From: Desulfovibrio sp. Fe33
Lineage (GTDB): Bacteria > Desulfobacterota > Desulfovibrionia > Desulfovibrionales > Desulfovibrionaceae
Direction: 5' to 3'
Length of the DNA stretch: 64,000 nucleotides
Assembly: GCF_028532725.1 (NCBI RefSeq)
Contig: NZ_JAQKGU010000002.1
Span: forward strand, 1-64,000
Position 1 is the first letter of the stretch. Every line of letters begins with the position of its first letter. This document shows, one piece after another, positions 1-64,000 of this stretch. The position numbers and the translations under genes are program-made. The notes beneath the pieces are model-generated. The model was given only the letters and a program-made list of their open reading frames with translations. It had not been told where the DNA came from and ran no database searches.

Positions 1-471
1 GGCATTGACGTCGAGTTTATCGAACCCGGCAAGCCGCAGCAAAATGGCTCGCATGAAAGGATGCATCGCACTTTGAAGCGAGAATTTCGCAAGGGCCGGG
101 ACATGCGCCAGCAGACACGGCTCATGCGCTCCTGGCGCAGGATTTACAACCATCGGCGCGGTCACGAGGCGCTTGGCATGGCCGTGCCCGCCAGCCGATA
201 CGTCAGATCAGTTCGGAGTTTTCCCCCTATCATCCCGGATTTTCAATATGATGAGGGCGAGGCTGTCAGGCGTGTCAAACGCAGCGGGGAAATCCTATGG
301 GCCGGGAAAATGCGATACATCAACCAGGGGTTGCGCGGTTGCTCGGTGGGGCTGCTGGATGATCAAAACGGCGACTTGATTGTTTACGCAGGATCGGTCC
401 TGCTGGGGCTTTTGAAAAGGGACGGCTCCGGGGGCCTGATCAGGCCCCCGGAGCCGAAACAGAAACGGTAA
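1..471 (+). CDS. IS481-like transposase, C-terminal part (5' truncated by window edge)
   Basis: The reading frame is open from base 1, so the start lies outside the window. The first residues contain GxPQQNGSHER, the third acidic block of an rve/DDE integrase core, with the Glu of SHER as the likely catalytic residue. A YNHRRGHEALG block follows, as in IS481 and IS3-group transposases. The last third is the C-terminal extension typical of IS481 proteins. The enzyme would cut and join the ends of its own element. A 32-bp perfect palindrome lies inside the last codons (424-455). The two GTGTTACC repeats beyond the stop fit an IS end. Confidence is high for a transposase fragment and moderate for the family. 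Confidence 0.85.
   Translation, partial: GIDVEFIEPGKPQQNGSHERMHRTLKREFRKGRDMRQQTRLMRSWRRIYNHRRGHEALGMAVPASRYVRSVRSFPPIIPDFQYDEGEAVRRVKRSGEILWAGKMRYINQGLRGCSVGLLDDQNGDLIVYAGSVLLGLLKRDGSGGLIRPPEPKQKR
424..455. repeat. 32-bp perfect palindrome at the transposase 3' end
   Basis: GGCTCCGGGGGCC is followed by TGATCA and then its exact reverse complement. It is read as codons for the last residues of the transposase. No T-run follows, so it is not a standard terminator. It may insulate the element against read-through or be a recognition hairpin. Confidence 0.6.
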
Positions 472-524
472 AAGTGTTACCTATGTTCCCGGGCAGAAGT
501 GTTACCCATGTTCCTGGTTGCACA

Positions 525-574
525 AAACCCTTTTCAAAGGGTTTCCTTCCCCTTCCCCCGGCCGCCGGAGGCAA
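525..574. repeat. Repeat B, copy 1 (hairpin plus CCGGCCGCCGGAGGC)
   Basis: A hairpin (AAACCCTTT-TC-AAAGGGTTT) is followed by a pyrimidine tract and CCGGCCGCCGGAGGC. Nearly the same string is at 15995-16045, between convergent genes. It lies just downstream of the minus-strand ywbE-like gene. Confidence 0.6.
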
Positions 575-579
575 AATAC

Positions 580-774
580 TTACTCTAATATCTCTTTCAC
601 GCGGCCGACCTGGCCGTCGGCGAGGCGTACCTTGATGCCGTGCGGGTGTGTGGGGGATTTGGTCAGCAGGGCGGCGACCACGCCTTCGGTGAGAGCGCCT
701 GTACGCTGGTCTTTTTTGAGCACGATGCGGACCTTTTGGCCCGGCTTGATATCTTTGCGGTTTCTTCCGTCCAT
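580..774 (-). CDS. ywbE: YwbE-family protein (DUF2196)
   Basis: This 64-residue basic protein matches the YwbE family over its whole length. It has the core GQKVRIVLKKDQRTG, then LTEGVVAALLTKSPTHPHGIK, and ends in the VGRVKEI block. It is probably a small SH3-like or KOW-like beta-barrel protein. The molecular function of the family is not established and a nucleic-acid or ribosome link is only a guess. The size is normal for the family. It stands alone downstream of a secreted-protein gene on the same strand (125 bp away). Confidence 0.8.
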   Translation of the reverse strand: MDGRNRKDIKPGQKVRIVLKKDQRTGALTEGVVAALLTKSPTHPHGIKVRLADGQVGRVKEILE

Positions 775-898
775 GGTGGTTCCTCGGTTTGGCGCTGTTC
801 ACGACATGATGCGGGGGCGGCGATGTGTCCGGCGCGGCGTAGCTTGGGCGAACGCGAAGAGCGGCGAGGGCCGCCCGGTGTGATAAAGGGGAGTTGGG

Positions 899-1402
899 CT
901 ACTGCCAGGAGCCTTTCTTGAAACTGAAAATCTGGCGGTTGGGGATCACGGTAACCGGTGTGAATTCGGCCGCACGGCAGGCGGCGGGAGAATCGCCCGA
1001 GGCTTCCATGACCAGTTCGCAGAAGCGCATGACGCCGACGAAGGGGACGGATTTGGAGGAGGACCGGCGTACATTGGTGACGATGGAGTCCATGTCGATG
1101 GCGTGGAAGCGGGCCAGATAGGAGCCGTCCGCCTGCTGCGTGATCTGCATCCGCGAGCGCGCCAGGCGGTGATTGCGGTCCAGAGACTTGGCCCGGGTAC
1201 GGGCGAACTGGGTGAAGTCGGCTTTCTTGGTGGCCAGTCCCGTGTCCAGGAAGACCGGCATGTTTTCCGCGGTGACGGGGGTGGATGCGTCGCCCGGCGA
1301 AATTGAGGCGAGGTCCTGCGCCCAGGCGGGCTGGACGGAGGCCGCAAAAAAAGCCCCGGTCAGAAAAACGGCCAAGGAGGCATAAACGATAAATTTGTGC
1401 AT
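899..1402 (-). CDS. Secreted hypothetical protein
   Basis: I chose the ATG at 1402, not the upstream one at 1456, because a GGAAGGA ribosome site lies before it and the encoded N-terminus is then a clean signal peptide (MHKF, hydrophobic core, cleavage near QPAWA-QD). The mature part (about 145 residues) has no membrane segment and two cysteines, in RFCEL and AACRA, that could form a disulfide. No family is recognised. It lies 72 bp downstream of the VWA-OmpA gene on the same strand, so it may share its transcript and act in the periplasm or envelope. Confidence 0.65.
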   Translation of the reverse strand: MHKFIVYASLAVFLTGAFFAASVQPAWAQDLASISPGDASTPVTAENMPVFLDTGLATKKADFTQFARTRAKSLDRNHRLARSRMQITQQADGSYLARFHAIDMDSIVTNVRRSSSKSVPFVGVMRFCELVMEASGDSPAACRAAEFTPVTVIPNRQIFSFKKGSWQ

Positions 1403-1474
1403 GGCGTTGAATCCTTCCAACCAGAGCAAGGGGTTGGGCGGCGGTGCGCCGCCCAACCTATATTTGCTGTACCT

Positions 1475-2524
1475 CTATTTGGTCTGGATTTCAACCCTGC
1501 GGTTGAGCTTACGTCCTTCCTTCGTGGAATTGTCATACTTGGGAGCCATCTCGCCGTAGCCCTTGGCCTCCAGGCGGTCGGAAGCGATGCCGTTGTCGGT
1601 GAGCCACTTCATGACGGAGTTGGCGCGGCGTTCGGACAGACCCTGGTTGTAGGCCTCGGTGCCGGTGGCGTCGGTGTGACCGGAGATCTCGTAGGTGGCG
1701 GCGGAATCTTCTTCCAGGATCATCTTAGCCTGTTCCAGGACCGGGATCATCTCATCGGTGATCTGGTACTTGTCGAAGCCGAAGTTCAGGTTGAAGGTAA
1801 CCACTTCCTTGGCCGGAGCCGGAGCCATGACGACCGGAGCCGGAGCCGGATCGGCGACTTCGGAGTAGAAGACGTCCTTGGCGTACTGGTTCAGCGCGGC
1901 GGCGTCGGCGAAGGTGGCGCCGTCGGCGGCCACGGAACAGGGGAAGGCGGCGCGGATGCCGTCAACAACGGCCTGGCCCTGGGCGGTCTCGGCGTAGCTG
2001 ACAACGTGGACGCACAGGTTGTTGCCGTACTTGGCGTACATGTTCTTGGCGACCGCGATCGGGTCGGCGCCGTAGTTGGACTCGCCGTCGGTGAAGATTA
2101 TCAGCGCGGTCTTGCCGGACATCTTGGCGAGAGTCGGGTTGATTTCGTCAAGGCCGACGCCCATGGGAGTCCGACGGTTGAAGATTGCATAGTCGGTGTT
2201 GATGGAGTCGATAGCCGCTGCGACAGTGGCTTCGGAGTAGGCCTTGGGCGGGCACTGAACCTGGAACGGCGCGAACAGGGCCACGGCCGAGTTGTAGTCC
2301 AGGGCCGGGATAGCGGCGTTCAGGGCCGCCATGTCGCTCTTCGCCTTTTCGTTTTTCTTCATGCCGTCGGCGTTTTTCATGGCCATGGAGCCGGACTGGT
2401 CGAGGAACAGTATGAAGTTATCGACTTTTTTGACCATCTTGGCGTTGGCCGTTGCGGCGAAGGCGAACGAGAACGTAAGCATCAATGCAAGGATCAACAA
2501 AAGGGGTTTTCTGGATTGTGTCAT
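1475..2524 (-). CDS. VWA-domain and OmpA-like envelope protein
   Basis: The 349-residue protein starts with a signal peptide (cut near ANA-K at residue 28). A von Willebrand A domain follows (about 35-230) with a complete MIDAS start, DQSGSM, and later FTDGES. An Ala/Pro linker (PAPAPVVMAPAPA) leads to an OmpA C-terminal domain (about 245-349) with the peptidoglycan-binding signature SGHTDATGTEAYNQGLSERR. It probably sits in the periplasm or outer membrane, anchored to the wall by the OmpA domain while the VWA domain binds a metal-dependent partner. A minus-strand TATAAT at 2593-2588 could be its -10 box. The partner is unknown. Confidence 0.85.
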   Translation of the reverse strand: MTQSRKPLLLILALMLTFSFAFAATANAKMVKKVDNFILFLDQSGSMAMKNADGMKKNEKAKSDMAALNAAIPALDYNSAVALFAPFQVQCPPKAYSEATVAAAIDSINTDYAIFNRRTPMGVGLDEINPTLAKMSGKTALIIFTDGESNYGADPIAVAKNMYAKYGNNLCVHVVSYAETAQGQAVVDGIRAAFPCSVAADGATFADAAALNQYAKDVFYSEVADPAPAPVVMAPAPAKEVVTFNLNFGFDKYQITDEMIPVLEQAKMILEEDSAATYEISGHTDATGTEAYNQGLSERRANSVMKWLTDNGIASDRLEAKGYGEMAPKYDNSTKEGRKLNRRVEIQTK

Positions 2525-2587
2525 GATTCCACTCCTTTAGAGGTTGTTGGCACTTCCTGAATCAATATAACAGAAACCATTATTCTC

Positions 2588-2593
2588 ATTATA
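2588..2593 (-). promoter_or_regulatory. Candidate -10 box of the VWA-OmpA gene
   Basis: A perfect TATAAT lies on the minus strand about 65 bp before the start codon. The -35 region (TTGCCT, 19-bp spacing) is weak. The surrounding AT-rich stretch is shared by the divergent promoters of this gene and hldD. Confidence 0.35.
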
Positions 2594-2757
2594 TACGCAT
2601 AACGAAGGTAGGAGGCAAGTGGAGTGAAGCAGATTATAAATAGTATAAGGGCTGTCCTGTGGGAGGAGGATGGTCCTTGCGGTTGCGTCCTGGCCGTGAA
2701 CACAGTATGTAAAGACGTTTACGCCTCTAGGCGTCATTGAGGCAGCAAGGAGTAGCC

Positions 2758-3738
2758 ATGTATATTGTCACCGGCGGCGCGGGTTTCATCGGCAGCGCCA
2801 TGGTCTGGAAGCTCAACACCATGGGCATCGACGACATCCTGGTGGTGGACAACCTGTCCACCAGCGAGAAGTGGAACAATCTCGTGGGCCTGAAATATCA
2901 GGACTACCTGCATCGCGATCAGTTCCTCAAGTTCATTCTGGAGGGCGAGGACCCGTTCAAGACCGAGGCGGTCATTCACATGGGCGCCTGTTCCTCCACC
3001 ACCGAGCGCGACGCGGATTTCCTCATGGAGAACAACTACCGCTACACGCAGTATGTCTGCCGGTTCTGCATGGCCCATGACGCCCGGTTCATCAATGCTT
3101 CATCCGCGTCCACCTACGGCGACGGCGAATTCGGTTTCGACGACGACGAGGACGGCATCGACAGGCTGCGTCCCCTGAACATGTACGGCTATTCCAAGCA
3201 GCTCTTCGATCTGTGGGCCAAGGACGCGGGCATCCTCGACCGGATCGTCTGCCTCAAATTCTTCAACGTGTTCGGCCCCAACGAATATCATAAGGATGAT
3301 ATGCAGTCGGTCATCTGCAAGGCCCACGCCCAGATTCTGGAGACCGGCAAGCTCAAGCTCTTCAAGTCCTACCGGGACGAATATCCCGACGGCGGGCAGA
3401 AACGCGATTTCGTCTACATCAAGGATTGCGTGGACATCATGGCTTGGTTCCTGGAGAACCGCGACAAGGGCGGCATCTTCAACGTCGGGACGGGAACCGC
3501 CAGGACCTGGAACGACCTGGCGAATGCGGTGTTCGCCGCCATGAACCGCGAGCCGTCCATCGAGTATATCCCCATGCCCGAGGCCATTCGCGACAAGTAT
3601 CAGTATTTCACTCAGGCGAACATGGACAAGCTCAAGGCCGCCGGGTGCACAGTTGAGATGACGAGTCTGGAGGATGGGGCCAGGGATTACGTCCGGAATT
3701 ATCTGGACAAGGACGACCGGTACCTCAGGTCCAGGTAG
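2758..3738 (+). CDS. hldD: ADP-L-glycero-D-manno-heptose 6-epimerase
   Basis: It converts ADP-D-glycero-manno-heptose to the L-glycero form for LPS inner core. This is a short-chain dehydrogenase-type epimerase of 326 residues, normal for the family. It has a Rossmann GGAGFIG at residues 6-12, MGACSSTTE near 75-83, the active-site stretch NASSASTYG, and the YGYSK catalytic pair (Y143, K147). The start at 2758 has AAGGAG 5 bp upstream; the ATG at 2737 lacks one. It begins a co-directional block hldD-lptD-mutL-alr, and pairing with lptD makes sense because both serve LPS. A UDP-sugar epimerase is the main alternative, but the heptose-type motifs fit better. Confidence 0.88.
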   Translation: MYIVTGGAGFIGSAMVWKLNTMGIDDILVVDNLSTSEKWNNLVGLKYQDYLHRDQFLKFILEGEDPFKTEAVIHMGACSSTTERDADFLMENNYRYTQYVCRFCMAHDARFINASSASTYGDGEFGFDDDEDGIDRLRPLNMYGYSKQLFDLWAKDAGILDRIVCLKFFNVFGPNEYHKDDMQSVICKAHAQILETGKLKLFKSYRDEYPDGGQKRDFVYIKDCVDIMAWFLENRDKGGIFNVGTGTARTWNDLANAVFAAMNREPSIEYIPMPEAIRDKYQYFTQANMDKLKAAGCTVEMTSLEDGARDYVRNYLDKDDRYLRSR

Positions 3739-3753
3739 CCGGGGGACTCCCTT

Positions 3754-6141
3754 TTGAAACTGAATCTTTCGCGTATATCGCTGGCCGCCGGGGTGCTCCT
3801 CGTCCTGTCGCTGTGCCTGCCGTGGACGATCATGGGCAAGTCTCCGGACCAGAACAGGGTCCGGAAGTACGTGCCTGACGCTCCCGCGCAGGCTCCCGCC
3901 GGCAACGAGTGGACCTTTTCCGCCGACCGGGTGTCGGGCGACCACACCAGCGAATACGTGGAGGCGTTCGGCAACGTTTCCCTGAGCCTGGGCGACGATC
4001 AGCTCCGCGCGGACTTCGCGCGCTACTACCAGTCCACCGGCTGGGTTTTTCTCAAAGGCAACATCCGTGCGCATTGGGGCGGCGATTTCCTTCAGGCCGA
4101 AGAAGGCGAGTTCGATCTGACCAACATGACCGGCTGGCTCAAGAACGGAAAGCTGTTCATGGCCAAGCCGCACGTTTACGTCGAGGCCGAGCGTGTGGGC
4201 AAGGCCGTGGGCGATTCCTATACCTTCAAGAACGCCAAGGTGACATCCTGCTCGGGCGAAAAACCCGCCTGGTCCGTGACCACCGAAGAGGGCGACGTGG
4301 CCCTGGACGGCCGCATCAAGCTGTACCGTTCGGCCTTCAGGATTAAGGATGTGCCGGTCTTCTACTGGCCGTATATGGTCCTGCCCGGACGGGGGGACCG
4401 CCAGTCCGGATTTCTCATGCCCTACCTGTCCAACTCGGACAAGCTGGGTATGCAGGTCAACCTGCCGTATTTCTGGGTCATCAACGACGAGATGGACGCC
4501 ACTTTCTACCAGAATTTCATGAGCAAGCGCGGCTACATGCAGGGCGTCGAGTTCCGGCACACCGAGGACGCCTCGTCCAAGGGCATGTGGCGGGCGGATT
4601 TCATGAACGACAGCATCACCGCGGCGGAAGATGCGGAGGAGTGGGGGGATTACCGGGGCGACGGCTTGACCCGAAGGAACAGCGACCGCTGGTGGGTGCG
4701 CGGCAAATATGACGGTTGGCTGGGCAGTCCCCAGTGGAAGATCAAGTTCGATCTGGACGTGGTTTCGGACCAGAACTACCTGCGCGATTTCCAGGACGGG
4801 CCCAACGGATTCAACGATACCCGCGAGGAGTTCCTCGACGCTTTCGGCCGCGACATCGAGAACAAGGATTCTCTGCACCGGCTGAACAAGGCCTATGTCA
4901 GCCGCAGCTGGGACCGCTTCGGCGTGGTCGGGCTGGCACAGTACGACCAGAACCTGGCGTATCGGAACGGGAACAACCCGAGCAACCTGAATCCGACCAC
5001 CCAAATCTTGCCCGAGCTGAACGCGTTCGCCTTCCAGCAGTCGCTGGGGGCCGGATTCGAGGGGGCGCTGGACGCCAAGTACGATTATTTCTATCGGGAA
5101 TACGGGGATTCGGGCCACCGCATCAAGCTTTCTCCCGAACTCAAGTATCCCATGAAGAGCCGGTTTCTGACGGTCATTCCTTCGGTCTCTCTGGATCACA
5201 CCGCCTACTCCCTGACTCACCGCGAGTCCGTGGGCGATCTGGAGGTCGTCGGCACCGGCGGCCGGAACGATGTCATCGACACCACCAAGATCAAGGACGG
5301 CTTCCAGACCAGGACCACGTGGACCGGCGGCTTCTCGGCCTTTTCCGAGATGACCCGCACCTTCGCCGTGGGCGAGGCCCCCAAGGCCGACCCCAGCCTG
5401 GCCGGGACGTCCAGCTGGACCCGGCTGAAGAATTCGATCATGCCCCGCGTGGATTACGTGTACACGTCCAACGTCACCGGCCAGGAGACGCTGCCCTATT
5501 TCGACGCCTACGACCGGCTGGAGGGCAAGAACGCGGTGACCTATTCCCTGACCAGCGTCCTCGACCGGCGTCGTGACAAGGTCGTCCTCTCGCCCGGCAC
5601 GGACGGCGAGCCCGTCGCCAGGGTGGCCCGCGACTATCTCGACTTCCTGCTCTTCCGGGTGGAACAGTCCTACGACATCCGGGAGGCCCAGCGAAAAGAC
5701 GAACTCGGCCGCTACGAGCGCAGGCCGTTCTCGGACATCATGGCCGAACTCAAGATCAAGCCCGTAAATTTCGTGGACTTCCTGACGCGTAACTGGTTCT
5801 CGCCCTACAAGGGGGACATGACGCAGAGCGAAAACTCTCTTCGCTTCTACAAGGACGGCCTGGGCGAGATCACCGTGGGTTACGACTTCCTGCAAAGCCT
5901 GGACGAGTACAAGCGCACCCGCGACGACTCCATGTCCATCCTCAGGTTGGGAGCCGAGTGGGAGATCAACGAGGCCCTGACTCTGGGTGCAAGATACCGC
6001 CACGACTTCGTGGATGAGCAGGACCTGGAGCGGACCCTGTACCTGGATTGGGCGGCCGAGTGCTACACCCTGCACTTCGTCTACACCCGGAAGTCCAGCG
6101 ACAACCGCTTCGAAATCGGTTTCGACCTGTTGAACTTCTAA
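3754..6141 (+). CDS. lptD: LPS-assembly outer membrane protein LptD
   Basis: LptD inserts LPS into the outer leaflet. The start is TTG with a G-rich site upstream, and it gives a signal peptide (residues 4-28). Residues about 50-170 form the OstA/LptA-like jellyroll (ADRVSGDHTSEYVEAFGNV, QAEEGEFDLTNMTGWLKNG). The rest is the beta-barrel with the family signature VPVFYWPYMVLPGRGDRQSG. At 795 residues it has normal length. It begins 15 bp after hldD. Only a few cysteines are visible (TSCSG, ECYTL), fewer than the two pairs of E. coli LptD. Confidence 0.92.
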   Translation: MKLNLSRISLAAGVLLVLSLCLPWTIMGKSPDQNRVRKYVPDAPAQAPAGNEWTFSADRVSGDHTSEYVEAFGNVSLSLGDDQLRADFARYYQSTGWVFLKGNIRAHWGGDFLQAEEGEFDLTNMTGWLKNGKLFMAKPHVYVEAERVGKAVGDSYTFKNAKVTSCSGEKPAWSVTTEEGDVALDGRIKLYRSAFRIKDVPVFYWPYMVLPGRGDRQSGFLMPYLSNSDKLGMQVNLPYFWVINDEMDATFYQNFMSKRGYMQGVEFRHTEDASSKGMWRADFMNDSITAAEDAEEWGDYRGDGLTRRNSDRWWVRGKYDGWLGSPQWKIKFDLDVVSDQNYLRDFQDGPNGFNDTREEFLDAFGRDIENKDSLHRLNKAYVSRSWDRFGVVGLAQYDQNLAYRNGNNPSNLNPTTQILPELNAFAFQQSLGAGFEGALDAKYDYFYREYGDSGHRIKLSPELKYPMKSRFLTVIPSVSLDHTAYSLTHRESVGDLEVVGTGGRNDVIDTTKIKDGFQTRTTWTGGFSAFSEMTRTFAVGEAPKADPSLAGTSSWTRLKNSIMPRVDYVYTSNVTGQETLPYFDAYDRLEGKNAVTYSLTSVLDRRRDKVVLSPGTDGEPVARVARDYLDFLLFRVEQSYDIREAQRKDELGRYERRPFSDIMAELKIKPVNFVDFLTRNWFSPYKGDMTQSENSLRFYKDGLGEITVGYDFLQSLDEYKRTRDDSMSILRLGAEWEINEALTLGARYRHDFVDEQDLERTLYLDWAAECYTLHFVYTRKSSDNRFEIGFDLLNF

Positions 6142-6207
6142 GCGCGGCCGCCTGTCCGGCGGGAACCGGGTTGCGTCTCCGGGCGCGATGGTTACATTAA
6201 TGGGGAT

Positions 6208-8055
6208 ATGACCGCATTGCCTGAAATTCGCGTATTGCCTCCGGGGCTCAAGAACCAGATCGCCGCGGGCGAGGTGGTCGAACGTCCCGCCAGCGTCGTC
6301 AAGGAATTGGTGGAGAACGCCCTGGACGCCGGGGCTACCCGCGTTGACGTGACCGTCGAGCAGGGGGGGCGCTCCCTTATCGTGGTCCAGGACAACGGGG
6401 CGGGCATCCCGGCCGGTCAGCTCAACCTGGCCGTGACCCGGCACGCCACCAGCAAGATTCGCGACTTTCGTGACCTGTCCTCCATCGGCTCCTTCGGGTT
6501 CCGGGGCGAGGCCCTGCCCTCCATCGCGTCGGTCTCCCGTTTCGTCATGACCTCCCGAGCCGCCGGGGCCGCCGAAGCCGCCTTCATCGAGGTGCGCGCG
6601 GGCGAGGTGGCCGCCGAAGGACCGGCCGCGCTGGCCGCTGGAACCCGGGTGGAAGTCCGCGATCTGTTCGCCTCCACTCCGGCCCGGCTCAAGTTCCTCA
6701 AGACCGACTCCACCGAGAATCGGCGTTGCCAGGATGTGCTCATGCGCGCGTCCCTGGCCCACCTCGACACCGGCTTTTCCCTGACCGTGGGGGGACGTGA
6801 ATTCTTCCGCCTGCCGCCCGGCCAGGCGCTGGCCGATCGCCTCGCCTCCTTCTGGCCCCCGTCCGTCTGCGAGAGCCTCAGTCCCTTCGATTGCGAGCGG
6901 GACGGCTTCCGCGCCCGCGGTGTTGCCGGTTCGCCCAACACGGCCCAGGGGCGCGGCGACCGGATTCTGCTCTATGTCAACGGCCGCCCGGTGCAGGACA
7001 AGCTCATGCTTTCGGCCGTGCGTCAGGCGTACAAGGGAATGCTCCTGTCTCGGGAATATCCGCAGATGGTCCTTTTCCTCGATCTGCCCCGCGACGAGGT
7101 GGACGTAAACGTACATCCGGCCAAGCTCGAAGTGCGTTTCATCGATGAGCGGCGCGTTTTCTCGGTCATCCGTTCGGGCGTGCTTCAGGCCTTGTCCGGC
7201 AGCGACGAGGAAGTCGCGTCCGGATTTCCCGTCCCGGAATCGCGTCCTGATCCGGCTGTTTTCTCCGGCTCGGGTTCCGTGTTCCGTGAGACCGGTCCTG
7301 CGGAACGTTCCGGCCCCGCTTACCGTTCCGACTCGTTCGAGGAAGCGAAATTTTCCACGTACAAGGCGTTCAAGGAGGACAGGGCGCGTTCCCTGGACCT
7401 TCCGGTGCCGCCTCCCGCGCCCTCCTTCTCGGCAGGACGGCAGGGCGGGGACGCCCCGCCCACGGCCCGCGAAGCCGGGACGGACGCCCTGCGGCCCGCA
7501 TCCCTGGCTGCCGGCGGATACACCTATCTCGGCCAGATCGCCGACACCTACCTGGTCCTGCGCCGGGGGGCCGACATGTTTCTGGTCGATCAGCACGCGG
7601 CCCACGAGCGGGTTTTGCTCGCCTCCATGCGCGATCAGCGCAGGAAGGGCGACTCCCAGCCCCTGGCTCTGGCCCTGGAGTTGCCCCTGCATCCCAGTGA
7701 GGCCGAGGTCCTGGCCTCCCTGCGCGAGGATTTGCGCGCCATGGGGTTCGTCATCGAGATGGACGGCCCGGCCAAGGCTTTGGTCAGGGGAATTCCCCCG
7801 ACCCTTGAAACCGGCGAGGCTCGGGAGTATCTCAGGGACGCCCTGGCGGAAAAAGCCAGGGGGCTGGACGACCTGTGGACCATGATGGCCTGCAAGACCG
7901 CCATCAAGGCCAATCAGCCGCTGGCCGTGGACGAGGCCCTGGCACTGCTGGAGACCTGGCTTGAGACGCCCGAGCGCGAGTTCTGCCCGCACGGCAGGCC
8001 CGTGGTCCTGCGCTGGACGCCTTCCGATCTCGAGAAACTGTTCAAGAGAAAGTGA
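6208..8055 (+). CDS. mutL: DNA mismatch repair protein MutL
   Basis: The N-terminal GHKL ATPase has IAAGEVVERP, ELVENALDAGA, DNGAGI, FRGEALPSIASV and DVNVHPAK. A Pro/Ser-rich linker runs from about residue 350 to 430. The C-terminal dimerisation/endonuclease domain has DQHAAHERVLLAS, ACKTAIKANQPL and CPHGRP, metal-site motifs of nicking MutL proteins. The usual endonuclease motif is DQHA-X2-E-X4-E; here the last Glu is Ala. Length 615 is normal. It follows lptD by 66 bp, and its TGA shares one base with the alr ATG. Confidence 0.93.
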   Translation: MTALPEIRVLPPGLKNQIAAGEVVERPASVVKELVENALDAGATRVDVTVEQGGRSLIVVQDNGAGIPAGQLNLAVTRHATSKIRDFRDLSSIGSFGFRGEALPSIASVSRFVMTSRAAGAAEAAFIEVRAGEVAAEGPAALAAGTRVEVRDLFASTPARLKFLKTDSTENRRCQDVLMRASLAHLDTGFSLTVGGREFFRLPPGQALADRLASFWPPSVCESLSPFDCERDGFRARGVAGSPNTAQGRGDRILLYVNGRPVQDKLMLSAVRQAYKGMLLSREYPQMVLFLDLPRDEVDVNVHPAKLEVRFIDERRVFSVIRSGVLQALSGSDEEVASGFPVPESRPDPAVFSGSGSVFRETGPAERSGPAYRSDSFEEAKFSTYKAFKEDRARSLDLPVPPPAPSFSAGRQGGDAPPTAREAGTDALRPASLAAGGYTYLGQIADTYLVLRRGADMFLVDQHAAHERVLLASMRDQRRKGDSQPLALALELPLHPSEAEVLASLREDLRAMGFVIEMDGPAKALVRGIPPTLETGEAREYLRDALAEKARGLDDLWTMMACKTAIKANQPLAVDEALALLETWLETPEREFCPHGRPVVLRWTPSDLEKLFKRK

Positions 8056-9179
8056 TGATCGACTACAATAAACTGCGCGTGCGCATCCATCTGGATAATC
8101 TTCGCCACAACTACCGCCTGTTCGCCGAAATCCACGACAACGTCATCCCGGTCATCAAGTCCGACGCCTACGGCCACGGGCTGGTCGAGGTGGCCCGAGC
8201 CCTGGAAAAGGACGGCGCCGCGACTTTCGCCGTGGGCTTCGTCCACGAAGCGGCCAAGCTGCGGGATTCGGGCTGCGGCAAACGCATCCTGGCCCTGCTC
8301 GGTCCGGTTTCCGACGAGGACATCCGCTCCCTGTGGAGCCACCGCATCTTGACGCCCATATCCCATTTCACTCAGCTTGGGCGGGTCCTGGCCGCGTCCG
8401 AGGAACTCGGTCCCCTGGAGATCGGGCTCAAGTTCGATACCGGTATGCGCCGCCTCGGCTTCCTCCCGGAGGAGGCGGGCGAGGTCGCGGCGCTGCTCAA
8501 GGGGAGCAGGGTGACGCCGGTCATGGCCACCTCCCACCTGGCCCGCGCCGACGAAGCAGGCCGCGAGCAGGATGTGGCCCTTCAGGCCCGGCGGTTCAGG
8601 GCCGCTCTGGACGGGCTGGCCGGGGCCGGATTCGAGGTGGAGGCCAACCTGGCCAACTCCGCGGGCGGCATGGTCCACGACATCTGCCGCCTGGACTCAA
8701 TGCGTCTGGGCATCGGCCTGTATGGCTGCGACCCCCTGGAAGGGAGAGGCGGCGAGGCCCTGTCGGGCAAGCTCATGCCCGCCATGGAGGTTTCGGCTCC
8801 GGTCATGCAGGTCCACCCGCTGAAAAAGGGCGAATCCATCAGCTACGGCTGGACCTTCACCGCCGAACGCGACTCCATGGTGGCCATCGTCGGCGTGGGC
8901 TATGCCGACAACTACAGCCGCTCCCTGTCCAATCGCGGGGAAATGGTCATCCACGGCAGGCGCGTGCCCATCCGGGGCCGGGTTTGTATGCAGATGACCG
9001 CGGTTGACGTGACAGACCTTATGGGTGAAGGGAAGGACGTCCTGCCGGGCGACGAGGCGTGGCTTCTGGGCGGTCCCGGAGACAACCCCGTAACTCCCGA
9101 GGACCTGGCCGAGTGGAGTGGGACCATCACCTACGAAGCGTTCTGCCTGCTGGGGCAGAACCGGCGCGAATACGTTTAA
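8055..9179 (+). CDS. alr: Alanine racemase
   Basis: A PLP enzyme that makes D-alanine for peptidoglycan. PVIKSDAYGHG carries the PLP lysine (K35) of the N-terminal TIM barrel. SISYGWTF holds the second catalytic residue (Tyr) and VGVGYADNYSR lies in the C-terminal beta domain. Length is 374 residues, normal. I prefer the ATG at 8055, which overlaps the mutL stop by one base, over the GTG at 8052. The overlap means translational coupling with mutL. Confidence 0.93.
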   Translation: MIDYNKLRVRIHLDNLRHNYRLFAEIHDNVIPVIKSDAYGHGLVEVARALEKDGAATFAVGFVHEAAKLRDSGCGKRILALLGPVSDEDIRSLWSHRILTPISHFTQLGRVLAASEELGPLEIGLKFDTGMRRLGFLPEEAGEVAALLKGSRVTPVMATSHLARADEAGREQDVALQARRFRAALDGLAGAGFEVEANLANSAGGMVHDICRLDSMRLGIGLYGCDPLEGRGGEALSGKLMPAMEVSAPVMQVHPLKKGESISYGWTFTAERDSMVAIVGVGYADNYSRSLSNRGEMVIHGRRVPIRGRVCMQMTAVDVTDLMGEGKDVLPGDEAWLLGGPGDNPVTPEDLAEWSGTITYEAFCLLGQNRREYV

Positions 9180-9250
9180 GCATTTTTCGTGAACGAATAA
9201 CTTGAGGCCGGACGCGCGCGGAGCGCCGCGGACGGTCGGGGAGCAATAAT

Positions 9251-9472
9251 ATGCCTGCTGTGCAAGACGATGAATGGGTTGTGGCCGAGAGCTATCCCGT
9301 CCGGGAAATGGAAGCCAACGGCGTGACCCCCGACTGGGTCGAAGGCAAGTGGCTGGATGTGGCCGAGGACATGGCCCTCATTCCCGAGAACAACGTGCGC
9401 CTCATCGTGGAAAACGGCGTTTGCCGGGTGGAGGTCTCCACCTACCTCATGGAGTGCGTGCGCGGCTTCTAG
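9251..9472 (+). CDS. Small acidic hypothetical protein
   Basis: A 73-residue acidic protein with two Trp in the first half (DEWVVAES, PDWVEGKWLD) and a single Cys near the end (LMECVRGF). There is no signal peptide or membrane segment. GGGAG at 9239-9243 gives a usable ribosome site. It follows alr by 71 bp. No family is recognised. Frame-consistent coding and the ribosome site make it a likely real gene. Element R1 starts 25 bp after its stop. Confidence 0.6.
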   Translation: MPAVQDDEWVVAESYPVREMEANGVTPDWVEGKWLDVAEDMALIPENNVRLIVENGVCRVEVSTYLMECVRGF

Positions 9473-9497
9473 ACGGCCTGAGGGCCAAAAAGATGGG

Positions 9498-9685
9498 AAC
9501 TCCCCTTTAACTCCTGAAGAGGGAAGTCAGGCGTTGAAAGCCGCTTCGCGACAATAGTCGGGTGATTTCGCCTCCGGCGGGCAAGGGTTCGCACCCTTGC
9601 ATCCCCTGTAAGCGCCTTTGGCGCGGGCTTTCACTCCGCGCGTCCTGCCGCGCAAGAGGGGAGTTAAAGAAAATATAGGTCTCCA
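9498..9685 (+). repeat. Hairpin-string element R1
   Basis: First copy of the dispersed element. Inverted ends AACTCCCCT (9498-9506) and AGGGGAGTT (9657-9665) flank a core with four small hairpins: GCCGC-TTC-GCGAC (one mismatch), CGCC-TCC-GGCG, CAAGGG-TTCGCA-CCCTTG and GCGCC-TTT-GGCGC. It is 3' of the small gene in sense direction. The tail AAATATAGGTCTCC is shared with R8 and R9. Confidence 0.75.
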
Positions 9686-9998
9686 AGATATTCCGGCCCG
9701 GATCGGCACGCGGAATTCCCGCGTTCCGGCCCGGGGCTTTTTGGGTCCGGCGTCGGTTGCCTCGGTGCGGCGGCGTCTGTCGTCCGGTCCGGCCCATTCT
9801 TTTTTGGGGCGGGTCAGATTTGTCTCCTGCCCATCGATTTCCCCGTCCTGCCGCGCGTGGCCGACGGGGCGTTTCCCGGGTGGAACGGCCCCCGCTGTCT
9901 CGCTGGATAATACCCGTTGATACAATGCCTTGAACGGTTTTTCAGCCTCCCGCAGGAGCGCTTTCCCGCGGCTTTATCCTTGATTTTTAGCGGCGTCT
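9686..9998. other. Non-coding stretch between R1 and the PHO-box cluster
   Basis: About 300 bp of GC-rich sequence. Open frames here lack ribosome sites and family features. Short inverted pieces occur (CGGAATTCCCG and similar), but no clear gene, promoter or terminator is seen. Confidence 0.4.
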
Positions 9999-10053
9999 TT
10001 GTCACAGAACTGTAACAATGGAAAATATTACAATTCAGTTACGATTGTGTTAC
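9999..10053. promoter_or_regulatory. PHO-box-like repeat cluster
   Basis: On the plus strand, TTGTCAC (9999-10005), AGAA and CTGTAAC (10010-10016) form a 7-4-7 direct repeat close to the E. coli PHO box. On the minus strand, TGTAACA-CAAT-CGTAACT-GAAT-TGTAATA gives three more half-sites, with TTAC on the plus strand at 10028, 10039 and 10050 (11-bp period). The cluster ends 82 bp before the phoR-like gene. PhoB binding is an inference. Confidence 0.65.
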
Positions 10054-10135
10054 ACAGCGCACGCGTTCGGCGAAAGAGGTACTTGATCTCGTCGATCAAC
10101 ATGTAACCGCCGAACGTGCGATCTAAGGACGGGCA

Positions 10136-11929
10136 ATGAAACTGCGCTCTTTTCAAATGCGGATACTGCTGTGGACCTGGGGACTGCTCCTTATGGCCAT
10201 GGCCGTGGTCTTTTTTTACTCCACGAGCATCGTGGGCGACGAGTTGGTCACCGAGGCGGAAATCCGTACGCGGCACCAGATCGAGGCCATCGAGTGGCTC
10301 ATCCGCGACCACTCGTTGTTCGAATCCGAGCAGGATTTCGCCGAGTGGCTGGACGCGCTGGCCTTCAAGCTTAATTCCAGGATCACCTATATCGTGAACG
10401 GACGGGTGGTGGCCGATTCGGAGGTGCCTTACGCCGATCTCGGTTCACTGGACGACCACGGGCACCGTCCCGAGGTCCTGGCCGCCCTCAAGGAAGGCTG
10501 GGGGGTCAACGTCCGCCACTCCGACACCCTGAGCAAGGACATGCTCTATGTGGCCCGGAAGTTTTCCGGCCTCAGCTACATGGACGGGGGCATTCTGCGC
10601 ATGGCCGTCCCGTTTTCCCACGTCAGTTCCCGCCTCGACCTGCTGCGCACCAATCTCATCTGGCTCTTCCTGGGCACCTTCGCATTGGCCGTCATCCTGA
10701 GCGTGGTCATGTCGCACAACATGGGCCGCGACATCCGGGCCTTTTCCGATCTGGCGAAGTCCATCGGGGAGGGCGACTACTCGAAGAGGGTGCGGGCCGT
10801 GCCCGGCGGCGAGTTCAAGCCGCTGGCCGAATCGATCAACGCCATGGCCCAATCCATCGAGCACAACATCGAGCTTATCCGGGACCAGAAGGGGCAGTTG
10901 CAGGCCGTGTTCGACGGAATGCGCGAGGGCGTGCTGACCGTGGACGCGCATGGCCGCATCGAGTCCTTCAACAATTCCCTGGACGAGATGTTCAACCTGC
11001 CTTCCTCCACCATCGGCCGGTCGCCCATCGAAGTCATCCGGCGCTATGAGATTCAGGACCTGGTGGAACACGTCATCGCCGACCCCGATGCCGGGCCGAG
11101 GTCCATCCAGATCGACATCATGGACACGCGCACCGTCGAGGTCACTGCGGAGCTGTTCCTGGACCAGAACGGGGTGCGCAAGGTCATCCTGGTTTTCTAC
11201 GACATCACCGAAATGAAGCGCAGCGAAAAGGGGCTCAAGGACTTCGTGGCCAATGCCTCCCACCAGCTCCGCACCCCCCTTACCTCCATCAAGGGGTACA
11301 CCGAAACGCTGCTGGACATGCCCCCGGACGATCCCGAATCCGCCCGCCGGTTCCTGGAGACCGTGCTCAAGAACGCGGATCATATGGACAAGGTCATTTC
11401 CAGTATGCTCGCGCTCGCCAAGTCCGAGCAGGCGGGCAAGCTTCTCAAAATGACGCCTCTTTCCGGGCGCGAGCATCTGTCCCGCGCCATCGACGACCTG
11501 GCCGTGTGGGCCTCGGAACGCGACATCACCTTCCGCACCCGCACTCCGGACGACGAGATGATGGTCATGGGTGAAACGGACGGGCTCCTGCACGTCTTTC
11601 ACAATCTGCTCAACAATGCGGTCAAGTACAGCCCCGACGGCGGGGTCATTACGGTCAGCGCGGAAGATGACGGCGAGTCCATCGTTTTTTGCGTCGAGGA
11701 TCAGGGGCCGGGCATCTCGCGCGAGCACTCCACCAAGGTGTTCGAGCGCTTCTACCGGGTGGACGAGAACACCATAGACGGGTCGGGCAGCGCCGGATTG
11801 GGGCTCGCCATATGCCGTCGCATCGTCAAGAACCTGGGCGGCGAGATCTGGCATGACGGCTACGGCGAGGATGTGCGCGGGGCGCGCTTCTGCTTTCGCC
11901 TGAACAAACCCGAGGAAACGGTCCTGTAG
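10136..11929 (+). CDS. phoR: PhoR-like phosphate sensor histidine kinase
   Basis: A membrane kinase of 597 residues. It has TM1 (about 8-30), a periplasmic sensor region, TM2 (about 175-195), HAMP (about 196-250), PAS (about 260-360), HisKA and HATPase_c. The phospho-acceptor is H376 in ASHQLRTPL; the residue after His is Gln, not the usual Glu. The ATP site shows FHNLLNNAVKYS, DQGPGIS and GSAGLGLAI. The PiT and DUF47 genes downstream and the PHO-like repeats upstream argue for phosphate sensing. No PhoB response regulator is in the window, so its partner is encoded elsewhere. Confidence 0.8.
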   Translation: MKLRSFQMRILLWTWGLLLMAMAVVFFYSTSIVGDELVTEAEIRTRHQIEAIEWLIRDHSLFESEQDFAEWLDALAFKLNSRITYIVNGRVVADSEVPYADLGSLDDHGHRPEVLAALKEGWGVNVRHSDTLSKDMLYVARKFSGLSYMDGGILRMAVPFSHVSSRLDLLRTNLIWLFLGTFALAVILSVVMSHNMGRDIRAFSDLAKSIGEGDYSKRVRAVPGGEFKPLAESINAMAQSIEHNIELIRDQKGQLQAVFDGMREGVLTVDAHGRIESFNNSLDEMFNLPSSTIGRSPIEVIRRYEIQDLVEHVIADPDAGPRSIQIDIMDTRTVEVTAELFLDQNGVRKVILVFYDITEMKRSEKGLKDFVANASHQLRTPLTSIKGYTETLLDMPPDDPESARRFLETVLKNADHMDKVISSMLALAKSEQAGKLLKMTPLSGREHLSRAIDDLAVWASERDITFRTRTPDDEMMVMGETDGLLHVFHNLLNNAVKYSPDGGVITVSAEDDGESIVFCVEDQGPGISREHSTKVFERFYRVDENTIDGSGSAGLGLAICRRIVKNLGGEIWHDGYGEDVRGARFCFRLNKPEETVL

Positions 11930-11968
11930 GCAACTTCTAACCAATTCCCTCGAAAGAGGGGCTATACG

Positions 11969-13207
11969 ATGGATATTTACGATCTGTTCTTATACATGTC
12001 CGTGGGGGCCGGTTTCCTCATGGCCTTCAACCTCGGCGCGAACGACGTGGCCAACTCCATGGCCTCGGCGGTCGGGGCCAGGGCCATCACGGTCAAGCAG
12101 GCCGTGTTCATCGCGGGCATCCTCAACTTCGTGGGCGCGGTTTTTCTCGGCTCCCACGTCACCGCAACAATCAGCAAGGGGATCATCAACCCTGAGGTCA
12201 TCGCGGACCCGAAGCTGATAATGATCGGCATGTTCGCCGCGCTCCTTGCGGCGGGCCTATGGGTCCTGGTGGCCACGTTGACCTCGCTGCCGGTATCGTC
12301 CACGCACTCCATCGTCGGTGCGATCATGGGCTTCGGGCTGGTGGCGGGCGGCCCGGACGTGGTCAACTGGCTGAAGATGGGCGGCATCGTCCTGTCGTGG
12401 GTTATCTCCCCGTTCTTTGCCGCAGGTATCGCCTACTTCATCTTCACGCACATACGACGATACATCCTTTTCCAGCATCACTTCATCCGCCAAGCAAAGA
12501 AATGGGCGCCCATCTGGGTGGCCATCACCCTCTCCATGATCTCCCTTTCCTTCCTGTACAAGACGCCGGTCGGCAAATCCCTGAACCTGCATTGGCTGGT
12601 ATCGCTGAGCATAGCCGGAGTGCTGGCCCTGCTTGCCTGGATAGCGGCCCGGGTCTTCGTGGGCAAGATCGTCCTCGATGAGGAGGAAGGCGCTGAGGGC
12701 GTGGAGCGGGTTTTCCGCAAGATGCAGGTGGGCACTTCCTGCTACGTGGCTCTCTCCCAGGGGGCAAACGACGTGGCCAACGCCATCGGTCCGGTGGCCG
12801 CCATCTACCTCATCGCCAAGGAGCACGTGCTCCTTGCGCGGGCCGAGGTTCCGTGGCCCATGCTCGTTCTGGGAGGCCTGGGCATCGCGGTGGGCATCGC
12901 GTTGCTGGGCCATAAGGTCATGGCCACCGTGGGCGAGAAGATCACCACCCTGACCAACACCCGGGGATTCGCCGTCGACTTCGGCGCGGCCTCCACCGTG
13001 TTGATCGCCTCCAATCTCGGTCTGCCCGTATCCACCACCCATGCGGCTGTGGGCGGCGTGGTCGGCGTGGGATTGGCCCGCGGCTTCTCGGCCGTGGATT
13101 TCCGGGTGCTGTTGCGCATCGTCGCCTACTGGGTGGCCACAGTCCCGATCGCGGCCCTGACCAGTATAGTAATCTTTGTGCTGCTCAAATGGTTGTGTTA
13201 CGGCTAG
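11969..13207 (+). CDS. pit: PiT-family inorganic phosphate transporter
   Basis: A 412-residue membrane protein with about ten hydrophobic segments. It has two copies of the PiT signature: FNLGANDVANSMASAVGARA near the N-terminus and SQGANDVANAIGPVAA in the second half. These are the inverted-repeat halves of the PF01384 fold and carry the phosphate and cation residues. LPVSSTHSIVG and LPVSTTHAAVG form the second signature pair. It should take up phosphate by H+ or Na+ symport. It starts 39 bp after the kinase and is followed by the DUF47 gene. Confidence 0.92.
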   Translation: MDIYDLFLYMSVGAGFLMAFNLGANDVANSMASAVGARAITVKQAVFIAGILNFVGAVFLGSHVTATISKGIINPEVIADPKLIMIGMFAALLAAGLWVLVATLTSLPVSSTHSIVGAIMGFGLVAGGPDVVNWLKMGGIVLSWVISPFFAAGIAYFIFTHIRRYILFQHHFIRQAKKWAPIWVAITLSMISLSFLYKTPVGKSLNLHWLVSLSIAGVLALLAWIAARVFVGKIVLDEEEGAEGVERVFRKMQVGTSCYVALSQGANDVANAIGPVAAIYLIAKEHVLLARAEVPWPMLVLGGLGIAVGIALLGHKVMATVGEKITTLTNTRGFAVDFGAASTVLIASNLGLPVSTTHAAVGGVVGVGLARGFSAVDFRVLLRIVAYWVATVPIAALTSIVIFVLLKWLCYG

Positions 13208-13250
13208 GTTACAAAAAATTGAAACAATCCTTTTCAGAAGAGGTCGCCAT

Positions 13251-13925
13251 ATGACATTGAGAATCCCCTTCTTCGGCCTGCTCGGTAAGCGTTCCCCCAT
13301 GGAAGGGCTGGTCGAGCATTACGACAAGATCGCCGAGTGCATTTCCGCCATCGACGAATCCCTTGAGTGCTATGTTTCCGGCGGTGTGTGCCGTGAATTC
13401 AAGGAGCTGAACAAGACCGTGGACGAGATCGAGAACCACGCCGACTCGATCAAGCGGAACATCCGCAACCACCTGCCGCAGGGCTTGTTCATGGCTGTCG
13501 AGAAGCATCTGTTTCTGTCCTACACCAAGAGTCAGGACAACATCCTCGACGCGGCCCAGGACGCCCTGCATTGGTTGGCCATCCGGCCGGTCATCATCCC
13601 CGAGGAGATTCAGAAGGACGTGATCTACCTTCTGGATTCCGTTGCGAAGTGCACGGCGCTTCTCGGACCCGCGCTCAAGTCCACCATCGCGTTGCTCAAC
13701 GGCGAGTCCCTGGATCGGGAGGGCACCAAGGAGTGCTATCGCCGGGTACGCCGGGAGCGCGACGAAGTCCGTCGCCGCAAGAATGACCTGGAGAAAAAGA
13801 TTTTCGATCAGGAAATCGATTTCAAGGAAATCTACCAGCTCATCCACTTCGTGGACTGCCTCGACAACATGGGGCACAACACGGAGAACTGCGCCGAGCT
13901 GCTGCGTTCCATGATCGCCCGATAG
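13251..13925 (+). CDS. DUF47 (PhoU-like) phosphate transport accessory protein
   Basis: A 224-residue all-helical cytoplasmic protein of the DUF47/PhoU-related family, which is regularly paired with PiT transporters. Visible family stretches are IENHADSIKRNIRNHLP, SQDNILDAAQDAL and FVDCLDNMGHNTENCAELL; the Asp/Glu-rich helices are likely metal-binding. I chose the ATG at 13251, with AGAAGAGG upstream, over the in-frame ATG at 13176, which would overlap the transporter. It probably modulates PiT activity. Confidence 0.88.
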   Translation: MTLRIPFFGLLGKRSPMEGLVEHYDKIAECISAIDESLECYVSGGVCREFKELNKTVDEIENHADSIKRNIRNHLPQGLFMAVEKHLFLSYTKSQDNILDAAQDALHWLAIRPVIIPEEIQKDVIYLLDSVAKCTALLGPALKSTIALLNGESLDREGTKECYRRVRRERDEVRRRKNDLEKKIFDQEIDFKEIYQLIHFVDCLDNMGHNTENCAELLRSMIAR

Positions 13926-13962
13926 CCCGGCGGCGACGGCCGCATCCGCCATACGCCAAAAG

Positions 13963-14003
13963 AAGAGGCCCGACGTCATGCGCCGGGCCTCTTTTCGTTT
14001 TTG
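13963..14003. terminator. Bidirectional terminator
   Basis: AAGAGGCCCG (13963-13972) pairs with CGGGCCTCTT (13984-13993), followed by TTCGTTTTT. It sits between the convergent DUF47 and YbaY-like genes. Confidence 0.8.
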
Positions 14004-14007
14004 CGGG

Positions 14008-14457
14008 CTACCGTTTGACCTGCCTGACCGTCACTTCCACGGCCTTGTCCTTGGGCCAGGGCGGGGAATCGAGCCGCACGTTTCCGGCAAAGAGGACCTG
14101 CCCCTTGAATTCGATGCGGGTCGAAACCGCGTAACGCAGCGTCCCGACAATCCGCGACGGATCATATCCCAGGACTATCCTGAAAGGCGGCGCGGCCTTG
14201 ACCGGCAGGAAGGCGTCGGCAACGACCTTGTCTTTCGGATCGAGGCGCGAAAGGTTCTCCAATTCCACGAACAATGCGCAGCCCGGAGGCAGGAGCAACC
14301 GCTCAGGATAGGTTACCGATACCTTCATGGTTGCGGTGGAACGGGCTCCGGCGGGCGATTCGGCCTTGCCGGACATGGAGGCGCATCCGCCAAAGGCGGC
14401 GAAGAGCATGAGCGCGGCCGCAATGGCCGGGGCGAAGAAAGAAAATCGGCGATGCAT
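14008..14457 (-). CDS. YbaY/YscW-type lipoprotein
   Basis: I chose the start at 14457 because GGAG lies 6 bp before it; the ATG at 14469 lacks a site. The N-terminus is a lipoprotein signal with lipobox FGGC, so it should be attached to a membrane. The mature part (about 120 residues) has TMKVSVTYPERLLLPPGCAL and ends VEVTVRQVKR, as in the YbaY/YscW type III chaperone-like lipoprotein family. No secretion genes are nearby, so a general envelope role is more likely than a secretion role. The gene is single and is terminated by the shared hairpin. Confidence 0.7.
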   Translation of the reverse strand: MHRRFSFFAPAIAAALMLFAAFGGCASMSGKAESPAGARSTATMKVSVTYPERLLLPPGCALFVELENLSRLDPKDKVVADAFLPVKAAPPFRIVLGYDPSRIVGTLRYAVSTRIEFKGQVLFAGNVRLDSPPWPKDKAVEVTVRQVKR

Positions 14458-14553
14458 GGGAAGCTCCATATTTTCCCCATGCTACGCAATTCCGTCATCG
14501 CGCGCCAGTGCCCGGGTGAATGTGGTCCTGTTTGGAAAAAATGCAGAAAGTGC

Positions 14554-14582
14554 TTGAAAATGAAAATCGATTTCAATATAAG
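14554..14582 (+). promoter_or_regulatory. Sigma70-type promoter overlapped by a Fur-box-like operator
   Basis: TTGAAA (14554-14559), a 17-bp spacer and TATAAG (14577-14582) form a good promoter. GAAAAT-GAAAAT-C-GATTTC (14556-14574) matches the Fur hexamer array GATAATGATAATCATTATC at 14 of 19 positions and covers the -35 and spacer. The promoter reads toward the TPR/HD-GYP genes. Confidence 0.55.
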
Positions 14583-14713
14583 TCCATCCATGTCAGCCAT
14601 CCAGACAACGGGAACCGTTTCGGTTCATGACGATTCCTTCTTCTTTCGGGAACGATGTATCGGCCGGTCCGCCACGGGCGCGGCCGGATAACCCAATCCC
14701 AAGGAGAAGTCGT

Positions 14714-15034
14714 ATGAGCTCGTTGAAGAAACTTGGTATGCTCAATCGTGAAGGAATGCGGGCCTGCAACGAAGGCCGTCCCGGCGACGCCCTGTTTCAG
14801 TTGACCCAGGCCGACAGCCTGGCCCGGTCCCTCAACTCGCCCCTGCACGAAGCCAAGGTGCGCAACAACATGGGCCTGGTCTATCAGGTGTCTGGCAAAT
14901 ACGAAGAGGCGCGCGTCAGCTATCGCATCGCGGCCAGCCGCGCCGTGGAGGGCGGAGCCGAAGGAACCGGCCTGCACCGGGTCATCATGACCAATCTGGG
15001 TTCCCTTCCCGCCGCCAGAAGCAGGGCCGTTTAG
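14714..15034 (+). CDS. Tetratricopeptide repeat protein, short
   Basis: A 106-residue cytoplasmic protein. Residues about 1-80 form two TPR-like helical hairpins (NEGRPGDALFQLTQADSLA and VYQVSGKYEEARVSYRIAA with the usual G-Y-A positions). AAGGAG at 14701-14706 fixes the start at 14714. It ends 2 bp before the HD-GYP gene, so the two are surely cotranscribed. A role as an adaptor for that enzyme is an inference. The gene sits behind a promoter overlapped by a Fur-like site. Confidence 0.75.
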   Translation: MSSLKKLGMLNREGMRACNEGRPGDALFQLTQADSLARSLNSPLHEAKVRNNMGLVYQVSGKYEEARVSYRIAASRAVEGGAEGTGLHRVIMTNLGSLPAARSRAV

Positions 15035-15036
15035 TC

Positions 15037-15720
15037 ATGGACGCATTTCAAATGGCTCCGGCGCCGACCGTATCGGTGCCGGAGCCGTCCTTGAAGCCTC
15101 TGGATTCGAGCGATTTTCTTCCCACGACCCTGCATCAGTTCGCCCTGTCCCTGGGCAACGCCATTGACGCCAAGGACCCGCATACTTCGATGCATTCCGA
15201 CGAGGTGGCCGAAGTCTCCTGGGTATTGGCCCTGACCATGGGAATCCCTCCGACCAAGGCCGCCGCCATCCATGTGGCCGGGCATCTGCACGACATCGGA
15301 AAAATCGGCGTCCCGGATTCGGTCCTCAGGAAGGAATACCCGCTCACTACGGCAGAATGGCAGGCCGTGCGGCATCATCCCGAAGCGGGAGCCGCCATTC
15401 TCGAACCCGTGGCCGCCCTCAACCGTCTCGGCGTGGTGGATATGGTTCTGCATCACCACGAGCGTTGGGACGGCAAAGGATACCCCCACAGGCTCCAGGG
15501 CACGGCCATCCCGCTTGGCGCACGCATCATCAGCGTGGCCGATTCTCTTTCCGCCATGCTCCAGAACAGGCCCTACCGGCCCGCGTTGACCATGGACAAT
15601 GCGTGCCGCGAAATCTATCGGTGCGCCGGAACGCAGTTCGATCCCCGGGTGGTGGACGCCTTTCGTCTCGCCTCGGGCAAAATTTTCAAACTTCTCCCCA
15701 CCATATCCACCCACGACTGA
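15037..15720 (+). CDS. HD-GYP domain protein, probable cyclic-di-GMP phosphodiesterase
   Basis: A 227-residue stand-alone HD-GYP protein. HLHDIGKIGVPD carries the HD metal pair and is followed by HHPEAG. HHHERWDGKGYP carries the GYP motif, and RIISVADSLSAML completes the fold. All metal ligands of the family appear present, so it should hydrolyse c-di-GMP. There is no receiver or sensor domain, so control may come from the upstream TPR protein. It probably balances cyclases such as the GGDEF protein at 44665-46338. Confidence 0.87.
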   Translation: MDAFQMAPAPTVSVPEPSLKPLDSSDFLPTTLHQFALSLGNAIDAKDPHTSMHSDEVAEVSWVLALTMGIPPTKAAAIHVAGHLHDIGKIGVPDSVLRKEYPLTTAEWQAVRHHPEAGAAILEPVAALNRLGVVDMVLHHHERWDGKGYPHRLQGTAIPLGARIISVADSLSAMLQNRPYRPALTMDNACREIYRCAGTQFDPRVVDAFRLASGKIFKLLPTISTHD

Positions 15721-15769
15721 AATTCTTGACGGCAGGCCGAGCCGATTGCGCTTTGTCGTCGGCAGGCAG

Positions 15770-15860
15770 CCGGGGCGCTGCCCCGGACCCCGCCAGGGAA
15801 CCTTTTGAAAAAGGTTCCCTGGACCCTCCAAAACTTTTTGTGTCGCCTTCGGCGAAAGGG
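15770..15860 (+). terminator. Hairpin series 3' of the HD-GYP gene (terminator-like repeat)
   Basis: Three hairpins in a row: CCGGGGC-GCT-GCCCCGG (15770-15786), CCAGGGAACCTTTT-GA-AAAAGGTTCCCTGG (15793-15822) and CGCC-TTC-GGCG (15844-15854). The run AAAACTTTTTG lies between the second and third. The layout resembles the R elements, but the sequence differs. It probably ends the TPR/HD-GYP transcript. Confidence 0.65.
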
Positions 15861-15975
15861 CTCATTAAACTATTTATTAAATGAAGCTGAAGTTTCGACT
15901 CCCGCCCTCAAACAAAGTCTCAGAGCATCCCGCGAAGCGGAGCCAGAAAGTTTGGGAAAAGAAGGGGATGGGGGT

Positions 15976-16032
15976 CCGGGGGAAGGGGAGGAAAGAACCC
16001 TTTTCAAAGGGTTTTTCCTCCCCTTCCCCCGG
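15976..16032. repeat. Long inverted repeat containing repeat B copy 2
   Basis: CCGGGGGAAGGGGAGG (15976-15991) pairs perfectly with CCTCCCCTTCCCCCGG (16017-16032). The inner AACCCTTTT-CAAAGGGTTT extends the hairpin. The right arm equals the string found at 527-574. Confidence 0.7.
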
Positions 16033-16044
16033 CCGCCGGAGGCG

Positions 16045-16096
16045 CATCAACAAGAAAAGGCGGACGCGCATTGCGCGTCCGCCTTTCTTGTTGATG
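16045..16096 (-). terminator. Very long terminator hairpin of mrp
   Basis: CATCAACAAGAAAAGGCGG and ACGCGCA (16045-16070) face an almost perfect reverse complement (16071-16096), with one bulged A. The stem of about 25 bp is far longer than a usual terminator. It lies 14 bp after the mrp stop codon. Confidence 0.7.
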
Positions 16097-16109
16097 AAGC
16101 GACAGCCGA

Positions 16110-16985
16110 CTACGCCTTGGGCGGGTCGGGGAGAGCGAGGACGGGGGCAATGATCTTTTCCATGGCCTTGCCGGTCGCGGTATCGCGGTGGACTTTCATG
16201 AAGGGGTAGCCTTCGTCACCGGAGTCTGCCACGGCCGGATCGAGGGGGATGCGGCCGAGGAATTGGACGCCCGATTCCTTGGCGAGGGCTTCGCCGCCGC
16301 CGGATTTGAAGATGTCGTGGACCTTGCCGCAATCGGGGCAGGCGAAACCGGACATGTTCTCGACGATGCCGAGCACGCGGTTGCCCACTTCGCCGACGAA
16401 GGACACGGACCGGCGGACGTCGTCGATGGCCACGCCCTGGGGGGTGGTGACGATGACGGCCATGGCGGTGGGTCCGAGGGTTTGCAGGGTGGACAGGGGC
16501 TCGTCACCGGTTCCCGGAGGGCAATCGACGATGAGGTAGTCCAGATCGCCCCACATGACGTCTTCGACGAACTGCTTGATGAGGCCGATCTTGACCGGAC
16601 CGCGCCAGATGACGGCCTGGCGGTCGTCCTGGAGCAGGAAGCCGAGGGACATGACCGACAGGTTCTTGCTCCAAGGCACGGGTTCCATGACATCGGCGCC
16701 GATATGGGGCTGCTGGCCCTTGAGGGAGAGCAGGCGAGGCACGCTCGGTCCGTGCACGTCCACGTCGAGCAGGCCGACCTTCTTGCCGGCCAGAGACAGG
16801 GCCACGGCGATGTTGGCGGCCACGGTGGATTTGCCCACGCCGCCCTTGCCGGACATGACCACGATCTTGTGCTTGATGCGGCTCAGGGTCTTTTGCAGTT
16901 TCTGGTCCTCGGGCTTGTCGCAGCCCGTGGTGCTGGTACAGGTTCCGTCAGGCGAGGCGGAGGAACATCCTTCACAACCACTCAT
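16110..16985 (-). CDS. mrp: Mrp/NBP35-family Fe-S carrier ATPase
   Basis: A 291-residue P-loop ATPase of the Mrp/ApbC/NBP35 family, which carries Fe-S clusters to apoproteins. The N-terminus has four Cys (4, 7, 16, 22). The deviant Walker A GKGGVGKST is at 46-54. DVDVHGPSVPRLL and VDCPPGTGDE follow, and ACPDCG is the conserved C-terminal CxxC cluster site. AGGAG precedes the ATG. Upstream in the same direction are a NifX-like gene and a sigma54 activator. This order resembles the orange-protein operon of Desulfovibrio, where an Mrp ATPase works with the metal-cluster protein. Confidence 0.88.
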   Translation of the reverse strand: MSGCEGCSSASPDGTCTSTTGCDKPEDQKLQKTLSRIKHKIVVMSGKGGVGKSTVAANIAVALSLAGKKVGLLDVDVHGPSVPRLLSLKGQQPHIGADVMEPVPWSKNLSVMSLGFLLQDDRQAVIWRGPVKIGLIKQFVEDVMWGDLDYLIVDCPPGTGDEPLSTLQTLGPTAMAVIVTTPQGVAIDDVRRSVSFVGEVGNRVLGIVENMSGFACPDCGKVHDIFKSGGGEALAKESGVQFLGRIPLDPAVADSGDEGYPFMKVHRDTATGKAMEKIIAPVLALPDPPKA

Positions 16986-17097
16986 ACTATTCTCCTGAAA
17001 AACGGCGACCCGAAGCCGCCTTAGAGGTACATGCAGGTCCCGAACCGGCGAACGGTCGCGGCCGGGTCACAGAGAGATAACCATGGCCTGAAAAAAG

Positions 17098-17448
17098 TCA
17101 AACCGCCGCTCCGGGCATGGTCAATTCGGCCAGTCCGTCGTGGAGATAACCTTCGAGCACTTGGTTTTCGGTGCCGGTAAGCCAGGGGATGACCGTGATT
17201 CCGGCCCGCTCCAGGGCGTGCCGGGTCCGGTTGCGGATGGCCCCGCACAAAAAAATGGTTACCCCGCAGGCCAATATGGCGGATGTCCTGTCCATAGGGT
17301 CCTTTGAGGGAAGGGATAGGAGGCCTGCGGGGTAAAATTTATCGTCACGTATTTCAAACAGCTTGTATCCGTCCGCGTTCTCGCACACGGAGGCCAGTCG
17401 GTCCTGGTAGCACGCCAGGCAGATCAGCTTGGCGGAATCCGTCTTCAT
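17098..17448 (-). CDS. NifX/NifB-domain (orange-protein-like) metal-cluster protein
   Basis: A 116-residue protein of the dinitrogenase FeMo-cofactor fold: LICLACYQDRLASVCENADGY near the start, FEIRDD, then ACGVTIFLCGAI and GITVIPWLTG. Size and fold match the ORP (Mo-Cu cluster) proteins of Desulfovibrio. A bona fide ORP role is an inference. I chose the start at 17448 because GGAGAG precedes it. A sigma54 promoter (17499-17514) lies 50 bp upstream, and mrp follows 112 bp downstream, so both genes are probably one sigma54 operon. Confidence 0.75.
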   Translation of the reverse strand: MKTDSAKLICLACYQDRLASVCENADGYKLFEIRDDKFYPAGLLSLPSKDPMDRTSAILACGVTIFLCGAIRNRTRHALERAGITVIPWLTGTENQVLEGYLHDGLAELTMPGAAV

Positions 17449-17498
17449 CGTCTCTCTCCAAAAGTCCGGCAGGACCCGAACCAGTTGTTTTCCAATGA

Positions 17499-17514
17499 GC
17501 ATGGATTGTGCCAA
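17499..17514 (-). promoter_or_regulatory. Sigma54 (-24/-12) promoter of the nifX-like/mrp genes
   Basis: On the minus strand TTGGCACAATCCATGC has GG and GC exactly 12 bp apart, as in the RpoN consensus. Transcription would start near 17488, leaving a leader of about 40 nt. Confidence 0.8.
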
Positions 17515-17565
17515 ATAAAAATAGTAATAAATTCAGTATCTTGATTTTTCATAGGGTTGCGAAGA

Positions 17566-17613
17566 GGGCGAATTAATCGCCTGAAATGAAGAGTAATGAC
17601 GAATTATTCGCCC
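17566..17613. promoter_or_regulatory. Two palindromic enhancer-type sites upstream of the sigma54 promoter
   Basis: GGGCGAA-TTA-ATCGCCT (17566-17582) and TGACGAA-TTA-TTCGCCC (17597-17613) are 17-bp palindromes with centres 31 bp apart (about three helical turns), near -86 and -117 from the predicted start. The second overlaps the stop codon of the activator gene. A third, perfect copy is at 18980-18996. Confidence 0.7.
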
Positions 17614-18935
17614 GGATCGGGAGCGGTTAAAAGGCGGCGCAGCGTGTCCTTGGTGATGCCGAGTTCGCGGCAGGCGGCCATGCGTTTGCCGTTGTTGCGT
17701 CGGACGGCTTCCATGGCGGCGCGGCGTTTGATGGCGTCCATGGTCCCGGACAGTCCGTCGGGCGCGTCGCCTCGGGGCTTTGCGGGGTGGAGGTATTCCG
17801 GCAGGTGCTCCACCTGGATGAACCCGTCCGGGCAGAGGATGAAGGCGTATTCGAGGATGTTTTCAAGTTCGCGCACGTTGCCCGGGTAGTCGTGGCGCAT
17901 GAGCACATGCATGGCGTCCTCGCTGACGCCCCGGATGGCCTTGTTGCGCAGCCCGTTGAACTCGGCGAGGAAGTGGTCGATGAGCAGGGGCAGGTCTTCC
18001 TGGCGTGCGGTCAGCGGGGGCAGGGTCAGGGTGACGACGTTGAGCCGGTAGAAGAGGTCCTGGCGGAATGTCCCTTCGGCCACGGCGTCTTCGAGATTGC
18101 GGTTGGTTGCGGCCACCACGCGCACGTCGGCGTGTTCAGGCGTGACGCCGCCCAGGGGCTCGAAGGTCTTTTCCTGGAGGAAACGCAGCAGCTTGACCTG
18201 GAGGTTCTGGGGCATGTCGCCGATCTCGTCCAGGAAGACCGTGCCGCCGTCGGCCAGCTCGAATCTGCCCGGTTTGTCCGTGCGCGCGTCGGTGAAGGCC
18301 CCGGCCTTGTAGCCGAACAGCTCCGACTCCAGCAGGGTGTCGGGCAGCGCGCCGCAGTTCACGGCGACGAAAGGCCCGTCCTTGCGCGGACTCAGGGAAT
18401 GGATGGCCCGGGCGAACAGTTCCTTGCCGGTGCCGCTTTGGCCCAGCAGCAAGGTGGTGGCTTCGGACCGGCTGATCTGCGGCAGGATGCGGAAAATTTT
18501 TTCCAGGGCCTGGCTGCGGCCCACGATGTTCTCGAATCGGTAGATGTCCTTGGCCTGTTGCCGCGCCACGTGGATGTCGGTCAGGTCTCGGAAGGTCTCC
18601 ACCCCGCCGATCACGTTCCCGTCGTTGTCCTTCAGCGGCGAGGCCGAGATGGCGATGGGCAGGGTCGTGCCGTCGGAGCGGATGATGAAGATGGATTTGT
18701 TGACGATGCGCCCGCCCTTGCGGATGCAGGACTTGAGCGCGCACTGGCCGTCGCACAGGGAGGAGCGGAACACGTCCCAGCACTTGCGCCCCAGGGCGTC
18801 CTCGCCGGAGATGCCGGTGATCCGTTGCGCGGACTCGTTGAAATAGGTCACGTTCCAGTCCGCGTCCACGGTGAATAATCCGTCGGCGATGGAAGCGAAC
18901 ACGGCTTCAAGGGGGAGGTCTTTGGGAAACGACAT
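17604..18935 (-). CDS. PAS-AAA-Fis sigma54-dependent transcription activator
   Basis: 443 residues. The PAS domain (1-120) contains four cysteines, C52, C61, C65 and C70, which could hold an Fe-S cluster or a redox switch. The AAA+ domain (about 135-370) has Walker A GQSGTGKE (165-172), GAFTDA (212-217, the sigma54-contact loop, with D where most members have G) and an Arg-finger region. The Fis-type HTH is NNGKRMAACRELGITKDTL. It lies directly upstream of the sigma54 promoter of the nifX-like gene and is its likely activator. A perfect palindrome 45-61 bp before its own start suggests autoregulation. The start codon has only a weak ribosome site. Confidence 0.9.
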   Translation of the reverse strand: MSFPKDLPLEAVFASIADGLFTVDADWNVTYFNESAQRITGISGEDALGRKCWDVFRSSLCDGQCALKSCIRKGGRIVNKSIFIIRSDGTTLPIAISASPLKDNDGNVIGGVETFRDLTDIHVARQQAKDIYRFENIVGRSQALEKIFRILPQISRSEATTLLLGQSGTGKELFARAIHSLSPRKDGPFVAVNCGALPDTLLESELFGYKAGAFTDARTDKPGRFELADGGTVFLDEIGDMPQNLQVKLLRFLQEKTFEPLGGVTPEHADVRVVAATNRNLEDAVAEGTFRQDLFYRLNVVTLTLPPLTARQEDLPLLIDHFLAEFNGLRNKAIRGVSEDAMHVLMRHDYPGNVRELENILEYAFILCPDGFIQVEHLPEYLHPAKPRGDAPDGLSGTMDAIKRRAAMEAVRRNNGKRMAACRELGITKDTLRRLLTAPDPGE

Positions 18936-18979
18936 GGGAAGATTCTACATCCGCCCGCTCGCCTTGCCAAGGGGCTATG

Positions 18980-18996
18980 GGCGAAAAATTCGCCCA
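18980..18996. promoter_or_regulatory. Palindromic site before the sigma54 activator gene
   Basis: GGGCGAA-AAA-TTCGCCC, a perfect 17-bp palindrome (19 bp with flanking T and A). It has the same half-site as the two sites at 17566-17613. Location suggests self-control. Confidence 0.7.
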
Positions 18997-19063
18997 CACT
19001 CTTTCGCGCCGTGCCTGGCTTGTTCGGGGAGAGGAACCGGGCATCCCCGGCGGAGGGCGTGCA

Positions 19064-19090
19064 TGAAAAAGGCCGCCCTGAGGCGGCCTT
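19064..19090 (-). terminator. Terminator of hypAB
   Basis: On the minus strand GGCCGCC-TCAG-GGCGGCC is followed by TTTTTC. It lies 33 bp after the hypB stop. Confidence 0.85.
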
Positions 19091-19121
19091 GTTGTTCATC
19101 GTCGGGTTGCAGCCGTGTCGG

Positions 19122-19781
19122 CTACAGCTTTTCGGCGCGCTTCTTGCGCAGCCATTCGTACCACTGCTCCATGTTTTCGCCGGTGCGGGCGGAAATGGGC
19201 ATGACTTCGATGTCCTTGTTCAGCTTCTTGGCGTGATCCTCGGCCTTTTTGAGGTCGAATTCCACATAGGGAAGCAGGTCCACCTTGTTGAGCAGCATGA
19301 CTGCGGAAATGTGGAACATGAACGGGTATTTTTCAGGCTTGTCGTCGCCTTCGGCCACGGACAGGAGGGTGACCTTGTAGTCTTCGCCCACATTGAACTC
19401 GGCCGGGCAGACCAGGTTGCCGACGTTCTCGATGAAGAGAATGTCCAGGCCGTCGGTGTCGATGGCCTGGAGCGCGTCCATGACCATGCCGGAATCCAGG
19501 TGGCAGCCGCCCTCGGTGTTGATCTGAACGGCCTGCGCCCCGGTGGCGGCCACGCGCTGGGCGTCGTTGTCGGTCTGGAGGTCGCCTTCGATGACCGCCA
19601 TGTTGAACTCGTCCTTGAGGTCGGTCAGGGTCCGTTCGAGCAGGGTCGTCTTGCCCGCGCCCGGCGAGCTCATCAGGTTCAGGCACAGGATCTTCTTGAC
19701 CCGAAATTTCTTCTGCAACTCGTCAGCCAGCCTGTCGTTGGCCTCGAGAACATTGCGGACTATGGTCACTTCCTTGGACAT
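19122..19781 (-). CDS. hypB: Hydrogenase/urease nickel-insertion GTPase HypB
   Basis: A SIMIBI-class GTPase of 219 residues that drives Ni insertion into NiFe hydrogenase with HypA. It has Walker A SSPGAGKTTLLERT, IEGDLQTDNDAQR with the switch residues, the nickel/zinc-site stretch EGGCHLD, FIENVGNLVCPAEFN and the NKVDLLPY guanine motif. The N-terminal His-rich storage tail and CxxCGC motif found in some HypB proteins are absent. HypA is encoded 15 bp upstream in the same operon. Confidence 0.95.
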   Translation of the reverse strand: MSKEVTIVRNVLEANDRLADELQKKFRVKKILCLNLMSSPGAGKTTLLERTLTDLKDEFNMAVIEGDLQTDNDAQRVAATGAQAVQINTEGGCHLDSGMVMDALQAIDTDGLDILFIENVGNLVCPAEFNVGEDYKVTLLSVAEGDDKPEKYPFMFHISAVMLLNKVDLLPYVEFDLKKAEDHAKKLNKDIEVMPISARTGENMEQWYEWLRKKRAEKL

Positions 19782-19796
19782 GGTCTCTCCTTGTCT

Positions 19797-20153
19797 TTAT
19801 TGCTGGTCGTCCACTTCGATGGAGTCGATGAGCAGTTCCTTGCCCTCCAGCACCTCGTGGCCCAGCAGGGCGTTGCACTTGGGGCAGGGCATACATCGGG
19901 TGTGCTCCGGGCTGAATATCTCGCCGCATTCGCCGCAGGCCACCTTCACCGGCACCTCGATGACTTCGAGCTCGGCCCCGTCGAATTCACCGCCGGGAAT
20001 GAGCGCTTCCCATGCGAACTGGAGGGATTCCGTGACCGCCCCGGCGAGCCTGCCGTTCTTGATGGTCACTTTCGTGAGCTTTTGGCCTTCATATTTGACC
20101 ATCTCTTCGCGCAGGATGCCGAGGATGGATTCGACAATCGACATTTCATGCAT
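19797..20153 (-). CDS. hypA: Hydrogenase maturation nickel metallochaperone HypA
   Basis: 118 residues, normal length. The N-terminus MHEMSIVESIL carries the Ni-binding His and Glu. ACGECG and MPCPKC form the structural zinc site. It works with HypB, which follows by 15 bp. The gene lies back to back with the FMN-riboswitch ribB gene. Other hyp genes are not in the window. Confidence 0.95.
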   Translation of the reverse strand: MHEMSIVESILGILREEMVKYEGQKLTKVTIKNGRLAGAVTESLQFAWEALIPGGEFDGAELEVIEVPVKVACGECGEIFSPEHTRCMPCPKCNALLGHEVLEGKELLIDSIEVDDQQ

Positions 20154-20260
20154 GGAGAACGCACTACACTGATTTCCCTATGGTATCAAGGGGGTTTTCC
20201 TCCTTCCGGCATTGCACTGGCCTCCAGGGTGAAATCCCCTATGAATTGTGTCCGTATTGG

Positions 20261-20290
20261 TTGACTTGCGAGTCAGTTGGGGCATATTAC
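20261..20290 (+). promoter_or_regulatory. Candidate promoter of the riboswitch-ribB transcript
   Basis: TTGACT (20261-20266), 18-bp spacer, TATTAC (20285-20290). It begins just before the riboswitch and is well placed to be its promoter. Confidence 0.5.
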
Positions 20291-20297
20291 CAAACCA

Positions 20298-20445
20298 ACT
20301 TGTTCTCAGGGCGGGGTGGAAGTCCCCACCGGCGGTGATCTGGCTTGCCAGTTAGCCCGCGAGCGCCTCTCCGGGTGGAGAGGGACGAGCAGACCCGGCG
20401 TAAATCCGGGGCCGACGGTCATAGTCCGGAATGAAGAGAATGAGG
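20298..20445 (+). ncRNA. FMN riboswitch (RFN element)
   Basis: Conserved RFN blocks occur in order: TTCTCAGGGCGGGGTG, CCCCACCGGCGGTGAT, AGCCCGCGAGCG, GCAGACCCGG, TCCGGGGCCGACGGTCATAG and TCCGGATGAAGAGA-like text near the 3' end. It precedes ribB, so FMN should shut off riboflavin synthesis. The region to the gene contains a hairpin CGACGAG/CTCGTCG (20497-20520) without a U-run, so control may be at translation. Confidence 0.93.
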
Positions 20446-20568
20446 CAGTCCTACAGCCCTTGCCCGGCGGTCTCCGCTCGCGGCACCGACTGTCGCGACG
20501 AGAGCCGCGGCGCTCGTCGGTCTGTCTATGCGCCCTGATTCATTCATAGTCTTCAAAGGAGAAGAAAG

Positions 20569-21225
20569 ATGATGGATCAGCCTTTACTCAAACAATTCGG
20601 CGGTCCCATGTCCCGTGTCGAGCACGCCTTGGCGGCCCTTCGGGGTGGCCGGGGCGTCCTGGTCACGGACAACATCGAACGCGAAAACGAGGGCGACCTC
20701 ATTTTTGCGGCCGAATTTCTGACCGTTCCCCAGATGGCCATGCTCATCCGCGAGTGCAGCGGCATCGTCTGCCTGTGCATGACCGAGGAGAAGATCAAGT
20801 CCCTCGGCCTGCCCATGATGGTCGAAAACAACCGCAGCCGGTACAACACCGCCTTCACGGTATCCATCGAGGCCGTGGAGGGCGTGACCACAGGCGTATC
20901 GGCGGCGGATCGCCTGGCCACCGTCAAGGCGGCCATCGCTCCGGGCGCCAAGCCCGGCGATCTGGCGAGCCCCGGCCATGTCTTTCCGCTCTGCGCCCGT
21001 CCCGGCGGCGTGCTGGAGCGCGGCGGCCACACCGAAGCCGTGGTGGACCTGACCCGCATGGCCGGGTTGACCCCGTGCGGCGTGCTTTGCGAGCTGACCA
21101 ATCCCGACGGTACCATGGCCCGCCAGCCTGAAATCGTGACCTTCGCCCGCAAGCACAACATGACCGTTTGCACGGTGGACGACATCGCTTCCTACCGCAA
21201 AATCCGCGAGAAGCAAGCCGCCTAA
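20569..21225 (+). CDS. ribB: 3,4-dihydroxy-2-butanone 4-phosphate synthase
   Basis: RibB makes the four-carbon precursor of riboflavin from ribulose 5-phosphate. It has [20 protein letters not shown] with the acidic metal ligands, [27 protein letters not shown], the catalytic [18 protein letters not shown] and [11 protein letters not shown]. At 218 residues it is the stand-alone RibB, without the RibA domain seen in RibBA fusions. AAAGGAG precedes the start (ATG at 20569 or 20572). It is controlled by the FMN riboswitch. A terminator follows. Confidence 0.95.
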
Positions 21226-21282
21226 GCATCCCCTCCGCCAGAAGGGCGGAACATAAAAGATATTACTTCACCTCCGCAATTG

Positions 21283-21322
21283 AAGGCCCCGTCGTTTCGC
21301 CCGACGGGGCCTTTCTCTTTTT
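21283..21322 (+). terminator. Terminator of ribB
   Basis: AGGCCCCGTCG (21284-21294) pairs with CGACGGGGCCT (21302-21312), then TTCTCTTTTT. Confidence 0.9.
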
Positions 21323-21521
21323 GCCGCCGGTTCAATCCGGATGAAAATACTGTAACGAAGCGGGGATGGCTTGCGGCGGGGGATGCGCTGCGGGGCCGTA
21401 TGCCTGGGAAACCCTTTTCCCTTGGTCCCCTTCAGCCCGGGAGACTGCGGCAAAAACGTTGACAACCGCACCGTATCGGTAGTGAACTGGTCGACCGAAT
21501 TTCTTAACCAAGAGGTATCAG

Positions 21522-23183
21522 ATGCGTAGTAAGAAAATGACTGGTGGATTGGAAAAGGCCCCGCACCGATCGCTGTTGTATGCGGCCGGATTGTCCAAGG
21601 AAGAAATGGACAGGCCGCTGATCGGCGTATGCAACGCCCAGAACGAGATCATTCCCGGTCATGTGCATCTAGACACCATCGCCGAGGCAGTCAAGGCGGG
21701 CATCCGTATGGCCGGAGGCACCCCGCTGGAATTCCCGGCCATCGGCGTGTGCGACGGGCTGTCCATGAACCACGAGGGCATGAGAATGTCCCTGCCCAGC
21801 CGCGAAATCATCGCCGATTCCGTGGAGATCATGGCCACCGCCCATCCCTTTGACGCCATCGTCTGCATTCCCAACTGCGACAAGATCGTTCCCGGTATGC
21901 TCATGGCCATGCTCCGTCTGAACATCCCGGCCGTGCTCGTGTCCGGCGGCCCCATGCTGGCCGGGCACAAGAACACCTCGGACCTGATTACCGTGTTCGA
22001 GGGCGTGGGCAAGGTCCGCTCGGGCCGGATGACCGAGGAGGAGCTGGAGGAATACACGGCGGGCGCGTGCCCCACCTGCGGCTCCTGCGCGGGCATGTTC
22101 ACGGCCAACTCCATGAACTGTCTGGCCGAGTCCATCGGCCTGGCCCTGCCGGGCAACGGGACCATCCCGGCGGTCATGTCCGCCCGCATCCGGCTGGCCA
22201 AGAAGGCCGGTATGCAGGTTATGGAAATGTTTGAGCGCGACATCCGTCCGCGCGACATCGTCACCGAGAAATCCGTGCACAACGCCGTGACCATGGATAT
22301 GGCGCTGGGCTGCTCCACCAACACCACCCTGCACCTGCCCGCGCTGTTCGCCGAGGCGGGGCTCGATCTTTCCCTTCAGGTGTTCAACGAAGTCAGCATG
22401 AAGACGCCGAACCTGTGCAAGCTCGCACCGGCCGGTCCCCACTACATGCAGGACCTGGACGAATCCGGCGGCATCCCCGGCGTCATGAGCGAGCTGGCCA
22501 AAAAGGACCTGCTCAACCTGGACGTCATGACCGTCACCGGCAAGACCTTGGGCGAGAACCTCAAGGATCTGAAAGCCCGCGTGACCAATTACGAAATCGT
22601 CCGGCCCATCGATGATCCGTATTCCAAGGAGGGCGGCATCGCCATCCTGTACGGCAACATCGCGCCCGACGGCTGTTGCGTGAAGCAGTCCGCGGTTGCT
22701 CCCGAGATGATGAAGAACACCGGCACGGCGCGGGTCTTCAACAGCGAAGAGGAGAGCGTGGCCGCCATCCTGGGCAACGAGATCAAGCCCGGCGACGTGG
22801 TTGTCGTCCTCTACGAAGGCCCCAAGGGCGGCCCGGGTATGCGCGAGATGCTCACTCCCACTTCGGCCATCTCCGGCATGGGTCTGGGCGGGTCCGTGGC
22901 GCTCATCACCGATGGACGGTTCTCGGGCGGAACGCGCGGCGCGGCCATCGGCCACATCTCTCCCGAAGCGGCGTCGGGCGGCCCGGTCGGCCTGATCCGC
23001 GAGGGCGACAGGATCGAGATCGACATTCCGGCCCGCAAGATCAATGTGCTGGTGGACGACGCCGAACTCGAAGAGCGCCGGAAAACCCACAAGCCCGTGG
23101 TCAAGGAGGTCAAGTCGCCCTTCCTGCGGCGCTACGCCAAGCTGGTCACTTCCGCCGCGCGCGGCGCGGTCTACGAGAAATAG
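21522..23183 (+). CDS. ilvD: Dihydroxy-acid dehydratase
   Basis: A Fe-S dehydratase of branched-chain amino acid synthesis. 553 residues, normal. Cluster cysteines are in IGVCNAQN (C37), [10 protein letters not shown] and [32 protein letters not shown] and [13 protein letters not shown] are further signatures. AAGAGG lies before the ATG. A TTGACA sits at 21460-21465, but no good -10 follows at normal spacing. The gene stands alone and is followed by a terminator and element R2. Confidence 0.95.
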
Positions 23184-23207
23184 ACCGCTTCCATAGAAAA
23201 AAAAGTT

Positions 23208-23245
23208 AAAGCCGGTTCGGGGATTGCCCGGACCGGCTTTTTTTG
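23208..23245 (+). terminator. Terminator of ilvD
   Basis: AAGCCGGT (23209-23216) pairs with ACCGGCTT (23232-23239), followed by a T-run. The hairpin is copied, with changes, at 23449-23488 as part of the tandem duplication. Confidence 0.85.
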
Positions 23246-23256
23246 GGAATTATCCT

Positions 23257-23392
23257 TTTAAATCGAGGAAGAGGGAAATCAGGCGTTGAAAGCCGCTTCG
23301 CGGCGATAGTCGAGTGATTTCGCCTCCGGCGGGCAAGGGCTCCACCCTTGCATCCCTGAATGCGCCTTCGGCGCGGGCTTTTTTCGTCCGCT
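23257..23392 (+). repeat. Hairpin-string element R2
   Basis: Hairpins GCCGC-TTC-GCGGC, CGCC-TCC-GGCG, CAAGGG-CTCCA-CCCTTG and GCGCC-TTC-GGCGC, the last followed by GGGCTTTTTTC. Sense to ilvD, 3' of its terminator. Confidence 0.8.
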
Positions 23393-23497
23393 TCGGGGGC
23401 GAAGGGGGGGGAACGCGTGGATGCCCCCCTTCAGAAGAAAAAAAAGTTAAAGCAGGTTTGGGGATTGCCCGGACCGGCTTTTTTTTTGGGAATTATC

Positions 23498-23640
23498 CTT
23501 TTAAATCGGGGAAGAGGGAAATCAGGCGTTGAAAGCCGCTTCGCGGCGATAGTCGAGTGATTTCGCCTCCGGCGGGCAAGGGCTCGCACCCTTGCATCCC
23601 TGAATGCGCCTTCGGCGCGGGCTTTTTTCGCCCGCTTCGG
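23498..23640 (+). repeat. Hairpin-string element R3
   Basis: Second unit of the tandem pair. It has the same four hairpins as R2, but the third loop is CTCGCA as in R7 and R9. It ends in GGGCTTTTTTC. Confidence 0.8.
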
Positions 23641-23681
23641 AGGCGAAGGGGGGGGGAACGCGTGGATGCCCCCTTCAGAAA

Positions 23682-23720
23682 CGAGAAAGGCCTCCTTGCG
23701 GAGGCCTGGGAGTTTTCTCG
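23682..23720. repeat. Bulged hairpin CGAGAAAGGCCTCC / GGAGGCC...TTTCTCG
   Basis: CGAGAAAGGCCTCC (23682-23695), loop TTGC, then GGAGGCC and TTTTCTCG with a six-base bulge TGGGAG. Read on the minus strand, the inner hairpin is followed by TTTCTCG, so it could end a short minus transcript. Confidence 0.55.
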
Positions 23721-23750
23721 GTGCAAAAATAAGGAAGATGACTATCTTAT

Positions 23751-23766
23751 TGCACCGGCCGTGCCA
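23751..23766 (-). promoter_or_regulatory. Candidate orphan sigma54 promoter
   Basis: On the minus strand TGGCACGGCCGGTGCA has GG and GC 12 bp apart and a perfect TGGCACG -24 block. No minus-strand gene follows within 300 bp; only the hairpin at 23682-23720 does. The palindrome CTTTCG-CAAA-CGAAAG (23846-23861) lies about 114 bp upstream of the predicted start, where an activator site would be. Confidence 0.4.
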
Positions 23767-24013
23767 TGTTTTCCCTGTTCTCAAATATTTTTAAATTTGC
23801 GTGTTATTACAGTTTGTTATGTGGCAATAAAAAGACAGCTTCAGTCTTTCGCAAACGAAAGGGCGGGTACAACTTTTTAAACTCCCCGCCGAAATCTAGG
23901 GTGTCGGGCAAAATTTTTGGACCGCGTCGGATGATCGGTTGCCCCCATTCGAATCGAACAACAACAAACGTTTTCCAACTTCCGCTTCTTGCCTGACGGC
24001 CGCGCCTCTCTCT
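23767..24013. other. AT-rich non-coding stretch
   Basis: Noticeably AT-richer than its surroundings. It contains the palindrome at 23846-23861 and the pair GGGCGGGT/ACTCCCCGCC around AACTTTTTAA (about 23861-23890). The open frame at 23766-23996 lacks a ribosome site and family features, so I do not call it a gene. It could be the residue of a lost gene or a regulatory region. Confidence 0.4.
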
Positions 24014-24120
24014 CCGCCCGGCAGGGCGGCAGTGGGGATGCAAGGGGGCGTTCCCCTTGCCCGCCGGAGGCGAAATCACCCGACAATTCCGCCAAAGGCG
24101 GCTTCAACTCCTGCTTTTGT
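24014..24120 (-). repeat. Hairpin-string element R4
   Basis: Minus-strand copy with class II stems: GCCGCC-TTT-GGCGG, CGCC-TCC-GGCG, CAAGGGG-AACGC-CCCCTTG and CCGCCC-TGCC-GGGCGG. It is 3' of the minus-strand aminotransferase gene, in sense direction. Confidence 0.75.
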
Positions 24121-24164
24121 CTCCTCCCATCTGCTCCATGGGCCTATCCGGCCAAGCGCCTTAG

Positions 24165-24197
24165 CAAAAAAAAGGGACGCCCTGAGGCGTCCCTTTT
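24165..24197 (-). terminator. Terminator of the aminotransferase gene
   Basis: GGGACGCC-loop-GGCGTCCC (24174-24193 on the plus strand) is followed on the minus strand by a seven-base T-run. Confidence 0.88.
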
Positions 24198-24217
24198 GTG
24201 ATCGGTCATGGGGACCG

Positions 24218-25408
24218 TTATTTGAACTTGGCGATGGCGGCGGCGAATCCTTCGCGGGAGCGGGGGATGATCTTGTCCTCCACGGAGAAGGAGAGCCGGA
24301 AGAAGCCGGGGTAGCCGAAGCCGGAGCCGGGCACGGCGAGGACCTTTTCCTCCTGCAGGGCGGCGCAGAACTTGACGTCGTCCCCGCCGGGAGCCTTGGG
24401 GAAGAAGTAGAACGCGCCTTTGGGCATGGTGAATTCGTAGCCTGCGGAGTCGAGGACTTCGGCCATGGCCTTGCGGCGGCGGTCGTAGATGGAGACGTCC
24501 ACGCCGGAACCGAGCGCGCGGGCCATGAGCTTTTGGGCCAGGGCCGGGGCGTTGACGAAGCCGAGGATGCGGTTGGCCAGGACCACGCCGCCCACCAGGG
24601 TGGCCATGTCCTCCATGGCCGGGTTGATGAGGGCATAGCCGATGCGTTCGCCTGCCATGGACAGGTTCTTGGAGAAGGAGGAGCAGACCACCGAGTATTT
24701 GTAGATGGGCAGCAGGCTCGGCACTTCCACGCCGTCGAAGGCGAGGAACCTGTAGGGTTCGTCGGCCAGGATGAAGATGGGCCGCTCACGTCCCTCGTTG
24801 TGCTTTTCAAGGATGGCGGCCAGCCCTTCGAGGGAGGCCCTGTCGTAGACCGCGCCCGAGGGGTTGTTGGGGGAGTTCAGCATGACCACGCGGGTCTTTT
24901 CGGAGATGGCCTTGTCCATGGTTTCCAGGTCGAGTTGGAAGGTCAGGGGCTTGGCCGGGACCGGGGTGAGCTTCGCGCCGTGGTTCTCGCAGTAGAAGCC
25001 GTATTCCACGAAGAACGGGGCCGGGGTAATGACCTCGTCGCCCGGTTCGAGCACGGCGCGGAAGAACGAGTTGAGTGCCCCCGCTGCGCCGCAGGTGATG
25101 ACCAGGGATTCGGCGGGTACCGGCGTTCCCTGTTCCTTGGAGACCTCGGCGGCCAGCTTTTCGCGGACGTCGGGGTAGCCGAAGTTGGGCATGTAGCCCA
25201 TGAAAAACGGTTTGTCCGCTTCCTGCGCCAGCTCCAGGAGGCCTTCCTTGATGGCTGCGGGCGGCGGCAGGTCCGGGTTGCCCAGGCTGAAGTCGCAGAC
25301 CGCGTCCTCGCCGAATTGTTTCTTCAGGGCGATGCCCTCTTCGAACATCTTGCGGATCCAGGAGGACCGCGTCATGTACCCGGCCACCTGGCTGGAAATA
25401 AGCTGCAT
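24218..25408 (-). CDS. Class I/II PLP aminotransferase
   Basis: 396 residues of fold-type I. Landmarks are SLGNPDLPPP near the N-terminus, [35 protein letters not shown] (PLP-ring Asp) and SFSKNLSMAGERIGY with the PLP lysine. It ends with the conserved Arg region FFRLSFSV. The substrate cannot be read from the sequence; aspartate, alanine or an aromatic amino acid are all possible. It is a single gene with its own terminator, followed by element R4. A GGAG-like site (AAGGAGTTTTCAC) precedes the ATG. Confidence 0.85.
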   Translation of the reverse strand: MQLISSQVAGYMTRSSWIRKMFEEGIALKKQFGEDAVCDFSLGNPDLPPPAAIKEGLLELAQEADKPFFMGYMPNFGYPDVREKLAAEVSKEQGTPVPAESLVITCGAAGALNSFFRAVLEPGDEVITPAPFFVEYGFYCENHGAKLTPVPAKPLTFQLDLETMDKAISEKTRVVMLNSPNNPSGAVYDRASLEGLAAILEKHNEGRERPIFILADEPYRFLAFDGVEVPSLLPIYKYSVVCSSFSKNLSMAGERIGYALINPAMEDMATLVGGVVLANRILGFVNAPALAQKLMARALGSGVDVSIYDRRRKAMAEVLDSAGYEFTMPKGAFYFFPKAPGGDDVKFCAALQEEKVLAVPGSGFGYPGFFRLSFSVEDKIIPRSREGFAAAIAKFK

Positions 25409-25507
25409 GTGAAAACTCCTTGAAAATCGGATGAAGCCATTACCCTACGGCAAACAACCACCGCCTGCAATACGAGAAGCCTTTGGCGGGCGGGGGGCTG
25501 CAGAGCC

Positions 25508-26485
25508 CTACCGCGTGACGCCTCCTTCCCAGACGTAGCAGAATCCGGCCCTCGGGGGCATGAGGAAGGAGGTATCCACCCCCAGGAGGTTCGGCTTGTA
25601 CGGTTCGGCGGAATCGAGGGTGTTGTATGGGTTGTCGTCGGGATAGAGGTCGCGGCGGTAGGTCACCACAAGGCTGTCCTCGGGGAGTCCTGCCAGGGAG
25701 CGGGCCTTGGCGAAGGCGTCCTGGATGTATCCGACCTGGTCGACGAGCCCGAGGGAAAGGGCCTGGTTCGCGGTGAACACGCGGGCGGTCTTGACCGTTT
25801 CGAGGTCAGCCGGGGCCAGGTGGCGATGCTCCTGGACCAGCGCGTAAAACCGTCCGGCCATATCGTCGATTATCGCCTGGAACAGGGCTTTTTCCTCATC
25901 GGTTGAAGGCCGGAAGGGAGACCCCATGTCCTTGTCCCGGCCGGATTTGGAGACTTCCATATCCACGCCGACCTTGTCCATCAGGCCGCTCACCTTGGGC
26001 CGCATGAAGACCACGCCCACGGAGCCGGTGATGGTGGTCGGGTGTGCCATGATCCAGTCGGCGGGGAGGGCCGCGTAATAGCCGCCCGAGGCTGCCACGT
26101 CGAACATGGCCGCGATCACGGGCTTGCCCGTCCGCTCCTTGAAGGCGGTCAGCTCGTGATAGATGACGTCCGAGGCTGTGGCGGTGCCGCCCGGGGAGTC
26201 GATGGCCACGACCACCGCGCCCACCTGGTCGTCGGTCTCGGCCAGCTTGAGGTTGTTGACAAGCTCCTGCACCGGGCTGGGCTGGGAGCGGAGCATCCCC
26301 CGTGCCGGTTGGGTGGTCAGGAAACCGCGAAGGTGGATCAGTGCGACCTTCCCTTCACCCTCGCCGTCCACCACGTACTCCTTGAGGGGTTCCGTGGCCT
26401 GGGAGGCGAAAATCTTGATCTTGGGCGCACAGCCCGGGAGCAAAAGAAACAGTAAGGCCAGCGCGGCCAGGATTCGGGACGGCAT
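25508..26485 (-). CDS. sppA: Signal peptide peptidase SppA-type lipoprotein
   Basis: A 325-residue S49 peptidase. The N-terminus has a lipobox (LLLLPGC), so this copy is probably membrane-attached by a lipid, not by a TM helix. AIDSPGGT, DVAASGGYYAALPAD (catalytic Ser in ASGG) and TGSVGV are seen. The catalytic Lys is in EVSKSGRDKDMGSPF. It is the short single-domain form. It would clear cleaved signal peptides or membrane proteins. It stands alone on the minus strand. Confidence 0.88.
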   Translation of the reverse strand: MPSRILAALALLFLLLPGCAPKIKIFASQATEPLKEYVVDGEGEGKVALIHLRGFLTTQPARGMLRSQPSPVQELVNNLKLAETDDQVGAVVVAIDSPGGTATASDVIYHELTAFKERTGKPVIAAMFDVAASGGYYAALPADWIMAHPTTITGSVGVVFMRPKVSGLMDKVGVDMEVSKSGRDKDMGSPFRPSTDEEKALFQAIIDDMAGRFYALVQEHRHLAPADLETVKTARVFTANQALSLGLVDQVGYIQDAFAKARSLAGLPEDSLVVTYRRDLYPDDNPYNTLDSAEPYKPNLLGVDTSFLMPPRAGFCYVWEGGVTR

Positions 26486-26626
26486 GGGGACCTCCGGTGG
26501 ATTTCGGGTTATGGGAGCATCCTACCGGGGCCGGGGAGTCTTGCCAAGGGGGGCCGCCCGACATGCATCTCTCTCCTCCCTGAGGGAGATGCCGTCGATC
26601 GGGTCTTCAGGTTGTCCCGGGAAGGG

Positions 26627-27043
26627 TTAGACCGCCGCGTTCTGGGCCTCGTAAGCCTGGCTGGCGAGGCGTTGCAGGAGGGCGGAAGAGCCGCCCGACC
26701 CCTCGAACAGGGCCTGCACGCTTGCGTCGCCCTGGCGGAACGCCTGTAGCAGTTCGTCCACCGTGACCACGCCGTCCTCGTTGAGATCGTAGGCGTCGTA
26801 CTCCTCCTCGTCGGACGAGGACTCGCTTTCGCCCGTCCCGGACACCGCCCGGGCCGAGGAGGCTTCGCCTTGGGAAGAGGCCGAACCCTGCATGGATGCC
26901 ATGAAGCCGCCGCCGTCTTCGGCGTCCTTCTTTGCGATGGACGCAACGGTTTCGTCGGAATCCGACTGGTTTCCCCGTTGGGCCTGCATCATTTCCGCAA
27001 GCCCGTAGGATGCGCCGGAGCCGCTCACTGCCGAGATGCTCAT
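26627..27043 (-). CDS. EF-hand domain protein
   Basis: 138 residues. The longer open frame extends into cobS; I chose the ATG at 27043 because AAGGAG lies 7 bp before it. The first half is Ser/Gly/Glu-rich and probably disordered (ESESSSDEEEY). A single complete EF-hand loop, DLNEDGVVTVDE, lies near residues 87-98 with Asp, Asn, Asp and a final Glu as calcium ligands. The end is helical (ALLQRLASQAYEAQ). There is no signal peptide. It may bind calcium; its partner is unknown. Confidence 0.75.
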   Translation of the reverse strand: MSISAVSGSGASYGLAEMMQAQRGNQSDSDETVASIAKKDAEDGGGFMASMQGSASSQGEASSARAVSGTGESESSSDEEEYDAYDLNEDGVVTVDELLQAFRQGDASVQALFEGSGGSSALLQRLASQAYEAQNAAV

Positions 27044-27177
27044 GCTCTGCTCCTTGGTTAAAGGTGATGGCGGCAATATCTGCCGTCGACAACTCGATAA
27101 CGGGACGCAGCAAGGGGCGGGCCAGGAAACGGCCCGTGAATGATAAGAATTGTTAAGACGGAACCGGCGGTGCGGAA

Positions 27178-27909
27178 TCAGGCGACCAGGGCGAATCCGA
27201 GTCCGGCGGCCAGTTCTCCGAGGATCACGGCGCAGCCTAGGAAATCGCCGTTCGCGCCGCCGACCTTGTCCGCCAGCCGGAACAGGCCGAGCAGGACCGC
27301 CGTGGCGATGACCGTGGAGGCCAGGGTTGCGGCGAACCCGGCCATGACCAGTCCGGTCACGAAGGCGAAAAGGGTGGTGGCCAGGGCCACGCCGAGGGTT
27401 GCTCCGTCGACGTACAGCTTGCCCAGGCCGGGACGGACCAGATGGCGCACGTGGTAGCCGAGCCAGACCGCGGCGGCCCTGCCCAGGACGAAGACCCAGG
27501 CGGCGGCCCAATATTCGCCTCGGGAGAGCATGGTGTGGAAGAGGAGAATCTGACCGGCCGCGGCCATGACCAGGCCCATGGCGCCGAATGCGCCGGTATG
27601 GCTGTCCTTGACCACTTCCCAGAACCGCACGGGGTCGGTGTGCGTGGTCACCGCGTCGCATACGTCGGCCAGGCCGTCCATATGCAAACCGCGCGTGAGA
27701 TAGATGGAGGCCGCCACCATGAGCCACGCCTGAATCCAGGGGGAGTTTCCGAACAGGCCGAGCCACAGGGGCAGGACGATGACCACGCCGAGGACCAGAC
27801 CCGCCGGGGCCATCCAGCGCATACACCTGTTCATGGCCGGTTCGGAAATGACCCTGGCCGGGGCCAGCCGGGTCAGGAAACCGAGGGTGTCGACGAAGTC
27901 TCGCAGCAT
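27178..27909 (-). CDS. cobS: Adenosylcobinamide-GDP ribazoletransferase
   Basis: The final step of cobalamin assembly joins AdoCbi-GDP and alpha-ribazole(-phosphate), which comes from CobT (61002-62069). 243 residues with about six membrane segments. It has LGFLTRLAPA at the start, YLTRGLHMDGLADVCDA (the acidic signature), DSHTGAFGAMGLV and the C-terminal GGANGDFLGC. The start is 1 bp after the stop of the SAM hydrolase-type gene, so they are cotranscribed with YitT. Confidence 0.92.
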   Translation of the reverse strand: MLRDFVDTLGFLTRLAPARVISEPAMNRCMRWMAPAGLVLGVVIVLPLWLGLFGNSPWIQAWLMVAASIYLTRGLHMDGLADVCDAVTTHTDPVRFWEVVKDSHTGAFGAMGLVMAAAGQILLFHTMLSRGEYWAAAWVFVLGRAAAVWLGYHVRHLVRPGLGKLYVDGATLGVALATTLFAFVTGLVMAGFAATLASTVIATAVLLGLFRLADKVGGANGDFLGCAVILGELAAGLGFALVA

Positions 27910-27910
27910 G

Positions 27911-28735
27911 TCATGCCTCCCAGGCCAGCTCCACGGGGTCTCCCATGGACAGGCCGAAACGCTTGGCCGCGGACCGTTGGTTCACGGCGAGTTCAAGAAA
28001 ACCCTGGCTGCCTTCGAGCAGGCCCGGTTCACCCTCGGGCATGTCCGCATACCGTGCCGCGTAGGCCAGGGGGCCACCCGCCGGGGACTCCATGCGCAGC
28101 CCTTCGGGGGTGCCCATGCCGCCCGCTTCCAGGTTGAGTACGCAATTGCCGAAACGATCGATGTGCAGCACGTGCGTGCGCACCCTGCCCGGGCCGAATT
28201 CCGGCTGGGACCATGTGCGCGTGACCAGGTCGGCCGGGGCGATCTCCGGCCCGATGCCTTCGGGCCTGCCGCCCAGGGCGAGCCACGCGGCCAGCGGAGC
28301 GAAGACGTCCCTGCCGTGGAAGGTGTGCGATACCTTTTCGGGCGCGTCCATGGCCCTGGAAAGATCGAAGGCGCGCACCTCGGACCATGCGCGGTTCAGG
28401 GCCAGGGTGAGCAGCCCGTTGTCCGGGGCCACCAGCAGCCGGTTGCCGATCTGGAGGCAGGCTATGCGCCGGTCCGTGCCCACGCCGGGATCGACCACGG
28501 CGAGGATGACCGCGTCCGCCGGAAAATGTTCGTAGCTGGCGGCCAGGAAAAATCCGGCCTGGGCCACGTTGTAGGGGGCTACGTCGTGGGAGATGTCCAC
28601 CACCGGGCAGTTGGGGGCCTTGCGCGCCAGGACCGCCTTGACCTGGCCCACATAGGGGTCTGTCAGGCCGAAGTCCGAAATCAGACCGATGGTCCGGGGC
28701 GGCGGAGCGTCCTTCTTTTCGGTGGCGAAAATCAT
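27911..28735 (-). CDS. SAM hydroxide adenosyltransferase (DUF62) family protein
   Basis: 274 residues of the SAM-dependent chlorinase/fluorinase family; bacterial members generally split SAM to adenosine and methionine with water. It has LISDFGLTDPYVGQVK, VDISHDVAPYN, VVDPGVGTDRR, APDNGLLTL, FHGRDVFAPLAA and the second-domain IDRFGNCVLN. It sits directly after the YitT gene with no gap and 1 bp before cobS, so the three form an operon. Neighbours give no firm clue to its physiological role. Confidence 0.88.
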   Translation of the reverse strand: MIFATEKKDAPPPRTIGLISDFGLTDPYVGQVKAVLARKAPNCPVVDISHDVAPYNVAQAGFFLAASYEHFPADAVILAVVDPGVGTDRRIACLQIGNRLLVAPDNGLLTLALNRAWSEVRAFDLSRAMDAPEKVSHTFHGRDVFAPLAAWLALGGRPEGIGPEIAPADLVTRTWSQPEFGPGRVRTHVLHIDRFGNCVLNLEAGGMGTPEGLRMESPAGGPLAYAARYADMPEGEPGLLEGSQGFLELAVNQRSAAKRFGLSMGDPVELAWEA

Positions 28736-29611
28736 CTAATACACCTTCCTCGACGAGAATCCCTGGCCCTGGACGTGGAAGCCTGAGCCCATGATGAAAA
28801 ACGCGTTCGGGTCGATGGTGTAGACCAGCTCCTCAAGCTCCTTGAGCTGGATGGACGAGACCATGGTCATGATTACCTTGCGCTCTTCGCCCGTGTATCC
28901 GCCCGTGCCTTCCAGGATGGTCACGCCCCGGTCCAGGTCGATCAGGATGGCCGCGTTGATGGCGGCGTGGTGCTCCGAGACGATCATGACCATCTTGCGC
29001 TCAGAGAACATGCCCAGCACGTATTCGATGCCGAAGGCGATGACGAAGGTCATGGCGATGGAATAAAAGACGATGTTCATGTCCAGATAGATGAAGCCCG
29101 CCACGAAACCGATCATGTTGAACCAGAATTCGAAGGAGCCCATGGACATGTTGAACTTCTCCTTGCAGATCACGGCCAGGATGTCCGATCCGCCGGTGGA
29201 GCCGAGCGAACGGAGCGCGATGCCCACGCCCGCGCCCATGATCCCGCCGCCCGTGATGACGGCCAGCCAGATGTCGTCCATGTGCAGGGAGTAGGGAATG
29301 ACGTCGATGAAGACCGAGGAGACGACCATTCCGTAAAGGGAATAGAGGAAGAACCGCTTGCTGACGAATACCCAGCCGAGGACGAACACGGGCAGGTTCA
29401 GGGCGAAATACCACTGGCCCGTGCTCAATCCGCCGAAGGCGTAGTAGCACAGCAGCGCGATGCCCGACATGCCGCCGGTCAGCAGGCCGTGCGGCACGGC
29501 GATGGCCTTGACCGAGAAGGCGATGAGAAATGAGCCCAGGGTTAGCAGGGCGAGGTTCCACGGCACGCCGAAAGTCATGGCGCGCAGCTTGTCCTTGAAG
29601 GTATTGGTCAT
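28736..29611 (-). CDS. YitT-family membrane protein
   Basis: 291 residues. Five to six membrane helices (about 25-190) include AVPHGLLTGGMSGIALLCYY, GSTGGSDILAVI and YVLGMFSERK. A C-terminal DUF2179 domain follows with TILEGTGGYTGEERKVIMT, probably a ligand-binding ferredoxin-like fold. I chose the start MTNTF at 29611, which has GGAG upstream. The function of YitT proteins is not settled. It heads the yitT-DUF62-cobS operon. Confidence 0.85.
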   Translation of the reverse strand: MTNTFKDKLRAMTFGVPWNLALLTLGSFLIAFSVKAIAVPHGLLTGGMSGIALLCYYAFGGLSTGQWYFALNLPVFVLGWVFVSKRFFLYSLYGMVVSSVFIDVIPYSLHMDDIWLAVITGGGIMGAGVGIALRSLGSTGGSDILAVICKEKFNMSMGSFEFWFNMIGFVAGFIYLDMNIVFYSIAMTFVIAFGIEYVLGMFSERKMVMIVSEHHAAINAAILIDLDRGVTILEGTGGYTGEERKVIMTMVSSIQLKELEELVYTIDPNAFFIMGSGFHVQGQGFSSRKVY

Positions 29612-29755
29612 AGTCGTTCTCCGCCACATGTTCTAGCGGGTTTTGTCGAGGGTGAAAACCAAAAAACGGAAGTCGTCCGTTACTTGCGGACCGTACCGAT
29701 TGCCTGTAAACGGGGTAGGGATTTTTCCCGAACAATGCCTTTAAGGAAGTTTTTC

Positions 29756-30244
29756 ATGACACTCAAGGATCTCGTATCGGAAGAGGAGCTGGCCAAGCTC
29801 CAGCAGGAACTGCATGACCGCTTCGGCCTGAACGCCGACATCATGGACGGCGACGGCCACCGGCTGCTCGGCAATACCTGGGGAAACGCCCTGTGCCGGG
29901 CCATCCGCGACGATGACAAGGGCTTCGGCGCCATCTGCGCCACCGCCGGACAGATGTTCACCCAATTGCTCAAGAAGGGCGAGCCGTTCGTCGAATACTG
30001 CGACGGCGGCATGGTCCGCGTGAGCGTGCCCGTGGTCGTCGAAGGCGAGGTCGTCGGCGGCGTGGGCGGCTGCGGCCTGGTCCCCGCCGACGAAGAGGTG
30101 GACGAGTTCACCATAGGCATGATGAGCGGCCTGAGCGAAGAGGATATCGCCGAAAAAGCCAAGACCGTGCGGACCGTCACCGAAGAACAACTGGCCGAAA
30201 TCCAGGCGTTTATCACCAAACGGATCGAAGGATTGCTAAAATAG
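29756..30244 (+). CDS. PocR-domain sensory protein
   Basis: 162 residues. The whole protein matches a PocR ligand-binding domain: LQQELHDRFGLNADIMDGDG near the start, NALCRAIRDD, ICATAGQ, then YCDGGMVRVSVPVVVEGEVVGGVGGCG. PocR domains are PAS-related and bind small hydrocarbon-derived ligands. There is no output domain, so it would act through a partner. AAGGAAG precedes the ATG at 29756. Element R5 begins 32 bp after the stop. Confidence 0.8.
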   Translation: MTLKDLVSEEELAKLQQELHDRFGLNADIMDGDGHRLLGNTWGNALCRAIRDDDKGFGAICATAGQMFTQLLKKGEPFVEYCDGGMVRVSVPVVVEGEVVGGVGGCGLVPADEEVDEFTIGMMSGLSEEDIAEKAKTVRTVTEEQLAEIQAFITKRIEGLLK

Positions 30245-30275
30245 ATTCCGTTGGCGAATCGGTTTCATTGATGAA

Positions 30276-30380
30276 ATCGGATTTTGAAGCCGCCTTCGGC
30301 GGATTGGACAGGTGACTTCGCCTCCGGCGGCCAAAGGGTTATAACCCTTTGGAAACCCATTTTCGCCTTCGGCTGAGGTG
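30276..30380 (+). repeat. Hairpin-string element R5
   Basis: Class II copy: GCCGCC-TTC-GGCGG, CGCC-TCC-GGCG, a perfect 22-bp palindrome CCAAAGGGTTATAACCCTTT plus GG, and a weak fourth stem CGCC-TTC-GGCT. Sense to the PocR gene. Its third stem has different bases from other copies yet still pairs fully. Confidence 0.7.
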
Positions 30381-30419
30381 TTGATGGAGGGGCATTTACT
30401 CCTTCAGAATCGCATTATG

Positions 30420-30461
30420 CGAAACGTCCGCAAACCATACTGGCTTGTGGGCGTTTTTTGC
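30420..30461 (+). terminator. Terminator-like hairpin
   Basis: AAACGTCCGCAA pairs imperfectly with TTGTGGGCGTTT and is followed by TTTT. It lies between R5 and R6. Confidence 0.4.
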
Positions 30462-30469
30462 GTAATACC

Positions 30470-30578
30470 CGCCCTTCAGGGCGGCAATGGGGATGCAAGG
30501 GGGCGCTCCCCTTGCCCGCCGGAGGCGAAATCACCCGACAAATCCGCCGAAGGCGGCTTCAAAACCTGATTTCCCTCC
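30470..30578 (-). repeat. Hairpin-string element R6
   Basis: Minus-strand class II copy: GCCGCC-TTC-GGCGG, CGCC-TCC-GGCG, CAAGGGG-AGCGC-CCCCTTG and CCGCCC-TGAA-GGGCGG. It faces R5, and no minus-strand gene ends here, so it is the one copy that is not 3' of a gene in the sense direction. Confidence 0.75.
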
Positions 30579-30847
30579 CGCCTCCGGTAACAAAGGGGGG
30601 GGCCGGAAACGGAACGGTCCTTCGGCATCCGCAGGAGAAACCGGGCGTTCCCCGTTTGGGGCAGGGGAGAACCGTTGCCTCGCGGCGTTTTCGTTCCGGC
30701 GGGGCGTGCCGTCCTGCTGCCGGATGTCGGGGGCCATGGCCTATATATATTAGACAAGCGGGTGCAAATGCCTTACAAGACCATTCCAGCCCCTCGGACG
30801 GGGTCTAACGCCCTGTCCGGCGGAAAATTCCCTATAGAATGGAAATC
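30579..30847. other. Leader region before lepA
   Basis: GC-rich text without a gene. TATATATATTAGACA at about 30741-30755 is the only good -10-like stretch and may belong to the lepA promoter. No clear -35 is seen. Confidence 0.35.
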
Positions 30848-32653
<1,806 letters not shown>

Positions 32654-32677
32654 TCGGCGCATCCAACAAGGAATCCC

Positions 32678-33298
32678 ATGACTCAAAGCTCGCTCAAATC
32701 CTTTCGTGATACCCTTGAGGCCATTGTGGTGGCCCTTCTTCTGGCCTTCGTCATCCGCGCCTTCATCGTTCAGGCGTTTAAGATCCCGTCCGGGTCCATG
32801 CTTGAAACTCTCCAGATCGGCGATCACCTGCTGGTCTCCAAGTTCGCCTATGACGTCCGCCTGCCTTCCAATATCTGGCTCGACACCACCGACGGCAAGG
32901 TGTTGATGAAGACCGGCGACCCGCAGCGCGGCGACATCGTCGTCTTCCTGTTCCCGGAGGACGAATCCAAGGACTTCATCAAGCGGGTTATCGGCCTGCC
33001 GGGCGAGACCCTGGAAGTGCGCAACAAGGTGGTCTACATCAACGGCCGCGCCCTGGACGAGCCCTACGTGCTCCACACCAAGGCCGACACCCTGCCCGTG
33101 CGCGACAATTTCGGGCCGGTGGTCATTCCCCAGGGCGAGTACTTCGTCATGGGCGACAACCGCGAAGGCTCCTACGACTCGCGCTGGTGGGGGACGGTCA
33201 AGCGCAGCAAGATCGTCGGCAAGGCCCTGGTCATCTACTGGTCCTGGGGCTCCGTCACCGATATCCGCTTCAACCGGATCGGAACCCTGCTGAACTAG
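32678..33298 (+). CDS. lepB: Signal peptidase I
   Basis: 206 residues. One N-terminal membrane helix (about 15-33) is followed by the catalytic Ser in KIPSGSML (S40). The Lys general base is in DFIKRVIGLPGE, and the box E motif is VMGDNREGSYDSRWWG. It cleaves signal peptides outside the inner membrane. Cotranscribed with lepA. A strong terminator follows. Confidence 0.95.
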   Translation: MTQSSLKSFRDTLEAIVVALLLAFVIRAFIVQAFKIPSGSMLETLQIGDHLLVSKFAYDVRLPSNIWLDTTDGKVLMKTGDPQRGDIVVFLFPEDESKDFIKRVIGLPGETLEVRNKVVYINGRALDEPYVLHTKADTLPVRDNFGPVVIPQGEYFVMGDNREGSYDSRWWGTVKRSKIVGKALVIYWSWGSVTDIRFNRIGTLLN

Positions 33299-33320
33299 GC
33301 CGTTACGCCGCATGACTGAA

Positions 33321-33347
33321 AAAGCCGCTCTGAGAGCGGCTTTTTTG
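33321..33347 (+). terminator. Terminator of lepA-lepB
   Basis: GCCGCTC-TGA-GAGCGGC followed by six T. Confidence 0.92.
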
Positions 33348-33410
33348 CGCTCTTGCCAATCGCGCCTCCATGCCTTACTTCGATCGTGTAAGCTGCACGT
33401 AGGAATGATT

Positions 33411-34190
33411 ATGAACAAGGTCATACGAACCATATTGGTGGACGACGAGCCCCCGGCCCAGGACGAACTCAGTTACCTGCTTTCGTCGCACGAGGATATC
33501 GACGTGGTCGGCACGGCGGGCAACGCCGCCGACGCGGTCGAGGCCATCGCTTCCAAACGGCCCGATCTGGTCTTTCTGGACATCCAGATGCCGGGGCGGG
33601 ACGGGTTCTCGGTGCTCAGGGACGTCATGGCCATGGAGCGGCACCCCCTGGTGATTTTCGTTACGGCTTTCGACGAGTACGCCATCCGCGCCTTCGAGGA
33701 GAACGCGGTGGACTACATTCTCAAGCCTGTGGACACCAGGCGGCTGGCGGACAGTCTCGACAGGGTCCGCAAAAGGCTGGCGGCCAGCGAGACCCGGGAG
33801 TCGAGCGAGGTCCTGCGCAAGCTGCTGGCGGGCGCGGGCATCAAGCCAGGAGTGACGCGTATCAGCGTGGAGCACGGGGGGCGCAACATCCTCCTGAGCC
33901 CCAAGGAGATCGTCTACTTCAACTATGAGAACCGCAGGGTTCACGCCGGAACGCGCGACAACCTATACCCGTGCGCCTGCGACGCGACCCTGGACCGCCT
34001 GGAAGAGCGTCTGGAGGGATTCCCCTTTTTCCGGGCCAACCGGTCCCAACTGGTCAACCTGGCGCTGGTGCGGACCTACGCGCCGTGGTTCAACGGCAAG
34101 TACGTCCTGACCATGGGCGACCGCGCCGAGACCGAGATCATCGTCAGCAAGGCGCGGGTGCGTCCCTTCAAGGACGCCATGGAACTGTAG
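33411..34190 (+). CDS. LytTR-type response regulator
   Basis: 259 residues. The receiver domain (about 5-125) has VDDEPPAQDELSYLL, the phospho-acceptor D57 in LVFLDIQMPG, and the KPVD signature. The LytTR DNA-binding domain (about 150-259) has ISVEHGGRNILLSPKEIVYF and FFRANRSQLVNL. I chose the ATG at 33411 because AGGA lies 6 bp upstream. It ends 9 bp before the kinase gene and works with it. The likely target is the cstA gene downstream. The arrangement is like E. coli BtsS/BtsR with BtsT. Confidence 0.9.
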   Translation: MNKVIRTILVDDEPPAQDELSYLLSSHEDIDVVGTAGNAADAVEAIASKRPDLVFLDIQMPGRDGFSVLRDVMAMERHPLVIFVTAFDEYAIRAFEENAVDYILKPVDTRRLADSLDRVRKRLAASETRESSEVLRKLLAGAGIKPGVTRISVEHGGRNILLSPKEIVYFNYENRRVHAGTRDNLYPCACDATLDRLEERLEGFPFFRANRSQLVNLALVRTYAPWFNGKYVLTMGDRAETEIIVSKARVRPFKDAMEL

Positions 34191-34199
34191 GGAGACTCC

Positions 34200-35900
34200 G
34201 TGAACACTTTTGAAATCATTTTGACTCTGGCCGAGCGGTTCGGCCTCATGGTGGGTCTGGTCCTGCTGTTCCTGACCATAATGCCCGTTCGCCGGATGCA
34301 GTTCACGGGCGAGAGTTCCCGGTTGCGCACCTTCCTGGTGACCGTCCTTTTCGGCCTGCTCGGCATCCTCGGCACCTACACCGGCAACGCGGTCTTCGAT
34401 TCCGTGGCCAACCTGCGGGCCATGGTGGTCATCTCGGGCGGCCTGTTCGGCGGCCCCGTGGTGGGCATCGGCGCGGGGCTCATCGCCGGGGTTCACCGTA
34501 TCCTTTTCGACCTGCACGGGTTCAGCGCCTATCCCTGCGGCATCGCCACGGCCATCGAGGGATTCGCGGCGGGCATGGTGGCCCTGCGGTTCGGCGTGGG
34601 GGCCATGAACTGGCGGGCGGCCGCCGGACTGGCCTTTGCGGGCGAGGCCATGCACATGGGGCTGGTCCTGCTCATGTCCAAGCCCTTTCCCGAGGCGTGG
34701 GAGCTGGTCAAGCTCATCGCCCCGCCCATGCTCCTGGTCAACGCGTTCGGCGCGGCCCTGTTCGTGGAGGTCATCAATCTGTATTCCCGCGACCGCGACC
34801 GGCGGGAATCCCTTCATGCGCAGATCATTCTCGATATCGCCAACATGGCGGTCAGCTATTTGCGCCTCGGCCTTTCCCTGGAAACCGCCGCGGCCACGGC
34901 CGAGATCATCTATACCCGGGTGGGAGTGGCGGCCGTGGCCATCACGGACACCCGCGACGTCCTGGCCCACGTGGGGGCCGGAGCCGACCACCATACGGCC
35001 GGGCGCGAGATCCGCACCAACGCCACCCGCGAGGTTCTTCGGACGGACCGTCCCGCCTTCCTGCACAGCGCCGAGGCCATCGGCTGCAACGACCCGGCCT
35101 GCCCCATGACGGCGGCCATCATCGTTCCGCTCAAGAAGAACAACGAGATTGTCGGCACCCTCAAGTTTTACGGCAGCCGCGAGCGGCCCCTCAACGTCAC
35201 TCTTTTCGAAGTGGCCATCGGCCTGGCGAACCTCTTTTCCACCCAGGTGGAGCTGGAGGACATTCAGATCAAGGAACAGATGCTGGCCCATGCCGAGATT
35301 CGCAGGCTGCATTCCCAGATCAACCCGCATTTCCTGTTCAATTCCCTGAACACCATCGCCTCGTTCTGCCGGACCAACTCGGAGCGGGCCAGGGAGCTGC
35401 TCATGGACCTGTCGCTGTACATGCGCCGCAACCTGGACCTGAGCCGGGGATTCATTCCGTTGGGCGAGGAACTGGAGCAGGTCCGTTCCTATCTGGCCAT
35501 CGAAAAGGCCCGCTTCGGCGACCGCATCCAGGTGGAGGACGAGGTGGAGGAGGGGTGCGAAAACTGGCCCATCCCGCCGCTGATCATCCAGCCCCTGGTG
35601 GAGAACGCCATCCGGCACGGTGTACTCGGCCGGGAGCGGGGCGGTACGGTCAAGGTCCGCGCCTGGCGTGAAAACGGCCATCTTGAAATCAGCGTGGCCG
35701 ACGACGGCGTGGGCATGGACCGCGCCACCCTTGACCGGGTTCTGAACCCCGACTGCGTCGATTCCGCCGTGGGCGGCATCGGGATGCGCAACTGCCTGAG
35801 CCGCATGGAGCATATCTACGGCCGCCAGTTCGCACCCAAGGTGGACAGCGTTCCCGGCAAGGGAACCACCATCGTGCTCCAGGTGCCCGCCCGGCACTGA
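34200..35900 (+). CDS. LytS/BtsS-type membrane sensor histidine kinase
   Basis: 566 residues with a GTG start after GGAGA. The N-terminal 5TM-5TMR_LYT sensor (about 1-200) has GGLFGGPVVGIGAGLIAGVHR. A GAF domain (about 210-355) follows. The His_kinase domain has H377 in QINPHFLFNSL, and the HATPase shows PLVENAIRHGV, DDGVGMD and GGIGMRNC. The family senses small carboxylates such as pyruvate, or cell-envelope changes. With the CstA transporter downstream, a pyruvate-like or peptide signal is an inference. Confidence 0.9.
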   Translation: MNTFEIILTLAERFGLMVGLVLLFLTIMPVRRMQFTGESSRLRTFLVTVLFGLLGILGTYTGNAVFDSVANLRAMVVISGGLFGGPVVGIGAGLIAGVHRILFDLHGFSAYPCGIATAIEGFAAGMVALRFGVGAMNWRAAAGLAFAGEAMHMGLVLLMSKPFPEAWELVKLIAPPMLLVNAFGAALFVEVINLYSRDRDRRESLHAQIILDIANMAVSYLRLGLSLETAAATAEIIYTRVGVAAVAITDTRDVLAHVGAGADHHTAGREIRTNATREVLRTDRPAFLHSAEAIGCNDPACPMTAAIIVPLKKNNEIVGTLKFYGSRERPLNVTLFEVAIGLANLFSTQVELEDIQIKEQMLAHAEIRRLHSQINPHFLFNSLNTIASFCRTNSERARELLMDLSLYMRRNLDLSRGFIPLGEELEQVRSYLAIEKARFGDRIQVEDEVEEGCENWPIPPLIIQPLVENAIRHGVLGRERGGTVKVRAWRENGHLEISVADDGVGMDRATLDRVLNPDCVDSAVGGIGMRNCLSRMEHIYGRQFAPKVDSVPGKGTTIVLQVPARH

Positions 35901-35965
35901 CCGTTCGAACCGGGGATACGTTCGTTCAGACCGGGAAACGGTCGGTTCCGACGGGAACCGTCGCA
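35900..35965. promoter_or_regulatory. Candidate LytTR-regulator binding repeats before cstA
   Basis: ACCGGGGATACG (35909) and ACCGGGAAACG (35930) are direct repeats exactly 21 bp apart, the spacing used by LytTR regulators. Further ACCGT-CG copies start at 35900 and 35957. CGGTTCC-GACG-GGAACCG (35943-35960) can also form a hairpin. Confidence 0.5.
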
Positions 35966-36036
35966 TTGTTTCCGGAAAACCTCCTAAAAAGTAATTGCCG
36001 CCCGGCGGCGTAACTTTTCATCGGAGGTTGTGAAAC

Positions 36037-37458
36037 ATGCTTTTCTTTTTCGGATGCGTAGGCCTGCTCATCGCGGGATATTTCATCTACGGCACGTTCG
36101 TGGATCGCGTTTTCGGTTCTGACGAGAACCGCGTCACCCCGGCCGTGGCCATGGCCGACGGCATCGACTACATGGTCATGCCCAAATGGAAGATCATCTT
36201 CATCCAGGTGCTGGATATCGCGGGCATCGGCCCCATCTTCGGCCCCATCCTGGGCGCGCTCTACGGCCCCGTGGCCATGATCTGGATCGTCATCGGCTGT
36301 ATTTTCGGCGGCGCGGTGCACGACTATTTCTCCGGAATGCTTTCCGTGCGCAACAACGGCGCGTCCATTCCCGAGGTGGTCGGCGAGTATCTCGGCATGT
36401 CGGCCCGCCAGGTCATGCGCCTGTTCTCCTTCATCCTGCTCATGCTGGTCGGCGTGGTCTTCGTGCTCTCCCCGGCCAAGTTGCTCAACGGTTTGACCGG
36501 CATCGACACCGGCCTGCTGGTCATGGCCATCTTCGCCTACTACTTCCTGGCGACCATCCTGCCCATCGACAAGATCATCGGCCGCATCTATCCATTGCTC
36601 GGATTCCTGCTCCTGGCCATGACCGTGTCCCTGTTCGTCGCCCTGATGCTCTCCAGCCACGAAGTGCTGCCCAACCTGGCCTTCAGCAACATGCACCCCG
36701 GCGACAAGCCCATCTGGCCGCTGCTCTTCATCACCATTTCGTGCAGCGCCATCTCCGGTTTCCACTCCACCCAGTCCCCGCTCATGGCCCGCTGCGTCGC
36801 GAATGAGCGCCAGGGCCGAGCCGTGTTCTACGGCTCCATGATCATCGAAGGCATCATCGGCCTGGTTTGGTGCGCGCTGGGCATTTCCTTCTACGACAAT
36901 CCCCAGGCCCTGTCCTCGGTCATCGCCGCAGGCTCCCCTTCCGCGGTCGTCGCCGAAGTCTCCCGCTCCCTGCTCGGCACCGTCGGCGGCGGTTTGGCCA
37001 TCCTGGCCGTCATCGTCCTGCCCATCACCAGCGGCGACACCGCGTTCCGGTCCACCCGCCTGATCGTGGCCGAGACCTTCAAGGTCAAGCAGGACGCCGC
37101 CGTCAAGCGGTTGATGATCTCCATTCCGTTGTTCGTCATCGGCTATGTCATCTCCACCCAGAACTTCTCGACCATCTGGCGGTACTTCGGCTTCTCCAAC
37201 CAGTGCCTGAGCGCCCTGGTCCTGTGGACCTCCGCCGCCTACCTGGCGCAGCGCGGCAAGCTGCACTGGATCGCCACCATCCCGGCCGTCTTCATGACCG
37301 CTGTCTGCGTGACCTTCATCGCCAACGCCCAGATCGGTTTCGGATTGTCCTACGACACCTCCGTGATCATCGGCCTGGTGGGTGCCGCCGCGCTCTTCGC
37401 GGCCTTCCTCTTCAAGTTCGTCTTCTCCGGCAAGACCGTGGCAGAAACCTCCGCCTAG
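36037..37458 (+). CDS. cstA: CstA-family transporter (short form)
   Basis: 473 residues with about 12 to 13 membrane helices. DRVFGSDENRVTPAVAMADGIDY near the N-terminus and IAGIGPIFGPILGALYGP are CstA signatures; ISGFHSTQSPLMARC is another. It is shorter than E. coli CstA/BtsT (about 700 residues), as many non-enteric members are. Family members take up pyruvate or peptides during starvation. The upstream LytS/LytT pair and repeats make it a BtsSR-BtsT-like unit. CGGAGG precedes the ATG. Confidence 0.9.
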   Translation: MLFFFGCVGLLIAGYFIYGTFVDRVFGSDENRVTPAVAMADGIDYMVMPKWKIIFIQVLDIAGIGPIFGPILGALYGPVAMIWIVIGCIFGGAVHDYFSGMLSVRNNGASIPEVVGEYLGMSARQVMRLFSFILLMLVGVVFVLSPAKLLNGLTGIDTGLLVMAIFAYYFLATILPIDKIIGRIYPLLGFLLLAMTVSLFVALMLSSHEVLPNLAFSNMHPGDKPIWPLLFITISCSAISGFHSTQSPLMARCVANERQGRAVFYGSMIIEGIIGLVWCALGISFYDNPQALSSVIAAGSPSAVVAEVSRSLLGTVGGGLAILAVIVLPITSGDTAFRSTRLIVAETFKVKQDAAVKRLMISIPLFVIGYVISTQNFSTIWRYFGFSNQCLSALVLWTSAAYLAQRGKLHWIATIPAVFMTAVCVTFIANAQIGFGLSYDTSVIIGLVGAAALFAAFLFKFVFSGKTVAETSA

Positions 37459-37492
37459 CCGTCCGCAACGGGCTGCATAGGCATTGCATAAG

Positions 37493-37526
37493 GGAAAGGC
37501 CCGCTCCGTACGGAGCGGGCCTTTCC
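37493..37526. terminator. Palindromic terminator between cstA and mlaA
   Basis: A perfect 34-bp palindrome, GGAAAGGCCCGCTCCG-TA and its complement. The convergent genes cstA and mlaA both end here. The T-tail is short on both sides. Confidence 0.7.
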
Positions 37527-37546
37527 GCGTTCGGCGGGCCGAGAAA

Positions 37547-38347
37547 TTACCGTTGGATGTCCAGCTCCCGCTTCTTCGTATAGATGAAGCGGACCATTTC
37601 GTATTCGAAGGGCGAGCCGGTGGAGTGGTAGCTGAAGGCGGTGTTGGCGCGGAGGTTGATGCCGCGGATGATGAGGTCCGTCATGTCCAGAGGGCGGCTG
37701 TTCTCGATGCCCGCCGCCTGGTAGATCATGGTCATTTCCACATAGAGGACCAGGATGTCGCCGCCGAATCCGGCGGCGTCGCGCACGTTGGACGGCCCGA
37801 GAAGCGGCATGACGAAGTAGGGGCCGGAGCCGATTCCCCAGTAGCCGAGAGTCTGGCCGACATCCTCGTGCTGGCGCGGCAGCTTCTTGTTGCGCGAGGC
37901 CAGGTCGCGAACGCCGAGCACGCCGAAGCTCGAATTGATGAGGAACCGCGTGAAGGAGATGGCCGCCTTTTCCATGCGGCCCTGAAGCACGCTGTTGAAC
38001 GCCACGGGCATCTCGTTCAGGTTGTCGATGAAATTTTTCACCCCGGTTCGTATGACCTCGGGAATGAAGAACTTGTACAGGGTGGCCACCGGGAGCATGA
38101 CATATTTGTCCAGGGTGGCGTTGATCTCGTACATGTTGCGGTTCATGGGTTCCCACGGGTCCTCGATGTCCAGGAACTTCAGGGAGTCCGAATTCTCTGT
38201 CGGCCAATGATGGACGGTCGTGCGGAATCCCGTGGGCTCCAGGCCCGCCGAGGGGTCTTTCACGTCCAGGACCTTGGGGCCGCAACCGCCCAGCAGGGAC
38301 AGGGCCAGGAGCGCGGCGAGAAGCAGGGAGGCCGTGCGCGCGCTCAT
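37547..38347 (-). CDS. mlaA: MlaA (VacJ)-family outer membrane lipoprotein
   Basis: 266 residues. The start at 38347 gives a signal with lipobox LLGGC. The MlaA core begins EDPWEPMNRNMYEIN and includes TGVKNFIDNLNEMPVAFNSVLQG, SSFGVLGVRDLAS and LGYWGIGSGPYFVMPLLGPSNVRD, as in VacJ. It removes phospholipids from the outer leaflet. The ATG overlaps the stop of the upstream hydrolase gene (ATGA), so translation is coupled. No MlaBCDEF genes are in the window. Confidence 0.92.
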   Translation of the reverse strand: MSARTASLLLAALLALSLLGGCGPKVLDVKDPSAGLEPTGFRTTVHHWPTENSDSLKFLDIEDPWEPMNRNMYEINATLDKYVMLPVATLYKFFIPEVIRTGVKNFIDNLNEMPVAFNSVLQGRMEKAAISFTRFLINSSFGVLGVRDLASRNKKLPRQHEDVGQTLGYWGIGSGPYFVMPLLGPSNVRDAAGFGGDILVLYVEMTMIYQAAGIENSRPLDMTDLIIRGINLRANTAFSYHSTGSPFEYEMVRFIYTKKRELDIQR

Positions 38348-39609
38348 TGTTTCACCACGTCCTTCAATGCCCGGACAAAGGCCGGGTGCATCATGTTGCC
38401 GCAATGCCCGCCGTGTTCGAACAGGTGCGCCCGGTTGCCGAAGACCGTTTCGATGAAGCGCACGTCCTCGGGAGCGAGGATGACGTCGTCCCTGGTCCCG
38501 ACCACCACGACGTTTTTCGTCTCGGCGAGCCAGTCCCGGATGTATTCCAGGCTGGACCGTTCGATCACCTCCGCCCGGCTGGCGGTGGGATCGTTATAGC
38601 GCAGATAGGGCAGCAGAAATTCGTTCAGGTAGTCCTCGAAGGAGATGTCGAAGGCCTGGCGGGCGTAGGCCATGAGCGGAGTGGCCGTCTTGAGCGGGTA
38701 GCGGTCCGGCGGAACAATGTACTCGGCGCGGAGGCAGACGTCCGAAGAGAAGATCATGGACGCGGAGGACACCCGGAAGGCGGCTCCGATCAAGGTCTTG
38801 AAGTCGCGCTCGTCCAGGTTGAAGTCCGTTATCATGTCATAGAGGAAATCATCGTCCAGGTCGGTCACTTCCGCGTGCAGATAGTAGTCGGAGAAACGGT
38901 CGATGAACCCCTCGATCTCTTGGTGCACCGTGGTCCGCCCGAGGTTTTCCTCGGTCACCCAGGAGTCGAGCCGTCTGACCGAGCGGTACAGGGACACGGG
39001 CGGATTTATCATGATCGCCTTTTGGAAGCCGAATTCGTGCGTCCTCGCGTCCCGTTCGGCCAGAAAGGCCGCGTGCAGGCCGCCCAGGCTGTAGCCTGCC
39101 AGGCTGTAGCCGGTGATCTCGCATTCCCTGGACAGCTCTTCCCGAATCCACCCCATGACCCGGTTCAGGTCATCCACGTCGAAGGGGACGTACCCGGCCA
39201 CGCCGTGGGTCGACGCGCTGACCACGAAGTTCATGTGCGTGGGCGAGGACAGGGCGACCACGTGGTAGCCCGCTTCGTAGAACACCTCGGTCAGGAAGAG
39301 CATCTTGCCGGAGTTGTGCTCCGCGCCGGTACCTGCGATGACGAAGATGAGCGGAGCCGCGTGGTCCTGAAGAGCCGTGGAGAAGTTCATGTCCCGGCTG
39401 TATTCGAACACCTCCGGCACCTGGCGGCCTTCGATGCGGATGGCCCGGATATCGGGCAGGACCGGGGCCGCGAATTGGTAGCGCAGTTTTGCGGGCGTGC
39501 CCAGGACCGTGGCCCGGTACGGGTCGTCAAAAGGGTACGGCTGCTCCTCGGCCGCCGCGAAGGACGGCAGGAGCAAAAGAAGGAGGATGAGAGCGCAGAG
39601 TGTTCGCAT
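38344..39609 (-). CDS. Secreted alpha/beta hydrolase
   Basis: 421 residues with a signal peptide (cut near FAAA-EE). The hydrolase fold shows the nucleophile elbow GYSLGG, a likely acid in GTRDDVILAPED and a His in HGGHCGN near the C-terminus. VIAGTGAEHNSGKM may form the oxyanion region. It should act on an ester in the periplasm or outer membrane. Coupling with mlaA by a 4-base overlap suggests a phospholipid or fatty-acid ester substrate. That link is an inference. Confidence 0.8.
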   Translation of the reverse strand: MRTLCALILLLLLLPSFAAAEEQPYPFDDPYRATVLGTPAKLRYQFAAPVLPDIRAIRIEGRQVPEVFEYSRDMNFSTALQDHAAPLIFVIAGTGAEHNSGKMLFLTEVFYEAGYHVVALSSPTHMNFVVSASTHGVAGYVPFDVDDLNRVMGWIREELSRECEITGYSLAGYSLGGLHAAFLAERDARTHEFGFQKAIMINPPVSLYRSVRRLDSWVTEENLGRTTVHQEIEGFIDRFSDYYLHAEVTDLDDDFLYDMITDFNLDERDFKTLIGAAFRVSSASMIFSSDVCLRAEYIVPPDRYPLKTATPLMAYARQAFDISFEDYLNEFLLPYLRYNDPTASRAEVIERSSLEYIRDWLAETKNVVVVGTRDDVILAPEDVRFIETVFGNRAHLFEHGGHCGNMMHPAFVRALKDVVKQ

Positions 39610-39715
39610 TGGGTGGTCTGTTCCTGGCCGGACAACCCCGGCAATGCAGCCTGTTAGCCCGGCTCTTCGGGAAAATCAATGTTCTTGGGGAAGGGGGGAT
39701 CTTCCGCTCTCGGTC

Positions 39716-41740
39716 CTATTTTAGCGGTTCCACCTCGGCCTTGTTGCAGTGAAATGCGCAGGTGTTGCCCATGTCCGTGATGCGCTGGCTGGTGAGTTGG
39801 TTGGAGCCCTCGCCGGGGCGGGCGTTGGGCCAGTGAAGCCCCTCGGCCACGAGCAGGTCCGGTCGGGTGTCCTTGGTCACTTCGGCCCGGACAACGATCT
39901 GGCCGCGGCCGTTGAACACCCGGACGGTCATGCCCTGTACGATGCCCCGAACCCTTGCGGCGTCGGGATGGATGAGCACCTTGGGGCCGCCGGTCCTTTC
40001 ACGGATGGATTCGATTTCGTTGAAGGCGGAATTGAGCAACAGCGGGTGGGGCGGGGTGATGAACTCCAGCGGATAGGCGTCGCCGCCCTCGGGGTCGCGC
40101 AGCGGCGCGCCGTCGGGCAGGGGGTCGAGGCCCTGGTCGGCCATGGATTGGGAGAAGAATTCCACCTTGCCGGACGGGGTGTTGAATCCATTCGAGAACG
40201 GGTTCGGGCTGATGTTCAGGCGCACGGGTTCGCCCCGGCGCAGGGCGTCGAGGTCCACGCCTTTCATGAAGGGGGATTCGGCAGATTCGGCGAGGATGCG
40301 TTCGATGCACTGCTCCTCGGTCAGGCTGAAGACCTCGTCGTCGAAGCTCAGCCGCGCGGCCAGGGCCTGGAAGGTGTCCAGAATGGGGCGGCATTGGCCC
40401 ACGGGTTTGATGACGGGCCGCGTGATCTGAACGTAGTTATGGCCGTAGCAGCGGTAGATATCGCCCATCTCCAGGAAGCTCGCGCCGGGCAGGATGATGT
40501 CCGCGTACCGGGCCGTGTCGGTCATGTACATTTCCTGGACCACGGTGAACAAATCCTCGCGGGCCAGTCCGGCCATGACCTGCGCCGACTGCGGAGCGAC
40601 GGCCGCCGGATTGGAAAGGTAGTTGTAGAGCAGCTTGACCGGCGGGTCGGAGAGTTCGGTCAGCGCGTGTCCCAGTAGGACCATGTTCACGGTGCGCGTG
40701 CCTTCCGGGCGCAGGTCGGCGCGGGTAAGGGACGCTGCCTTGCCCGGTGCGCCGCCCAGGGATCGGGTTATGCCGCCGCCCGGCTTGGCAAAGGCGTTGA
40801 CCAGCGCCGGGAGCAGGGAAATCGTGCGCATGGCCATGCCGCCCGCAAGTTGCCGAGCCGGTCCCCATCCCGTGCGGATGTATGGGGCGCGGGCCGTGCC
40901 GTAGCCGCGGGCCAGTCCGCGGATTTCGTCCTCGCGCAGTCCGCAGACTTCGGCGGCGCGGGCCGGAGGCCAGTCCATGACGCGCTCCTTGAGCCGGTCG
41001 AAGCCCACGGTCTGCGTCGCGATGAAGTCGTGGTCGAGCATGTCCTCGGCGATGAGCACGTGCATGACGGCGAGCGCCAGGGCCGCGTCCGTGCCGGGGC
41101 GAAGCATGATGTGGCGGTCGGCTTCCTTGGCCGTGGGGTTGCGGTAGGGGTCGACGACAACGATCTTCGCGCCGTTCTTGCGGGCGCGGAGGAAGTGCGG
41201 CCAGGCGTGGACGTTGGTCACCAGAGTGTTGTTGCCCCAGATGATGATGAAGTCGGATTTGGCCGCTTCCTGGATTTCGGTGCTCGGACCGGAGCCGAGG
41301 CTGGCCTTGAAGCCCGCCGTTGCGGCCGGGCCGCAGATGGTGGCGTCCAGGCGGCTCGCGCCGAGCTTGTTGAAGAAGGCGTCGCCCGAGTGGCGGTGGA
41401 CCAGCCCCATGTGCCCGGCGTAGGAATAGGGCAGGACGGCCTCGGGACCGAACTCGCCGACCACCCGCCGGATGTTGTCGGCCACTTCATCCAGCGCCTC
41501 GTCCCAGGTAATGGGTTCGAACTCGCCGCTTCCCTTGGGGCCGGTTCGCCTGAGCGGTTCGGTCAGCCGCTCCGGGCCGTGAACGTGTTCCGGGAACCGC
41601 GCTCCCTTCTTGCAGATGAACCCCTGGGTGTAGGGATGGTCGGGGTCGCCCTTGACCCGGGTGATCCTTCCGTCCTCGACCTGGGCCAGCAGGCCGCAGG
41701 TATCGGGACAGTCCTTGGTGCAAACCGCGCGCTTCCACAT
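39716..41740 (-). CDS. Molybdopterin-dependent oxidoreductase (DMSO reductase superfamily)
   Basis: 674 residues. The start MWKRAVCTKDCPDTCG at 41740 has GGAG upstream; the longer frame adds unrelated residues. The first Cys block CTKDCPDTC and GFICKKG form a 4Fe-4S site. Mo-bisPGD motifs are IIIWGNNTLVTN, VVVDPYRNPTAKEAD, IRTGWGPARQL, LLYNYLSNPAA and the C-terminal molydop_binding domain (PLLLNSAFNEIES). ATICGPAATAG may hold the metal-ligand Cys. There is no Tat signal, so it is probably cytoplasmic. No Fe-S or membrane partner gene is adjacent, so the substrate is unknown. Confidence 0.87.
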   Translation of the reverse strand: MWKRAVCTKDCPDTCGLLAQVEDGRITRVKGDPDHPYTQGFICKKGARFPEHVHGPERLTEPLRRTGPKGSGEFEPITWDEALDEVADNIRRVVGEFGPEAVLPYSYAGHMGLVHRHSGDAFFNKLGASRLDATICGPAATAGFKASLGSGPSTEIQEAAKSDFIIIWGNNTLVTNVHAWPHFLRARKNGAKIVVVDPYRNPTAKEADRHIMLRPGTDAALALAVMHVLIAEDMLDHDFIATQTVGFDRLKERVMDWPPARAAEVCGLREDEIRGLARGYGTARAPYIRTGWGPARQLAGGMAMRTISLLPALVNAFAKPGGGITRSLGGAPGKAASLTRADLRPEGTRTVNMVLLGHALTELSDPPVKLLYNYLSNPAAVAPQSAQVMAGLAREDLFTVVQEMYMTDTARYADIILPGASFLEMGDIYRCYGHNYVQITRPVIKPVGQCRPILDTFQALAARLSFDDEVFSLTEEQCIERILAESAESPFMKGVDLDALRRGEPVRLNISPNPFSNGFNTPSGKVEFFSQSMADQGLDPLPDGAPLRDPEGGDAYPLEFITPPHPLLLNSAFNEIESIRERTGGPKVLIHPDAARVRGIVQGMTVRVFNGRGQIVVRAEVTKDTRPDLLVAEGLHWPNARPGEGSNQLTSQRITDMGNTCAFHCNKAEVEPLK

Positions 41741-41972
41741 GATGATTCTCCGTCTCGGCAATGAGGTTGTGTCGGGGGCGGGCCGCCGTGGGAAGAGAGG
41801 CGGCAAGTCTGTGAAGATTTGCATAATTCGGGGGAGTTTTCCAGTCGGAAACGGTTGAAACCGTAAAGCGGTTTGCCGATTCCTTTGCAAGTGGACACCC
41901 GAGCGCTTTGCGCGTATTTCGATCAAAATTCTTGATCTTTATTTCAGCTCACGCGCAGACGTCGGATTTATA
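41741..41972. other. Divergent promoter region of the oxidoreductase and cobDQ genes
   Basis: 232 bp. The region turns AT-rich toward cobDQ (AAAATTCTTGATCTTTATTT at 41926-41945). No cobalamin riboswitch consensus (B12 box) is seen on either strand. Confidence 0.4.
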
Positions 41973-44648
41973 ATGGTAAAGCAGAATATTTTCGAAGGGA
42001 TACCGGAAATCCTGGATGAACGAAGGTTCGCCCACGGGGGGAATCGGCGGCGCATGGCCGAGGCCGCCGGATGCTCGCCGGACGACATCCTTGATTTTTC
42101 GGCCAACGTGAACCCGCTGGGGCCGCCGAAGTGGCTCGGGCAGGTGGTCGGCCAGGCGCTCCAGGACGTGGATTCCTACCCCGACCCGGACTGCGCCGGG
42201 CTCGTCATGGCCGCGGCCGAGCGGTACAAGGTATGGCCCACCCAGGTCGTGGCGGGCAACGGCGCTTCCGAGCTGCTTTTCGCCGTGGCGGGGCTTAAGG
42301 GGTTCCGCCGGGCCATCATCCCGTCGCCCACCTATGTGGATTACGCCCGGTCCTGCGCCGCCCACGGGCTGGCCGTGGTGGAACCGCCCCTGACCGAAGA
42401 CTTTCAGGTCGACTTTCCGGCCATGGGGCCGCTGCTGTCCTCGCCGTCCCTGGTATTTCTATGCAGCCCGAACAACCCTTCGGGGGCACTGGTGCCCGCA
42501 GGCGACCTGCGCGAGGTGGCGGCCATGTTTCCGAAGTCGGTCTTCGTGGTGGACGAGTCGTTCGCCGAATTCCTGCCCGGGGACGCCGATCGGCTGACCC
42601 GCGACCGGCCGTCGAACGTCATCACCGTCCTCTCCCTGACCAAGACCTACGCCATCCCCGGCCTGCGGCTCGGCCTGGCCTTCGCCGACCCGGACATGAT
42701 CCTGCGCATCCGCCGGTCCATGCCTTCCTGGTCAGTGAACGGGCTGGCCCAGAAAGTCGGCGAGCGGTGCCTGAAGGACGCGCCCTATCTGGAGGAGACC
42801 CGCGAGCAGACGAAGTTGCTGCGCGAGATGCTGGCTTCGGGGCTGCGCCAGGTGCCGGGCATCAAGGTCATGCCCGGCTCGGCCAACTATCTCCTGTGCC
42901 GCATGGACAGGGTGGGGCAGGACGCGACGCTTTTGCGGGACCGCCTGCTCATGGAGCACCGTATCGCCATACGGCTGTGCGGCAACTATACGGGCCTGGA
43001 CGACCGCTGGTTCCGGGTGGCCGTGCGCGGCCGCGACGACAATGAAAGGCTCATCCGGGCCATGGAGGCCGTGGCGGGCACGGCGCGCGGCCCGGTGGTC
43101 CGGCGGACCCGTAAAACCCCCGCCCTGATGATCCAGGGGACCAGTTCCAACGCGGGCAAGTCCGTGCTGGCCGCGGCCTTTTGCCGCATACTTCTTCAGG
43201 ACGGCTACAACGTGGCCCCGTTCAAGGCCCAGAACATGTCCCTCAACTCCTTCGTCACCGACAAGGGCGGAGAGATGGGGCGCGCCCAGGTGACCCAGGC
43301 CATGGCCTGCCGCCTCAACCCGGACGTGCGCATGAATCCGGTGCTGCTCAAGCCCGGTTCGGATACCGGCTCCCAGGTCATCGTTATGGGGCGGCCCGTG
43401 GGCAACATGGCCGTGCGCGAATACGTGGAGTACAAGCCGCGCGCCTGGGAGGCGGTCAAGGCCGCCTACGATTCGCTGGCCAACGAGCACGACGTCATGG
43501 TGCTGGAAGGGGCGGGCAGCCCCGCCGAGGTCAATCTCAAGCACCACGACATCGTCAACATGGCCATGGCCGAGTACGCTGAGGCCCGCGTTCTGCTGAC
43601 CGGGGACATCGACCGGGGCGGCGTGTTCGCCTCCATCGTCGGGACCATGAGCCTGCTTACTGCCAAGGAGCGCGGCCTGGTGGAGGGCTATGTCATCAAC
43701 CGGTTCCGGGGCGACGCCTCCCTGCTCGACCCGGCTTTCAGCCAGATGTTCGAGCGCACGGGCAAGCCGGTGCTCGGCACGGTGCCGTACATCCATTCCC
43801 TTGGGCTGCCCGAGGAGGACTCGGTCTCGTTCAAGGAAGGATTCCGTCCCGACGGCGACAAGCTCCCGGAGGACCAGTGCGTGGACATCGTGGTCCTGGA
43901 TCTGCCGCGCATCTCCAATTTCAACGATATCGACCCGCTGCACGCGGAACCGGACGTGCGCATCCGCGTGGTGGCCGACGCCCGGGACGTGGGGACTCCT
44001 GACGCAGTGATAATTCCCGGCTCCAAGTCCACGGTGCCGGACATGCGCGCCCTCAAGGGCACGGGCATGGCCGCTGCGCTGCGCGCGCTGGCCGGGAGCC
44101 GCACGCGCATTGTCGGCATCTGCGGCGGGTTCCAGATGTTGGGCCGGACAGTGGACGATCCCTACGGGCTGGAGTCCGAGACCACCCGAGTGGAGGGCTT
44201 CGACCTTCTGCCCGTGCAGACCACGCTGTCGCCGGAAAAGACCCTGACCCGCACCTTCGGGACCCATTCGGCCTCGGGGCTGCCGGTGCACGGCTACGAG
44301 ATTCACCACGGCCTTACCGAGCCGCTTTCCGGAGATCTGCGCGTGGCCATGCGCGACGGCGCCGGGGAGCCGCTGGGCTACATGCGTTCGGACGGGCGGG
44401 TGTTCGGCACCTACCTGCACGGCCTGTTCGACGCCGACGGGTTCCGCCGCTGGTTCATCGACCAGTTGCGCATGGACAAGGGGTTGTCGCCCCTGGAAGG
44501 GGCAAGGACCGTCTTCGGGTTGGAGGACGCCCTGGACCACCTGGCCTCGGTGGTGCGCGAGGCGGTGGATATGAACGCCGTCTATCGTGCGCTGGGCCTG
44601 TCGGACGGGTGCGCCCAGGCCTCGCTGTTCAGGCGCAAGGACGCCTGA
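41973..44648 (+). CDS. cobQ: Fused CobD-like aminotransferase/decarboxylase and cobyric acid synthase CobQ
   Basis: 891 residues made of two cobalamin enzymes. Residues 1-370 form a HisC-like PLP protein, [20 protein letters not shown] and K224 in [14 protein letters not shown], like threonine-phosphate decarboxylase CobD, which makes the aminopropanol linker. Residues about 383-891 are CobQ: P-loop GTSSNAGKS (389-397), [25 protein letters not shown], and a glutaminase-type domain with C717 in [10 protein letters not shown] and HGLFD. CobQ amidates the corrin ring before the linker is attached. The ribosome site is weak. Confidence 0.92.
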
Positions 44649-44664
44649 TTTAGGGAAAGCTGGA

Positions 44665-46338
44665 TCAGTCGTCGGCGCAGCGGGACGAGTCGGCCAGGGT
44701 GCAGGTGTTCTTGCCTTTGTTCTTGGAGATGTACATGGCCTGGTCCGCCTTTTTTATCAGGTCCTCTTCGGAGTGGCCGTGTTCCGGGAATACGGCCACG
44801 CCCACGCTGGCGCCGATGGTCACGGGACCCGACTTGAGGGCGATGGGCGCGCGCAGTTCCGAGACGATCTTTTCGCCGACCAGCGCCGCGTCCTGCACGC
44901 TGCCCACCTGGCTCAGGATGACCGCGAATTCGTCGCCGCCCAGCCTCGACACGGTGTCGGATTTTCTCACCGAGCCTGTCAGAATGGCGCTCACTCTCTT
45001 GAGCAGTTCGTCGCCCGCGTCATGGCCCTTGGTGTCGTTGACCGCCTTGAAGCCGTCGAGATCGATGTAGACCAGGGCCAGCCTGCGTTCGTAGCGTTCG
45101 GCCGAGACCATGGCCGAATCCAGCCGGTCGAAGAAAAGTTTGCGGTTGGGCAGGCCGGTCAGGGCGTCGAACAAGGCCGCCTCCACCAACTGGTCCTGGT
45201 ATATCCGACGCCGGGCCACGGCCATCGCCAGTGTCCACGCGCCGAAGTTCATGATGATGAAGAGCGCGCCGCCGAATCCGAGCAGTTTGAGCTTGAGCCG
45301 GTTCGCCGGACCGTTCAGGACGTCGGGATGCACCCGTGAGGCCAGGGTCCAGACGTAGGGGGCGGAGACTCCGGCACCGGCGGACGCCACCGCGAGGGCG
45401 TTCAATTTGATGCTGAATTTCTGCATATGGGCCAGTGGGTGCAGCTTGGCGAAGGTGAACAGGCCGTTTTCGGTCAGGAGCTGGCCTTGCTCGCCCGCCT
45501 TGAAGCTGTGCCACTCGGCCGGGAAGCTGTTGGCGAAGGAGACGTCTTTCCGGCCGGGATACATGAACCCCCACTCGTCGTCCGGCGTGGGCCCCAGGAG
45601 CCAGTAGCCCTGGCAGTTGAGGAGCAGACTCAGCCCCTCCGCCGTGGTGCCCGTCCAGAGTATGGTGTCCAGAAGGTCCTGCGCGTTGTAGTTGATGAGG
45701 ACGATGCCCCGCTTGCGCCTGTATGTGTCGAACACGGGCGTGCCGATGCGCAGCATGGGCCGCGCCGGCTGCTCTATCAGGCCGTGTTCTACGTTGAGGT
45801 CCATGGGGGAGAGGAAGATATTTCCCTCGTTCAGGGCGAAGGTCTCCTCGAAGTAATAGCGCCCGCTTTTATCCTGAAGGCGGCTCTCGGGGACGACTTC
45901 GCCCAGACCGTTACGGTAGTTGATGCGTACCTGTTCCACGCCCTGTTCGTTCAGGAAGCGGATCTGGTCGTAGTCCCGGCGGCTGGCCGCCAGGTGCAGG
46001 TACTCCCGCTCCATGTCCATAACGGCCCGCCGGTCGCCGGTGTCCAGGTGCATGATGAGCTCGTTCTGCTCGGCCAGGAACAGGACGTCGGCCACGACGC
46101 GGTCGAGAATCCGCTCGATGGCCACTCGTTGCAGCTCCAGCGAGTTGGCTTCCGTGATCTTCAGCCGTTCGAGGAAATTGTCCTTTTCAATATGATATAT
46201 GAGGGAACCGCCGCCCACGAGGACGAGGACGACGGCAGTGAAAAGCGCCAGGAAAATACGCACCCCCCGCAGAATGACCATGCGGTCCTCTCCGGGCATT
46301 TTGCCGATTCCGGGGCGGTGTTTCCTATTTATGAACAT
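44665..46338 (-). CDS. Membrane diguanylate cyclase with periplasmic sensor domain
   Basis: 557 residues. TM1 (about 22-45) and TM2 (about 345-368) frame a 300-residue periplasmic Cache-like sensor (HIEKDNFLERL through ASRVHPDVLNG). The GGDEF domain follows with GGDEF at 467-471 in RLGGDEFAVIL, so it is active-type. An RxxD product-inhibition site, RKSD, lies five residues before. It should make c-di-GMP in answer to an external ligand. GAGGA precedes the ATG at 46338. It ends 16 bp from the convergent cobDQ gene. Confidence 0.9.
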   Translation of the reverse strand: MFINRKHRPGIGKMPGEDRMVILRGVRIFLALFTAVVLVLVGGGSLIYHIEKDNFLERLKITEANSLELQRVAIERILDRVVADVLFLAEQNELIMHLDTGDRRAVMDMEREYLHLAASRRDYDQIRFLNEQGVEQVRINYRNGLGEVVPESRLQDKSGRYYFEETFALNEGNIFLSPMDLNVEHGLIEQPARPMLRIGTPVFDTYRRKRGIVLINYNAQDLLDTILWTGTTAEGLSLLLNCQGYWLLGPTPDDEWGFMYPGRKDVSFANSFPAEWHSFKAGEQGQLLTENGLFTFAKLHPLAHMQKFSIKLNALAVASAGAGVSAPYVWTLASRVHPDVLNGPANRLKLKLLGFGGALFIIMNFGAWTLAMAVARRRIYQDQLVEAALFDALTGLPNRKLFFDRLDSAMVSAERYERRLALVYIDLDGFKAVNDTKGHDAGDELLKRVSAILTGSVRKSDTVSRLGGDEFAVILSQVGSVQDAALVGEKIVSELRAPIALKSGPVTIGASVGVAVFPEHGHSEEDLIKKADQAMYISKNKGKNTCTLADSSRCADD

Positions 46339-46635
46339 ATGTCGGTCCTCTACGCGATAACTGTGCCTTTATTTCCAGGAAAGTCAAGACCGTTAGAGCC
46401 GGAATGAACCGGGCGGCCGTTCGGGCCGCTCTTCGTGGCCGGGGAATGTTTGCGGCCAGGAAAGGTGTTTGAGTATTCGCTGGACGTTGCAAGGCGCGCC
46501 CCGCTGGTCATGGCCGGGGGGGGCTGCCGTTCACGGTTGGAATTGCGCCGTTCAATGAAAACGTGTATCCAACCGGGACGAATCCATGCCATTCAAGCAA
46601 CACAGGGCACGCGGTGCGCTGCCAAGGAGGAATTC
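46339..46635. other. Intergenic leader between the GGDEF gene and the CBS-ACT gene
   Basis: About 300 bp. GGTTGGA (about 46534) and TCCAACC (about 46568) can pair over a 27-bp gap and may fold the leader of the CBS-ACT gene. No clear promoter or gene is seen. Confidence 0.3.
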
Positions 46636-47292
46636 ATGTACGTCGGACTGAAAATGCTTCGCGACTTCGTCAAGGTCACCCCCCAGACGCTGGTCAAGGA
46701 GGCCCAGAAACGGCTTGAGGAAAACAAGCTCTGGATGCTCCTGGTGGTGAACGACGACGGAAAGCTTGTCGGCTACGTTCGCAAGGAAGATATTTCGGCC
46801 GCGCTGCCCAGCATCATGACTTCCCTGGAGAAGCACGAGATCAATTACCTGATGAGCAAGCTGACGGTGGAGAAAATCTACCGCACCGACATCAAGACCG
46901 TATCGCCGGAGACCGAGATCGAGGGCGCGGCGGACATGATGTACGAGATGAACCTGGCCGGGCTGGCCGTGGTCGACGACGAGGGCGAGCTCATAGGTTA
47001 CATCAACCGCAACGTCATGCTCGACGTCCTGGCCGAGGAGATGGGCTACCGCGAGGGCGGCAGCCGCCTGACCCTCGAAGTCGAGGACCGTTCGGGCGTG
47101 CTCTACGAGGTCGCCGGGGTCATCGCCAACATGAAGATGTCCATCATTTCCACCGGCACCTTCTTTTACAACGGACGCCGCATCGTGGTCGTCCGAATAG
47201 ATACCGAAGACCCCTCCACGGTCGCCACGGCGCTCGCGGAGCGGGGCTACAAACTGGTCGCTCCCGAGGATTTCCGGGGGGAGTGGACCTAG
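46636..47292 (+). CDS. CBS-pair and ACT-domain sensor protein (AcuB-like)
   Basis: 218 residues without membrane segments. Two CBS domains (about 1-65 and 75-135) show LLVVNDDGKLVGYVRKEDI and GLAVVDDEGELIGYINRN. An ACT domain (about 143-215) has RLTLEVEDRSGVLYEVAGVIANMKM. Such proteins sense adenine nucleotides and amino acids. AAGGAGG fixes the start at 46636. It stands just before the Liv-type transporter and ligase genes on the same strand, so it may regulate branched-chain or aromatic acid use. That role is an inference. Confidence 0.85.
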   Translation: MYVGLKMLRDFVKVTPQTLVKEAQKRLEENKLWMLLVVNDDGKLVGYVRKEDISAALPSIMTSLEKHEINYLMSKLTVEKIYRTDIKTVSPETEIEGAADMMYEMNLAGLAVVDDEGELIGYINRNVMLDVLAEEMGYREGGSRLTLEVEDRSGVLYEVAGVIANMKMSIISTGTFFYNGRRIVVVRIDTEDPSTVATALAERGYKLVAPEDFRGEWT

Positions 47293-47409
47293 GGACCCTT
47301 CAGCCCAACCGGCAGCATATGGACCCGGGCGGTGTTTTTGGCATTCACCGACGGGCCGTGCGGACGTCGTTTGGAACGGTCGGGTTCCGAAGACCATAAT
47401 GGAACGATT

Positions 47410-48207
47410 ATGGCCTACCTCGACGTCCGCGACGTTACGCTCACCTTCAAGGGCATCGCCGCGCTCATGGGCGTGTCCTTCTCAGTGGAGAAGGGGACCA
47501 TCGCGTCCCTCATCGGTCCCAACGGGGCCGGAAAGACCTCCATGCTCAACTGCATCAGCGGCCGCTACACCCCGGACGGGGGCGTGCGCGGGCCAAGCTC
47601 CATCAAGCTGGACGGCGAATGCCTGCTCTCCCTGCCCGCGCACAGGCGCACGGAGCTGGGACTGTCCAGGACATTCCAGAACATAGCCCTATTCAAGGGC
47701 TTGTCCGTCCTCGACAACCTCATGGTCGGTCGGCATGGCCGCATCGGCTATGGGCTGCTGTCGTCCATCCTCTACTTCGGCAGGACCGTGCGCACCGAGC
47801 GCAGCCACCGCCGCAGGGTGGAGGACGTCATCGACTTCCTGAACCTATCCCCATACCGCCATCATCACGCGGGGCGGCTGCCCTACGGCGTGCGCAAGCG
47901 GGTCGAGCTCGGCCGGGCCCTGGCCGCCGAGCCCAAGCTCATTCTTCTGGACGAGCCCATGGCGGGCATGAACCTCGAAGAGACCGAGGACATGGCCCGA
48001 TACATCCTGGACATTGCCGAGGAGTGGGGCGTCACCGCCCTGCTGGTCGAACACGACATGGGAGTTGTCATGGACATCTCCGACAAGGTCGTGGTCATCG
48101 ACTTCGGCTCCAAGATCGCCGAGGGCACGCCGGACGAAGTGCAGGCGAATCCGGACGTCGTCAGGGCCTATCTGGGCACCGAGGACGCCGCGTTCATGGG
48201 GAGGTAG
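47410..48207 (+). CDS. livG: Liv-type ABC transporter ATPase (LivG-like)
   Basis: 265 residues. Walker A GPNGAGKTSM, Q-loop SRTFQNIALF, Walker B LILLDEPMAGMN and H-loop LLVEHDMGVVM are present. The ABC signature is degenerate, LPYGVRKRVELG in place of LSGGQ-type, a variant common in LivG proteins. The start at 47410 is the ATG before MAYLDV. It belongs to a six-gene block with LivH, LivM, a binding protein and LivF, interrupted by a ligase gene. Confidence 0.88.
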   Translation: MAYLDVRDVTLTFKGIAALMGVSFSVEKGTIASLIGPNGAGKTSMLNCISGRYTPDGGVRGPSSIKLDGECLLSLPAHRRTELGLSRTFQNIALFKGLSVLDNLMVGRHGRIGYGLLSSILYFGRTVRTERSHRRRVEDVIDFLNLSPYRHHHAGRLPYGVRKRVELGRALAAEPKLILLDEPMAGMNLEETEDMARYILDIAEEWGVTALLVEHDMGVVMDISDKVVVIDFGSKIAEGTPDEVQANPDVVRAYLGTEDAAFMGR

Positions 48208-48345
48208 CCGAAGGCCCGGACGGCCGCTCCACGGTCCCGCGCGAAATGGCGGAACCGGCATGGGCGGCGGATGTTCCAGGCCCTCGGCACGATGGGAAAC
48301 AGTGAAGGAAGGCCCGGCTCCGAGCCGGGAAAACGAGGACGTCGA

Positions 48346-50259
48346 ATGGCCAAACCGTACATGACCACGCTGCCCCGGTTGCTTGTCGCGCAGGCCGGGG
48401 ACCGGCCCCGCAAGACCGCCCTGCGCGAAAAGGCCTGGGGAGTCTGGCAGGCCGTATCCTGGGAGGAGTCCCTGCGCATCACCGCCGAGTTCGCCTGCGG
48501 GCTGGAGGCCCTGGGCCTTGGCAAGGGGGATATCGTCATCCTCATCGGCGACAACCGGCCCGAGTGGATCTGGGCCGAGCTGGCCATCCAGGGGCTGGGC
48601 GGCATGGCCCTCGGGCTGTATCAGGATTCCCCGGCCGAGGAGATCGAATACGTCTTCGCCCTGTCCCAATGCCGCCTGGTGGTCGCCGAGGACCAGGAGC
48701 AGGTGGACAAGATGCTTTCCTTCCGCCGGAGGCTGCCGGAACTGCGGAATATAGTCTACCACGAGCCCAAGGGGCTCAAGGCCTACGAGGCGAAGGTGGA
48801 GGGGCTTGCGAGTTTCGATGCCGTGCGCCGTATGGGCCGGGTGAGGGGGGGCGACTGCCTGGCCCGGTTCCGGGACCTGGTCCACAAGGGAAAGCCGGAC
48901 GATCCGTGCCTCGTCGCCACCACATCGGGCACCACGGGCCGTCCCAAGCTGGCCGTGCTTTCCCACAAGAACCTGCTGTCCATGGCGCATAATCTGGGCA
49001 GGCACGATCCCAAGACGGCGAGCGACGAGTTCGTCTCCTTCCTGCCGCTGGCCTGGATGGGGGAGCAGATGATGGCCGTGGCCTCGGCCCTGCTCTTCGG
49101 GTTCTGCGTCAACTTCCCCGAAACCCCGGCCACGGCCTCGGCGGATTCCCGCGAGATCGGCCCGCATTTCATCTTCTCTCCGCCGCGCGTGTATGAGTCC
49201 ATCGCGGCCAAGGTGGCGGGCGACATCATGGAAACCTCCCCGCTCAAGCGGTACCTTTACAACCGGCTTCTGCCCGTGGGCTACGAGTACGTGGACACGG
49301 TTTTCGCGGGCGGGACGCCTTCGCCGTGGCTCCGGTTCAAGTATTTCCTGGCCGACCAGGGGCTGTTCCGCGCCCTGCGCGACAGGTTGGGCTTTTCGCG
49401 CGTCCGCTCGGCCACCACCGGCGGCGCGGCTCTCGGGCCGGACATCTTCCGCTTTTTTCACGCCATGGGCGTCAATCTCAAGCAGATTTACGGCCAGACC
49501 GAGATCGCGGGCATTTCCTGCATCCACAAGGAGGGCGAGGTGGACTTCACCTCCGTGGGCGCGCCCATTCCCGAAACCGAGGTGCGCATTTCGGACGAGG
49601 GTGAAATCCAGTCCCGGTCGCCCGCCGTCTTCCTGGGCTACTACCGGAACGAGGAGGCCACCCGCGAGACTCTGACCCCGGACGGCTGGCTGCTTTCGGG
49701 CGACGCGGGCTACTTCGACGACAACGGGCGGCTGGTGGTCATCGACCGGCTCAAGGACGTCATGCGCCTTGCCGACGGCACCCGGTTTTCGCCCCAGTTC
49801 CTGGAGAACAAGCTCAAGTTCTCGCCGTTCCTGCGCGAGTCCGTGGTCCTGGGCGACGGCCGCGGGTTCGTGGCGGCCATCCTGTGCATCGACATGGCCA
49901 TCGTGGGCCATTGGGCCGAGTCCAGGATGATTACCTACACCACCTATCAGGACCTGGCCGCCAAGGAGGAGATTTACTCGCTCATCCGGGAAGAGGTGGC
50001 CAAGACCAACGCAGGCCTGCCCGAGGAGACGCGCATCCGGCGGTTCTGCCTGCTCTACAAGGAGCTGGACCCGGACGACAGCGAGCTGACCCGCACGCGG
50101 AAGGTCCGGCGCGGGACCATCAACGAGCGGTACGGCGCGCTTATCGACGCGCTCTACACCGACGCCTGCGTCCTCAGCCTCGAAACCGAGATCGCCTATC
50201 AGGACGGCCGGGTAAGGCGGATGTGCGGCGATATCCGCATCGAAGACATGGAGGGCTAA
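48346..50259 (+). CDS. AMP-dependent acyl-CoA synthetase, long form
   Basis: 637 residues of the long-chain fatty acyl-CoA ligase type. It has the P-loop TTSGTTGRPK, YGQTEIAG, the adenylate-contact SGDAGYFD and RLKDVMRLADG. The C-terminal catalytic Lys region has RTRKVRRGTI. It should activate a carboxylic acid as its CoA thioester. Its place between livG and livH, with the livH GTG directly after its stop, ties it to the transported substrate. The substrate could be a fatty, branched or aromatic acid. Confidence 0.87.
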   Translation: MAKPYMTTLPRLLVAQAGDRPRKTALREKAWGVWQAVSWEESLRITAEFACGLEALGLGKGDIVILIGDNRPEWIWAELAIQGLGGMALGLYQDSPAEEIEYVFALSQCRLVVAEDQEQVDKMLSFRRRLPELRNIVYHEPKGLKAYEAKVEGLASFDAVRRMGRVRGGDCLARFRDLVHKGKPDDPCLVATTSGTTGRPKLAVLSHKNLLSMAHNLGRHDPKTASDEFVSFLPLAWMGEQMMAVASALLFGFCVNFPETPATASADSREIGPHFIFSPPRVYESIAAKVAGDIMETSPLKRYLYNRLLPVGYEYVDTVFAGGTPSPWLRFKYFLADQGLFRALRDRLGFSRVRSATTGGAALGPDIFRFFHAMGVNLKQIYGQTEIAGISCIHKEGEVDFTSVGAPIPETEVRISDEGEIQSRSPAVFLGYYRNEEATRETLTPDGWLLSGDAGYFDDNGRLVVIDRLKDVMRLADGTRFSPQFLENKLKFSPFLRESVVLGDGRGFVAAILCIDMAIVGHWAESRMITYTTYQDLAAKEEIYSLIREEVAKTNAGLPEETRIRRFCLLYKELDPDDSELTRTRKVRRGTINERYGALIDALYTDACVLSLETEIAYQDGRVRRMCGDIRIEDMEG

Positions 50260-51147
50260 GTGGAATACTACCTGCAACTCATCGTCAACGGCCTGGTGGT
50301 CGGCTCCATCTATTCCCTGGTGGCACTCGGTTTCGTGGTCATCTACAAGGCCACCAAGGTGGTCAACTTCGCCCAGGGCGAACTGGTCATGGCCGGGGCC
50401 TACGTCTGTTTCGCCCTGACGGTCCAGTTCCACATTCCGTTCATCTGGGCCTTTTTCATCACCCTGGCCTTTTCCGTGCTGCTTGGCCTGGCCATCGAGC
50501 GCATGGTGCTCAGGCCGCTCATCGGCGAGGAGCACATTTCGGTCATCATGGTCACCGTGGGCATGAGCTCGGTGCTCAAGTCCCTGGTCCAGCTCTTCTG
50601 GGGCACGCAGATCAGGGTCTACCCCCAGGTCCTGCCCACCGAGCCGGTCATGGTGGCCGGGCTGCCCGTGGCTCCGGTGTATATCGCGGCCTTTATCCTC
50701 TCCGCGCTCCTGTTCGCGGTCTTTTCCGTCTTCTTCAAGTTCTCGCGCATGGGCGTGGCCATGCGGGCCACGGCCTTCGATCAGCAGGCCGCCCAGTCCA
50801 TGGGCATCGGCATCAAGAACATCTTCGCCATGAGCTGGTGCATCGCCTGCGTTGTCTCGGCCGTGGGCGGGGTCATCCTCGGCAACATCAACGGCATCAA
50901 CGCCCACATCGGCCACCTGGGGCTCAAGGTCTTCCCGGCGGTCATCCTCGGCGGCCTGGACTCCCTGCTCGGCGCGGCCCTCGGGGGGCTGATTATCGGC
51001 GTGCTCGAAAACGTCTGCGACGGCGCGGCGCGGCAGCTCCTGGGCCTGGGCGGGTTCAGGGAGGTGGCGGCCTTCATCGTCCTGGTCGTCATCCTGATGA
51101 TAAAGCCCTACGGCCTGTTCGGAACCAAAGAGATTGAGAGGTTGTAG
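50260..51147 (+). CDS. livH: Liv-type ABC permease (LivH-like)
   Basis: 295 residues, about eight membrane helices. It has NGLVVGSIYSLVALGFV at the start, VNFAQGELVMAGAY, and the EAA-like end VILGGLDSLLGAALGGLIIG. It starts at a GTG directly after the ligase stop, so translation is probably coupled. Pairs with livM, which starts 2 bp after its stop. Confidence 0.9.
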   Translation: MEYYLQLIVNGLVVGSIYSLVALGFVVIYKATKVVNFAQGELVMAGAYVCFALTVQFHIPFIWAFFITLAFSVLLGLAIERMVLRPLIGEEHISVIMVTVGMSSVLKSLVQLFWGTQIRVYPQVLPTEPVMVAGLPVAPVYIAAFILSALLFAVFSVFFKFSRMGVAMRATAFDQQAAQSMGIGIKNIFAMSWCIACVVSAVGGVILGNINGINAHIGHLGLKVFPAVILGGLDSLLGAALGGLIIGVLENVCDGAARQLLGLGGFREVAAFIVLVVILMIKPYGLFGTKEIERL

Positions 51148-51149
51148 CC

Positions 51150-52196
51150 ATGCAGGGCAAATGCGGACTCTTCTTCACCACCTACAGGGCCGAGGCCCAG
51201 GTCTTTCCATCCGGGTTCCAGAAAAGCATGGTCGGCCTGTTCCTGGCGGTCCTGTGCGCGGCCCCGTTCGTCCTGAACACCCATCTGACCTCCATCGTCA
51301 ATCTGGTCTTTATTTCGGTCATCGGAGCGGTGTCGCTCAACCTGCTGACCGGCGTGTGCGGCCAGATATCCCTGGGGCACGGCGCGTTTCTGGGCGTGGG
51401 GGCCTACGCGGCGGGGCAATGTTCGGTCCACGGCGTACCCTTTCCCCTGGCCATTCTTACGGGCGGGCTGGTCACGGCCCTGGTGGGCATGGTCTTCGGC
51501 GTGCCGTCGCTGAGGCTCAAGGGCATCTATCTGGCCATTGCCACCCTGGCCGCCCAACTGGTCCTCGAATACGCCTTTCTGCACGGCGGCGCGCTGACCG
51601 GCGGTTCCAACGGGCTGCTCCTGACGCCGCCGTCCATCTTCGGGTTCGTCTTCGACTCCGAGACGCGCATGTATTTCCTGCTTCTGGCCTTTGCGGCCGG
51701 AGCGTTGCTCATGGTCACCAACATCATGCGAAGCAAATATGGCCGGGCGTTCGTGTCCATCCGCGACTTCCACCTGTCCGCCGAGATCGTGGGCGTGAAC
51801 CTGTTCCGGTACAAGCTCGTGGCCTTCGGGGTCAGTTCGTTCCTGGCGGGCGTGGCGGGCGGCCTGTGGGGGCATTACACCGGGTACATCTCGGCGGAGC
51901 AGTTCAACATCGGCCTGTCCATCTCCTATCTGGCCATGATTATCATAGGCGGCCTGGGGTCGGTCCTCGGATCGGTCTTCGGGGCCGTGTTCGTCGTGCT
52001 TTTGCCGGAGGTCCTGAATGCGGCGGCCAACACCCTCGCCGGGTTCTGGCCGGGCATAGCCCTGCATGTGGTGGCCATGCGCGAAGGGGTGTTCGGCCTG
52101 GCGCTCATCCTCTTTCTCATTTTCGAGCCCGAAGGACTGGCCCATCGCTGGCGGCTGATAAAGGCGTATTGGAAACTCTATCCGTTCGCCCACTAG
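51150..52196 (+). CDS. livM: Liv-type ABC permease (LivM-like)
   Basis: 348 residues. An N-terminal stretch of about 30 residues (MQGKCGLFFTTYRAEAQVF) precedes about nine helices. It has SLNLLTGVCGQISLGHGAFLG and LRLKGIYLAIATLA. The cytoplasmic loop SIRDFHLSAEIVGVNLFRYK and the end IIIGGLGSVLGSVFGA are family signatures. It forms the translocation pore with LivH. The binding-protein gene follows 89 bp downstream. Confidence 0.9.
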   Translation: MQGKCGLFFTTYRAEAQVFPSGFQKSMVGLFLAVLCAAPFVLNTHLTSIVNLVFISVIGAVSLNLLTGVCGQISLGHGAFLGVGAYAAGQCSVHGVPFPLAILTGGLVTALVGMVFGVPSLRLKGIYLAIATLAAQLVLEYAFLHGGALTGGSNGLLLTPPSIFGFVFDSETRMYFLLLAFAAGALLMVTNIMRSKYGRAFVSIRDFHLSAEIVGVNLFRYKLVAFGVSSFLAGVAGGLWGHYTGYISAEQFNIGLSISYLAMIIIGGLGSVLGSVFGAVFVVLLPEVLNAAANTLAGFWPGIALHVVAMREGVFGLALILFLIFEPEGLAHRWRLIKAYWKLYPFAH

Positions 52197-52285
52197 GGCT
52201 GCGGTCGCAATCCCGCCGTCCGGCGGGTGGACATAGGCGGCGTTCCCGATGCGGGACGCACAACTTCAACCTCGAGGAGATCAAC

Positions 52286-53500
52286 ATGAGGGTTGGAAAA
52301 ATCATAACCGCGGTCTGCACCCTGCTTTTAGCCGGGCTGGTGCTCATGGGCTGCGGAGGCGGGGAAGAAAAACCGGCTGCCACTTCCGAAAAGAAGGCTG
52401 AGCCCATCCGCGTCGGCGGGCTGGTCGACCTGTCCGGCCCCACCTCGTCCGTGGGCGCGCCCTACGCCGAGGGGCTCAAGGGCGGGGTCGAGTACGTCAA
52501 CGGGCTAGGGGGCGTCAACGGCCGCCCCCTCGTCTTCGATTTGCAGGATACCGCCTACAAGGTGCAGCAGGGCCTTTCCCTGTACAAGAAGATGGTCAAT
52601 ACCGACCATGTGGTCTGCATCCTGGGATACGGCTCGGCAGTGACCGAGGCCCTGGTTCCCACCCTGGCCAAGGACAAGGTGCCGAACCTGTCCGCCTCCT
52701 ATTCGGCCCATCTGACCGATCCGAAGGTGGCCCCGTACAACTTCTTCAGCGCCGCCGACTATTCCACCCAGTGCCGGGCGGCCATCAAGTACTTCAAGGA
52801 CGGCTGGACCGAGTCGCGCGCTCCGCGCATCGCCTTCATCTACCCCGATCACCCCTACGGGCTGGCCCCCATCAAGGGCGGCAAGGAGTACGCGGAGGAG
52901 CTGGGCTTCGAGATCGTGGGCGAGGCCAACGTGGCGCTCAACGCCATCGACGCCACCACCGAGCTGCTGCCGCTCAAGGACGCGGCCCCGGACTACTGCT
53001 GGATCGGAGGCACCACTCCGTCCACCTCGGTCATTCTCAAGTCGGCCAAGAACATCGGCATGGATACGACCTTTTTCATCAATATCTGGGGGTGCGACGA
53101 GAATCTGTCCAAGCTGGCGGGCGCGGATGCGGACGGCGTCTATTCCAACCAAGCCGCCGCGGTCTACGGGCAGGACGTGCCTGGCATGAAGGCGATCATG
53201 GAGATCACCGCCAACCAGCCGCAGATGACGCACTACACCCGCGGCTTCGTCTCGGTGCTGGTCATGGCCGAGGGCATGAAGCGGGCGTTGGCCAACGGCG
53301 AGCTTACCGGCGAGTCGCTCAAGAACGCCCTGGAGACCTTGCGTGATTTCGATCCCATGGGGCTGGCTCCGCTCATCTCCTACTTCCCTGACGACCACCG
53401 CCCGAACATGGCCGTGTTCCTCTACACCGTAAAGGACGGGAAACTGGCGTTCGTGAAGGAGCAGATTCTCGAACGGCGGGAGGACTGGCTCGGCCATTAG
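52286..53500 (+). CDS. livK: Liv-type substrate-binding lipoprotein (Peripla_BP_6)
   Basis: 404 residues. The lipobox is VLMGC (Cys near 23). The mature protein begins IRVGGLVDLSGPTSSVGAPYAEG, the usual first motif of the family, and has NGVNGRP-like text. YPDHPYGLAPIKGGKEYAEELG and TTPSTSVILKSAKN follow. GAGGAG precedes the ATG. It captures the ligand outside the inner membrane and hands it to LivHM. The ligand class (amino acid, aromatic acid, amide) cannot be read reliably. Confidence 0.88.
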   Translation: MRVGKIITAVCTLLLAGLVLMGCGGGEEKPAATSEKKAEPIRVGGLVDLSGPTSSVGAPYAEGLKGGVEYVNGLGGVNGRPLVFDLQDTAYKVQQGLSLYKKMVNTDHVVCILGYGSAVTEALVPTLAKDKVPNLSASYSAHLTDPKVAPYNFFSAADYSTQCRAAIKYFKDGWTESRAPRIAFIYPDHPYGLAPIKGGKEYAEELGFEIVGEANVALNAIDATTELLPLKDAAPDYCWIGGTTPSTSVILKSAKNIGMDTTFFINIWGCDENLSKLAGADADGVYSNQAAAVYGQDVPGMKAIMEITANQPQMTHYTRGFVSVLVMAEGMKRALANGELTGESLKNALETLRDFDPMGLAPLISYFPDDHRPNMAVFLYTVKDGKLAFVKEQILERREDWLGH

Positions 53501-53670
53501 CCGCGAGGGAGGAGCCGGGGCGCTCTCTCCAGAGAGAGTTCCCCGCTCCCCCGGCATCCGTGAACCGGACCAATTCGCACGCAGCTCCTGCGGCGCGATA
53601 AATAGTCTTGAAGGGGAGTCCCGAGGGGCGACTTTTACAGGAGTGGCTTCTCAGGCCGCCGGAGGCGAAT

Positions 53671-54471
53671 GTGAACGACATACTCAGAGTCGAGAATCTG
53701 GAAGTGGTCTACAACGACGTGGTGCTGGTCCTGAAGGGGTTGTCCCTGGCCTGTCCCGAGGGACGGATCACCGCGTTGCTCGGCGCGAACGGAGCGGGCA
53801 AGTCCACGACGCTGAAGGCGATCTCCGGCCTGTTGCAGTGCGAGGACGGCGAGGTCACGGACGGCGCGGTGGTCTACCGGGGCGAGCCCATCCAGGGGCT
53901 TCCGCCGGAACGGATTGTGCGCAAGGGAATTTTCCAGGTCATGGAGGGCCGCCGCATTTTCGAGGACCTGACCGTTGAGGAGAACCTGCGTTGCGGGGCG
54001 TTCACCCGGCCCGGTTCGGAGACCGCCGACTCTCTGGCCCTGGTGTACGAATATTTCCCGAGGCTCAAGGAACGGCGCAAACAGCTCGCGGGCTACATGT
54101 CCGGCGGGGAGCAGCAGATGTGCGCCATCGGCAGGGCGATCATGGCAAAGCCCCGGCTGCTGTTGCTCGACGAGCCTTCCCTGGGCCTGGCGCCGCTTCT
54201 GGTGGAGGAGATTTTCGACATCATCAAGCGGTTCAACCGGCAGGAGGGCGTGGCCGTGCTGTTGGTGGAGCAGAACGCGCGCGCCGCTTTATCCGTGGCC
54301 GAGACCGCCTACATCATGGAAAACGGCAGGGTGGTCATGGACGGGACGGCCCGGGAGTTTATGGACAACCCCGACGTGCAGGAATTCTACCTGGGCATGG
54401 GGCGCTCCGGCGACAGGAAAAGCTACCGGGACGTGAAGCATTACCGCAGGCGGAAGCGGTGGCTCGGATGA
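53671..54471 (+). CDS. livF: Liv-type ABC transporter ATPase (LivF-like)
   Basis: 266 residues from a GTG start, with GGAGG 5 bp upstream. Walker A GANGAGKST, ABC signature YMSGGEQQM, Walker B LLLLDEPSLGLAP and LLVEQNARAAL are present. The usual LivF length is about 235; the extra C-terminal tail (SGDRKSYRDVKHYRRRKRW) is basic. Second ATPase of the transporter whose other genes are at 47410-53500. Confidence 0.9.
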   Translation: MNDILRVENLEVVYNDVVLVLKGLSLACPEGRITALLGANGAGKSTTLKAISGLLQCEDGEVTDGAVVYRGEPIQGLPPERIVRKGIFQVMEGRRIFEDLTVEENLRCGAFTRPGSETADSLALVYEYFPRLKERRKQLAGYMSGGEQQMCAIGRAIMAKPRLLLLDEPSLGLAPLLVEEIFDIIKRFNRQEGVAVLLVEQNARAALSVAETAYIMENGRVVMDGTAREFMDNPDVQEFYLGMGRSGDRKSYRDVKHYRRRKRWLG

Positions 54472-54657
54472 CGGTTTGGCCGTGGCCGACACTGGCGCGT
54501 CGAGAGTTGTGGCAAAAAAACGGTATCTGACGTAGAGTTACATAGCAGGAATGTCGGGCAGGCATCTCCGCCGAGGGCGGAGCGCAACAAGATCAGAAAG
54601 GCGGGGCCGGGGGAATTAGCCCGTGCGGGGGCGTCCGGCCGCTGGAGGCATTCATCC

Positions 54658-55896
54658 ATGTACTACACCGAATATGAGACCGAGCCGCGCGAGAAGCGGA
54701 TGAAGCGCAAGTGGAAGGGCGTGCGGGACGTGCTGGCGGCGGCGGAACGGTCGTCGGGCGAGTTCCAGGCCAGATTGCGGGAGATGGGCGCGACCGCCCG
54801 GGATTTCAAGGGGTGGGAGGATTTCGCGAAAATTCCGCCCCTGCGCAAGAAGGATATCGTCGAATGGCAGCGGGAACACGGCATCGGCTGGTTCCTGAGC
54901 GTCAGTCCGGGCGAGCTGTCGCGCATCTACCAGTCGCCGGGGCCGATCTTCGATCCCGAGGGGCGCGAACCGGATTACTGGGCATGGTCCGAGGGGTTCT
55001 TCGCCGCCGGATTCCGGCCGGGCGATATCGTCCAGATGACCTTTTCCTATCACATGACTCCGGCCGGGCTGATGCTGGAGGAGCCGTTGCGGGACATCGG
55101 GTGCGCCGTCATTCCGGCCGGTCCGGGAAACACGGAGAAGCAGATCGAGTTTCTGACAACGCTTCCCGTCACGGCGTTCGTGGGCATGACCAGCTACCTG
55201 AAGGTCATCGGCGAAAAGGCCATGGCGGCGGGGCTGGACCCGCAGCAGGATTTCCATTTGAAAAAGGCGTACGTCGCGGCCGAACCATTGCCCGAATCCC
55301 TGCGCGCCGAAGTGGAGGAGATGTTCGGCATCACTGTCCGGCAGGGGTACGGCACGGCCGACGTGGGCTGCATCGCCTACGAGTGCCGAGAACTGGGCGG
55401 TATGCATCTGTCCAACTATCGGCATGTGGAGATATGCGATCCGGCCACCGGGCTGCCCGTGCCGGACGGGGAAGTGGGCGAGGTGGTGGTCACTCCCTTC
55501 TTCACCGACTACCCTCTCGTCCGCCTGGCCACGGGCGACCTTTCGTCCATGGATTTGAGCGAGTGCGGTTGCGGACGCACGGCCAGAAAGCTTACCGGAT
55601 GGAAAGGCCGGGCCGACGACACGGCCAAGGTCAAGGGTCAGTTCGTGTATCCGGGACAAGCCGCCACGGTCTTTTCCGGATATCCGTCCATTTCCGGCTG
55701 GCAGATCAGAGTAAAGCGTGTTATGGACATGGACGTACTCGTGGTTGTGGCCGAAACGGCGCAGCCTTTCGATACGGAAAGTTTCGAGGCCGACTTCCAG
55801 GCTACGATGAAATTGCGACCAGTCGTCGAGACCTGTGCCCCCGGCTCCCTGCCGGATGATGCGCCCCGTCTCGTCGATGAAAGAACTTTCGATTAA
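54658..55896 (+). CDS. PaaK-like adenylate-forming protein with degenerate P-loop
   Basis: 412 residues with overall similarity to phenylacetate-CoA ligase: KIPPLRKKDI near the start, QGYGTADVG, PLVRLATGDLSS and the hinge WKGRADDTAKVKGQFVYPGQ. The phosphate loop that reads SSGTTGxP in active family members is replaced by IYQSPGPIFDPEG. It may be a divergent enzyme with altered ATP binding or a non-ligase. GGAGG precedes the ATG. It follows the Liv transporter (187 bp gap) and probably handles the same aromatic or branched substrate. Confidence 0.75.
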   Translation: MYYTEYETEPREKRMKRKWKGVRDVLAAAERSSGEFQARLREMGATARDFKGWEDFAKIPPLRKKDIVEWQREHGIGWFLSVSPGELSRIYQSPGPIFDPEGREPDYWAWSEGFFAAGFRPGDIVQMTFSYHMTPAGLMLEEPLRDIGCAVIPAGPGNTEKQIEFLTTLPVTAFVGMTSYLKVIGEKAMAAGLDPQQDFHLKKAYVAAEPLPESLRAEVEEMFGITVRQGYGTADVGCIAYECRELGGMHLSNYRHVEICDPATGLPVPDGEVGEVVVTPFFTDYPLVRLATGDLSSMDLSECGCGRTARKLTGWKGRADDTAKVKGQFVYPGQAATVFSGYPSISGWQIRVKRVMDMDVLVVVAETAQPFDTESFEADFQATMKLRPVVETCAPGSLPDDAPRLVDERTFD

Positions 55897-55936
55897 ACCC
55901 GGCTGTCAGGGCCGGGATTGCGGTCCTAATCGAAGT

Positions 55937-55970
55937 GGGCGGTGCCATGCGAGCACCGCCCTTTTTCTTT
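55937..55970 (+). terminator. Terminator of the Liv/PaaK cluster
   Basis: GGGCGGTGC (55937-55945) pairs with GCACCGCCC (55953-55961), then TTTTTCTTT. Confidence 0.9.
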
Positions 55971-56071
55971 GCCCACTGCCGTTTGTCGGGCGGCTGCCCG
56001 CGCCGGGATTGAATCGGGTCTTCGCCGTGATCGCCGCGACGGGGGCTCCTTGGGGAAGGGGAGCCGGCTCT

Positions 56072-56215
56072 TTAGCTCTTTGAAGAGGGGGATAAGGTGT
56101 TGAAAGCCGCTCCGCGGCGATAGTCGGATGATTTCGCCTCCGGCGGGCAAGGGCTCGCACCCTTGCATCCCCGGTAAGCGCCTTCGGCGCGGACTTTTTT
56201 CGCTCCGCGTCGTCA
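56072..56215 (+). repeat. Hairpin-string element R7
   Basis: Class I copy: GCCGC-TCC-GCGGC, CGCC-TCC-GGCG, CAAGGG-CTCGCA-CCCTTG and GCGCC-TTC-GGCGC, followed by GGACTTTTTTC. Sense to the PaaK-like gene, after its terminator. Confidence 0.8.
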
Positions 56216-56502
56216 TTCCGTCGGCTTTTTCCTGGCCGGTTTCCGGTGAAGAAAGTGTTGTTCGGCCGACGCCGCCGCGCGACGCGTGGGAAGCTGTGCG
56301 ATGTGTCCTTTGCATTCTGAAAGTGCAAAAATAATTTCGGACAAAATTGCTTTTTGGGAAAAAATAATCACATAAATTTTCTTTATGTGAAATTTGGGCG
56401 GCATGAAGATCGGAAGAGGGGCGATTGCGAGTTCGCGGATGGGGGTTGGAGGCTGGGAGCGGCAGGCGGAAAGGACGGGTGAACGGATCTGGTCGAAGGG
56501 CG
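56216..56502. other. Non-coding stretch with an isolated palindrome
   Basis: AT-rich in the middle (56310-56400). It contains TCACATAAA-TTTTC-TTTATGTGA (56368-56390), a perfect 9-bp inverted repeat. No gene starts nearby in either direction within 180 bp. No ORF with a ribosome site is seen. Confidence 0.45.
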
Positions 56503-56555
56503 CGAAAAAAGCCAGGGCCGCCGCGCATGTCCAATGCGCGGCGGCCCTGGTTTGT
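56503..56555 (-). terminator. Terminator of the Cys-type HesB-like gene
   Basis: CCAGGGCCGCCGCGCAT (56512-56528) pairs with ATGCGCGGCGGCCCTGG (56534-56550). On the minus strand it is followed by a six-base T-run. Confidence 0.85.
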
Positions 56556-56578
56556 TGCAACAGGTTGGGGGCGGTGCG

Positions 56579-56899
56579 TTAGCAGCCGCAGGAGCCGGTG
56601 CCGCAGGACGAGCAGCCGCAGCCTCCGCCGCCGATCTGGTTCTCGGAGGAGACGGTGAAACCGTAGGGGGTCATGTCGATGGACACAGCGCCCGAGGCTT
56701 CGGCCAGTTCTTCATTGATGAGGAAGGTCAGGTCGCCCTGCTCCACGGACTTGTCGCCCTCGCGAAGCTCGTCCAACGCCAGGGACAGGCGCGGGCCGGA
56801 GCAGCCGCCGTCGGCCAGATGCACGCGGATGGGCTGCGTTTCCTTGTCTTCGAAATATTTGATCAGTTCATTCTGAGCGGATTCGGTGACTGTGATCAT
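56579..56899 (-). CDS. HesB/IscA-like protein, Cys form
   Basis: 106 residues. MITVTESAQNELIKYFEDK, IRVHLADGGCSGPRLSLALDE and IDMTPYGFTVSSENQ match the A-type Fe-S scaffold fold. The first conserved Cys is in GGCSGPR. The C-terminus is Gly/Cys-rich (GGGGCGCSSCGTGSCGC), richer than the usual CGCG end. It may carry an Fe-S cluster or another metal. AGGAG fixes the start at 56899. The neighbouring paralog has UGA at the position of this Cys. It has its own terminator. Confidence 0.85.
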   Translation of the reverse strand: MITVTESAQNELIKYFEDKETQPIRVHLADGGCSGPRLSLALDELREGDKSVEQGDLTFLINEELAEASGAVSIDMTPYGFTVSSENQIGGGGCGCSSCGTGSCGC

Positions 56900-57085
56900 G
56901 TTCTTAATCTCCTGGGTGGGTTTAGTTTCAAAGAGAATAAGTACCATCTATTCAATGTAAAGAGAAAAACAATGGATGGCCGTTACCGTCGGCTCAACTG
57001 TCTGGAATTCCGCTCAAAAAAAACGCGGTCCGCCCATGTCGGCGGTTTTTTCGCCGAGGGATGCCGCGCGGCGGGCGCGGGGCGC

Positions 57086-57132
57086 AAAAAAGCCCGGGCC
57101 GCCGCGTACTGGGTACGCGCCGGTCCCGGGCC
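57086..57132 (-). terminator. Terminator of the Sec-type HesB-like gene
   Basis: GCCCGGG and CCCGGGC frame a bulged inner stem (GCGTAC/GTACGC). On the minus strand a six-base T-run follows. Confidence 0.75.
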
Positions 57133-57166
57133 GAGTAATCAACGCAGGGATGCGTCGAACCGAAGG

Positions 57167-57511
57167 CTAGCAGCCGCAGCCGCCGGAGCCCGCGGAGGAG
57201 CAGGAACCCGACGAGGAGCAGCCGCAGCTTGAGTCGCCGCCGCTCATGGGGTTGGCGGACTCCACGACGAATCCGTAATAGGTCATGTCGATCTTGATGT
57301 TGCCGGTCTGGGCCAGCAGGTCCTTTTCCACGAGGAAGGTGAATCCACCGGCCTCGGACACGTCGTCCTTATCGTTAGGCTCATCCAGAGCCAGGGTCAG
57401 GCGCGGGCCAGCTCAGCCACCGGCCGCGAGGTATACGCGGATCGGGGACGCTTCCTTGTCCTGGAAGTAGCCTTCAAGCTGCTTCTGGGCAGCTTCAGTG
57501 ACTTCGATCAT
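57167..57511 (-). CDS. HesB/IscA-like selenoprotein with in-frame UGA (Sec33)
   Basis: Read from the ATG at 57511 (AGGAGG upstream), the frame gives MIEVTEAAQKQLEGYFQDK, then IRVYLAAGG, a TGA (57413-57415) and AGPRLTLALDEPN. It continues without break to a Gly/Ser/Cys-rich end. The TGA aligns with the first conserved Cys of the paralog at 56579-56899 (GGCSGPR). A hairpin GGCTC-TGGAT-GAGCC begins 21 nt after the TGA, fitting a bacterial SECIS. HesB-like selenoproteins are a described family. Automatic gene finders would report only a fragment from 57361. A TTGACA lies at 57573-57568, but the -10 is weak. Confidence 0.85.
57378..57392 (-). promoter_or_regulatory. Candidate bacterial SECIS hairpin
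   Basis: GGCTC-TGGAT-GAGCC on the minus strand, nucleotides 21-35 after the UGA, with G in the apical loop. The Cys-type paralog has no such perfect stem at the matching place. Confidence 0.65.
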
Positions 57512-57669
57512 TATAATGCCTCCTAATTTGGGTCGGGAAATGAACAGGTAAGATCAATAGTACTCTTTGTCAAATCGAAAGTTCCCATGGAGGCCGGGCG
57601 GAGTTGACCGGCCAAGGGGTATGGGCTACTTTTCTACGTTCCTTCAACCGCTAGCCATGCGAGGCCTAG

Positions 57670-58215
57670 ATGATGAAAGACTGCGGCACCATATTATCCG
57701 ACAAGGAAATGAGCCGAACCCTGGAACGGCTGGCCGTCGAGATCTACGAGCGCCGGGGCGAGGATGAGACCCTGGCCATCCTGGGCATCCAGCGCCGGGG
57801 CGCGGACCTGGCCGAGCGGCTGAAATTGCTGCTGGATGCGCGGCTGAACCGCAAAATTCCCTTGGGCAAGCTCGACATCAATCTTTACCGGGATGACTGG
57901 ACCACCAACCTGGAGCTGGCGCCGACCATCAATTGTTCGGAGATCGGTTTTGAGGTGGAAGGCGCGTCCATCGTGCTGGTGGACGACGTGCTTTATTCCG
58001 GCCGCACGGTGCGCGCCGCGCTGGAGGCCCTCCTCGATTACGGCCGCCCCAAGCGGGTGGAGCTGTTGGTCCTGGTGGACCGTGGACACCGCGAGCTGCC
58101 CATTCAGGCGGACTACGTGGGCAAGAAGCTGGACACCCTGGGCAACGAGCACGTCAACGTCCTGGTCAACGAGCGCGACGGCGAGGACCGCGTCTGCCTG
58201 GTCCGGAGCGAATAG
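57670..58215 (+). CDS. pyrR: PyrR-type pyrimidine regulator/uracil phosphoribosyltransferase
   Basis: 181 residues. A type I PRTase with the PRPP motif SIVLVDDVLYSGRTVRAAL, ILGIQRRGADLAERL near the start, GKLDINLYRDDW and LVDRGHRELPIQADYVGK. It matches PyrR, which converts uracil to UMP and, in some bacteria, binds pyr mRNA. GAGG lies before the ATG. It begins a three-gene run with the kinase (2-bp gap) and the Cys-rich gene. No pyr operon or attenuator is visible here. Confidence 0.92.
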   Translation: MMKDCGTILSDKEMSRTLERLAVEIYERRGEDETLAILGIQRRGADLAERLKLLLDARLNRKIPLGKLDINLYRDDWTTNLELAPTINCSEIGFEVEGASIVLVDDVLYSGRTVRAALEALLDYGRPKRVELLVLVDRGHRELPIQADYVGKKLDTLGNEHVNVLVNERDGEDRVCLVRSE

Positions 58216-58217
58216 GC

Positions 58218-58754
58218 ATGTCCTTCACCCCCATTTCGCGCGACCTGGTCCCGCAACCGTGCATCACCCTCGTGGGCATGGCCGGAGCAGGCAAGTCCAC
58301 CCTGGGCGGGATTCTGGCCAGGCGGCTCGATTGGGGCCAGCTCGACACGGATCGGTATATGGAGTCCTACTACGGCCTGCCCCTGCAAGGGATCATGGAC
58401 ACGTACGGGCTTGAGGACTTCCTGCGCATCGAGGAAAAACTGGTTTCGGAGCTGAACCTTGCCCGCACCGTCATATCCACGGGCGGCTCTGTCATTTACG
58501 GCCCCGAAGCCGTCAGGCGGCTCAAGGAGCTCGGCCCGGTGGTCCTGCTCGACATCGACGAGGCCACCTTCATTGAGCGCGTGGGCGACGGGACAAATCG
58601 GGGGCTGGCCATCGGCCCCGGCAAGACCATGCGCGATCTCTACCATGAGCGGCTGCCGCTTTACCGCGAGGCCGCTGACCTGACCATCCGCACCGACCGA
58701 TGCGCTCCCGAGGAGTGCGTGGACCAGATACTTCAACACATCGACATCGAATGA
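58218..58754 (+). CDS. Shikimate-kinase-like small kinase
   Basis: 178 residues of the shikimate kinase fold. Walker A GMAGAGKSTLGG, LDTDRYMESYYG (the DxD region), FLRIEEKLVSELN, and ISTGGSVIYGP (the GGG-type loop). The lid-region Arg is in GTNRGLAIG. No aromatic-pathway gene is nearby. Because the substrate Arg and lid differ somewhat from standard AroK, another small-metabolite kinase role is possible. It starts 2 bp after pyrR and overlaps the next gene by 4 bp. Confidence 0.78.
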   Translation: MSFTPISRDLVPQPCITLVGMAGAGKSTLGGILARRLDWGQLDTDRYMESYYGLPLQGIMDTYGLEDFLRIEEKLVSELNLARTVISTGGSVIYGPEAVRRLKELGPVVLLDIDEATFIERVGDGTNRGLAIGPGKTMRDLYHERLPLYREAADLTIRTDRCAPEECVDQILQHIDIE

Positions 58755-59353
58755 ACAAACTGACTCCCAAGGCCGCCTTCCGCAAGTTGGCCGCCATATA
58801 CGACAAGATGGTCGCCCGGTACGACGAGGCGGCCACGCCCATCGGCATGACCTGCGAAGGCTGCGACGACAACTGCTGCCTGTCCTTTTTCCAGCACCAC
58901 ACCTATGTGGAGTGGGCCTACATGTGGGAGGGGCTGAACAAGCTCCCGGCCGACAGGCTCGAAGAGATCAAGGCCCGTGCTCAGGATTACGTGGACCAGG
59001 CCCAGGCGGCGCTTGCCCGCGGCGAGCGGCCGCACGTCATGTGTCCGCTGAACATCGACGAGAAGCAGGGGATCTGCGGCCTGTACGAGCACCGGCTGAT
59101 GATCTGCCGGATGCACGGCGTGCCCAACCTGCTCACCCGCCATACGGGCCAGGAAGTGCGCTTTCCCGGCTGCCATCGCTGTCAGGAAATGACCGGGGGC
59201 ATGGAGAATGTCCCGTTCGTGGACCGCACCCCCATGTATCGCGATCTGGTCATGCTGGAGATGCAGTTCGTGGGCAAGAACCTGCGCAATCTCCCCAAGG
59301 TGGACCACACCATCGCGGAGATGATCGTCATCGGGCCGCCGAGACTGAAGTAA
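58751..59353 (+). CDS. Cys-rich putative metal-cluster protein (YkgJ-like)
   Basis: 200 residues. It has the clustered pattern CEGCDDNCC near residue 36, then CPLNIDEKQGICGLYEHRLMIC and PGCHRCQEM, as in YkgJ/UPF0153-type proteins that bind zinc or Fe-S. The Cys order C-x2-C-x3-CC and C-x10-C matches that family. No catalytic motif is seen. Its ATG overlaps the kinase stop (ATGA), so it is the third gene of this operon. A strong terminator follows. Confidence 0.8.
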   Translation: MNKLTPKAAFRKLAAIYDKMVARYDEAATPIGMTCEGCDDNCCLSFFQHHTYVEWAYMWEGLNKLPADRLEEIKARAQDYVDQAQAALARGERPHVMCPLNIDEKQGICGLYEHRLMICRMHGVPNLLTRHTGQEVRFPGCHRCQEMTGGMENVPFVDRTPMYRDLVMLEMQFVGKNLRNLPKVDHTIAEMIVIGPPRLK

Positions 59354-59370
59354 TTTTCGAACGGAAAGGA

Positions 59371-59407
59371 CAAAGCCGCCGGAGACATCTCCGGCGGCTT
59401 TCTTTTG
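59371..59407 (+). terminator. Terminator of pyrR operon
   Basis: AAAGCCGCCGGAG-ACAT-CTCCGGCGGCTTT followed by CTTTT. Confidence 0.9.
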
Positions 59408-59585
59408 GGACCTATATATTCAACTTTCCGCTTTCTGTCAGAATGTCGCAGAGCGGAATCAATCCCGCGCCGAAGGCGCATACATGGGATGCAAGGGTGC
59501 GAACCCTTGCCCGCCGGAGGCGAAATCACCCGGCTATTGCCGCGAAGCGGCTTTCAACCCCTGATTTTCCTCGGGCGCGGTTCAG
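59407..59585 (-). repeat. Hairpin-string element R8
   Basis: Minus-strand class I copy: GCCGC-TTC-GCGGC, CGCC-TCC-GGCG, CAAGGG-TTCGCA-CCCTTG and GCGCC-TTC-GGCGC. The outer end GGGACCTATATATTCAAC is the complement of the tail of R9. It lies at the 3' end of the minus-strand gene 59582-59932, in sense direction. Confidence 0.8.
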
Positions 59586-59932
59586 ACAAATAAGGGAAAT
59601 CCCGCCCTGGCGTAGGAGAACTGGCCCGCCTGGAGCAGGGCGATTTCGTTTTCGCGGGCCGATATCTGCATGTTCTTTTCGTCGTCGGGCAGGGCGGAAT
59701 TCCATATCCGGGAGATTTCGGCCCGGACCGTGCTGATGCGCTGCTCCATGCCCCGCAGCACGTAAGTTCCGCTCTTGACTGGCTCGACGGCTGCCTCGCG
59801 GAAGGCGCGTATGGCCTCCTCCGAGATTTCCACGATGTCGCCGGGCCACGCCAGGTCCTGGCCGGGCGTCCCGGGCAATGCCTCGAAGATCGATCCGCCT
59901 TCCAATTGCGCGATATCCGTTTCGATATACAT
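59582..59932 (-). CDS. Conserved-looking hypothetical protein
   Basis: 116 residues, acidic, no signal peptide or membrane segment, no Cys. It begins MYIETDIAQLEGGSIFEAL; the middle is helical (EEAIRAFREAAVEPVKSG, RISTVRAEISRIWN). AGGGAGGAA precedes the ATG. No family is recognised. It stands alone between convergent and co-directional neighbours. Element R8 begins at its stop codon. Confidence 0.6.
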   Translation of the reverse strand: MYIETDIAQLEGGSIFEALPGTPGQDLAWPGDIVEISEEAIRAFREAAVEPVKSGTYVLRGMEQRISTVRAEISRIWNSALPDDEKNMQISARENEIALLQAGQFSYARAGFPLFV

Positions 59933-60031
59933 GACCTTCCTCCCTGATGGCCGTGTATATTCCTTATCGGACAGTTGCCGGAAAACTTGATGCTGCGGCT
60001 TGTGCGCGTCCTTTGGCCTGGCCGCTGGGGA

Positions 60032-60853
60032 TCAGGCCCCCTGGAGGAAGGCGATGAAGTCGGTCACGCCGTTTTGCCGGGCGTGGACGTAGTTGGCGGT
60101 CCACCTGGCGAAATTCATTTTGCGTCCGTAGATGAAGTACTCCCGGTCCGGTCCTGCGAAATCCCAGCCGAAGAAGGCGGCGACGGAAGGATGGATGGGC
60201 TGTTCGAATTCCGGGAATGGGTCGCCCAGCGCTTTCAGCGCGTCTTCGTCCGGTCCCGGCAGGCCGAGCTCGCGCAGCACGCCCCGCGCGGCGTGGTCCA
60301 TGAGCAGGCTGCCGGGGTGGTTGACCGTGTTGAAGATCTGTTCGCGGGCGTGGCGTTCCTCTATGACGCGCAGGTATTTGATCGGGGTGAGGTCCTCGCG
60401 TTTCCGTTCCCGCCGGAAGGTCGCGGCCAGCAGTCCGGCCAGGTCGAGCTTGGCGGCCATGTCGGAGCGGAGATAGAGGAGCACCGTCTCGTCGAAGGAC
60501 AGTCCCGCGTCGATGTAGCCGTCCAAAAGTTCGCAGCGGTAGTTGAACCCTTCGCGGCCCGACCAGGTGGGCCAGTATCCCTTGAAGAACATGTTCGGGA
60601 TGCACAGGGCCCGGGCTTTTATAGGCAGCATCGCGACGAGCCGCTCCGAGGCCAACTCGCCCCAATCGGAGCCGAGGTGCTGGAACAGAAACAGGGAGCA
60701 GCGTGCCAGGTCCCGCTCCGGGATCGGCTCACGCGCGTAATTGGTGAACATGCGGCATTCGTACCGCGCGCGGAATTCCGGGCAGCAGCCAAGACGCGCC
60801 GCCAGCGGTTCGCCCTGGCAGTTGGCGTGGATGATGCAAAGTTCCCGGGTCAT
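60032..60853 (-). CDS. WcbI-like polysaccharide biosynthesis protein
   Basis: 273 residues. ELCIIHANCQGEPLAARL at the N-terminus and the later HPSVAAFFGWDF match the WcbI family, linked to capsule acetylation. NTVNHPGSLLMDHAARGVL is another conserved stretch. No other polysaccharide genes are near, so the substrate is unknown. Its start lies 149 bp from the divergent cobT start. Confidence 0.72.
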   Translation of the reverse strand: MTRELCIIHANCQGEPLAARLGCCPEFRARYECRMFTNYAREPIPERDLARCSLFLFQHLGSDWGELASERLVAMLPIKARALCIPNMFFKGYWPTWSGREGFNYRCELLDGYIDAGLSFDETVLLYLRSDMAAKLDLAGLLAATFRRERKREDLTPIKYLRVIEERHAREQIFNTVNHPGSLLMDHAARGVLRELGLPGPDEDALKALGDPFPEFEQPIHPSVAAFFGWDFAGPDREYFIYGRKMNFARWTANYVHARQNGVTDFIAFLQGA

Positions 60854-61001
60854 GGCCTGTTGTTATCCCCTTGACGAATTGCCATATTTTTTCATGCGGA
60901 TAGCATTTGCCCTTCATGTTCGCAACGGGCTTTGCGGGTTTACAGCTTACCGGTGGGCGGTGTATTGCTCCTGTACCCAAATTCTTCATCAAGGACGTAT
61001 A

Positions 61002-62069
61002 ATGGAAACAGCTCTCAAGCGGATATTGGACGGAATCGCTCCCGTGGACCGTACCCGCGAAGCCGATGGACAGGCCCACCTCGATAACCTGACCAAGCCC
61101 GTGGGAAGTCTCGGCCGACTCGAATCCCTGGCCCTGCAACTCTATCTCATCCAGGGCGGGCAGCCGCCCGAGGCCGATCCCATGCGGGTCTACACCGTGG
61201 CCGGGGATCACGGCGTCAATGCCGAGGGCGTTTCGCCCTATCCCCAGGAGGTCACCCGCCAGATGGTGCTCAACTTCCTGGCCGACGGCGCGGGCATCAA
61301 CGTCCTGGCCAAGACCGTCGGGGCTGAGCTTTTCGTGGTGGACGCGGGCTGTTGCGGGGGCGCTTTCGACGACCATCCGGCCCTGATACAGGCCAAGGTC
61401 GCGCCCGGCACCGCCAATCTTGCGGAAGGCCCGGCCATGACCCGCGAGCAGTGCCTTCAGGCTCTCCTTCTCGGCGTTTCCCTGGCCGACCGCGCCCATT
61501 CGGACGGGGTCCGCGTGCTCGGCACCGGCGACATGGGCATCTCCAACACCACGCCGTCCACGGCCCTTTACTCGGCATTTCTCGGCCTCGATCCCGCAGG
61601 GCTGACCGGCCCCGGCGCAGGCCTGGCCCCGAAGGTCATCCCGGCCAAGACCGCCGTTATCCGCCGTGGCCTCGAAGCCAACGGCGAGGCCATTCGGTCC
61701 GGCGATCCTGTGGAAATCCTCGCGGCCCTGGGCGGCTTCGAGATAGCCACCCTGGCCGGGCTCATCCTGGGCGGGGCGAAGAATCACCAGCTCGTCTGCG
61801 TGGACGGCTTCATCTCCACCGCGGCCTATCTCTCCGCCTGGAAAATTCATCCGGCGGTCAAGGATTACTGCCTGCTCAGCCACGCTTCCGCAGAACCCGG
61901 CTATTCCGCCGTCATCAAGGCCCTGGGCGTCGAACCCTATCTCCAACTCGGCTTCCGGCTCGGAGAAGGAACCGGCGCGGCCTGCGCCATGTTCCTTGTC
62001 CGTTCGGCAGCGAATATCTTCAATCAAATGGCGACGTTCGCTTCCGCAGGAGTATCGGAAAGCCGGTAG
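61002..62069 (+). CDS. cobT: Nicotinate-nucleotide-dimethylbenzimidazole phosphoribosyltransferase
   Basis: CobT activates the lower-ligand base for cobalamin, giving alpha-ribazole phosphate used by CobS. 355 residues, normal. It has DNLTKPVGSLGRLE, VAGDHGVNAEGVSPYPQEVT, GTGDMGISNTTPSTAL and the catalytic region FISTAAYLSAWK, SHASAEPGY and LGEGTGAACAM. AAGGACG precedes the ATG. Single gene with element R9 3' of it. No cobalamin riboswitch is seen upstream. Confidence 0.95.
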   Translation: METALKRILDGIAPVDRTREADGQAHLDNLTKPVGSLGRLESLALQLYLIQGGQPPEADPMRVYTVAGDHGVNAEGVSPYPQEVTRQMVLNFLADGAGINVLAKTVGAELFVVDAGCCGGAFDDHPALIQAKVAPGTANLAEGPAMTREQCLQALLLGVSLADRAHSDGVRVLGTGDMGISNTTPSTALYSAFLGLDPAGLTGPGAGLAPKVIPAKTAVIRRGLEANGEAIRSGDPVEILAALGGFEIATLAGLILGGAKNHQLVCVDGFISTAAYLSAWKIHPAVKDYCLLSHASAEPGYSAVIKALGVEPYLQLGFRLGEGTGAACAMFLVRSAANIFNQMATFASAGVSESR

Positions 62070-62144
62070 GAGAATCTGAGTCGGCGCGGGGAGGGGGAGA
62101 GGTTTTGCCCGGAACGGGCTTCGGAGAGGCTAACGACACCAAAA

Positions 62145-62325
62145 TTTAACTCCCTGATAGGGAAAATCAGGTGTTGGAAGCCGCTTTGCGGCGATAGTCG
62201 GGTGATTTCGCCTCCGGCGGGCAAGGGCTCGCACCCTTGCATCCCATGTATGCGCCTTCGGCGCGGGTTTTTTTCTTCTCTGCGGCGTTCTGTCCCGATA
62301 GCGGGGAGTTGAATATATAGGTCCC
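62145..62325 (+). repeat. Hairpin-string element R9
   Basis: Class I copy: GCCGC-TTT-GCGGC, CGCC-TCC-GGCG, CAAGGG-CTCGCA-CCCTTG and GCGCC-TTC-GGCGC, then GGGTTTTTTTTC. AACTCCC (62148-62154) and GGGAGTT (62304-62310) form inverted ends. The tail is GAATATATAGGTCCC. Sense to cobT. Confidence 0.82.
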
Positions 62326-62329
62326 TAAA

Positions 62330-62373
62330 AAAGAATAGGGCCGGTCAGGATTTCCTGACCGGCCCTATTCTTT
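62330..62373. terminator. 20-bp-stem bidirectional terminator
   Basis: AAAGAATAGGGCCGGTCAGG, loop ATTT, and the exact complement. It sits between cobT/R9 and the minus-strand small gene. Confidence 0.85.
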
Positions 62374-62387
62374 GGACAAGCGGCGCA

Positions 62388-62585
62388 CTATGCGTCCCCC
62401 AAGTCGGTTGAAACGGCTTGGACGATGTCGCCACGAGTGTTGTAGGTACCCGTGGATTCGACCTTGACGAGTTCGCGGGCCTTTTCGGGATTCTCCAGCA
62501 CTTCGCGCTGGAGGCGAACCTTGCGGATGGACTTCATCTGTTCGGCCAGGTTGGGGCCTTGGGCTTCAAAACCGGCGATTTCCAT
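62388..62585 (-). CDS. Small hypothetical protein
   Basis: 65 residues: MEIAGFEAQGPNLAEQM, then a charged helical stretch (IRKVRLQREVLENPEKARELV) and a Thr/Gly-rich end. The longer frame to 62723 is not used, because a perfect AAGGAGG lies 7 bp before the ATG at 62585. No Cys, signal or membrane segment. No family is recognised. A strong ribosome site and a long terminator suggest high expression. Confidence 0.65.
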   Translation of the reverse strand: MEIAGFEAQGPNLAEQMKSIRKVRLQREVLENPEKARELVKVESTGTYNTRGDIVQAVSTDLGDA

Positions 62586-62763
62586 GATTCGTACCTCCTT
62601 CCATGGAGTGTTGAACATATTCCTTGCCGATTTTATCGGAGAATATTTGGAAACCTTTAGGGCCTTGAGCGGGCCGCGGGGCTGGCGTTCCCCCAACAAC
62701 TTGATACCTTTTATCTTCTTCATATAAAGAAACGTATACGCGCGGCTTGGGCCGCGTCGTCGA

Positions 62764-63696
62764 TTACTTTGTTTCCCGCGCGTAGACTTCGTCGAGGATG
62801 GCTTTGCCGCCCGCTTCGAGGACTTGGCCTGCCAGGATCATGCCCAGGTCCCAGGCGTGATTCACATTCCCTTCGACCATGCGGCGGATGGGTGTGGAGC
62901 CGTCGACTTCGGCCACGTACCCGGTCAGGCGCAGCGTGTCGCCTTCGATCACGGACCAGGCCGCGATGGGGACCTGGCAGCCGCCGTCCAGCCCGGTCAG
63001 GAAGCCGCGTTCGGCCAGGACCTGATGGCGGGTGGGGGCGTGATCCAGGAAGGCGAGCATCGAGCGGACTTCGGCGTCGTCGGAGCGGAACTCGATGCCG
63101 AGCGCGCCCTGGGCCACGGCGGGCAGAAACTCGGGCGGGCTCAGAATCTCCTGCTTGGGCGCGGACATGTTCAGCCGCTTGAGCCCGGCGGTGGCCAGGA
63201 CGATGGCGTCATAGTCGCCGTTCAGGAGCTTGTTCAGCCGGGTGTCCAGGTTGCCGCGCAGGGTCTCGATCTTCAGGTCGGGGCGCAGGGCGCAGAGCTG
63301 GGACTGGCGGCGCAGGCTGGAGGTGCCGACTTTGGCTCCCTCGGGCAAACCCTTGAGGCCGTCGTATTTGACCGAAAGCAGGGAATCGGTGGCTTCTTCT
63401 CGTTCGGGAATGATGCCGACCTCCAGGCCGTCGGGCAGCTCGGTGGGCACGTCCTTCATGGAATGAACGGCCAACTGCGCGCGTCCGTCCAGCAGCGCCT
63501 CTTCGATTTCCTTGACGAACAGTCCCTTGCCGCCGACCTTGGCCAGCGGCACGTCCAGAATCTTGTCGCCCTTGGTCTTGATCTTGAGCAGGTCGACGGA
63601 CAGGCCGGGATGTTCGGCTTCGAGCAGGTCCTTGATATGATTAGCCTGCCACAGGGCCAGGGCTGAGCCGCGCGTGGCGATGGTGAGCTTTTTCAT
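62764..63696 (-). CDS. hemC: Hydroxymethylbilane synthase
   Basis: HemC links four porphobilinogen units into hydroxymethylbilane for tetrapyrrole synthesis (heme, siroheme, cobalamin). 310 residues, normal. [19 protein letters not shown] at the start, [46 protein letters not shown] and the dipyrromethane-cofactor Cys in [11 protein letters not shown]. It precedes no other hem gene in the window; the FmdB-type gene lies 49 bp upstream on the same strand. It supplies precursors for the cob genes in this window. Confidence 0.96.
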
Positions 63697-63745
63697 GCAG
63701 ATTCCTCTGGTATGACTTCCGCCGTGTGAAAATGGCGTTCGGAGA

Positions 63746-63994
63746 TTAGCCGCAACTGGAGCAGTTGCCGCCGGAACAGCCCGCGCAACCGGAAGAAGGC
63801 GCGCTGGGTTTGGCGGGGGCGCTGTCGCCGCCGGCGTCGGGCCTGAAGCCGCCGACCTTGGACCGGACGGCGCTCATGAGCTTGCCGGTGTCGGTGGACT
63901 TGCATTTGGGGCATGTGGGGCATTCGTCGCGGTCGAAAACGAGTTCCTCGAATTCGTTGCCGCACGCGTTGCATTTGTATTCGAATATGGGCAT
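63746..63994 (-). CDS. FmdB-type zinc ribbon protein
   Basis: 82 residues. The start [19 protein letters not shown] and [10 protein letters not shown] form the four-Cys zinc ribbon of the FmdB/regulatory-protein family. The tail is Ser/Gly/Cys-rich ([14 protein letters not shown]), like the tails of the two HesB-like proteins. Function is not established; a DNA-binding or metal role is possible. It may be cotranscribed with hemC (49 bp). The gene ends inside the window. Confidence 0.88.
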
Positions 63995-64000
63995 GGCGTG

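Follow-up and report, generated by a model that had tools for sequence, protein, structure and literature searches.

Sequence features of the locus

The window analysed in this study is a 64,000-nucleotide stretch of the Desulfovibrio sp. Fe33 genome (NZ_JAQKGU010000002.1, positions 1 to 64,000). It contains two neighbouring genes of the IscA/HesB family, separated by 267 nt, whose coordinates and associated signals are listed in Table 1. When TGA is read as selenocysteine (Sec), the first gene contains only one such codon, at residue 33, and ends with TAG. The second gene is an uninterrupted frame of 106 residues. Alignment of the two products is gapless across residues 1-89 with 55% identity, and selenocysteine (U33) is found opposite cysteine (C33). 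The original prediction gave correct coordinates and left unstated that the minus strand carries the two genes. It had described an in-frame TGA aligned with the first conserved cysteine of the neighbour, in agreement with this alignment. It had also expected a standard gene caller to truncate the gene, and the listed product is indeed a 64-amino acid piece (P0018) that begins after the UGA. The gene listed solely as this piece is corrected here.

Table 1. Features of the selenocysteine/cysteine gene pair in the window.
Feature	Position	Strand	Basis
Sec gene, IscA/HesB family, 114 amino acids, Sec at residue 33	57167..57511	-	translation, profile matches, IscA-fold model
In-frame UGA (Sec codon)	57413..57415	-	direct reading; UGA copies in 119/149 host-family genomes
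Bacterial SECIS hairpin (GGCUC-UGGAU-GAGCC), 21-35 nt past the UGA	57378..57392	-	comparative pairing, fixed synonymous codons
Likely ribosome-binding site AGGAGG of the Sec gene	57519..57524	-	direct reading; also upstream in genus rows; putative
Promoter-like TTGACA-N16-TTACCT upstream of the Sec gene	57546..57573	-	putative function; absent from sigma-70 scan output
Terminator-like hairpin and U6 after the Sec gene	57085..57132	-	z -3.06, 1/200 shuffles as good; consensus scan silent
Cys paralog, 106 amino acids, Cys33 opposite Sec33	56579..56899	-	open frame, profile match, alignment
Promoter-like TTTACA-16-TATTCT upstream of the Cys gene	56934..56961	-	1 found vs 0.4 expected in shuffles; weak, putative
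Cys-gene terminator, 17-pair stem then U6	56505..56550	-	scan and fold z -8.39

Family, fold and candidate ligands

Both proteins matched the NCBIfam model NF038090 (IscA_HesB_Se, cut-off 85), the Sec copy with 118.1 bits covering positions 1-101 of the 101-position model and the Cys copy with 109.4 bits. Both also matched Pfam PF01521 (cut-off 26.3), with 35.8 and 36 bits, respectively. Consistent with the expectation of an open frame and a family match on both sides of the UGA, NF038090 spans residues 1-96 and PF01521 residues 2-97 of the Sec protein. Both twins match NF038090 in full length above the curated cut-off, the UGA is aligned with the conserved cysteine, and nothing essential distinguishes them from this family; the Sec/Cys tandem belongs to the locus and not to the family model. 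In the model TIGR01911 (HesB_rel_seleno), Sec is part of a UxGP motif according to the available text of a review (PMC13188914), and the gene in the window encodes UAGP; however, both twins fall under the cut-off of 66.35, the Sec copy scoring 34.4 bits. The nearest named relatives are mostly from Pseudodesulfovibrio. Sec copies one residue shorter before Sec were observed at three places in genera g24 and g40 (L088:1568, L095:1108 and L096:2121); their motif is shifted to GUGGPR from the usual GGU(A/S)GPR, and the hairpin register is kept.

In the AlphaFold2 model of the Sec protein the core is confidently predicted and the tail is disordered, with residues 92-111 at pLDDT <50. A fold search with this model returned nine PDB chains at E <=0.001, with IscA 1r94 as the best (E 1.9e-06) and 1x0g and 2d2a also among the matches. 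The Sec protein thus resembles the IscA/SufA A-type Fe-S carriers in fold and in PF01521, and differs from them in carrying Sec for the first ligand cysteine, in a Gly/Ser/Cys-rich tail and in scores well under the cut-offs of the IscA, SufA and ErpA equivalog models.

The ligand set of A-type carriers consists of one cysteine and a C-terminal CxC. Candidate ligands in the Sec protein are U33, C96 and C98. The canonical three-cysteine set is, by sequence, not general among Sec copies, since CxC is present in just 34 of 70 Sec tails. This low frequency also fits the view that the selenoprotein is a selenol/thiol redox enzyme or a metal-handling protein, with a catalytic Sec and no cluster carried, as does the statement in the available part of a review that many uncharacterised selenoproteins are probably redox-active (PMC13188914). 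Disruption of the Methanococcus HesB-like selenoprotein, moreover, left nitrogen fixation unimpaired (PMC11097638, available sections). We consider a redox or metal-handling role less likely than not in view of the IscA/SufA fold matches, the alignment of Sec at a conserved ligand position and the composition of the host genome, in which searches with NF038090 and PF01521 detected no A-type gene beyond the two twins. Because PF01521 failed to pick up even the Sec copy in this search, it cannot by itself exclude further A-type genes. NifU-type and SufBD homologs are present in the genome.

The SECIS hairpin

A hairpin with G in its loop had been noted 21-35 nt past the UGA, and comparison with relatives confirmed it at 57392-57378. 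The fetched loci contained 70 Sec copies and 77 other copies; once ten unparsed rows and identical sequences had been removed, 68 Sec and 65 Cys stretches remained. A further 40 Sec copies, drawn from other families in the phylum, were added to the comparison. The five pairs of the hairpin all form in 106 of 108 Sec copies versus one of 66 Cys copies, and the loop is TGGAT or TGGAC in 107 of 108 Sec copies. The two outside Sec copies at L136 and L139 are without the hairpin in the common register.

Folding of the sequence after the UGA, proposed earlier as a check, gave a divided answer. The single-sequence fold is no better than chance (z -0.24 to -1.31, three cuts) and was dropped as proof of a SECIS in favour of comparative pairing, whereas relatives conserve the hairpin and show compensatory changes in it. 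Double compensatory changes were found at three of the five pairs: 21-35 (two in the host family and one outside), 23-33 (five outside) and 24-32 (one outside). Inside the host family the stem is nearly invariant, hence the thin covariation there. Among the 40 outside Sec copies, 194 of 200 cells pair, compared with a mean of 185.9 and a maximum of 190 in 2000 shuffles. A control with partners shifted by 1-3 columns gave pairing in 11-46% of cells.

Analysis of codon usage within the hairpin revealed fixed synonymous codons in the Sec copies. The alanine codon at nt 22-24 is GCT in 68/68 Sec copies versus 7/64 Cys copies having alanine (Fisher p 5.6e-30, kinship ignored). The next leucine codon is CTG in 68/68 Sec versus 35/61 Cys copies (p 9.8e-11) and the glutamic acid codon is GAG in 68/68 Sec versus 27/47 Cys copies (p 8.4e-10), both by the same test and again with kinship ignored. 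Rfam at the gathering threshold gave no match at the Sec gene; its sole match in the window is an ordinary FMN riboswitch (RF00050, 20298-20445 (+), 104.8 bits). This analysis provides a covariation-backed SECIS for a widespread selenoprotein family.

Decoding genes and distribution of UGA copies

The host genome (3.46 Mb, 24 contigs, 99.99% complete) contains all four of the genes for which a search had been suggested: selA (610 bits), selB (389 bits), selC (the tRNA-Sec; 79.6 bits, anticodon TCA) and selD (333 bits), the last itself with one in-frame TGA. A total of 149 host-family genomes, an even draw from a larger group, were searched with NF038090; 139 had a match, 136 of them over the cut-off. 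In the suggested comparison of orthologs around the UGA, relatives were found to retain this codon together with the frame that follows it. Of 126 genomes with selB over the cut-off, 112 carry a UGA copy, versus seven of 23 without it. When only genomes at least 90% complete are counted (n=121), the figures are 104 of 109 with selB and two of 12 without (Fisher p 1.4e-9, kinship ignored). Nine of these 12 near-complete genomes carry non-UGA copies only, one of them (G006) by a match of 56.9 bits, under the cut-off, and G101 has no NF038090 match. UGA copies were observed in G014 (L074) and G109 (L050), near-complete assemblies of 430 and 490 contigs, respectively, without a selB match over the cut-off; an assembly gap or a genuine loss of selB may account for these two cases.

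A search of the phylum (296 genomes) gave at least 171 genomes with a match, at least 131 of them over the cut-off. Outside the host family, among the matches listed, at least 107 genomes have a UGA row and seven (G248, G304, G321, G338, G375, G400 and G430) have only non-UGA rows. A candidate protein with two Sec residues in G334, a row with two TGA codons, was ruled out, the second TGA being the end of the gene.

These results bear on whether the UGA is an ordinary stop, in which case the gene would be a decaying pseudogene or encode a short peptide, and the 64-amino acid downstream frame would be dead or separate. That gene callers list only the downstream frame and that the single-sequence fold has weak z-scores would fit such a gene; the occurrence of UGA copies in 119 of 149 host-family genomes, the conserved downstream frame, the co-occurrence of UGA copies with selB and the covariation of the SECIS pairs across relatives rule it out for practical purposes, and we consider it extremely improbable. 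Judged by sequence comparison, 57511-57167 (-) encodes a selenoprotein and contains a bacterial SECIS element, and the combination of UGA gene, SECIS, decoding genes and fold family is close to certain.

Tandem arrangement and transcription signals

The 70 Sec-bearing loci examined are a non-random sample, in which L007/L062 and L054/L066 overlap the same places. By hand count, the Sec copy has a Cys copy as its direct neighbour in the same direction in 52 of the 70, at a distance of 64-397 nt. The Sec copy comes first in 39 of these tandem pairs and the Cys copy in 13. Among the remaining loci, eleven are without a second copy in the stretch fetched (some end at a contig edge), in three the Cys copy is 1.2-10.3 kb distant, in two the sole other copy has neither motif, and in two an odd copy is placed between the Sec and Cys copies. 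Paralogs without Sec or Cys at the residue-33 position occur in several loci. In genus g25 (L045, L047, L048, L050, L053 and L057) a third tandem paralog, with serine, alanine or a similar residue at this position, was found 130-134 nt after the Cys copy; it may be another duplicate that has degraded further or taken on a new role.

TTGACA with a later TACCT is found upstream of the Sec gene in 18/18 rows of the genus set. The exact TTGACA-N16-TTACCT has two matches in the host genome versus none for the reversed control, and it is a candidate for an unusual -10 element or an operator. In the genus, the upstream sequences of the Sec and Cys genes differ. From these different upstream elements and the terminators that each gene possesses, the twins are likely transcribed separately.

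It is plausible, as was originally proposed, that the two genes are used under different selenium or redox conditions; the separate upstream and terminator sequences and the Cys-only state of most near-complete genomes without selB fit this idea. The same upstream differences are also consistent with the Cys twin being a diverged paralog with its own job and not a stand-in for selenium. That view gains from the extra paralogs lacking Sec or Cys at the position in several loci and from the lower mean pairwise identity of Cys copies (48%) than of Sec copies (58%) in 23 chosen loci, a faster divergence that may reflect a different job. The retention of Cys copies only in nine of the 12 near-complete genomes without selB and the direct tandem in most Sec-bearing loci argue against it. 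A job of its own for the twin is a substantial possibility, to which we give somewhat under even odds; the alternative that the Cys twin is a selenium-independent stand-in appears about evenly balanced on the comparative data.

Order of appearance of the Sec and Cys forms

The statement that Sec replaces Cys holds for the aligned position. As history it is divided, since UGA copies dominate outside the host family whereas equal-cost parsimony places Cys at the host-family root. Four observations suggest that Sec came first: the dominance of UGA copies outside the family, the lower divergence of Sec copies, their proximity to the outgroup and a remnant in one Cys copy. In all 23 pairs the Sec copy is closer than its Cys twin to 16 outside Sec copies, although an all-Sec outgroup could favour this result. 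The remnant was found at L028:2148-2465 (-), where a Cys copy (TGT) retains all five SECIS pairs, which its sister copy in L029 does not; this hairpin looks like a fossil SECIS.

Against Sec first stands the equal-cost parsimony, with Cys at the host-family root and nine Sec-to-Cys and eight Cys-to-Sec changes; Sec as the root state of the whole parsimony tree is a product of the UGA-only outgroup choice. We distrust equal costs because each gain must re-evolve the same UGA and hairpin. Without regain of Sec, the parsimony tree requires 17 separate Cys groups.

The Sec and Cys copies are scattered in the trees. For 10 of 23 Cys copies the nearest row is the Sec twin from the same locus. A quick tree built from 131 copies requires 18 changes, only three of them forced by strongly supported branches. 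An AU test of the 23 chosen pair-bearing loci (46 rows, about 92 alignment columns, many weak forks) rejected a single Sec clade with a log-likelihood difference of 236. One old Sec/Cys duplication with faithful descent was rejected on this AU result, with the reservation that the alignment is short, many forks are weak and well-supported branches force only three changes. In the genus of the window, most Cys copies, including that of the window, form one well-supported group of 12, and the genus duplication therefore predates those species.

Repeated duplication and gene conversion would each yield such a scattered tree. Gene conversion within one old pair, in place of repeated duplication, has in our estimate just short of an even chance. 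The twins adjoin in the same direction, as conversion would favour, and the well-supported branches alone force only three changes. Both gene orders occur, which old pairs with rearrangement could also produce; however, the order varies by group, which is simpler with separate duplications. The rejection of one Sec clade stands against a single old pair, though conversion would also cause it. A tentative proposal, which we hold at rather less than even probability, covers both processes: in the host family a Sec carrier would have yielded a head-to-tail Cys twin on many independent occasions, or gene conversion sparing the UGA-SECIS region would homogenise old twins, and selection would keep the pair as the sole A-type carriers detected. 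If true, the tandem loci would constitute a replicated natural experiment on the contribution of selenium to Fe-S trafficking.

Comparison with known selenoproteins

The original prediction treated HesB-like selenoproteins as a described bacterial group, and the literature bears this out. A HesB-like protein was among the known selenoproteins in 2005 (PMC1088965), and a 2006 survey reported HesB-like selenoproteins in D. vulgaris and D. desulfuricans. This survey also gave two conversions of Sec to Cys among members of the family and noted that a Cys form in Desulfitobacterium hafniense retains a SECIS-like remnant (PMC1794560). DVU_1382 was named in 2007 (PMC1914089), and TIGR01911 is listed in two reviews (PMC9312934, PMC13188914). 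The gene in the window resembles these Desulfovibrio genes, which were compared by description only in the case of DVU_1382, in being a UGA-containing member of the HesB family; the available sections of both papers (PMC1794560, PMC1914089) do not mention a Cys twin. A search of PMC10779653 for HesB found no mention.

According to the available sections of PMC11097638, mutagenesis and 75Se labelling led to the discovery of a Methanococcus HesB-like selenoprotein, the function of which they call unclear. These sections also describe the Sec/Cys isoform switch of Methanococcus maripaludis, which is similar to the pair reported here in having a Sec protein and a Cys isoform in one genome. It differs in that it concerns archaeal methanogenesis enzymes with a known regulator, HrsM, whereas the pair in the window is known from sequence alone. 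No description of a tandem Sec/Cys pair was found in the literature examined, which lay largely outside subscription journals and was in part available as excerpts. Within these sources the protein family is well established, and the newer aspect is the widespread occurrence of tandem twins.

Proposed function of the twins

Overall, our analysis suggests that the locus encodes a SECIS-decoded A-type carrier and its selenium-free twin (probability about 0.8). SelB bound to the hairpin past the UGA would deliver Sec-tRNA (anticodon UCA) to codon 33. The predicted product is a 114-amino acid protein of the IscA/HesB fold in which a selenolate occupies the first of the conserved ligand positions. 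Its flexible Gly/Ser/Cys tail would supply further thiols, and C96 and C98 could be the remaining ligands. The Sec protein is most likely an A-type carrier of Fe-S clusters (or iron), and carriage of the cluster through Sec33 itself appears somewhat more probable than not. The adjoining Cys twin would most likely be a separately transcribed version with a related job that proceeds without selenium. The Sec/Cys tandem twins offer a comparative system for why some IscA-like proteins use selenium.
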